A stretch of 28,987 nt of DNA from the IMG/VR virus record IMGVR_UViG_3300047297_000034, positions 1 to 28,987 of that record; one strand, written 5' to 3'. Source of the DNA: a virus. Positions 1 to 28,987 of this stretch are shown here, one piece after another. Each line of letters begins with the position of its first letter. Within the stretch, counting starts at the first letter, position 1. The position numbers and the translations under genes are program-made. Below the pieces are notes generated by a model. That model searched no databases and was not told where the DNA came from. It worked only from the letters and a program-made list of their open reading frames with translations.

Positions 1-460
1 AAAGAGCAATCATTGCAGCGTCAGCGCGACCTGAGTCTTTGACACGAGCAAACAAATGTTGGTCATCTGGGTGCAGCTCCATGCAGCGATGACGTATCGC
101 GTCCTTGCCCTTACCGCAGCCAGTTGCCTTCATCCATGTTTGTGGTGTGATGTATGTGACTGGAACCGATAGAGCTGACAGCGATCCTTCGATAATTCCT
201 GCTGCACGACCAAAGGCAAACATCGAGCTGACGCCTTGGTTTGGCATTGCACCGACCTTCTCAACGAATGCGTGCGTTGGTGCAAGCTCCTTGATGACCG
301 CTGCAACGCCTTGCGCTGAGACTTGACGCTTTGCCTTGCCACCGCGAACGACCTCCACGACAGGCATATCTACAACTCGGTCCAGCTTGCCGTCAACGTA
401 CAGAGCGAATGCACCGAGCGCACCGACATCGACACCCATAACTCTTACTGGCGCGATCAT
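1..460 (-). CDS. RuvC-like Holliday junction resolvase (3' end outside window)
   Basis: The first 153 residues are visible; the C-terminus lies beyond the left edge. The fold looks like an RNase H/RuvC nuclease: an N-terminal strand carrying GVDVG (Asp11), a second strand FVEKVGAMPNQG (Glu67), the FAFGRAAG helix, and a C-terminal DSGRADAAMIA with acidic residues 142 and 148. These match the four metal-binding acids of RuvC-family resolvases. Phage versions resolve branched DNA during replication or before packaging. The ATG at 458-460 overlaps the stop of the upstream helix-turn-helix gene as ATGA, so the two are probably translated together. The family call is strong; the exact substrate is inferred. 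Confidence 0.85.
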   Translation of the reverse strand, partial: MIAPVRVMGVDVGALGAFALYVDGKLDRVVDMPVVEVVRGGKAKRQVSAQGVAAVIKELAPTHAFVEKVGAMPNQGVSSMFAFGRAAGIIEGSLSALSVPVTYITPQTWMKATGCGKGKDAIRHRCMELHPDDQHLFARVKDSGRADAAMIAL

Positions 461-681
461 GGCTGACCGATCTTGTCAATGGACTCTAGGCGTGCCGCTA
501 TGAGGCGATCTACGGCATCACGAAGGCGTTGCATTGAGCTGACAAGGGGAACGGTAGTCCCGCGCTTCCAGCGGCTGAATGCGGCTTGATCTATGCCAGC
601 CTCGCGGCAGACCTCAGCCATATTGAAGCCAGCTAGACGCGCTCGCTCTTGAATCTCTTGAATGTAGTTTGGATTTGTCAT
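457..681 (-). CDS. Small helix-turn-helix (XRE/Cro-like) regulator
   Basis: A 74-residue protein. Residues about 17-45 (GFNMAEVCREAGIDQAAFSRW) read as the two helices of a Cro/XRE-type DNA-binding motif, followed by KRGTTVP and a helical C-terminal half that may dimerise. The ATG at 679-681 is chosen because the protein then begins just before the helix-turn-helix. The frame stays open upstream to 873, but that stretch covers a terminator hairpin and looks non-coding. No clear Shine-Dalgarno precedes the ATG. It sits back to back with the early promoter, so it is probably a repressor or switch protein for that promoter. It overlaps the resolvase gene by 4 bp. Confidence 0.75.
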   Translation of the reverse strand: MTNPNYIQEIQERARLAGFNMAEVCREAGIDQAAFSRWKRGTTVPLVSSMQRLRDAVDRLIAARLESIDKIGQP

Positions 682-721
682 GGCTAAGATGTTAAGCCAT
701 AATTGACTTGAACGGCAAGAC

Positions 722-755
722 AAAAAAAGGGGCAGAGTCCTGTCACCCTGCCCCT
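722..755 (-). terminator. Intrinsic terminator reading leftward
   Basis: Perfect 8-bp inverted repeat AGGGGCAG (728-735) / CTGCCCCT (748-755) with a 12-base loop. An A7 run at 722-728 overlaps the foot of the stem and becomes U7 on the minus-strand transcript. No T run follows on the plus strand, so it acts only leftward. It lies about 40 bases upstream of the regulator's start codon. Confidence 0.85.
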
Positions 756-774
756 GTGAAGGCAACTGCCAGCA

Positions 775-804
775 GGAGAAACCAGCAGTCAGGGGGAGAA
801 ACCA
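775..804. repeat. Two direct copies of GGAGAAACCA, 20 bp apart
   Basis: GGAGAAACCA occurs at 775-784 and again at 795-804. The exact two-turn spacing (20 bp) could suit a DNA-binding protein. On the minus-strand RNA the same repeats give paired anti-Shine-Dalgarno-like motifs. Confidence 0.6.
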
Positions 805-812
805 CACCCCCG

Positions 813-836
813 ACAACAATTTTATGAGTTTGTTGT
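813..836. repeat. 7-bp perfect inverted repeat, possible operator or hairpin
   Basis: ACAACAA at 813-819 and TTGTTGT at 830-836 form perfect arms separated by 10 bases. It lies between the two divergent transcription units, where a repressor operator would be expected, but it could equally act as an RNA hairpin in a leftward transcript. Confidence 0.5.
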
Positions 837-857
837 GAAAATAATACACATTGGGTG

Positions 858-885
858 TTGACAAGGTAGTCAAGTGTGATATGAT
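858..885 (+). promoter_or_regulatory. Early sigma70 promoter, extended -10
   Basis: TTGACA (858-863, perfect -35) and TATGAT (880-885, 5 of 6 for -10) are separated by 16 bp, with TG at 877-878 giving an extended -10. Transcription should start near 892 and run into the operon that begins at 917. The arms TTGAC (858-862) and GTCAA (869-873) form an inverted repeat over the -35 box and spacer, a natural site for repressor binding. A looser dyad, AGTG (873-876) to CACT (887-890), surrounds the -10 box. Confidence 0.85.
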
Positions 886-916
886 TCACTCATCAACACA
901 GCAACTGGAGAGAAAC

Positions 917-1126
917 ATGAACAAAGACAAAATGATTGAACTGTTAGAAAACGGTGCTTCTTTTGATTGGGTCAATCGCAAGTTTTTTCACCCTAGCTTT
1001 CGCAAAGGTTTTCGCACAATATCTTCATCAAACATTTCTTGGTTGGCAGTAGAGCGTGTGCATGGAACTTTTGGCACAAACCGTCTTGTCGAAATTGACA
1101 ATGTTTTCACCCTCAAAGCAGCTTAA
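917..1126 (+). CDS. First early-operon protein, unknown
   Basis: A 69-residue protein of unknown function. The start is the ATG at 917, which has GGAG (907-910) six bases upstream and lies about 25 bases after the predicted transcription start. It has an N-terminal amphipathic helix (KMIELLENG) followed by an aromatic and basic stretch (FDWVNRKFFHPSFRKGFR) and a predicted strand-rich C-terminal half. No membrane segment or known motif is visible. By reading, it looks richer in A/T than the next genes. Being first after the strongest promoter, it should be among the most highly made early proteins, which fits a host-takeover or regulatory role; that is inference only. Confidence 0.7.
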   Translation: MNKDKMIELLENGASFDWVNRKFFHPSFRKGFRTISSSNISWLAVERVHGTFGTNRLVEIDNVFTLKAA

Positions 1127-1140
1127 TAGGATTGATACCC

Positions 1141-1365
1141 ATGAAACCAATCAAACTTCCCAACCTGAACGACACGACTCGTGTCTATCCACGCACCGAG
1201 GCTGACGCCTTCCGTCAGAACTATTACGACATTGAGCGCCAGCGTAATTGGGAGTGGCTGGAAGGTCACGCTGATAGCGTTGCCAACCAAGTCGAATTCT
1301 GGACATACATCGCGCTTGCCTTTGCTGCTGGCTTCTTGACTCATTTGCTGTGGGGTGCTGCATGA
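1141..1365 (+). CDS. Small membrane protein with C-terminal helix
   Basis: A 74-residue protein with a soluble, charged N-terminal half (many Arg, Glu and Asn) and one hydrophobic segment at the C-terminus, FWTYIALAFAAGFLTHLLWG. This predicts a tail-anchored inner-membrane protein with most of its mass in the cytoplasm. The ATG at 1141 is preferred over an in-frame TTG at 1132, because AGGA at 1128-1131 is well spaced only for the ATG. The stop overlaps the next start as ATGA. No family is recognised. Confidence 0.7.
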   Translation: MKPIKLPNLNDTTRVYPRTEADAFRQNYYDIERQRNWEWLEGHADSVANQVEFWTYIALAFAAGFLTHLLWGAA

Positions 1366-1574
1366 CCTACCCAAAGAAACAAGCAGAAGCGCAGATGATC
1401 TTTCGCAAGACTGGTGGCTTCGTTCAAGGCAATATGACATTGCGTGATTATTTTGCAGGTTTGGCGATGCAAGGCATGTATGCCGCGCATAAGTTTCCAT
1501 CTGGAATCATTATTGATACGGCTAAAGAAGCCTATGAAATGGCAGACGCCATGCTTGAGGAGCGCATCAAATGA
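1362..1574 (+). CDS. Conserved small phage protein (TLRDYFAG type)
   Basis: A 70-residue protein containing MTLRDYFAGLAMQGMYA and, near the end, AKEAYEMADAMLEER. This pair of motifs is common in small hypothetical proteins of proteobacterial phages and prophages; no function is known to me. The ATG at 1362 overlaps the preceding stop (ATGA); a GTG at 1350 is also in frame but less likely. Predicted all-helical and cytoplasmic. Confidence 0.7.
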   Translation: MTYPKKQAEAQMIFRKTGGFVQGNMTLRDYFAGLAMQGMYAAHKFPSGIIIDTAKEAYEMADAMLEERIK

Positions 1575-1777
1575 GCGAGCAAATGCAACAGAAACTAGAC
1601 GAGATCGTGCAGGACTATGTGCGTAGAGCTGCTGGCAAGGTTGGCGTCATGCGCCCTGACGATATAGGCAGACTGGTCAGAGAGGCAGCGCAGAAAGGCT
1701 GCATGGTCGGCTGGTACGAAGGCGTTAAGGCAGAGCGTAAGTTCATGCAGCTTAAAGAAAGAGCAGGTGGGAAATGA
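1571..1777 (+). CDS. Hypothetical early protein, helical
   Basis: A 68-residue, basic, mostly helical protein (EQMQQKLDEIVQDYVRRAAG, then a Gly-containing turn and KAERKFMQLKERAGGK). No motif is recognised. It is joined by 4-bp ATGA overlaps at both ends, so it is clearly part of the early operon and probably translated by coupling. Confidence 0.65.
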   Translation: MSEQMQQKLDEIVQDYVRRAAGKVGVMRPDDIGRLVREAAQKGCMVGWYEGVKAERKFMQLKERAGGK

Positions 1778-2067
1778 AACCACACAAACACGCTGAACTA
1801 ATCAAGGCATGGGCTGATGGGGCTGAGATTGAGTCATTGATTGCAGATCAATGGATGGTTGTTAACCCACCAAAGTGGCAGATCAATGGAAAGTATCGAG
1901 TCAAGCCTGAGCCAGAGCCTGATTTAGTCTATTACGGCTCATTCGACAAGCCTTTTGGCTTTCGCGTTAACTCTGAATTCAACCAGCAACACAACAAAGG
2001 AGATCAGCTCAAGATAACCTTTGATGGGACCACAAAGAAACTCAAATCAGCCGAGGCGCTCAAATGA
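1774..2067 (+). CDS. Conserved phage protein (HAELIKAWADGAEIE type)
   Basis: A 97-residue protein. The N-terminus HAELIKAWADGAEIE, a tryptophan and proline stretch (WMVVNPPKWQING) and KYRVKPEPEP form a pattern seen in many small phage proteins with a compact fold of unknown role. The C-terminal third is polar and lysine rich. It overlaps both neighbours by 4 bp (ATGA). The family resemblance is from memory and no biochemical role is claimed. Confidence 0.7.
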   Translation: MKPHKHAELIKAWADGAEIESLIADQWMVVNPPKWQINGKYRVKPEPEPDLVYYGSFDKPFGFRVNSEFNQQHNKGDQLKITFDGTTKKLKSAEALK

Positions 2068-2252
2068 CAACACGCCAACAAATAATGAGTCTCATCAATG
2101 GCTTGGAAGAGTATGAGGCTGAAGGACCAATGCTTGTCGCCAGCGTCATGCGCTCAATGCTCAAGGACTTGGATGCCTATGAGCAAGAGGTGGAATCTCT
2201 CAAGGAGCGCGTCAAGCAGCTCGAATTGGAAGTCTTAGGTCTGACGCAATGA
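2064..2252 (+). CDS. Small coiled-coil protein
   Basis: A 62-residue acidic protein. Residues about 33-58 (KDLDAYEQEVESLKERVKQL) have heptad-like spacing of Leu and Val and should form a coiled coil, so it may dimerise or bind another helical protein. It overlaps both neighbours by 4 bp. No family is recognised. Confidence 0.6.
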   Translation: MTTRQQIMSLINGLEEYEAEGPMLVASVMRSMLKDLDAYEQEVESLKERVKQLELEVLGLTQ

Positions 2253-2716
2253 GCCGTAAAAAATCAAAGTACAAACCCAAAGGCGTCCGACTCGATGCTG
2301 TGACATGGGTCATCAATGGCTTCAAGTCAATCAATGAGACGGGAGACGCTGCCCTGCACCTGAAGATTAAGAATCACTCAAGCCTTGAGGCGTTGCGTAC
2401 TGGCAAGGCTGACAAGGATGACATTGACAACATCATCGCGGCATTGAATGTGACAGAAGCCTTGTCGCGCATCAACATTGGGGAGGACTACGCGAAGGAG
2501 ATCAGAGCAGGTCAGGATGCCTTGTTTGAGATTGCCAAGCGTGGCATTAACCGAGACAACCGATTCATTGCGAAGGGTCCAGAGTTAATGGCTATAAACA
2601 CGGCTTACGAGCTGCATGACGCGCAGCTAGAGGTCTGCACCATTGCACAGCTTGAGAAGGCTTTGGACATTGTTAACGCAGAGATCAAGGCACGCAAGGC
2701 GCGTGTCATCAAATAG
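2249..2716 (+). CDS. Conserved phage protein of unknown function, 155 aa
   Basis: Starts with a basic tail (MSRKKSKYKPKGVRLD) followed by TWVINGFK, LHLKIKNHSSLEALRTGKA, IAALNVTEALSRINIGEDYAKEI, IAKRG and a C-terminal block with AYELHDAQLEVCTIAQLEKA. This arrangement recurs in small proteins of many proteobacterial phages, always uncharacterised as far as I know. It is predicted mostly helical, cytoplasmic and basic at both ends, so nucleic-acid binding is possible but unproven. It overlaps the upstream gene by 4 bp. Confidence 0.7.
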   Translation: MSRKKSKYKPKGVRLDAVTWVINGFKSINETGDAALHLKIKNHSSLEALRTGKADKDDIDNIIAALNVTEALSRINIGEDYAKEIRAGQDALFEIAKRGINRDNRFIAKGPELMAINTAYELHDAQLEVCTIAQLEKALDIVNAEIKARKARVIK

Positions 2717-2726
2717 GGGAACCATC

Positions 2727-2834
2727 ATGGACCATAACTTCTGGCTCATTGTGCTGATTCTGTTCATAGGTGCAGCAATCGGTGTTGGTGTCGTGTTCTT
2801 AGTTGTTGCTGCAATTGCAGCGTTAGGGGATTGA
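2727..2834 (+). CDS. Tiny single-pass membrane protein, 35 aa
   Basis: MDHNFWLIVLILFIGAAIGV and a further hydrophobic run make up nearly the whole protein; it is one long or two short membrane helices with a GAAIGVG bend and an acidic end (GD). The ATG at 2727 has a purine-rich GGGGA just upstream. It sits cleanly between two operon genes with 10 bp and 1 bp gaps, which supports it being real. Possible role in membrane remodelling, superinfection exclusion or early holin-like activity; none is demonstrated. Confidence 0.6.
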   Translation: MDHNFWLIVLILFIGAAIGVGVVFLVVAAIAALGD

Positions 2835-2835
2835 G

Positions 2836-3294
2836 ATGACTGAAAGAGAAGTGTTGAAGCTGGCGCTTGAGGCGTTGGAAGAAATCCATATTGGCAACAT
2901 GACACCAATGGCTGAAGCCAACTGGAACAAAGCCATCACCGCCATCAAAGAAGCCTTGGCACAGCCAGAGCAGGAGCCTGTGGCGCACACATTGAATTGC
3001 GTATGTGGCGCTGTGTGGGACATCAAAGCTGATGGGAGTGAAGAAATGGTGCATACACCTAACACCACCCCACCACAAGGGATTTATTACACCCCACCAC
3101 AGCGCACATGGGTTGGGCTGACGGATGATGAAATTGCGCTAATCAATGCAGATTACCCGCATCCGCAAGGATTTGCAAAAGCCATTCAAGCCAAACTTAA
3201 GGAGAAGAACACATGGCAAGACGGTGACTGCAAACATTGCGTAAATGGTTGCCCCGCTTGTGACGCTAGGAGACAGCCAAATGTTTTATCTTGA
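2836..3294 (+). CDS. Cys-rich early phage protein with TWVGLTDDEI motif
   Basis: A 152-residue protein with three parts. The N-terminal helix pair (LALEALEEI ... KAITAIKEALAQPEQEPVA) and the central TPPQRTWVGLTDDEI are typical of a modular family in Burkholderiales phages. C55 and C57 lie in NCVCG. The C-terminal CKHCVNGCPACDAR (C132, C135, C139, C142) could bind zinc. Function is unknown. The 3' end overlaps the next gene by 14 bp. Confidence 0.7.
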   Translation: MTEREVLKLALEALEEIHIGNMTPMAEANWNKAITAIKEALAQPEQEPVAHTLNCVCGAVWDIKADGSEEMVHTPNTTPPQGIYYTPPQRTWVGLTDDEIALINADYPHPQGFAKAIQAKLKEKNTWQDGDCKHCVNGCPACDARRQPNVLS

Positions 3295-3451
3295 AACAAA
3301 TCAACCGCATTACTTTGTTTGGCCTGCACTTGCGCTCGGCTTGGATGATGAGTTTTGGATTGGATTAGGCTGGCTTAATTTTGAAATAGGCTGGCGTAAT
3401 GGCGATGGTGGTTGGGGCGATGAATCCAAACTTAAGGGAAAAAACACATGA
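3281..3451 (+). CDS. Trp-rich small hypothetical protein, 56 aa
   Basis: The ATG at 3281 has AGGAG at 3268-3272, eight bases upstream, inside the end of the previous gene. The product is unusually rich in aromatic residues and glycine (FWIGLGWLNFEIGWRNGDGG). It is not clearly a membrane protein, because charged residues are spread through the aromatic stretch. Its stop overlaps the next start (ATGA). No family is recognised. Confidence 0.55.
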   Translation: MFYLETNQPHYFVWPALALGLDDEFWIGLGWLNFEIGWRNGDGGWGDESKLKGKNT

Positions 3452-3528
3452 CAGAATTCAACGACTTCGAGGTGCTGCTTATGCTGCTATTTGTAGCAAT
3501 CGCACTAGACTTGGCTTTTTGGGGATAA
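3448..3528 (+). CDS. Tiny membrane peptide, 26 aa
   Basis: MTEFNDFEVLLMLLFVAIAL plus DLAFWG and a stop. One hydrophobic helix fills residues 9-25 after an acidic N-terminus. The ATG overlaps the preceding stop as ATGA, and the stop falls 2 bp before the next gene's ATG, so the reading frame fills the gap exactly as the other operon genes do. It may be a bitopic peptide modulating a host membrane complex; this is inference. Confidence 0.5.
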   Translation: MTEFNDFEVLLMLLFVAIALDLAFWG

Positions 3529-3530
3529 CG

Positions 3531-3797
3531 ATGGACAGAATCACAGTTTACGCATTTGACTACAAGGAATTCATGAGGCAATGGCAAGCCATTTACGGCA
3601 ACATGTTTACGACCATGAATATGTCAGCCAGCAACAGCAAGAAGATGACAGAGGTTGTTGACCAAGCCAGAAAGACCAACAAGAAACACGGCACGATCAT
3701 GGGCATCAGCAAGAATGTGGTGTCCTTGGAGCCTAAAGAATTCATCATTTACAGCAGAGCTGGAACCGCTGGAACGAAGGGGAAGAAAAATGGGTAA
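3531..3797 (+). CDS. Hypothetical early protein, 88 aa
   Basis: The ATG at 3531 follows GGGG at 3521-3524. It begins with a strand (RITVYAFDYKEF), then a helical region and a Ser/Lys-rich middle (ASNSKKMTEVVDQARKTNKK), then strands ISKNVVSLEPKEFIIYSRAG and a basic end. A small alpha/beta protein, cytoplasmic, with no recognised motif. The 3' end overlaps the next gene by 8 bp. Confidence 0.6.
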   Translation: MDRITVYAFDYKEFMRQWQAIYGNMFTTMNMSASNSKKMTEVVDQARKTNKKHGTIMGISKNVVSLEPKEFIIYSRAGTAGTKGKKNG

Positions 3798-4002
3798 GGG
3801 TTCGACACAACGCCCAACGCAGATTGACGAAGAGCAGATGAAGTCCAACTGGGACAGAATCTTTGGCAAGAAGGAAGTGCAAGAAGAGGAAGAGCCAAGC
3901 TGCCACCTGTGTGGTGGACCTGTTCATGTCACGCCTAATGGCTTGCACATCCAATGCGATGATTGCGGTCACTATGTCAAGCGTGAGGAGATGGAGCCAT
4001 GA
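3790..4002 (+). CDS. Small zinc-ribbon phage protein (MGKGSxxRP type)
   Basis: A 70-residue protein. The N-terminus MGKGSTQRP ... NWDRIFGKK is shared by many small phage proteins. An acidic linker (EVQEEEEP) leads to a C-terminal zinc ribbon: C38-x2-C41 ... C56-x2-C59. Such ribbons bind nucleic acid or protein partners, but the role here is unknown. The ATG at 3790 is preceded by the purine run GGGGAAG. Its stop overlaps the DUF3310 gene as ATGA. Confidence 0.7.
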   Translation: MGKGSTQRPTQIDEEQMKSNWDRIFGKKEVQEEEEPSCHLCGGPVHVTPNGLHIQCDDCGHYVKREEMEP

Positions 4003-4238
4003 CTGGCTGGCGTAAGAAGCAAATAGAGGAAGACATGAACGACAACGTAAACCACCCCAAGCACTACACCTCGCACCCGTCAGGCATCGAGGTCATTGAG
4101 ATCACCGAGCACATGAACTTCTGCTTAGGTAATGTCATCAAGTATGTGCTGCGTGCAGACTTGAAGCATGACGTCATTGAGGACTTGGAGAAGGCACGCT
4201 GGTATCTGGACAGAGAGCTTGCAAGACGTAAAAAATGA
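3999..4238 (+). CDS. DUF3310 (SaV-like) protein
   Basis: A 79-residue protein with the full DUF3310 signature: VNHPKHYTSHPSGIEVIEIT, then FCLGNVIKYVLRADLK and DLEKARWYLDREL. DUF3310 proteins are widespread in phages; some are annotated as nucleotide-kinase-like, but I know of no firm activity for this short form. The N-terminal MTGWRKKQIEEDM extension is also common in the family. It is coupled to both neighbours by ATGA overlaps. Confidence 0.85.
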   Translation: MTGWRKKQIEEDMNDNVNHPKHYTSHPSGIEVIEITEHMNFCLGNVIKYVLRADLKHDVIEDLEKARWYLDRELARRKK

Positions 4239-4615
4239 GATCAGTTCAAAGACCAAGAATCATTAGAGCGCTGACAGATAAGGGTTACACAGCCGTTGAG
4301 CTGGCTTCTGTGGTGCATTGCACAGTCAGGTGCTCACGAATGATCGTCTCCAAGCTGCACAAAGAAGGCTTGGTGCACATCCAATCTTGGAAGCGTGTGG
4401 AGTACAACAGCATACCTGCTGCTGTATATCGCTACGGGATTGGTGTTGATGCCGTTAAGCCTAAGCCACTCACGGTGCTGGAGAAGGCACGCAAGTGGAA
4501 GGCAAACGAGTCAGTCGAGCATCGAGAGTTTCGTCTTGCTAGACAGCGGCAGCTCAGACGTAAGGTTAAGCGTGACCCGTTGGTTGCTGCTTTTTATGGA
4601 TTAGCGTCCAAGTAG
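4235..4615 (+). CDS. Winged-helix DNA-binding protein, last gene of early operon
   Basis: A 126-residue, strongly basic protein. Residues about 7-55 look like a winged helix-turn-helix: IIRALTDKGYTAVELASVVH, recognition helix around CSRMIVSKLHKEGLV, and wing HIQSWKRVEY. The C-terminal half is Arg/Lys rich and ends with RDPLVAAFYG, a tail seen on phage proteins of this type. It probably regulates phage or host transcription, for example the early-to-late switch (inference). Its last 15 bp overlap the end of the convergent late gene, with no terminator between them. Confidence 0.75.
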   Translation: MRSVQRPRIIRALTDKGYTAVELASVVHCTVRCSRMIVSKLHKEGLVHIQSWKRVEYNSIPAAVYRYGIGVDAVKPKPLTVLEKARKWKANESVEHREFRLARQRQLRRKVKRDPLVAAFYGLASK

Positions 4616-6319
4616 ACCGCCAATTCCTGTCGTATCTTCTTCTTGACCAAACAAGCCAGAGCCTAAAGGTAACGCAGGAGCTGCTGCAAACATCTCTGGC
4701 TTAAACTTCTTAAACAACTCTTTACGCTGTTCTGGTGTTGAATAGTAGTAAAGGTCTTGAAGTCCCTGACTTCTCAAGTAATCAATAGACTGTTGTGGTG
4801 CGCCTTCTGGAACTATTGCTCCTTTGAACTCACCAACTTGAACTGCTCTTTGAGGCTTGATCTCAAAATATTCTGTTGGCATTTCACGCAGTTTGTTCAT
4901 AAACACTTGAACATCAGCTTTTAATGACTCTGGAACATCCTTATACAGTTTGTCCAACAGATTCACATTGCGTGTCTGACCGATTTCATACAAAGCATTT
5001 TGAGGCTCATAACTGTAACCACCAGTCCCCTCTAGCTTCCCAAGTCTAGACGTAATGTCATTAAATGCAGATTCGACTTGTTTCTTTATCGGCTCAAACT
5101 TTTCACTTGTAATGATGTTTTCGCGAGCTGCTTTGACTTGATTCAATGTCTTAAATTTTGGTGTTGCAACAGCACGAATGTTAGGAACGCCATAGAAGAA
5201 CCCTTCTTCACCAGCTCCACCCTTCATCTCTTTCACAAAGTTTTCTAATGTCGCTGGCGCGTAACGACGATTTCCTTGGTATGTGTAACCCTTGAATAAT
5301 TTTTCTTTTATGTCAACACCAGAATCAGGCAATGATTTTTCAAACTTAGTTAGCCAATCAGAGTATTGACCACCAAGATTATTTACGCTTTCAGACAAAG
5401 CAGAACTGTATCTCCAAGGCTCATCCTTAAAGTCTTCAATGTTAGGCAAGCCATAACCTTCGTCTTTAAGAAACTTTGCTTTCAAAACATCAGAATATCT
5501 ACGGTCTTCCCAATTGTTTATCAGTTTGTCTACGCTATATGCGCCATCTGGAATTTCAGAAGCAATTCCAGACAATTGTTTCTCAAGTGCCTTCTTGCTC
5601 TTCGGGTCAATCTGATAATCTATTTTTGGTGCTCTTGCCGTATAAGCATCGAAGCCATAAACAGGATTCTTCGCAGATGGAACAGCCATCTCTCTTGAAC
5701 CAATCAATGAAATGTCTCCAAATCCCATCATTGGATTTTCAACATTAGAGATTGCCAAAGATGGAACAGGCATTCCACCTAGCTTTTCAACTCTAGCCAA
5801 CTTCTCTGGACTGATGTTATGGTGAACGATCATCTCCTGACCAGCAGGAACACCAGCAACAAACGACTCTCGTGTTGGTGCTAACAACCCACCAGCTTCA
5901 TCAACCATACGCATCGGCTGAGGCGTAATAGCAGCCAATGGACCACGACCATAGACCATTGCTTCATTCACGGCAGAACCAGCCAAGCGACCAGCACCAC
6001 GAGCCAAGTCAACAGGACCACGAGGGTTCATTGCAGCGCCAAGCTGCTCCATGCCAGCAGTCTCCATGCGTGGTGCAGACACACGAGGAATGTTGGACAG
6101 AATGCGCTCAGTCGTTGGTGCTGCTGGCATTTGCTGCAACAAGCCTTGCACGCTAGATGGCAAGCGTGGTGTGATGTACTCACGCGCCAAGGCGTTCACA
6201 TCACCAAGCAAGCCAACAGGAGCAACCACAAACCCTCGTCCTAATGACTCAAGGTTGCTCAATGAGCCTCTGAAAGCGTCTGCCAATAAGCTGTCTGAGT
6301 AAGGGTTTTGCGTTGCCAT
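4601..6319 (-). CDS. Probable ejected virion protein with polyvalent-type effector domain
   Basis: A 572-residue last gene of the late operon. Residues 1-about 160 (DAFRGSLSNLESLGRGFVVA, Gly/Ala/Pro-rich) resemble the linker parts of phage internal proteins. Residues about 163-235 hold VHHNIS, MPVPSLAIS, GFGDISLIGSR and VYGFDAYTARAPK, a pattern I associate with domains found in very large phage and conjugative-element polyvalent proteins. Residues 235-540 are charged and helical with no recognised catalytic motif. The DNA for the N-terminal part is GC-rich (36 of 60 at 6001-6060), while the later part is AT-rich (18 of 60 at 5281-5340), which suggests a joined-on module. Start ATG with AAGGA upstream. 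Confidence 0.65.
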   Translation of the reverse strand: MATQNPYSDSLLADAFRGSLSNLESLGRGFVVAPVGLLGDVNALAREYITPRLPSSVQGLLQQMPAAPTTERILSNIPRVSAPRMETAGMEQLGAAMNPRGPVDLARGAGRLAGSAVNEAMVYGRGPLAAITPQPMRMVDEAGGLLAPTRESFVAGVPAGQEMIVHHNISPEKLARVEKLGGMPVPSLAISNVENPMMGFGDISLIGSREMAVPSAKNPVYGFDAYTARAPKIDYQIDPKSKKALEKQLSGIASEIPDGAYSVDKLINNWEDRRYSDVLKAKFLKDEGYGLPNIEDFKDEPWRYSSALSESVNNLGGQYSDWLTKFEKSLPDSGVDIKEKLFKGYTYQGNRRYAPATLENFVKEMKGGAGEEGFFYGVPNIRAVATPKFKTLNQVKAARENIITSEKFEPIKKQVESAFNDITSRLGKLEGTGGYSYEPQNALYEIGQTRNVNLLDKLYKDVPESLKADVQVFMNKLREMPTEYFEIKPQRAVQVGEFKGAIVPEGAPQQSIDYLRSQGLQDLYYYSTPEQRKELFKKFKPEMFAAAPALPLGSGLFGQEEDTTGIGGLLGR

Positions 6320-6332
6320 GTTGTTATTGTCC

Positions 6333-8300
6333 TTATGGTCTGTTTGGAGCCATATTTGTTAGTTCAATTCTAGGTGTGCCAAGCAAACCACCTGAAATGT
6401 CACCGCCCTGACTACCTGCCGTGATAGCAGTAGCAGTTGGCAGCACTCGTCTTGCAGTTCCAAACATCTGAGCCACACGGTCTTGCAGTATCTTGGTTGC
6501 GCTTTGGTCTTTCAACGCATTAAGCACAAACTTAGGGTCTTCAGAGACAAGCACGCGAGCAACTTGTTCACGTTGAGCATCAGTCAATGCTGGAGTGGCT
6601 TTAGTCAAAGCCTTTTTTGTCACGTTAAAGATTGCAACGGGACTGCCACTTAATGCGCCAGAAATCTCTTCAGCAGAGATATTCATGCCAACACGGTTTG
6701 CGTTAAACAATGTTGGTGCAGTAGAAGAACCACCAAGGATTGCGGTAGCAGCACGCTGAGACTGAGATGCGCGACCAACTGTTTCAAGCATCTGGTCGAT
6801 CTGATCTTGCGGGAAGATTGTGCGAAGAATCTGACCCTCTTTAGAAGCAGGGTTTTCAATGTTTTGCATCATGGTCTTACCAGCACCAAGACTTGCTTTG
6901 TTGCGTAAGGCATCCATAACGCCAGCTCTGAAGGCTTTTGCAGCACCTTCGCTCTTAGCAGCCAAGTTCTCAAAGTCGTATTGAATCTCGTCAGCGCTCT
7001 TAGTGAACACCTTACGACCAGCATCAAATGACTCAGAAGCCAAACGATTGTCAGCAAAAGTCTGACGGGCATTTTTCAAGGCAAGAGAGGATGCGTCTAT
7101 TTGCTGACGCAAAGCGTTTTCAGCCTGACCAAGAGCCTCACCGACTGGACCTTTGCCCTGCGTATATGCAGCGCTCTTAGCGCCAGCAACGCCACGACGA
7201 ATGATCTCCATGTCCTCAAGAGTAGGCATTCTGTCCCATTTAACTTCACCGTCATCCATGACCCTGAAGAATGGCTTTTTACCAGTAGCAGCCTGATATG
7301 CTTCATTGATAGCCTTTCCAGACTCAGGAGTGCGTTTTAAGGCGTCAGAAGCAGCGTTAAGCATGTCATTATTGACGATGCCACCTTTGGCATAAGCGCC
7401 TGTGTATAGCTCTTTTTCAACCTTAGCAAGCTCTTTCTCGCCTAATCTGTATGACTTCAGAATGTTGCTATCTAAGTCACCAGCCAAACCTGTTTGCAGC
7501 TCATTCATGGCTTCTGCTCGTAGAGCTGGAGGACGTTTTGTCAAAGCCTCTTTCAATACTGTTGAAGCTCTACCACCACCACGAGCAAAGACACGCACAG
7601 AATCTTGCAGCGTTGCGTTCTCTGCCATGATCTCGCCACGAGCAACCTTGTCTACGATCTCATCAGCAGTCAAGCCCGTTTCGTCAGCCATTTTTTGAAT
7701 TTCAGTCTCAACGACCTTAGCGCCACGATCACCAACCCTGCGTCTTACGGTATCAATCAGACCGTTAAACAATATGCCAGTAGCTCTGACTGCTTGCTGT
7801 GCAATTGGTGCAAGTAATGAGCCTTCAACAGCACCTCCAACAGCACGCTTGCCACGCTCAACCAAACCGCCTTCACCACTAGCAGCACCAGTTACGGCTC
7901 CAGTTCCTGCACCCATAGCCATCAAACGACCGAGCTGAGGAGCCATAGTCGTAGCGCCAGCAACCAATGAACCGCCACCAGTAAACGGTGCTAATGCGGC
8001 AGCAGGTGCTAAAGCACCAGCCAACTCTGTGGATGTTGACTCGACTGGATATGCTTTTTGGTAAACCTTGAGCTTTTGCTGAATATTCCTCAGTTCGTCC
8101 TCAAACTTGGTTCCAAACATCTGAGAGCGAACCATAGCCTCGGCTTCATCAGCCGTGTTCATGGTTGCACCCTGAAGGAATTGACGCACACGCTGCGTCT
8201 CAGGAGCTGGCAGCTTGGACAGCAGGTCTATCTTTTCCTGTTGACTAATGCCATCAGGAAACTGAACTGGACCATAGCCTTCTACAAATTCAACGCCCAT
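6333..8300 (-). CDS. Large internal virion (ejection-type) protein
   Basis: A 655-residue protein. The N-terminal region has TMNTADEAEAMVRSQ and YQKAYPVESTSTELAG, a motif pair common in internal or ejection proteins of podoviruses. Residues about 93-145 are a long Ala/Gly-rich, weakly hydrophobic stretch (LAPAAALAPFTGGG, MAMGAGTGAVTGAASGEGG) that could cross a membrane after ejection. The rest is charged helix. It ends in a Gly-rich tail. It lies with three other proteins of this kind at the end of the late operon, as in T7-like and P22-like phages. Clear AAGGA Shine-Dalgarno. Function is inferred from composition and position. Confidence 0.65.
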   Translation of the reverse strand: MGVEFVEGYGPVQFPDGISQQEKIDLLSKLPAPETQRVRQFLQGATMNTADEAEAMVRSQMFGTKFEDELRNIQQKLKVYQKAYPVESTSTELAGALAPAAALAPFTGGGSLVAGATTMAPQLGRLMAMGAGTGAVTGAASGEGGLVERGKRAVGGAVEGSLLAPIAQQAVRATGILFNGLIDTVRRRVGDRGAKVVETEIQKMADETGLTADEIVDKVARGEIMAENATLQDSVRVFARGGGRASTVLKEALTKRPPALRAEAMNELQTGLAGDLDSNILKSYRLGEKELAKVEKELYTGAYAKGGIVNNDMLNAASDALKRTPESGKAINEAYQAATGKKPFFRVMDDGEVKWDRMPTLEDMEIIRRGVAGAKSAAYTQGKGPVGEALGQAENALRQQIDASSLALKNARQTFADNRLASESFDAGRKVFTKSADEIQYDFENLAAKSEGAAKAFRAGVMDALRNKASLGAGKTMMQNIENPASKEGQILRTIFPQDQIDQMLETVGRASQSQRAATAILGGSSTAPTLFNANRVGMNISAEEISGALSGSPVAIFNVTKKALTKATPALTDAQREQVARVLVSEDPKFVLNALKDQSATKILQDRVAQMFGTARRVLPTATAITAGSQGGDISGGLLGTPRIELTNMAPNRP

Positions 8301-8312
8301 GATTCATTCCTT

Positions 8313-9683
8313 TTATTTGTATTGCCACTTGCCATCAATTAAACGCCACATAGGTTGACCAGCAGCAGGTGCAACGGTACTGGCTTTCAATTGCTTTTCC
8401 ATCTCAGCTTTGCTAGTCAAGTCTGATGGCTTAACGTAAGGCTGGAAGATTGATTGAACTGCTGCTTGAGGCATGTATTGCTGCAATAACTGAGACTTAC
8501 GTTGTGCCTGACGGTTGTATGCGTCAATTGCCACGTTAGCTGAAGAGCGAGCCAAGTTAGCCAAGTCAAGACGGGCTTGCTCGCTACCAACACCACCAGC
8601 TTGAATCTTGTCCAAGTAGCCCTGCATACGGTCAGCAAGAGCTTGCATCTGTGCAGCAGACTGAGCTTCACCCTGCATCACAGCAGAGTTGGGGTCCATT
8701 GCCTTCAATGCCTTAATGAGCACACCATAGTCAGAGATACCACCCTGACCAGTAGTCACTAAGTCTTTAACAATGTTGTAGCTCTGCAAGATGTTCTCAA
8801 CTGGAGCACGATAGTTCTTATCCCAATCCTGTGCCGCTGTACTGATCTGCTCAGGCTTTAAGGCAGGGGCAAAACCACCTGCATAGGTAGGAGCACCGCC
8901 ACCAGCAGCAAGAGGTACTGGCTGGCTTACGGTTGCAGCACCAGACTTAACGTCTCTGCTAACCTTGCTTTGAGGTACTGGACCGCCCAATGGGTCATTC
9001 TTATTAACCCAAACCTTACCACCAGCAGGTGTTTCTGTCAGCTCATAATCAGGACGATAGATCACTTCTGGTTTACCTTGAGGGGACTTAAAGTAAACCG
9101 CATTAGGTTGCAAACCAGTTTGTGCAATTTCCTCTGGCGTCATTTGCTGATACTTCTCACCAGCAGCCTTAAAAGCGGCTCCAATAGCCTCAGAAGGCTT
9201 CATAAACGCCATCAGTCTACGTTGTTCAGGTGTTAAGTTGCCAAAGAATCCAGATGTAGGTGCAGCCGTAGGTGCAACGCCGCCAGCAACCTGAGTAGCG
9301 CCTTCAGCAGTAGGAGCTGCACCAGTTACGGCAGGAGCAACACCACCGCCAGCAATAGGCATCAAACCAGACTCGCCCAACATCAATTTACGCAATGATG
9401 TTTCCATCGCGGCTTCTTGTAGCTTTTGCTTCGCAAGCAAGTTAGCCACAGCACCCTGCTGCGCCTGAGCGTAACCAGTAGCACCAGCCTGTAAAGCGCC
9501 ACCAAGAGCCTGACCTAATGAAACAGGTCGAGTGCTTGGACCACCAGCCTGAAGCAAGGCTGAAGCAGCTTGCAGCATTGCTTGGTTTTGAATGCCTTGT
9601 GTCTGTGCAGGTGTCAGATACTCTTCGAGTCCTGAGCCACCCTGACCAAAGAGTAAACCGCCAAAGTCTTGCATTGTTGCCAT
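8313..9683 (-). CDS. Internal virion protein, Ala/Gly/Gln-rich
   Basis: A 456-residue protein. The N-terminal third is Ala/Gln/Gly-rich (NQAMLQAASALLQAGGPSTR, ALGGALQAGATGYAQAQQG), the middle is low complexity Ala/Pro/Gly, and the C-terminal region (about 280-430) is helical with DYGVLIKALKAMDPNSAV, QGEAQSAAQMQALADRMQGY and LDLANLARSSANVAIDAYNR. The last segment ends WRLIDGKWQYK, a small strand pair. The composition and location match virion core proteins loaded into the head. AAGGA lies ahead of the ATG. Confidence 0.65.
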   Translation of the reverse strand: MATMQDFGGLLFGQGGSGLEEYLTPAQTQGIQNQAMLQAASALLQAGGPSTRPVSLGQALGGALQAGATGYAQAQQGAVANLLAKQKLQEAAMETSLRKLMLGESGLMPIAGGGVAPAVTGAAPTAEGATQVAGGVAPTAAPTSGFFGNLTPEQRRLMAFMKPSEAIGAAFKAAGEKYQQMTPEEIAQTGLQPNAVYFKSPQGKPEVIYRPDYELTETPAGGKVWVNKNDPLGGPVPQSKVSRDVKSGAATVSQPVPLAAGGGAPTYAGGFAPALKPEQISTAAQDWDKNYRAPVENILQSYNIVKDLVTTGQGGISDYGVLIKALKAMDPNSAVMQGEAQSAAQMQALADRMQGYLDKIQAGGVGSEQARLDLANLARSSANVAIDAYNRQAQRKSQLLQQYMPQAAVQSIFQPYVKPSDLTSKAEMEKQLKASTVAPAAGQPMWRLIDGKWQYK

Positions 9684-9693
9684 GATGTATTCC

Positions 9694-10668
9694 TTAACCG
9701 ATTAATCCCAACAAGCCGCCAAGACCAGCACCGTAACCAGCATACTCAGGGTTTGCTTTGCCACCAATCAAGTTGCCCAACATACCGCCAGACAATGCAC
9801 CACCAAGAGCTGATGCTGATGTGTTGCGGTAAATAGGTGAAGTCTGTGAGCCGCCAATGTTTGCAGGTTGCAAGCTCAATGCAGCCTGACGAATGTTTTG
9901 CTGCTCCAAGCCAAGATTGCGTGCTGCATCGAGCTTTTGCTGCTCGTAAGCCTGACGTAATGCCTCTTGTTGCAATGCCAAGTTTTGAGCTTGTGTGAAG
10001 CCTTGCTGACGCAACTGAGCGCCTAAAGCACCAGACTGACGCAAGGCTGCTTCGTCTACCAATGCACGCTGCACAGCCTGACGCGAACCACCAAATGCTT
10101 TAGATGCTGTGGCTTGTGCGCCTTCTTGAGCCATTTGTGTCTGACGCTGACGCTCGATGTCGCCTAAAGCGTTTTGCACCACAGTCTCTTCGTAAGGGTT
10201 CATGTAGTTCTGAACCATGCCGAGGTTGTATTGTGGGAATTCAGCGAATTGACGCTGACCTAAGCCTGATGCAACACCACGAGCTTCTTCAAGATTGCGT
10301 AAGTAAGCAGCCTTCATCTCTGGGTCGATGGATGTAGTTGTGGTGCTCGATGTTGGCTTGTTGCCGCCAACTCCACCACCTAAAGCCAAAGCACCTGCGC
10401 CTAAGCCTAGCATTTGACCAGTTGATAGATTGCTCAAAATGCTTGGTGCGACACCAGCAGGATTAAAACCTCCACCAATGTCAATGTTGTCTGGTCCCAA
10501 TACGCTACCAACAGCAGCCGTACCGCCTAAACCTAAAGAACTTGCAATGGTAGGAGCCGCCAAATAAGCAGCACCACCAAGAAGAGCAGCTTTGCCAAGA
10601 TCAGAGTCAACTACATTGCCAACAAGATCGCCAACCCCACCAACCACATCGCTTACAACGCCACCCAT
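9694..10668 (-). CDS. Internal/DNA-transfer-type virion protein
   Basis: A 324-residue protein. The N-terminal 100 residues are Gly/Ala/Val-rich and weakly hydrophobic (VVSDVVGGVGDLVGNVVDSD, GAGALALGGGVGG). The centre carries YMNPYEETVVQNALGDIERQ ... GAQATASKAFGGSRQ, a signature of podoviral internal proteins annotated as DNA-transfer-like. A long Gln-rich helix follows (about 215-265), then a Gly-rich end. It probably forms part of the ejected channel or core. GGAG eight bases before the ATG. Confidence 0.7.
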   Translation of the reverse strand: MGGVVSDVVGGVGDLVGNVVDSDLGKAALLGGAAYLAAPTIASSLGLGGTAAVGSVLGPDNIDIGGGFNPAGVAPSILSNLSTGQMLGLGAGALALGGGVGGNKPTSSTTTTSIDPEMKAAYLRNLEEARGVASGLGQRQFAEFPQYNLGMVQNYMNPYEETVVQNALGDIERQRQTQMAQEGAQATASKAFGGSRQAVQRALVDEAALRQSGALGAQLRQQGFTQAQNLALQQEALRQAYEQQKLDAARNLGLEQQNIRQAALSLQPANIGGSQTSPIYRNTSASALGGALSGGMLGNLIGGKANPEYAGYGAGLGGLLGLIG

Positions 10669-10680
10669 ATCAGACTCCTT

Positions 10681-11019
10681 TTATTCCTTCGAGGAATAGA
10701 TGCTGGCTTTTGAGCCATCCAAACAAACTATTTCAGCCTTCTTTACCCACCGAAAAGTCTTTGCGAACTTCTCCAGCTTTGTGTTTGTCTCAGGTATCAG
10801 AGCAAACATAGGTCGGCTGACCAAACTCTCTAAACAAGTCAGGTCTGTTTTGTAGCGTCTTTTGGTGTCTGCGGTCCATCTCTTGATGTCCGAATGAAAC
10901 CATAAACGATTTTCAAACAGCTCCAAGTAGACCGTATAGTCATCGCGGATGATGACTGGGACTTTTCTTGTTTCTTCTTGCCTCAATTCTAAGCCTACGT
11001 CAAGCCTTTGGCACATCAC
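10681..11019 (-). CDS. Small conserved podophage protein between nozzle and core genes
   Basis: A 112-residue protein, with GTG at 11019 or ATG at 11016 as start. The GTG makes a 4-bp GTGA overlap with the upstream stop; the ATG makes TGATG. It is mixed alpha/beta: VIIRDDYTVYLELFENRLWF, a basic helix KRWTADTKRRYKTDL, then FALIPETNTKLEKFAKTFRW and a C-terminal strand pair ending IYSSKE. The second half recalls small GNAT-like proteins placed next to internal-protein genes in podoviruses (the T7 gp13 position), but I see no clear acetyl-CoA site. Role unknown, likely assembly related. Confidence 0.6.
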   Translation of the reverse strand: MMCQRLDVGLELRQEETRKVPVIIRDDYTVYLELFENRLWFHSDIKRWTADTKRRYKTDLTCLESLVSRPMFALIPETNTKLEKFAKTFRWVKKAEIVCLDGSKASIYSSKE

Positions 11020-12497
11020 CTCTGACCAGACGCCACAGCGTCAAGACGATTCACGCCTACACGCCAATCTGCCAACACAGCACCTGTGTAGCGAACCTTG
11101 ACCTGACGGGCAGAAAACCGCACATCTGTCGGCTGCGCTGCGGTATATGGACCATAAGTCGTTTCGTCAGAAGTCGGGTACATACGAGTTTTGAACGACA
11201 CCACAACCTCGCCTAGCGTCTGCTCATCTGGCAAAACCTGACGCACAGACATGATGTTGTCACCGTTACCGATCTGAACTGGTCCAGTCTCAGCATAAGG
11301 CGTTGCACCGTCATAGTTCCAGCCAACCTCGTGCTCGTAGACATAACCGTCAGAAGACACCATCAATGGGTCAAGGAAGACGCCTCGGTCAGTTCCAGCA
11401 GTCCGAGACATTGAGCCAATAGACCAATGACCTTCACGGTAGTTATAGGTCACATACGAGTCGTTTTCGTTGGATTGTGACGATGGGTAATACCAAGTCA
11501 ACTCGCCATACTTCGAGTTGTGAACCGCATAGACTTTAGAACATTGGTTGTAGTTCATGTTCTGGAAGACGTAATCGCCAACATCTGACACCAGAGGCTT
11601 GACGTAACCGTCATAAATCCAGAAGCCTGAACGAGACATCCAGATCGCAGCCGTGTCAATCGCGCCAACAGCCTGAGACGAGATCACTCCACAGCCTGAA
11701 CCTGCCTTCTCAAACGAGTAGACATAAGGCAAACCAATGTAGGTCGAGACATGGACGTCAACGTCAGTAAACAGCAAGTTAATGCCCCTGACACGCTTTC
11801 CTGTCTTTAAGGAGCCAACTGTTTGCAGCTCGAAGTCACCAGCTTGATTGGTGGCTGCTGGCGTCCAGACTGTATTGTTCTCTTGATCGCACCAAGCAAC
11901 CTTGCGAGGGTTTCCACTAGCACCTAAAGCAAAGACAAAGCGTTCAGCCGTGGTCATCACGGCAGCGCATGAAGTAGGTGCGTTGGTAATGGCTGCTGCT
12001 AATGTTGGCGTTGAGAAGCCCAACTGCCACTCGTAGAGCTTGCCATCAGCAGACGAGCAACCAACCAAATACTCACCCCAAGTGTCTAAAGTCCAAGTGG
12101 TTGCAGGGGTCACAGAACCGTTGTCTGGACGCGCCACACCGAAGGCATAAGACCCATAAGTCGAATACCCATAACCTGTCTTCGTGGCAGCGTCAGCAAT
12201 GCCAGATGTGAAGCCTGAAGGTGTGATGTCCTTCAATGTTCCAGCCTCGTTCATAACGTAGAGCTTTGAGTGCGTACCAGCAGCAATCCAACGACTTGCA
12301 GAGTTATCCCGCCAAGTAATCAAGCCACGGCATGAGCCTGTCATTTGGCTGCTCGACTTCTTGCGCCACCCGCCAATAGGTCGCAAAGTTCCCTCAAACC
12401 AGCGAACTAGGTTCGAGTCAAAGTAACGCCCTTGAGACTGATATTCAGTCCCGTTACGGTAAACACCAGCAGGGATTTTGAGAGGAATGAGTGCCAT
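11016..12497 (-). CDS. Tail nozzle-like protein (beta-propeller)
   Basis: A 493-residue protein, strand rich throughout, starting MALIPLKIPAGVYRNGTEYQ and then VRWFEGTLRPIGGW. Repeated blades can be followed: GLITWRDNSASRWIAAGTHS, GEYLVGCSSADGKLYEWQLG, ERFVFALGASGNPRKVAWCD, AAIWMSRSGFWIYDGY and GVFLDPLMVSSDGYVYEHEVG. This matches the propeller-bearing tail proteins of short-tailed phages (T7 gp12 and P22 gp10 roles). It presumably caps the adaptor and forms the lower tail tube. The family name is inferred from fold and gene order; conservation of the N-terminus in other phages is from memory. Confidence 0.65.
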   Translation of the reverse strand: MALIPLKIPAGVYRNGTEYQSQGRYFDSNLVRWFEGTLRPIGGWRKKSSSQMTGSCRGLITWRDNSASRWIAAGTHSKLYVMNEAGTLKDITPSGFTSGIADAATKTGYGYSTYGSYAFGVARPDNGSVTPATTWTLDTWGEYLVGCSSADGKLYEWQLGFSTPTLAAAITNAPTSCAAVMTTAERFVFALGASGNPRKVAWCDQENNTVWTPAATNQAGDFELQTVGSLKTGKRVRGINLLFTDVDVHVSTYIGLPYVYSFEKAGSGCGVISSQAVGAIDTAAIWMSRSGFWIYDGYVKPLVSDVGDYVFQNMNYNQCSKVYAVHNSKYGELTWYYPSSQSNENDSYVTYNYREGHWSIGSMSRTAGTDRGVFLDPLMVSSDGYVYEHEVGWNYDGATPYAETGPVQIGNGDNIMSVRQVLPDEQTLGEVVVSFKTRMYPTSDETTYGPYTAAQPTDVRFSARQVKVRYTGAVLADWRVGVNRLDAVASGQR

Positions 12498-12504
12498 AGG
12501 TCAA

Positions 12505-13161
12505 TTATGCTGAAAGATTGGACACAAAGGTAAGTGTGGCAATGATCGAAGGCACAGACGGTCTTGTTGGAGATGTGCTTGTGCCGTAAGCCTCAATTGA
12601 GACACCTACGTCTGAAGGGTTCCACATTATTTCAATGTAGTCACCAGACAGCATGTCCACATAGAAGTTCATCGCGGCAATCATGTGAGACGGGTCGCCT
12701 GAACTTTTACGGGCTTGCATACCGTATCGGCTGTTGGATTTGTCAATATTAGTACCGTTTTTGCGATACCAAATATCAACGCTTTGAGAGTCGTTTGTCG
12801 TGTTCTTGAACTGGATGCTGTACTCAAGGTTGTACAGCCCATCCTGAGAGACATTCAGCCGTGAGCTGTTGGAAAGCGTCACGCCATTGCTGAAGTCTGT
12901 CGTGTCAAACGTGATGGCATAGGCAGTCGTGGTGTCGGCTGCTGCCTGATCTGTGGAGTCTTGGAAAGCCCCGTAAGGCTTATTGATGTACTTACCGCCT
13001 CGTGGTCCTAGCAACGCCTGAAAGACGTTTCTGATGCGTAGGAAGAAGGTTCTTAGGGCTGCATTGGTCTGCGCTACGGTCAAACGCTCATACCTGTCCT
13101 GCGGATTGGGCAGGTCAGGTACTGGTGGAGTATCTAACTGTTGATCGAGGTTTGTAGCCAT
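12505..13161 (-). CDS. Virion fibre protein with C1q/TNF-like jelly-roll domain
   Basis: A 218-residue protein. Residues 1-60 are a helical N-terminus (YERLTVAQTNAALRTFFLRI RNVFQALLGPRGG when read through). From about residue 63 it is a beta-sandwich: PYGAFQDSTDQ, TTAYAITFDTTDFSNGVTL, SRLNVSQDGLYNLEYSIQF, NDSQSVDIWYRKNGTNI, and FYVDMLSGDYIEIMWNPSDV. This order of strands and the G-Y-Y/F pattern is typical of C1q-like trimeric heads on phage head or tail fibres. It likely trimerises and binds a surface ligand. Position between lysis and nozzle genes does not decide head or tail. Confidence 0.7.
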   Translation of the reverse strand: MATNLDQQLDTPPVPDLPNPQDRYERLTVAQTNAALRTFFLRIRNVFQALLGPRGGKYINKPYGAFQDSTDQAAADTTTAYAITFDTTDFSNGVTLSNSSRLNVSQDGLYNLEYSIQFKNTTNDSQSVDIWYRKNGTNIDKSNSRYGMQARKSSGDPSHMIAAMNFYVDMLSGDYIEIMWNPSDVGVSIEAYGTSTSPTRPSVPSIIATLTFVSNLSA

Positions 13162-13181
13162 AGACCATATTTTCGCTGAAA

Positions 13182-13781
13182 TCAGGCACTTAAAGCAGCC
13201 AATGCTTCTTCGGTGTGTTTGATGCGGTCATTCAAGCCAATAGTGCCGCCATTGATCTTCTTGGTAAGTCCGACCCAATCAGCAGCCTCAGCCAACTGGT
13301 TACAGCCATGAGTAGACCAAAACCATCCAGCCGTTAGAGCTGCATACTTTGGCGTTGCCACTAGGTCAGGTTCCATGACGAAATCAACGCCCAAGGCTTT
13401 GCCAGCATGGAAGTAGTTGGAGTGACCAGTCAACTGGATACAGCCACGACCACGAAACCTATACCCGTCACCTGACGCTTCATCACGGTTTCCCATACGA
13501 CCGCTGTAAACCATGTTGGCGATGCGTCTAGGATTTTTTTCGTATTGCTTTGCGAACTCTAAGGTAGGAAAACGCTTAGACCAGAGCTTCATCAAAGTCT
13601 CAGCTCTATACTGCAAGTTCTCCTCAAGGATGCGAAAGTTTCCGCATTCGTGTCCACATTGCCCAATGAAGGCTGCTTGCTGTCGTGGTGTGGAAATACC
13701 AAAGCGCTCGAATGTGCCGTTAAGAGCATCAACCCATTGATCGCCAATATGAAGACGCTTCAGTTGTTCAGCGTTGACCAT
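13182..13781 (-). CDS. Endolysin, glycoside hydrolase family 19
   Basis: A 199-residue single-domain enzyme, the usual length for phage GH19 lysins. It cleaves the glycan strands of peptidoglycan. AAFIGQCGHECGNF carries the general acid Glu45; the second acidic pair is in ILEENLQY (53-54). Other family marks are MVYSGRMGNRDEASGDGYRF and GRGCIQLTGHSNY, then AGWFWSTHGCN. There is no signal peptide, so it needs a holin to reach the wall. The start overlaps the end of the Rz-like gene by 14 bp, giving a tight lysis unit. Confidence 0.92.
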   Translation of the reverse strand: MVNAEQLKRLHIGDQWVDALNGTFERFGISTPRQQAAFIGQCGHECGNFRILEENLQYRAETLMKLWSKRFPTLEFAKQYEKNPRRIANMVYSGRMGNRDEASGDGYRFRGRGCIQLTGHSNYFHAGKALGVDFVMEPDLVATPKYAALTAGWFWSTHGCNQLAEAADWVGLTKKINGGTIGLNDRIKHTEEALAALSA

Positions 13782-14226
13782 TGATCGTGTCCCTTACTTG
13801 GTTGTAGGCTGCGATACATGCGTTGAGTTCGTTGATTGCCCTATCGCCTTCTGCTGCGAGTTGAGCAATAAGTCTGAGAGTCTCTCGCTCAGATTCGCTT
13901 GCTTCGGAGTTATTCCCGCTGGCAGAGGCGGCACTTGTGGCGGCTTGTACGCAACTTGAGGCGTTGAGCCGCACCCTGCCAGCACGAATGGCAGCGTCAA
14001 GATCAGTTTGTTTCTTAGTGACAACATCGTTAGCTTCCCTCAGTTGTGAAGATGTTTGGTTAAGGTCTTGAGCGAGCTTTTGCTCCTTAGCGCGAGACTC
14101 CTCATTAAGCCGTGAAATCTCTGCTTGCATCTCAGCATCACGCTCTTTGTACCCCGTATGAGTACCATACTTGTACGTTCCAAGCACGATGCAGATGCCA
14201 CCAATAATCATCCAAGGATTTATCAT
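13768..14226 (-). CDS. Rz: Rz-like inner-membrane spanin
   Basis: A 152-residue protein with an N-terminal membrane anchor (MIIGGICIVLGTYKYG) followed by a long periplasmic coiled coil (KERDAEMQAEISRLNEESRA through TKKQTDLDAAI), a Cys/Ala/Ser linker (SSCVQAATSAASASGN) and a second helix. This is the i-spanin design: it joins the outer-membrane lipoprotein to fuse the two membranes at lysis. The gene for that lipoprotein is nested entirely within it in another frame. Upstream overlap with the putative holin gene is 4 bp (ATGA), downstream overlap with the endolysin 14 bp. Confidence 0.85.
   Translation of the reverse strand: MINPWMIIGGICIVLGTYKYGTHTGYKERDAEMQAEISRLNEESRAKEQKLAQDLNQTSSQLREANDVVTKKQTDLDAAIRAGRVRLNASSCVQAATSAASASGNNSEASESERETLRLIAQLAAEGDRAINELNACIAAYNQVRDTINGQR
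13794..14027 (-). CDS. Rz1: Rz1-like outer-membrane spanin lipoprotein, nested in Rz
   Basis: A 77-residue protein with a basic start (MLSLRNK), hydrophobic core (LILTLPFVLAG) and lipobox LAGC with Cys19. The mature part is about 59 residues, begins with a Pro-rich stretch (PQVAYKPPQVPPLPAGI) and has a short amphipathic helix, as expected for an o-spanin. It lies wholly inside the Rz-like gene in a different frame, the classic lambda-style arrangement. It is anchored in the outer membrane and binds the C-terminus of the i-spanin. GAGG lies about nine bases ahead of the ATG. Confidence 0.88.
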   Translation of the reverse strand: MLSLRNKLILTLPFVLAGCGSTPQVAYKPPQVPPLPAGITPKQANLSERLSDLLLNSQQKAIGQSTNSTHVSQPTTK

Positions 14227-14693
14227 TTTTGCTCTGCCCTAGCTAATGCCAGCTCTTCGCGTTCATGCTCAGGCTCTAAATGATCTGCTGGCGTTGTTGG
14301 TGGAGGAGGTGGAACCCAAGACTCATCTAAAGCAGGATTGACCCATACAGGCAATGCGCCTGATGGGTCACTAGGCTTTGGGGGCGTTGTGTCTCCCTTT
14401 GGTGGCTCTGACTTTGGAGCAATGTAGCTTGAAGCAGCCTGAACACCTTTCTTACTCATCACGCCACCAATACCGCCAACCACGAGCAAAACGATGTCGT
14501 TGAGCATCTTCGTGTAAGCAATATCAATTGGAGCCATTGACTTGATTGGCTGAACCACGAAGGTCACAGAGTAGAGAAGCGCAAAGACAATCCCTGCAAG
14601 GATTAGCGTCACCATTACGACAACGAATCCCCATACATAGGCTTCAATCTCTTCAGCGGTCAGACGATGCGGTTGCTGCTGGTTGTTCTGCAA
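14223..14693 (-). CDS. Putative holin, two membrane helices, TTG start
   Basis: A 156-residue protein with helix 1 about residues 20-45 (VWGFVVVMVTLILAGIVFAL and on) and helix 2 about 65-80 (LNDIVLLVVGGIGGVMS), then a long Pro/acidic cytoplasmic tail (PPPPPTTPADHLEPEHERE). Two helices, position just upstream of the spanins and endolysin, and Gly-rich helix 2 support a class II-type holin. The start is TTG at 14693: GGAG lies seven bases upstream, and no ATG occurs before the first membrane helix. It overlaps the lipoprotein gene by 41 bp. Confidence 0.65.
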   Translation of the reverse strand: MQNNQQQPHRLTAEEIEAYVWGFVVVMVTLILAGIVFALLYSVTFVVQPIKSMAPIDIAYTKMLNDIVLLVVGGIGGVMSKKGVQAASSYIAPKSEPPKGDTTPPKPSDPSGALPVWVNPALDESWVPPPPPTTPADHLEPEHEREELALARAEQK

Positions 14694-14868
14694 TTTTCTT
14701 CTCCAAGACAGGTGCGACTAAGTATTCAGGACAAGTCTGCGTAAACAGACATCGAGGCTTTTGGCATTCTGGTGCATTGAACTTGTCAGGATTCTGACAG
14801 GTATAGCGATACCTGTCCTCGCATCCCATCAGAGCCATCAGGACTAGGATTGTTGCTAGGCTTCTCAC
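14653..14868 (-). CDS. Small Cys-rich phage lipoprotein
   Basis: A 71-residue protein. The GTG at 14868 has GAGGGG a few bases upstream. The signal peptide MRSLATILVLMALMGC ends in a lipobox (LMGC, Cys16). The mature part, RYRYTCQNPDKFNAPECQKP then RCLFTQTCPEYL, holds four more Cys that could form two disulphides in the periplasm. I have seen this RYxCQxP...PECxKPxC...TCPE pattern next to lysis genes of other podoviruses. It could aid outer-membrane disruption or block superinfection. It overlaps genes on both sides. Confidence 0.75.
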   Translation of the reverse strand: MRSLATILVLMALMGCEDRYRYTCQNPDKFNAPECQKPRCLFTQTCPEYLVAPVLEKKIAEQPAATASSDR

Positions 14869-15067
14869 GTTTCCCCTCTTTCAATTGCTCTTCAAGTTTC
14901 TGTTTAAGTTGCTCAGTTTTGCGTCTATCCAGCTTTATTTGCTCGCTAAGAATCTTGTTGTCAAGATAGATAAAGGCAACGGCTGGTAGGGCAATGAAGC
15001 TGACGGTTGCGAATAAGACCATTCCCCAAAAGTAGATTTTTGCATCGTACTCTGCGATATTAGCCAT
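14786..15067 (-). CDS. Membrane protein with coiled-coil tail, lysis cassette
   Basis: A 93-residue protein from ATG at 15067 (MANIAEYDAK). One strong membrane segment (FWGMVLFATVSFIALPAVAF) is followed by a basic coiled coil (LSEQIKLDRRKTEQLKQKLE) and a Ser/Pro/Gly-rich end. GGGTG lies upstream of the ATG. It overlaps the previous gene by 132 bp and the lipoprotein gene by 83 bp in other frames. This could be a second spanin-like or an antiholin-like protein; no family is recognised, and the long overlaps mean the exact borders need checking. Confidence 0.6.
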   Translation of the reverse strand: MANIAEYDAKIYFWGMVLFATVSFIALPAVAFIYLDNKILSEQIKLDRRKTEQLKQKLEEQLKEGKREKPSNNPSPDGSDGMRGQVSLYLSES

Positions 15068-15741
15068 ACGAACACCCAAAAGATGATGATTAGCCCAAGC
15101 GTAACCCAATGCGGGACACAACGATCAACCCTGTCATTCTCGGTCTTGATCTTGTCAATACGCTTTTGCTTTTCGTTTCGTCTTTCCCTTTCCCTTGCTT
15201 TCTTTTGCTCATCCAGAATCTTGGAATACATCACCTTGTAGCGACTATACAAAGGACCAAGCTGCGCTGGTGCTTCGTTCATCAGCTCTCTAAGCTCTGC
15301 ACCACACTTAACCAGCTTCGTCTCGATCGAGATCAATTCCAAAGCACCAAGATTGTTGTCACCGTAAGAGCTTCCAAACACCTTGCGCTCTAGTTCTTCT
15401 TTGTAAGCGACGAGATAAGCCTGAGCCTTAAAGAAGTCGCCAACGTGCTTAATGAACTGGTCAATGATCGCATCTTCGTCAGGAATGTAGTCAACATATT
15501 CGTCCTTTTTAGCCTTTACTGGCTTGGCTTCAATCTGCTTGACAGGCTCAACAGGTGAGCCACCAAACAATGACTTAATCCAACCAAAGAAGCCAGAGAC
15601 ATCTTTAACGATTGCCTTGGCATCTTCAACACCCTTCTTGATGCGCTGAATCTCTGCTTTGCCTTCTGACAGCATCTCGCAACAAGAGCGTATGCCCTTG
15701 ATTGCGCTGGAGAGCATGAGCATTGCAGAGATCGGGTCCAC
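14935..15741 (-). CDS. Membrane-anchored helical protein, unknown
   Basis: A 268-residue protein from a GTG at 15741, one base after the upstream stop. It opens with a hydrophobic, amphipathic region (AMLMLSSAIKGIRSCCEMLS) and GFFGWIKSLFGGSP, then a Lys/Glu-rich helical body with DFFKAQAYLVAYKEELERKV, a basic coiled coil (KKARERERRNEKQKRIDKIK) and one membrane helix near the C-terminus (WVTLGLIIIFWVFVWLIS). Cytoplasmic body with a C-terminal anchor is the likely topology. Position suggests a lysis or membrane role. No family is recognised. Confidence 0.65.
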   Translation of the reverse strand: MDPISAMLMLSSAIKGIRSCCEMLSEGKAEIQRIKKGVEDAKAIVKDVSGFFGWIKSLFGGSPVEPVKQIEAKPVKAKKDEYVDYIPDEDAIIDQFIKHVGDFFKAQAYLVAYKEELERKVFGSSYGDNNLGALELISIETKLVKCGAELRELMNEAPAQLGPLYSRYKVMYSKILDEQKKARERERRNEKQKRIDKIKTENDRVDRCVPHWVTLGLIIIFWVFVWLISQSTMQKSTFGEWSYSQPSASLPYQPLPLSILTTRFLASK

Positions 15742-15742
15742 A

Positions 15743-15931
15743 TTACTCTGACCTTACGTCCTTGTAAATCTGATACACCTTGTGACCAATCATCAGCACC
15801 GTATAGATCAAGGTAGCCCACAGCACCAGCTCGCTGACCTGATAGCCAGCAACCGTTGCAAGAGATACCGTTACTGGTGGAGCAACTTTGGTTGCAACCG
15901 CTGTAACTGTTTCAGTTTGATGATCTGGCAT
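15743..15931 (-). CDS. Small single-helix membrane protein, holin candidate
   Basis: A 62-residue protein from ATG at 15931, whose first base is shared with the upstream stop (TGATG), the reason to prefer it over an upstream in-frame start at 15979. The C-terminal half is one membrane helix, SELVLWATLIYTVLMIGHKV, followed by YQIYKDVRSE. The ending LIYTVLMIGHKVYQIYKD resembles small holins of podoviruses. It competes with the two-helix protein at 14223-14693 for the holin role; one may be an antiholin. Confidence 0.6.
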   Translation of the reverse strand: MPDHQTETVTAVATKVAPPVTVSLATVAGYQVSELVLWATLIYTVLMIGHKVYQIYKDVRSE

Positions 15932-16146
15932 CACACACTCGCAGCTTGTAGAGGGCTTAGATCGTGTTCGCTTGTCCAAAAGTCCTTGGCAAGCATGATC
16001 TGCAAGTGCTCTTTGTTTCGAGCAACTGTGTCAGCCCATTCTTCGTCTGTCATCTTCTCTGGTTTGCCGCCATTGATGAGGTTAACGCTGTCCATGCAAG
16101 CAGCGTAGTGCTTGGCGATTTGTTCTTCTTGAGTTAGTTCAATCAT
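15931..16146 (-). CDS. Small conserved protein following the tail fibre
   Basis: A 71-residue acidic protein ([55 protein letters not shown]). The pattern [21 protein letters not shown] is familiar from phage genes directly downstream of tail fibres, which suggests a fibre assembly or accessory role. It starts with an ATGA overlap to the fibre gene. Predicted all-helical and cytoplasmic; no known activity. Confidence 0.65.
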
Positions 16147-17633
16147 GGGTGTGCTTCCTTGTATGCGTCAAATTCGGCTTTCAATTCTTGGATAGCTTTT
16201 ACCAAAGCAGGAATAAGTTTGGTTTCTGTAATCTTTAACTTGTCTTCTTGCTCGTTGTCAGCAATCAGTAAGTCAGAGTCGGCCGTGCCAAATGATTTCT
16301 CAAGTGCAATGACTTCTTGCGCCAAGAAACCAATCTGCGTTTTGGTTTTCTTTTTGCTTCCGTCTGGCAACCCGTTGTCATAGTTAGAACGCTCATCCCA
16401 TACAAAAGTTACTGGTCGCAGTCCGTTTACAAAGTTGAGGCCATAAGTTGCATTTTCTACATCTGCTTTATCCCGAGCATCAGATGTGACTGTCCACGCA
16501 ACTTTGACGTATGCGTTGGTAGTGTTGTTTGAACCAATAACAATTCGGTCATTGTTGGTGGCGATGTTGAAAATTGAGCCAGTTTCATCACTACCCGCAC
16601 GCCAGCCAATTGCTATGTTTCCAGAACCTGTGCTGGCGTTTACTGCTGCCCTTCCACCAATGTAGACGTTATCTCCACCAGAAGAGTTTCCATAGCCAGC
16701 AACAGAGCCAATAAATACGTTGCCGTATGAGCCGCTGGATGTTGAGAGATACCCCGCGTAGTAACCAACGGCGGTGTTGTTGTTTGCCGTGGTGCTTGAG
16801 GTAAGCGCTTGATAACCAACAGCAACGTTACCCGAAGCGCTGGTGTTTGAAGACAGGGACGCAGCCCCAACCGCAATGTTATATGCGCCGGAAGTAAGAT
16901 TTCGTAGTGCGTAGCCGCCAACCATCGTATTTTCAACGGCGGTTGTTGCTGATCTTCCTGTATAAAAACCAACAGCCACAGACCCATAGCTTTCAGCGGC
17001 ATTGTGCGTATACATTGACTCGTACCCAACTGCAACGGCGTAGCCGCTAGTTGCTTCGGTGTAAAGCGCGCCCTTACCAATAGCGACCATCGACCCTGCT
17101 GTGGTGTTGGAAAACAGCGCACCAAAACCAATACCCGTATTGCCTGCGCCAGTAGTATTTGAATAAAGGGCTGTGTAGCCTGCAGCCGTGTTGTTTGATG
17201 CTGTAGTGTTGCTATTCAAAGCATAAGCACCAAACGCTGCGTTGTAGCTTCCAGTTGTTTGCGTTGTTAACGCAAAATAACCAGCAGCAGCGTTTTGAGC
17301 GCCAGTAGTGTTAGCAGCCAAAGCTGAACCACCTGCAGCAAAGTTTCTGTCACCTGTCGTATTAGCCGCCAAAGCACTAGCACCAACAGCGGTGTTTGTA
17401 GATACAGCGCCAGCGCCTTTGCCGACTGTTAAACCTTGGATTGTTGCTCCATCAGCAGTAATCAGCTTCTTACCAGAGCCAACATTAAGACCAACAGATG
17501 TACCTGTTCCATCAGCCTTGAAGATCGCGTCAAGCGTATCAAGGTTGGTGTTGAGTTTGCCACCCCACGAATCTGTTGATGCACCGACCTCTGGTTTGGT
17601 CAGCGATAGGTTGCTTGTTGTTGTATCTGCCAT
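16143..17633 (-). CDS. Tail fibre with repeat shaft and S74 self-cleaving chaperone
   Basis: A 496-residue protein. Residues 1-about 50 ([20 protein letters not shown]) are a common virion-attachment region. Residues 80-370 are a run of roughly 17-residue repeats like [17 protein letters not shown], similar to YadA-type head repeats and expected to form a trimeric beta-roll. The C-terminal about 115 residues are an intramolecular chaperone of peptidase S74 type: TSDARDK with Ser384 and nearby Lys389, [10 protein letters not shown] and IGFLAQEV, then a coiled coil. The chaperone trimerises the fibre and cuts itself off at about Ser384. GAGGTG lies just ahead of the ATG. Likely the main receptor-binding protein. 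Confidence 0.88.
16510..17396 (-). repeat. Degenerate ~51-bp coding repeats in the tail fibre
   Basis: The shaft is encoded by degenerate tandem units of about 17 codons, of the form N-x-A-x-G-x-x-A-L-x-x-N-T-T-x-x-x. Units start at residues 80, 97, 114, 131 and 148, then become less even. Repeat number could change by recombination, altering fibre length. Confidence 0.7.
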
Positions 17634-17641
17634 ATTTCACC

Positions 17642-18403
17642 TCATGCGGCAACTTGCCAAGATTTACTATTTGAAGAAGATGCTGTCCAAGTCTCAGGTG
17701 TATCGGACTCATCCGACCAATCCACGCTCGTATCAGCAGAAACCGTCCAAGATTCTGAGGTGTCCTCTTGAGGAGTCCATGTCTCGGATGTATCGCTCTC
17801 ATTTTCCCATTTTTTGCGCCCATAGATGACAACCTCAGAAGTGTCAACCATCGCAAAGGAGCCAGTCTGAATCCTAGCCCCGTCAATCTCCATCAATCCG
17901 CTTGCTTCAATTGTCACGGGTTGATTGACAACAACTTGAGAGCCAACTTCCATCGTGGCTGCATCAAGAATCGTCAACTCAGCAAGAGCAACACGCACCC
18001 CGTTAATAACTACAGTGCTAACGTCAGATGGTGCAAACTCGCCAATCGCAATACGAATCGCATCGACAGCAACTGAGCTGGTGTCTGATACAGCAACTGT
18101 TGCAATCGCAACACGAATTGCATCAATAGCAACAGAACTTGTGTCTGAGATTGCAGCAGCGCCAATTGCTAGACGCTGACCGTCAACAGCAACAGAGCTG
18201 GAAGAAGAAACATCAAAAGCACCAGACTTGACTACGTTAGCGTCAGCAGCAACTGTGCTGGTGCTAGAAACAGCAAAAGCGCCTATGCAGACGCGAGTAG
18301 CAGCAACTGCTACGGTGCTTGTGTCGGATACGGCAACGGCTCCGAGGCTTACCCCGTAGGAGTAATTGCCCCCGCCATAATAGCCAGAGCCGTATGCAGC
18401 CAT
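17642..18403 (-). CDS. Two-tier repeat virion protein, probable beta-solenoid
   Basis: A 253-residue protein with no recognised family. After a Gly/Tyr-rich start (AYGSGYYGGGNYSYGV), residues 21-200 are nine consecutive 20-residue repeats such as GAAAISDTSSVAIDAIRVAI. Residues 204-253 are five 10-residue repeats of the form D-T-S-x-x-W (DTSETWTPQE, DTSESWTVSA, DTSVDWSDES, DTPETWTASS, SNSKSWQVAA). The alternating hydrophobic and Ser/Thr pattern suggests a beta-solenoid or beta-spiral rod with a Trp-rich tip. It lies between fibre genes, starts two bases after the upstream stop and has no strong Shine-Dalgarno, so it is probably translated by coupling. A structural fibre is inferred. Confidence 0.7.
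   Translation of the reverse strand: MAAYGSGYYGGGNYSYGVSLGAVAVSDTSTVAVAATRVCIGAFAVSSTSTVAADANVVKSGAFDVSSSSSVAVDGQRLAIGAAAISDTSSVAIDAIRVAIATVAVSDTSSVAVDAIRIAIGEFAPSDVSTVVINGVRVALAELTILDAATMEVGSQVVVNQPVTIEASGLMEIDGARIQTGSFAMVDTSEVVIYGRKKWENESDTSETWTPQEDTSESWTVSADTSVDWSDESDTPETWTASSSNSKSWQVAA
17645..17794 (-). repeat. Five tandem 30-bp coding repeats
   Basis: Five 30-bp units coding the D-T-S-x-x-W decapeptide, with Trp at residues 209, 219, 229, 239 and 249. They follow directly on the 60-bp repeats, so the second tier has half the first tier's period. Confidence 0.85.
17804..18343 (-). repeat. Nine tandem 60-bp coding repeats
   Basis: Nine 60-bp units with no insertions, each coding 20 residues (consensus roughly G-A-x-A-V-S-D-T-S-S-V-A-V-D-A-x-R-V-A-I). 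Units 1-5 are close to each other; units 7-9 have drifted. Confidence 0.85.
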
Positions 18404-18405
18404 GA

Positions 18406-18801
18406 TTAGGTCAGAGTGACGGTCAAGCTAGATGCTGGAATGCGGAACACATCGCCACTATTGATGGTGCGTGATGTGGTCAAAGGCGCCCATGCCAGCA
18501 TGTTTCCACCAGTCGATGCGTCAAAGATAGCCGCATGAGTGATGGTTCCCCAGTTACCGCCAGAAGCAGCAGCAAACTCAATTGCAGCCGCATTGCTTGC
18601 TGTGGTGGCTGTGCCTGAAATGCTCATCGTGCCAGTAGCAACACGAGCGTAACCGTTGCCAGTCACCTCTGTGCCGCCACCTGTGTCAGATGGTGCAGCA
18701 GTAAACAAACCAACAAACCAAGCAGTTGGACGGGTAGCCGAGTTGGTTGTCAGCAACCAATTCAGCAGTAGGTTCTCGGTGTAATCGCTAAAAGATGACA
18801 T
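18406..18801 (-). CDS. Small beta-rich virion/fibre protein
   Basis: A 131-residue protein: helical start (FSDYTENLLLNWLLTTNSAT), then TAWFVGLFTAAPSDTGGGTE, VTGNGYARVATG, EFAAASGGNWGTITHAAIFD and GNMLAWAPLTTSRTINSGD. The LFTxAPSDxGGGTEV...GYAR pattern is common in small phage structural proteins, sometimes annotated as tail fibre. It is all-beta after residue 25 and probably decorates the tail or baseplate region. AAGGA precedes the ATG. The exact place in the virion is unknown. Confidence 0.7.
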   Translation of the reverse strand: MSSFSDYTENLLLNWLLTTNSATRPTAWFVGLFTAAPSDTGGGTEVTGNGYARVATGTMSISGTATTASNAAAIEFAAASGGNWGTITHAAIFDASTGGNMLAWAPLTTSRTINSGDVFRIPASSLTVTLT

Positions 18802-18810
18802 GTCTTTTCC

Positions 18811-19431
18811 TTATCCTAAAGTTCTTGCTCTAGCAATCAAAGCACCACCTGATGTGGAGCCACGATCATCAGCAGTTTGCAGGTCTTGCAAAGCAGTCAA
18901 ATACATTTGTGACCATGTGCCAATTCTCGCATCATCCTTGAGATATGGAGCAGCTTGCATCAAAGCGCCATAAAGGTAAATGTCAGGAGAAGCAGTCAGC
19001 AACCAGTTTGTCGTGTTGCTGTCAGACAACTTGCTCAGTTTGGCGTAATACACCAACTCAGCCGTGTAAGACGTATCAGCAATCGGCACAGTCCGAATCT
19101 GACCGCCAACAATCGAGAAGAATCTAGGCTTGCCAGCAGACAGATATTGCGTGCTCAGGTTGTCCAATGAGTCGATTGTCTCGAACTGCAAAGGAGTGAC
19201 AGGGTTGGTGTTCAACTTCAGGGTACGAGCTTCAAGAAAGTCGGCTGGAACAGCACTATATTCAGAGTCAATCGTGGCTGTGGCACGCACAATCATCTGG
19301 CGTGTGCGAAGTCTGCGCTCAACTTGAGCCTCAGCCAACGAAATAAAGTCAGGCACAGCAGAAGTCAGGTCTGAGCGATTAAGCCAGTCTGCAACCGATG
19401 TCTTCAATTCTGAATATGTGCTGAGCGCCAT
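18811..19431 (-). CDS. Head-tail adaptor protein (SU10 type)
   Basis: A 206-residue protein. MALSTYSELKTSVADWLNRS, PDFISLAEAQVERRLRTRQM, ATIDSEYSAVPADFLEARTL, LDNLSTQYLSAGKPRFFSIV and DIYLYGALMQAAPYLKDD match the adaptor family of SU10-like podoviruses, which docks beneath the portal and carries the nozzle (role of T7 gp11). The ATG at 19431 shares a base with the preceding stop (TGATG); an upstream TTG is less likely. Confidence 0.82.
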   Translation of the reverse strand: MALSTYSELKTSVADWLNRSDLTSAVPDFISLAEAQVERRLRTRQMIVRATATIDSEYSAVPADFLEARTLKLNTNPVTPLQFETIDSLDNLSTQYLSAGKPRFFSIVGGQIRTVPIADTSYTAELVYYAKLSKLSDSNTTNWLLTASPDIYLYGALMQAAPYLKDDARIGTWSQMYLTALQDLQTADDRGSTSGGALIARARTLG

Positions 19432-20102
19432 CAACTTGCCTCTTTAGCCTTCTCAAGATCACGCATTACCCATGTGTGATCGTGCTTAAATTCAAATGTC
19501 CCGATGTGTCCGATCTCTTTGGAAACATCGTGGTCTATGTAAATTTTAAAGCCAGCAGCCGCAGCTTTGCGACAGAAGAAAACATCCTCACCAATGTAGC
19601 CACGCTTGTCGGTGCGCCAAGGAGTCTCAAACCACGGTTCAGTTAACGACTCAAACACCTTGCGCTTGATTAGCATGACACCCATGCCAATTGACTCTAC
19701 CTCTTCCAATCCAGTAGATTCAGGCATTGTGTAGATCAATTCGCGTGAGCCATCAGGCAAAGTCCTCTGCGCTGTTGGACCTGTCGGCATCCTGCGACGA
19801 GCGCAGTTTGTAGCCACGATGTCCTTGTCATGCGCCAACAAACGCTGAACCATGTCCTGCGGGAAGGTCATGTCAGAGTCAATAAACAGCACATGAGAGC
19901 AGCCTTCACCCATAGCCTCAAGGCACAAGTCAGCACGCTGGTTCTGAATCAATGTGCCTTGATTGATCTTGAGCGCCACAGCATCCATCGTGTTGATGGT
20001 GTGAAATGCGACCATGTTTGTTAAACAAAATGTGTAATTGGCGTGAACCATATCACGCGCTGGAGTACACACCGCAATGTAGTTAATCTCTGGCTGATTC
20101 AT
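19431..20102 (-). CDS. GT-A glycosyltransferase inside head-tail module
   Basis: A 223-residue protein with a family 2-like GT-A fold: VCTPARDMVHANYTF at the N-terminus, the metal/sugar-nucleotide motif FIDSDM (DSD 75-77), IVATNCARRR, GMGVMLIKRKVFE, and the catalytic-side GYIGEDVFFCRKAAAAGFKI (Glu172, Asp173) with His199 in IGHIG. It transfers a sugar from a nucleotide-sugar donor; the acceptor is unknown. It is coupled to both neighbours (ATGA at 20099-20102, TGATG at 19431) between capsid and adaptor genes, so expression with virion proteins is certain if the operon is. Capsid or tail protein glycosylation is possible. Confidence 0.82.
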   Translation of the reverse strand: MNQPEINYIAVCTPARDMVHANYTFCLTNMVAFHTINTMDAVALKINQGTLIQNQRADLCLEAMGEGCSHVLFIDSDMTFPQDMVQRLLAHDKDIVATNCARRRMPTGPTAQRTLPDGSRELIYTMPESTGLEEVESIGMGVMLIKRKVFESLTEPWFETPWRTDKRGYIGEDVFFCRKAAAAGFKIYIDHDVSKEIGHIGTFEFKHDHTWVMRDLEKAKEAS

Positions 20103-20413
20103 AACTGACCTTCTTTCACGCGAAAAAACCTGTTGTCAGGGTCGTTAAGCCAGCGCTTCATGTAAGCCGCATCATCGAGCTTACCCTCAGCCTTGAGTTT
20201 GTAATAAATTGAATCAGGAATGCGTGCAACGTGATGCCACTCACCCTTCCATCCATTGTTTGCAGATTGAGTCTGGTCAATCTTATTCATCTCAATGATT
20301 GAAGACACATCTTGTCGCGTCTCAATCGTTGCCTTGTCTGTTTCTTCATCGTAATGCCAGATTCTCGTGATGCCGAGAGCATCATCTTTATCAAATAGTT
20401 TCTTTTTAGTCAT
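20099..20413 (-). CDS. Small conserved protein downstream of capsid
   Basis: A 104-residue protein: LFDKDDALGITRIWHYDEET, KATIETRQDVSSIIEMNK, a polar middle, ARIPDSIYYKLKAEGKLDDA and a C-terminal LNDPDNRFFRVKEG. This order is familiar from phage genes just after the major capsid gene in SU10-like clusters; function unknown. The ATG at 20413 follows the U-run of the capsid terminator almost directly, and no Shine-Dalgarno is present. Confidence 0.75.
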   Translation of the reverse strand: MTKKKLFDKDDALGITRIWHYDEETDKATIETRQDVSSIIEMNKIDQTQSANNGWKGEWHHVARIPDSIYYKLKAEGKLDDAAYMKRWLNDPDNRFFRVKEGQL

Positions 20414-20415
20414 GT

Positions 20416-20444
20416 AAAAAAGGGTCTGAGTTTCCCCAGACCCT
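20416..20444 (-). terminator. Terminator after the major capsid gene
   Basis: Perfect 8-bp stem AGGGTCTG (20421-20428) / CAGACCCT (20437-20444), 8-base loop, with A6 at 20416-20421 becoming U6 on the transcript. It is placed 14 bp past the capsid stop, so part of the late mRNA should end here, giving more capsid mRNA than downstream tail mRNA. Confidence 0.9.
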
Positions 20445-20457
20445 CTCGTTAGTTCAA

Positions 20458-21420
20458 TTAAGAAGTAACCAAGTCAGCGCAAATGCCGTGAGCATTTTCT
20501 GCCAACACTTTGTGACCCCACTCAACGATCAGCATACGCTTCTCGGCGTCACCAGTCTTAGCCAACTCAACTTGTTGGTAAGGACGCAGAGTGGTCAACT
20601 TTGCGTATTCTGGGTCGATCACGAAAGCGTCACGCTCGCGTTGGAACCTATTGGCAATCACCTGCACTTGACCGAAGTCGCTGACATAAATATCAACCGC
20701 CCCGATCAATGTTGCTGGACGATCTCCACCGTTAATGTTGTAACGTGAAGAAGCGATGCCAGAGAAGCCAGACACGCGCTGCTTGTTGACTGGACCAGTC
20801 ATCAAGATTTTTGGTGTACCGCCAGCAGTCCACACTTGTTGAATCACGTTCTTCAAGATGGTTTCGGTGAAGGTACGCACGTTGCCGTCTGTACGAGCGC
20901 TGTTTGGCAGAGTGGTGTACGAAGGGTTCGCACCGTTTGTCTGCATGTCGTAGTTGGTCTTAATGAAGGCTTGCAACGAAGCAGTACCGCGAGCAGTAGT
21001 TGTGTTACCAGCAGCAGCCACAGCACCATTCAACATGGTGAATTCTTGATCGCGCTTCAATTCAGAACCGCGCTTGGCGATCTGATAAGCCAATTCGCTA
21101 CGACGACCAGCCTTGTTCACCACTTCTTCAGTAGCAGACAAAACGATGGTCTTGCGGCTGATCTGAGCGTAGTTTTGCAAACGCACAGTAGCAGTCACAG
21201 CGTCAAACGATGTCACATCGTCGCCTTCCAACTGCTTGTTAGCAGCAGCAGCAGCCAATGTGTCGGTCTGCCACTCGTACAAGCTGTTGCTTACAGACTC
21301 GCGACCGATGTTGCTCATGTAAGGAGTTTCTTCAGGAGCGATGTTTGTGATGACGTTTGAGAGGTCTTCACGGATGCCTTTGGCATCAAAGGTGGTAAAG
21401 GTGTTAGTTACGATAGCCAT
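20458..21420 (-). CDS. Major capsid protein, SU10-like HK97 fold
   Basis: A 320-residue protein typical in length for the SU10 major capsid family (formerly DUF5309). Signs include the N-terminal FDAKGIREDLSNVITNIAPE and TPYMSNIG, then YEWQTDTLAAAAANKQLEGD, RLQNYAQISRKTIVLSATEE, AKRGSELKRDQEFTMLNG and, near the end, AFVIDPEYAKLTTLRPYQQV and WGHKVLAENAHGI. It builds the icosahedral shell with the scaffold encoded just upstream. Shine-Dalgarno GAGG lies eight bases ahead of the ATG. Confidence 0.92.
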   Translation of the reverse strand: MAIVTNTFTTFDAKGIREDLSNVITNIAPEETPYMSNIGRESVSNSLYEWQTDTLAAAAANKQLEGDDVTSFDAVTATVRLQNYAQISRKTIVLSATEEVVNKAGRRSELAYQIAKRGSELKRDQEFTMLNGAVAAAGNTTTARGTASLQAFIKTNYDMQTNGANPSYTTLPNSARTDGNVRTFTETILKNVIQQVWTAGGTPKILMTGPVNKQRVSGFSGIASSRYNINGGDRPATLIGAVDIYVSDFGQVQVIANRFQRERDAFVIDPEYAKLTTLRPYQQVELAKTGDAEKRMLIVEWGHKVLAENAHGICADLVTS

Positions 21421-21429
21421 TTAAGTGCC

Positions 21430-22443
21430 TCATTTCAAAAGAAGTGCAATTGCCGCAGCCGCATCATCGACGCGACCAGTTTTTGCAAGACGCTGTTTTG
21501 CGCGTGTACTTTCAGTTGTTGTGGAGACACGACCTGCTGCACTAGGCTTGGCTGGACGAGGACCATTGTTCACGACTGGTTTGATCTGTCCGCGCTTGGA
21601 CATCATCTGATCGTAAAGAGCTGCTTTACGCAACGTCAATACTGCCCGATGGTCAAACACATTCTTGAGTTCATCTTCTGAGTAGCCGATCTTCTGACCA
21701 AACTCGATAAGCATCTGCTTTTCAGCCTTTGCTTTCTTCTCGTCTTTCCACTCAGGCACAGCAGCGATTAACGCCTCTTGCTCTTGAGCAAGTTTGGCTC
21801 TCATCTCTTCTGTGCGTTGTTGCTGTGTCAATTGAGATAAGCGCTGCTGCTCCGATTGGATAGCCGCTAACTTCTCTTGTTTGTCACGCATCAACTCCCG
21901 CTGGCGAACCCACTCGATTGGGTCTTCGTTATAAAGACGTTCCAAATCGACCTGTTGCTCTCCAGCAGCCTCAAGCTGTTGTTGCAATGCTCCCAACAAT
22001 TGAGCGTACTGTTCACGCTCGGCACGAATAGCAGCAGCTTCAGCCTCAACCTGTTTACGGGTTTCAGCGATCTGTTGCGTCTTTCGTGTGTAGTCTTGAG
22101 TCCTTGAATAACCCTTCTGGAGTTCGTCCAGCGTCACCTCAATCTCTTTGCCGTCAACCTTGACGGTGTAGACCTGTGGCTGTTCTTCCTCTTCAGATTG
22201 TTCATCTTCTTCAGACTGTTCCTCTTTGGTTTCCTCATTAGACTCTTCGTCTTGCGTTTCTAATGATTCTTCCTCAGAAGCCGCGACTTCTGGCTCCTCG
22301 CCATCGGTCAACTGCGTCTCTTCCTCTGACTGCTCTTCCCCGTCAATCGGGAGCATCAATTGGTCGAGTGCGCTGGCTGCATCAGCCACTGTCATTGGTC
22401 CTGCTTGGACGCTTCCCGAAGGATTGGCGGTATTTCCTGACAT
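21430..22443 (-). CDS. Capsid scaffolding protein
   Basis: A 337-residue protein between portal and capsid. Residues about 37-95 are extremely acidic (long runs of Glu with Gln, Ser and Asp). A short strand segment follows (QVYTVKVDGKEIEVTLDELQ, then GYSRTQDYTRKTQQIAETRK), then a long Gln/Glu/Ala coiled coil and a basic C-terminus with RPAKPSAAGRVSTT. This is the usual scaffold layout, with the basic tail binding capsid subunits. The ATG at 22443 has AAGGA nine bases upstream; a TTG at 22449 is too close to it. Confidence 0.85.
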   Translation of the reverse strand: MSGNTANPSGSVQAGPMTVADAASALDQLMLPIDGEEQSEEETQLTDGEEPEVAASEEESLETQDEESNEETKEEQSEEDEQSEEEEQPQVYTVKVDGKEIEVTLDELQKGYSRTQDYTRKTQQIAETRKQVEAEAAAIRAEREQYAQLLGALQQQLEAAGEQQVDLERLYNEDPIEWVRQRELMRDKQEKLAAIQSEQQRLSQLTQQQRTEEMRAKLAQEQEALIAAVPEWKDEKKAKAEKQMLIEFGQKIGYSEDELKNVFDHRAVLTLRKAALYDQMMSKRGQIKPVVNNGPRPAKPSAAGRVSTTTESTRAKQRLAKTGRVDDAAAAIALLLK

Positions 22444-22455
22444 TTCCAAGATTCC

Positions 22456-22716
22456 TTATTGTGATTTGTTTGCACGCTCAAGCTGACGCTGCGCCACTTT
22501 CCCGTTGTCCATGAGCTTGGTCAGCTCACTTCTGAATCGGTCAATGGCTTGCAGCATATGCCAAGCGTGTTCTCTTTTCACGGTGTCCTCTGGCTTCGTA
22601 TCCTTCCAAAACCAGACGGCATCGCTCTCCATTTTGTTTAGGGCTAATGAAAAGGCTTCGTTCTGAATCAGCTCCTCAGCCTTTTTGCCCTTACGCACAG
22701 TTTCTTCATTACTCAC
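22456..22716 (-). CDS. Small head-module protein between portal and scaffold
   Basis: An 86-residue helical protein (GKKAEELIQNEAFSLALNKM, WFWKDTKPEDTVKREHAWHM, LQAIDRFRSELTKLMDNGKV). Similar short proteins occupy the same place in related phages; no function is known to me. The start is a GTG at 22716 that abuts the portal stop (TAAGTG), with AAGGA inside the portal gene serving as ribosome site. Probably an assembly accessory. Confidence 0.75.
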   Translation of the reverse strand: MSNEETVRKGKKAEELIQNEAFSLALNKMESDAVWFWKDTKPEDTVKREHAWHMLQAIDRFRSELTKLMDNGKVAQRQLERANKSQ

Positions 22717-24915
22717 TTAAAAGACCATTCCTTGTGGGTTGATGGGTTGCTGTTGAGCCGCTTGCATCGCCAAAGCGCCTTGCTGCTTCACAGCCTCTCT
22801 GTCCACAGCTTGCATCGCCGCAATCTGCGCCGAGTCAATCTGTGTCTGATACTTTAACTCAAGCTCGTACTTCTTGAGCAAGTAATCCTGATTCATTTGA
22901 TCTCTGCGGAAGTCATCGTCACGAATCATCTTCTCGCGCTGCAACTCAAGGTCAGCAGCCTTCTTCTGAATGTCAGCCTTGATCGACTCAGCCTGAACCT
23001 GAGCCAGCACCTGCTCTGGCGTTGGCTTTTGCTCTGCCTGTGGAGGCTTCCAGTTGTCAGGAATGTCGCTGAAGTATGCAGATGCGTCCTTCATGCCAGA
23101 CAGCTCAACAATCTTGCGTAAGGTACGCACATATTGCTGTGCAGACACTACGGGATTGGTCAAGCCGTACTGGTTCAAAATGGCTTCCTGCTTGGCTGCA
23201 ATGCTAGTCAAGGTGGCGATTTTCTCGTTCACATCACCATTGCCCAAAGCAATATTGACCGTGACATCCATCGAGGCATCCCAAGCGCGTGGGTCAATCT
23301 GCACCCACTCGTTACGCAGACGAATCATGCGTGGCTTGTCCTGATGAGTCGTGACCAAGAACAGAATCGTCTTAAACAGGTTCTTCATGCCCTCAGCCAT
23401 CAGACGGGCTGTCAGCTCAATACGACCTTGAGAAGCGCTGATGGTGGCGTTCACAGCAGCCTTAGTCGCAGACTGCAAGGCATCAGCATTCAAGCCCATT
23501 GCAGCCTTGCTCATGCCTGTACGGTCTTCCTTGATCTGGTCGATGTAGTCCAGAACAGGGAAAGCAGCCTGACCAACGAAAGGCGTGACCAAAGGCTGAA
23601 CCATGCCAGCAGCACGAGCACGAATAATCGCACCAGTCTCATTATTCAAGGCGTCATCAATATTGACCTGCCCCTCAACAATCACGGTGCGTGGGTGAAT
23701 CGACTGAGCCAAAGAGTCCAGCGTGTTACGCATAACCTCGGACTTGATCTCTTGCAGGTCGTGGGTAATGTCGTAAATCGACTGAGCTTCCAAAGGCGAT
23801 GTATGTGGCTCAGGGTCGCATGGGAACTCAATGAACGGGATGTAAGAAGCAGTCAGGTTTCTGACCAGCTTGTAGCCAGAACCCATAAAGCACATCTTGC
23901 GAAGCTCAGGGATGCCATCACCGTCATAGTCAACCTTCGCGTAACCCTCAACGTACAGCACGCGCTGCATCATTGGATTTGCGCTGTCGCTCTCGAACTG
24001 CTGGTTATTCAAGGAATGACGCGCCAGCATCTCTTCGTTGTCGTTCAGGTCTGAATTGCCAACGTACTGCGTGACCTCTTCCTCGTCGTAGCCCATAGCA
24101 ATCAGCTCGGCAACGGTTGCCATCTTGCGATGACCAATGAAAGGAGAGTCTTGGAAGGACATAGCCTGACGAGACAAAAGCAACTCTTCAGGTGGCAAGC
24201 AAGCAATGTTGATCTTCTTGTCCACAACCTTGCGCTTGATCTGCACATCATGCAGCATTGGTGGTGGCAAAGGCTGACCAGTCATCGGGTCAATCAGCAT
24301 CGCGCCTTGCATCGAGTCATCTGGGTACGACACCACAATCTTGGTGTCAGCTTCAGGCTCTTGCATCAAAATCTGCAAGGTCTGGTCATCAAGTCCAGAA
24401 TAGTCTTCAATCCTGACCGATTCAGTCTCTTCAACCCAACATTTCACAATGCCACACTTGCGAACCAAGGCGTCTTTGAAGGTGGAATAAGCCACCATGA
24501 AGCCGTTGTTATCGCTCTGGAACACATAATTAGCGTAGTCAGTAGCTTGCTGCGCGTTCTTTACGTCCTCTGGACCGCGAGGCACAAACTCCACCACGTT
24601 CTCTGAGCTGAAGAAAATTCGCATCAGAGAAGGCAGCATCGCAGACACGGTGTCGCGCACTTCCATCGCCACGACCTGCGAGCGACCTTCTTCTTCGTTG
24701 CCAAACGGGTCGCCACGGTAATACTCAGTCCCGCGAGCACGAATAGGAGACAAGTCAGAGTCAATATAGGACACAGCGTCCACGATCTCTTGACCCATCA
24801 TCGCCTCAAGATCGGTGTCGCTCATCTTCTCAGGAGCGTTTTCTTCGCTCTCAGGGTCAGCCGACTCCAGTTGATCTTCCAGCATGTCTTCAATCTTTTC
24901 AAGTAAAGGATTCAT
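22717..24915 (-). CDS. Portal protein
   Basis: A 732-residue protein, the size of SU10/P22-type portals. Landmarks: acidic N-terminus (MNPLLEKIEDMLEDQLESAD), IDSDLSPIRARGTEYYRGDP, MEVRDTVSAMLPSLMRIFFS, ALVRKCGIVKCWVEE, ACLPPEELLLSRQA, YIPFIEFPCDPEPH, and a long Gln/Lys/Glu coiled coil at the C-terminus ending in Gln-rich sequence, like a barrel domain. It forms the dodecameric vertex for packaging and ejection. The ATG at 24915 is chosen because it overlaps the methyltransferase stop (ATGA) and has AAGGG upstream; a longer in-frame reading to 25092 would run deep into that gene. Confidence 0.9.
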   Translation of the reverse strand: MNPLLEKIEDMLEDQLESADPESEENAPEKMSDTDLEAMMGQEIVDAVSYIDSDLSPIRARGTEYYRGDPFGNEEEGRSQVVAMEVRDTVSAMLPSLMRIFFSSENVVEFVPRGPEDVKNAQQATDYANYVFQSDNNGFMVAYSTFKDALVRKCGIVKCWVEETESVRIEDYSGLDDQTLQILMQEPEADTKIVVSYPDDSMQGAMLIDPMTGQPLPPPMLHDVQIKRKVVDKKINIACLPPEELLLSRQAMSFQDSPFIGHRKMATVAELIAMGYDEEEVTQYVGNSDLNDNEEMLARHSLNNQQFESDSANPMMQRVLYVEGYAKVDYDGDGIPELRKMCFMGSGYKLVRNLTASYIPFIEFPCDPEPHTSPLEAQSIYDITHDLQEIKSEVMRNTLDSLAQSIHPRTVIVEGQVNIDDALNNETGAIIRARAAGMVQPLVTPFVGQAAFPVLDYIDQIKEDRTGMSKAAMGLNADALQSATKAAVNATISASQGRIELTARLMAEGMKNLFKTILFLVTTHQDKPRMIRLRNEWVQIDPRAWDASMDVTVNIALGNGDVNEKIATLTSIAAKQEAILNQYGLTNPVVSAQQYVRTLRKIVELSGMKDASAYFSDIPDNWKPPQAEQKPTPEQVLAQVQAESIKADIQKKAADLELQREKMIRDDDFRRDQMNQDYLLKKYELELKYQTQIDSAQIAAMQAVDREAVKQQGALAMQAAQQQPINPQGMVF

Positions 24916-25445
24916 TTTTTGCCCTTTTGCAGAATCACAAACATAGAGTCCACCGCCCTCGGTGTCCTCAAAATCTCTTCTTGCGGCAATTTTAGGCTTT
25001 CCCCGTACTTTGAGAGACGAAATTCCATGTGCTCCAAGAAAAACCGATCTTCCCAACCAAGATACGAATGCCAGCTCGTGTAATAAGCCCACGACATCTC
25101 GTTAAACGCACGCACATGCGTGGGGTCTTGCCAAGCCCCAAGTGACAAGTCATAAGGCACATGAATGTGCATCTCTCCACCATCGCAAAGCAGCTCCTTG
25201 CAGTTGGTCATGCACTTGACCAAATCAGGCACATGCTCCAGCACATCGTTAGCAATAATCTTGTTGAACATCCCGCGCTTGACATAGAAGTCGCCTAAAC
25301 GAGTCACCAGCAACGACCCCCAATGCACATCCTGAATGTCCAAGCACCAGTCAGATTTGACCCTGCGCTCGATGTCAGCGTTCAAACAGTCTTCGCGCCA
25401 ATCGCGCCCAGAACCCAAATTAAGAACCAAAGAAGTTTGCGACAT
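24912..25445 (-). CDS. Class I SAM-dependent methyltransferase
   Basis: A 177-residue enzyme. Motif I is VLNLGSGRDW (residues 7-16), followed by the acidic LNADIERR, DWCLDIQDV, the motif IV-like NDVLEHVPDL (67-75), then GGEMHIHVPYDL and DPTHVRAFNEMSW. The EHVPD and DPTHVR features are usual in methyltransferases of glycan and surface-polysaccharide clusters. It overlaps the glycosyltransferase start-side gene by 26 bp and the portal by 4 bp. It may methylate the sugar added by its neighbour; the substrate is not shown by sequence. Confidence 0.85.
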   Translation of the reverse strand: MSQTSLVLNLGSGRDWREDCLNADIERRVKSDWCLDIQDVHWGSLLVTRLGDFYVKRGMFNKIIANDVLEHVPDLVKCMTNCKELLCDGGEMHIHVPYDLSLGAWQDPTHVRAFNEMSWAYYTSWHSYLGWEDRFFLEHMEFRLSKYGESLKLPQEEILRTPRAVDSMFVILQKGKK

Positions 25446-26109
25446 ATTCAGGACGGTTAGCCTCTATCCAAGGTCGAGCCTGTGCGTTCAAAGCCTCAAT
25501 GTCAGAACCAACAGTCTGGCTTCCAACATGATGCACATAGGCTGAAGAAACAAAATTGCTGTATCCAGCAACATTCAAGTCAATGCAAGACACATCATCC
25601 GAGTACCAGTTCAACGGTCCAAACCGCCCGTACTGCCACGCATCCCGCGAGATATACGCAAAGATTGGGGCAACGATGTCGTACTCGCGAATGAACGACT
25701 CGGACTTAAACCGATTCATGTAAAGTGGCTCAGCATCAGGGTTATACCTAATATTCTGAGCAGCCCTGACTGAATCGCTACGCGCTCCAACCCAACCCAC
25801 TTCTGGCACAAGCTCGCGAATAATCTCAACATCCTCCAGCAATCGCTGGTAGCTCGTTGGCGTCAAGACCACATCGTCATTGCAAACCACGCATGCTTGG
25901 TGGTACTTGAGAGCGTCATCAATGACTTCGTTGTAGTCATCGCCAAAGTTCCTCGGCTCGCCAAAAATCAGTCGGCAGTTCTCATAGCCACGAATGACGC
26001 TCTCAGGTCCACGCAAGTAAATAAACGCCTCTGGCGCGTATTGCTTAATACTCTCCAACAAAACAGGCAAACCCTTGCCATGCACCGTGGCAATGCAAAT
26101 AGGAATCAC
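25420..26109 (-). CDS. Glycosyltransferase, GT2-like
   Basis: A 229-residue enzyme. N-terminal strand IPICIATVHGKGLPVLLESI, then FGEPRNFGDDYNEVIDDALK and the metal-binding CNDDVVL (NDD 77-79). The catalytic region is NWYSDDVSCIDLNVAGYSNF (Asp171, Asp172), followed by VHHVGSQT. The start is a GTG at 26109, forming a GTGA overlap with the upstream gene and having AAGG eight bases upstream. With the methyltransferase it forms a two-gene glycan cassette between terminase-side genes and portal. The acceptor (virion protein, DNA or host glycan) is unknown. Confidence 0.82.
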   Translation of the reverse strand: MIPICIATVHGKGLPVLLESIKQYAPEAFIYLRGPESVIRGYENCRLIFGEPRNFGDDYNEVIDDALKYHQACVVCNDDVVLTPTSYQRLLEDVEIIRELVPEVGWVGARSDSVRAAQNIRYNPDAEPLYMNRFKSESFIREYDIVAPIFAYISRDAWQYGRFGPLNWYSDDVSCIDLNVAGYSNFVSSAYVHHVGSQTVGSDIEALNAQARPWIEANRPEYVANFFGS

Positions 26110-26402
26110 TTTTTAGCCTTGTTTCTTGCCGATATAGCCTTTGCCTTGGCGCGTGCATCAGCCTTGCTCGAAGCTCCCCAAGCGTTCAAGCTCAACAAAA
26201 GACGGGTCTTTTCCCCGTCCTTGTACTCTGGACCAGCCATGTTGCCCATACGAGCCAAAAAGCTGGCGCGTCTTGGGTTGTCACCAGACTTGACGGGAGG
26301 CTTCAAGTTCATGCCTTCAGCCTTCGCTGAGGCACGACCTTTGGCGTTCAAGCCACCCGTCTTGCTCTTGCCTTCGGCACGCTGCCAAGCTGGAGTTTTC
26401 AT
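26106..26402 (-). CDS. DUF6321-like small basic protein
   Basis: A 98-residue, Lys/Arg/Ala-rich protein: MKTPAWQRAEGKSKTGGLNA, GRASAKAEGMNLKPPVKSGD, NPRRASFLARMGNMAGPEYK and a C-terminal LLLSLNAWGASSKADARAKA. The SGDNPRRxSFLARMGNMxGP block is a hallmark of DUF6321 proteins of phages. Function unknown; strong positive charge points to nucleic-acid or capsid contact. ATGA overlap with the upstream gene, GTGA overlap with the downstream one. Confidence 0.82.
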   Translation of the reverse strand: MKTPAWQRAEGKSKTGGLNAKGRASAKAEGMNLKPPVKSGDNPRRASFLARMGNMAGPEYKDGEKTRLLLSLNAWGASSKADARAKAKAISARNKAKK

Positions 26403-26632
26403 CTGTACCTCGCGGTTTTTTTGGCCACAGCCTTTGGCTGTTTAACAAACTGCTTGCCAGACTTCATGCCCTCTCGCTTGGCTCTGGTCGTGGCTGCATA
26501 CTCTTGGGAACTTAAAGACTTGATCGCAGCCTCTGGCAAATAACGCTCACCCGTCACGCTAGAAGGCTTGCCAGACTTGGTGCGCCACTTCTGCTCACCC
26601 CAATCTTTCAAGGATTGCTGTGTTTTTTTCAT
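26399..26632 (-). CDS. Small Lys-rich phage protein (SGKPSSVTGERYLP type)
   Basis: A 77-residue, very basic protein: MKKTQQSLKDWGEQKWRTKS, GKPSSVTGERYLPEAAIKSL, EYAATTRAKREGMKSGKQFV and KQPKAVAKKTARYR. This family occurs in many phages next to genes like its neighbours and has no known activity to me. It is helical with a flexible basic tail and could bind packaged DNA. ATGA overlaps on both sides. Confidence 0.78.
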   Translation of the reverse strand: MKKTQQSLKDWGEQKWRTKSGKPSSVTGERYLPEAAIKSLSSQEYAATTRAKREGMKSGKQFVKQPKAVAKKTARYR

Positions 26633-26811
26633 GATTTGTATCCCCCGCCTTTGGCTTTGTATTCTTTAGCCAACAACTGAGCTTTACGCGCCGACCACTC
26701 GCCAGCCGCTGTTCCCATGACATTACGCGCCTTGATGGACTCAAACAAGGCTTTTCGCATTGTTGGCTTGGTGTACACACCAGCCTGATTGACTTTGGAT
26801 TTAGTCTTCAT
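26629..26811 (-). CDS. Small Lys-rich phage protein (WSARKAQLLAKEYK type)
   Basis: A 60-residue basic protein: KVNQAGVYTKPTMRKALFES, GEWSARKAQLLAKEYKAKGG, ending GGYKS. The block WSARKAQxLAKEYKxKGGGYK is widespread in phage small proteins of unknown function, often beside the SGKPSSVTGERYLP type. The start overlaps the previous gene by 11 bp. Possible DNA-binding or head component; not shown. Confidence 0.78.
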   Translation of the reverse strand: MKTKSKVNQAGVYTKPTMRKALFESIKARNVMGTAAGEWSARKAQLLAKEYKAKGGGYKS

Positions 26812-27235
26812 CTTTCATCTCACCAGTATCAGGCCCACCCACGACCCAAGCATCGCAAGTTCTATCAGCCGCGCACTTGAAGTCAAAAATCTCGCAGTAA
26901 CCCAAGTCAGCAAGCTCAATCGCGCCCCAAGGGTCAGCCTCATTGCCGATGCCTTGCGCAATGCAATTACGCATCTCGTCAGACACCACAAACACAGCGC
27001 AGTTGCCGCAACGAGACTTCTTGGCGTCCTCAATGCTCACATCCCAAGTGTCAGCCTTCTTTTTCCAAAAAGGCGTGTTCGGCAATTTAGGATTCTCTGG
27101 ACCGTAAGCCGCAGCAGTAATCGCTTTGGCGCGGTTCTTCAGATTGATCGTGATGTCTTGCGTAGCGATAGGGCAGCTCGATGTGTCCTCTTCGCTCATC
27201 ATTTGACGCATCGCGCCATCGTATTGGGTTGCCAT
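26801..27235 (-). CDS. Cys-rich phage protein, possible Fe-S or zinc site
   Basis: A 144-residue protein. After a polar N-terminus come RCGNCAVF (C76, C79), C91, GYCEIFDFKCAADRTCDAWV (C114, C121, C127). The ending resembles the cluster-binding part of small high-potential iron-sulfur proteins (GYC...F.C...RTC..W), and six clustered Cys could hold an Fe-S cluster or zinc. The protein is known to me only as a hypothetical gene near phage terminases. It shares one base with the upstream stop (TAATG). Confidence 0.72.
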   Translation of the reverse strand: MATQYDGAMRQMMSEEDTSSCPIATQDITINLKNRAKAITAAAYGPENPKLPNTPFWKKKADTWDVSIEDAKKSRCGNCAVFVVSDEMRNCIAQGIGNEADPWGAIELADLGYCEIFDFKCAADRTCDAWVVGGPDTGEMKDED

Positions 27236-27402
27236 TACTTCTTCCCCTTGGCTTTAGGCTTCACGCCAGCAGAACTCAAAGCAATAGCCAAGCCCTGAGC
27301 CTTGGACTTCACGACTGGACCGCCTTTGCCAGAATGCAAAGTGCCAGCCTTGAACTCGTTGTACACCTTGGAGATTTTCTTCTCTGTCTTGGTTTTCTTC
27401 AT
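27235..27402 (-). CDS. DUF6496-like small basic protein
   Basis: A 55-residue Lys-rich protein: MKKTKTEKKISKVYNEFKAG, TLHSGKGGPVVKSKAQGLAI, ALSSAGVKPKAKGKK. The motif V.NEFKxGTLxSGKGG...VKSKAQxLAIALS defines the family. The ATG at 27402 is chosen for its AAGGGG site about six bases upstream; an in-frame TTG at 27417 lies on top of that site. Function unknown; first of the small genes after the terminase. Confidence 0.78.
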   Translation of the reverse strand: MKKTKTEKKISKVYNEFKAGTLHSGKGGPVVKSKAQGLAIALSSAGVKPKAKGKK

Positions 27403-27435
27403 GACATACCCCTTCAAAACAAATTGACAACCAGA

Positions 27436-28932
27436 TTATGCAACCCGCGACAGGTTTCTACGCAACGGCTGCGACCACTTGCTTGATACTGCCGAGCCAA
27501 ACATACCAACGGTGGCGTCAGACGCGAAGGTTAGAACTACCGCATCTGATTTATCAGTTGACTTCATCAAGCGCTTACGAATCTCGTCTTTACCCTCAAC
27601 TTGAATTTTTCCATTACTTGTAAAAAAGTAACGCACAGTCGCCAACTCAGCAATCAAGTCCTCATCATTAGGGATACGACAATCCCGCGCCTCGAACCAA
27701 GCCTTAGTCTTGTACCAAAGCTCTGCTTTCAGGTTCTTATATGTAGTACCCATTGCAGGGGACTCGGATACATTGATGCCGCGAACTGGAAGCCCAAGCT
27801 CGCGCAACCGATCAACCACGCCAGCTCCAAGACCAATGGAGTCCACAAGAATCTCGTTAGGACGCTCAGAAGGCGTCAAAGCCTCCCACTCCGCAACAAC
27901 AGCCCCTGTGAGCTGCATAAGGTCTAAGTTCTTCCAAGTCTTGACAGGCTCGACCAAAGCATTTCCCTTACGCTTTGCTAACGCGCTTCTATCTGAACCA
28001 AACCGCGCAACGTCCAAACCCCAGATCAGCTTCGCGTAAGGCGAAGTCTCAACCTCTCGGTGCTTGGCAAGTTCCAGCAGCTCCATTGGGATGATCGTGT
28101 CGTCGTCAGACCGAGGAAACTCGCCAAGTACCCGAATCCTGTAAGCGTTGGACTCCTCACCATAACGAGCCTTCATCTCCTCGATGTAAGCCTCAGACAC
28201 TCGTGGCGAGTCCACGCACGACACCTTCATCGTCACCCAGTCATTAGCCAAACGGTTCTGCGTGTCGTAAAAGAAACCTGAAGACCTGACAGGGTTGCCT
28301 AATAGAAGAGTCACAGCGTTATGCCCTGACATCGAACCAGCCGCAGCCTCGAAGACCTGCTCAGGAATACCAGACGCCTCATCAGCCACCAGCATCACAT
28401 TGTCCGAGTGCACACCCTGCAAGGCTTCAGGCTGTTCAGCCCTCGACGTACGCGCTGACACAAACGCCTCAGTAGCAGCCTCCTTGACCTCAATCCTGTC
28501 TTGCTTGACCTCCAGCATGTCACGCAAGGTAGGTGGCAGCTCCTTCACCCATCTTTTAAGTTCAGCAAAAAGCGCGTCATACAACTGGCTGCTAGTTGGA
28601 GCCGTGACCACAACCTTGACGGGATAACGTAAAAGTAAATACCAAATGATCGCCCATGACGCGCCAGTAGACTTCCCAACACCGTGACCAGACCTGACAG
28701 AGATTCTTCGCTTGCCTGACGCGATGTGATTGAGCATCTGCTCCTGCCAAGGGTCAGGTGTGGTGTTCAAGACCTCCTTGACAAATAGGACAGGATGATT
28801 CTTGTAGCGCGTCACGAATTGGACGAAAGGGTTTGCCGCTAAGGAATCCAACTTCTTCTGATGCGCCTTGTCTATGCGCTCCTGCACATCAGGATGTAAT
28901 TTGATTTTCTTGTCAGTTGATTCTGTTGTCAT
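27436..28932 (-). CDS. terL: Terminase large subunit
   Basis: A 498-residue, complete enzyme. N-terminal ATPase: adenine region TPDPWQEQML, Walker A SGHGVGKS (81-88), Walker B VMLVADEA (179-186, Asp184 and Glu185), coupling region LLLGNPVR. C-terminal RuvC-like nuclease: GLDVARFGSD (Asp307), ILVDSIGLGAG (Asp364) and KSDAVV (Asp463). It translocates DNA into the prohead through the portal and cuts the concatemer. The small subunit, if adjacent, lies beyond the right edge. No clear Shine-Dalgarno is seen before the ATG, so it may be coupled to that upstream gene. Confidence 0.95.
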   Translation of the reverse strand: MTTESTDKKIKLHPDVQERIDKAHQKKLDSLAANPFVQFVTRYKNHPVLFVKEVLNTTPDPWQEQMLNHIASGKRRISVRSGHGVGKSTGASWAIIWYLLLRYPVKVVVTAPTSSQLYDALFAELKRWVKELPPTLRDMLEVKQDRIEVKEAATEAFVSARTSRAEQPEALQGVHSDNVMLVADEASGIPEQVFEAAAGSMSGHNAVTLLLGNPVRSSGFFYDTQNRLANDWVTMKVSCVDSPRVSEAYIEEMKARYGEESNAYRIRVLGEFPRSDDDTIIPMELLELAKHREVETSPYAKLIWGLDVARFGSDRSALAKRKGNALVEPVKTWKNLDLMQLTGAVVAEWEALTPSERPNEILVDSIGLGAGVVDRLRELGLPVRGINVSESPAMGTTYKNLKAELWYKTKAWFEARDCRIPNDEDLIAELATVRYFFTSNGKIQVEGKDEIRKRLMKSTDKSDAVVLTFASDATVGMFGSAVSSKWSQPLRRNLSRVA

Positions 28933-28987
28933 GTGCAGATTGTTTCAGATTTTTATGGGAAATTTTTTCAGGGACGCGCTTTTCTTG
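28913..28987 (-). CDS. Possible 3' end of an upstream gene (window edge)
   Basis: On the minus strand one frame is open from the right edge to a stop at 28913-28915, coding QEKRVPEKISHKNLKQSAHD and NRIN, and would overlap the terminase start by 20 bp. A second frame is open to a stop at 28945-28947. Either could be the C-terminus of the small terminase subunit. The sequence is too short to decide. Confidence 0.3.
   Translation of the reverse strand, partial: QEKRVPEKISHKNLKQSAHDNRIN

Follow-up and report, generated by a model that had tools for sequence, protein, structure and literature searches.

A conserved predicted small RNA gene with two anti-Shine-Dalgarno loops beside a helix-turn-helix regulator in a clade of tailed phages

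The lambda OOP RNA is short, runs leftward to a terminator and lies in the control region of the phage. OOP is antisense to the cII mRNA, the loops of the C4 RNA of phages P1 and P7 pair around a ribosome binding site, and lambda PreS is described as a phage small RNA (sRNA) that acts on a host mRNA, dnaN, with Hfq (PMC12197685). Descriptions of the bacterial AbcR sRNAs give them three stem loops, with two anti-Shine-Dalgarno motifs in unpaired regions that are presumed to contact ribosome sites (PMC7143759). Outside the model temperate phages, few pairing sRNAs encoded by phages are known, and the locus described here provides a clean, covarying family.

The window (the whole stretch of DNA that we analysed, 28,987 nucleotides) belongs to a tailed phage, as indicated by its portal, terminase and tail-spike families. 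Its nearest named relative is MW202879 (TerL 68%). No tyrosine integrase was found in 16 related records, and no serine integrase in 13. The window (1-28987) is probably a fragment, with related records of 34-38 kb and a RuvC gene that reaches its left end.

Between a helix-turn-helix (HTH) regulator gene (457..681, minus strand, 74 aa), which is the constant neighbour of the RNA, and the rightward early promoter (858..885, plus strand; TTGACA-16-TATGAT, 11 of 12 consensus positions, kept in relatives) we found a predicted sRNA gene of about 91 nt on the minus strand (722..812), with its 5′ end near 812 and its 3′ end in a T run near 722. The predicted fold of this RNA has three hairpins (-45.2 kcal/mol, z -3.8), and 0 of 200 shuffled sequences folded as well. 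From 5′ to 3′, hairpins 1 and 2 are followed by UUGCCUU, which is unpaired, and by a terminator that ends in a U tail. Hairpin 1 (792..811, minus strand) carries GGUUUCU, the first anti-Shine-Dalgarno-type motif (795-803), in its loop, and hairpin 2 (764..790, minus strand) presents the second, UUCUCCU, as a 7-nt loop. Exact copies of GGTTTCTCC are found on the minus strand at 783-775 and 803-795, one per hairpin, and nowhere else in the window. The conserved stretch UGCCUUCA, 3′ of hairpin 2 (756..763, minus strand; family motif GUUGCCUU), is unpaired in the window fold. It is followed by the intrinsic terminator (722..755, minus strand), an 11-bp stem plus T7; the corresponding match at 755-728, 11 pairs and then TTTTTTT, is the sole terminator-like match in positions 1-2400. 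These results confirm the original prediction of a leftward terminator behind an RNA with three hairpins and two GGTTTCTCC copies. The RNA is 90-101 nt long among relatives and its lengths vary off frame, which indicates that it is non-coding. For the same reason we rejected coding upstream of 681 in a 138-aa open frame that spans 457-873 on the minus strand.

The RNA is widespread among viral relatives. The RuvC-like neighbour (2-460, minus strand), used as a query, returned 69 viral loci; their upstream regions can be aligned and retain the RNA in full, with divergence on the side of the early gene. A DNA pattern built from the three RNA motifs found 90 stretches. With its structure set by hand, a covariance model detected the RNA in 63 of the 79 pattern loci searched, and the same model detected it in 39 of 67 RuvC loci, the model's own sequences included; the window RNA (722-812, minus strand), itself one of these sequences, scored 81.5 bits. 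In a separate search the HTH protein returned 66 loci, and the RNA lies directly before the gene in all 64 that have upstream DNA. These 64 contigs come from 54 metagenomes, and one of their RNAs is cut at its 5′ end. Exactly one RNA copy per genome was found in all 16 longer records. The most distant HTH relative (L259, 49% identity) lies outside every model and had not been returned by the pattern search, and it carries the RNA at 38.3 bits with layout and fold unchanged. The presence of the RNA in every relative examined, at HTH identities down to 49% and with invariant loops, suggests that the phage very likely needs it.

The aligned RNAs also support the structure. Across 48 distinct aligned RNAs, 97.6% of the cells are paired. 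We counted 226 double changes, compared with 69 in shuffles and at most 23 with slid partners; they occur in 15 of 24 pairs and are spread over all three helices, namely in 4 of 6 pairs of hairpin 1, 4 of 8 pairs of hairpin 2 (98.4% of cells paired) and 7 of the 10 modelled pairs of the terminator (99.6% paired). The first RNAalifold models, made on a sequence-only alignment, had mis-registered hairpin 1, so that the structure was set by hand. The alignment used here (A3) was fitted to this hand-set structure, and single sequences were hence folded without alignment: all nine gave three hairpins as modelled, with z values of -3.8 to -6.9. The comparison supports the RNA gene itself, the strand that encodes it, its structure, the invariant motifs of its loops and its constant position ahead of the HTH gene, and from it we consider the existence of a leftward RNA gene at 722-812 near certain. 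The relatives accordingly support what was originally proposed for the region from the HTH gene to the early promoter, namely a non-coding leftward RNA that is intrinsically terminated and has anti-Shine-Dalgarno loops.

The stems vary freely in sequence, while the loops and the UUGCC stretch are nearly unchanged. GTTTC in loop 1, TCTCC in loop 2 and the stretch (A/G)GTTGCC(A)TT occur in 44 of 44 distinct RNAs, and these invariant motifs fall in loops or unpaired parts of the folds. The complements of GUUUCUCC and UCUCC, namely GGAGAAAC and GGAGA, are sites of the Shine-Dalgarno type, although by chance a CU-rich loop can match any Shine-Dalgarno site. One group has GUUUCCC as loop 1 with the CCC paired, giving a weaker anti-Shine-Dalgarno part there.

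When 4227 Rfam families were compared with the window, none matched at its gathering score. The best weak scores of bacterial sRNA families came from RF00519 (MmgR; 21.1 against a cut-off of 41 bits) and RF02345 (ar15/AbcR; 15.4 against 40). RF02345 comprises AbcR1/AbcR2 (ar15) and RF00519 comprises MmgR (ar8, suhB), both from alphaproteobacteria and placed in Rfam clan CL00108. Membership of the phage RNA in this clan was rejected, its covariance scores being far below the curated cut-offs. The predicted folds nevertheless contain the three stem loops and unpaired anti-Shine-Dalgarno motifs that mark AbcR/MmgR. Both are small intergenic RNAs with three stem loops, one or more unpaired CU-rich anti-Shine-Dalgarno motifs and a terminator U tail; unlike AbcR/MmgR, the present RNA is encoded by a phage beside an HTH regulator and has an invariant GUUGCC stretch. 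By analogy, the resemblance to AbcR/MmgR in probable mode of action is good. With C4 the RNA would share the principle of loops directed at a ribosome site, but C4 has a defined phage target, the ant mRNA, whereas no conserved phage target was found for this sRNA among the crudely called start sites. PreS differs in belonging to another phage and another locus.

We think it rather probable, judging from sequence comparison, that the RNA functions as a free-standing, trans-acting sRNA with two anti-Shine-Dalgarno loops, and this is the function that we favour. The RNA of about 91 nt would act in trans as an antisense RNA: its CU-rich loops (GGUUUCUCC and UCUCC), perhaps together with the UUGCC stretch, would base-pair at the ribosome binding sites of several mRNAs and reduce their translation, with Hfq probably bound to the U tail. 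The main targets would more likely be host mRNAs, because the phage gene starts offer no conserved partner; when such a partner was sought among start sites, which were called crudely, the best sites in different phages belonged to different genes. A broader proposal is more tentative, and we put it forward as a possibility somewhat short of even. It holds that the RNA represents a new family, fixed in a phage clade without a detected integrase and paired with a leaderless HTH regulator, that early in infection silences sets of host mRNAs by acting at their ribosome binding sites, as a functional counterpart of the bacterial AbcR-type sRNAs. Once a host is cultured, targets can be sought directly with the covariance model and the conserved motifs.

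The near-invariant loops and UUGCC stretch, set among changing stems, would also fit recognition by a protein. The RNA could then be a decoy that binds a host protein, such as Hfq, another RNA-binding protein or RNA polymerase, and does not pair with mRNA, as would be consistent with the lack of a conserved pairing partner among phage start sites. We consider a decoy unlikely, however, since the CU-rich motifs of the RNA complement Shine-Dalgarno sites, the layout is that of known pairing sRNAs, and the RNA is unlike any Rfam family at its cut-off.

A closer target had been suggested for the RNA at the start, with positions 762-783 pairing to the ribosome site (901-916) of the first early gene (917..1126, plus strand, 69 aa); in an OOP-like reading the RNA would thereby repress this gene. 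The complementarity is present in the window as described, between the repeat GCAACTG...GGAGAAAC and GCAACTGGAGAGAAAC (901-916), that is through GCAACTG and GAGAAAC, and the loop-only score of the window early leader lies at percentile 0.11 of 65 start sites. The layout, a short leftward terminated RNA in a phage control region, is also that of OOP. Antisense control of this gene is, however, not supported by the relatives. Of 44 distinct early leaders, 2 contain GCAACTG and 3 contain GAGAAAC, yet the RNA motifs are in 44 of 44 RNAs. The first early gene is not kept at this place: the leaders diverge after TCAACAAC and the first genes are non-homologous between relatives, so that leaders and first genes change and the RNA stays. 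RNA-RNA pairing prediction placed the own leader mid-rank among swapped leaders (mean rank 0.52; 0.78 for the window), with mean duplex energies of -22.0 for own and -22.1 for swapped leaders, and the window duplex was no better than with its shuffled leader (z -0.03). These whole-RNA energies are dominated by hairpin arms and are weak evidence, and loop-only scores were added; they gave the first early gene a mean percentile of 0.35 among Shine-Dalgarno starts. We also compared the base after loop-2 CUCC with the base before leader GGAG. Where the RNA has U, 13 leaders have A and 2 have U; where it has G, 17 leaders have A, 8 have C and 1 has G. This was rejected as a pairing signal, ancestry explaining the pattern equally well. 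Pairing with 901-916 may exist in the window, but on the leaders compared it cannot be the reason for conservation of the RNA, because the leader pieces are rare and own-leader pairing is no better. The likeness to OOP is therefore one of layout, without overlap or conserved pairing with the early gene, and repression of the OOP type appears improbable here. The slot after the early promoter and TCAACAAC (window 886-1140; L178-L242 in relatives) holds differing small first genes, like exchanged cassettes, and the second gene of the window (1141 on) resembles the first gene of relative L239.

The RNA and the HTH gene appear to have separate promoters. A probable -10 box of the RNA, TAAAAT, lies 6 nt before its start (819..824, minus strand), and TA(A/C/G)AAT was found 5-8 nt upstream of the RNA in 51 of 51 distinct relatives; TATTAT at 841-846, in which the leftward promoter had originally been seen, is not the conserved element. 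We looked for a consensus -35 at the sRNA promoter and saw none, so it is possible that this promoter needs an activator. An ACAACAA/TTGTTGT repeat just upstream is outside the RNA and confined to the closest relatives. The -10 box of the HTH gene, TAACAT (689..694, minus strand), is downstream of the terminator and 7 nt before the ATG, and in 51 of 51 distinct relatives (T/C)TA(A/T)CAT precedes the HTH start codon by exactly 7 nt; in L259 the promoter reads TTGACT-18-TACAAT-7-ATG. With the -10 box at this distance, the HTH mRNA is probably leaderless across the clade and starts after the terminator. This arrangement bears on the attenuator reading, which the original prediction had allowed and in which the HTH mRNA would begin with this RNA as its 5′ leader and some transcripts would pass the terminator. 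The RNA and the HTH gene share a strand, and the distance from the RNA end to the HTH start codon is always 40-44 nt, as would suit a leader. But the HTH gene has its own conserved -10 box, with a TTGACT -35 in L259, and the folds showed no antiterminator alternative to the one dominant three-hairpin structure of each RNA. We consider attenuation very unlikely. With its own -10 before the RNA and the separate HTH -10 after the terminator, 722-812 (minus strand) is by these signals a free-standing sRNA gene with its own predicted promoter and intrinsic terminator. The HTH protein has a weak match to the phrog_4 transcriptional repressor (E 6e-4). TTGACTA/TAGTCAA-like repeats (689-708, 855-899) are present at the early promoter and the HTH promoter and, in one group of relatives, also at the RNA promoter; counted without a null comparison, they are possible operators of the HTH protein.

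Although the inverted repeats can be read on both strands, a DNA element or a rightward RNA in place of the leftward one is hardly credible, since the aligned RNAs hold 171 G-U cells versus 0 A-C cells, which fixes the leftward strand, the opposite strand would pair in 82.5% of cells only, and the T run is on the leftward side only. Covariation, this strand asymmetry and the 64 of 64 co-occurrences with the HTH gene together argue that the leftward RNA is more than chance.

Among named phages, a DNA search with window positions 400-1400 gave no match, and phiM5, Venkman, MW202711 and MW202496 lack the RNA; a 21.6-bit RNA match in MW202879 adjoins a capsid gene and was taken as chance. Bacterial genomes gave four pattern matches, none confirmed as RNA copies, and hence no prophage, host copy or host name. 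In 369 genomes of one class a single match was found and rejected, as it reads as a tRNA-like sequence beside a terminator. In two viral relatives, L033 (3436-3999) and L042 (3463-4005), an HNH-homing-endonuclease-like gene lies between the HTH and RuvC genes.
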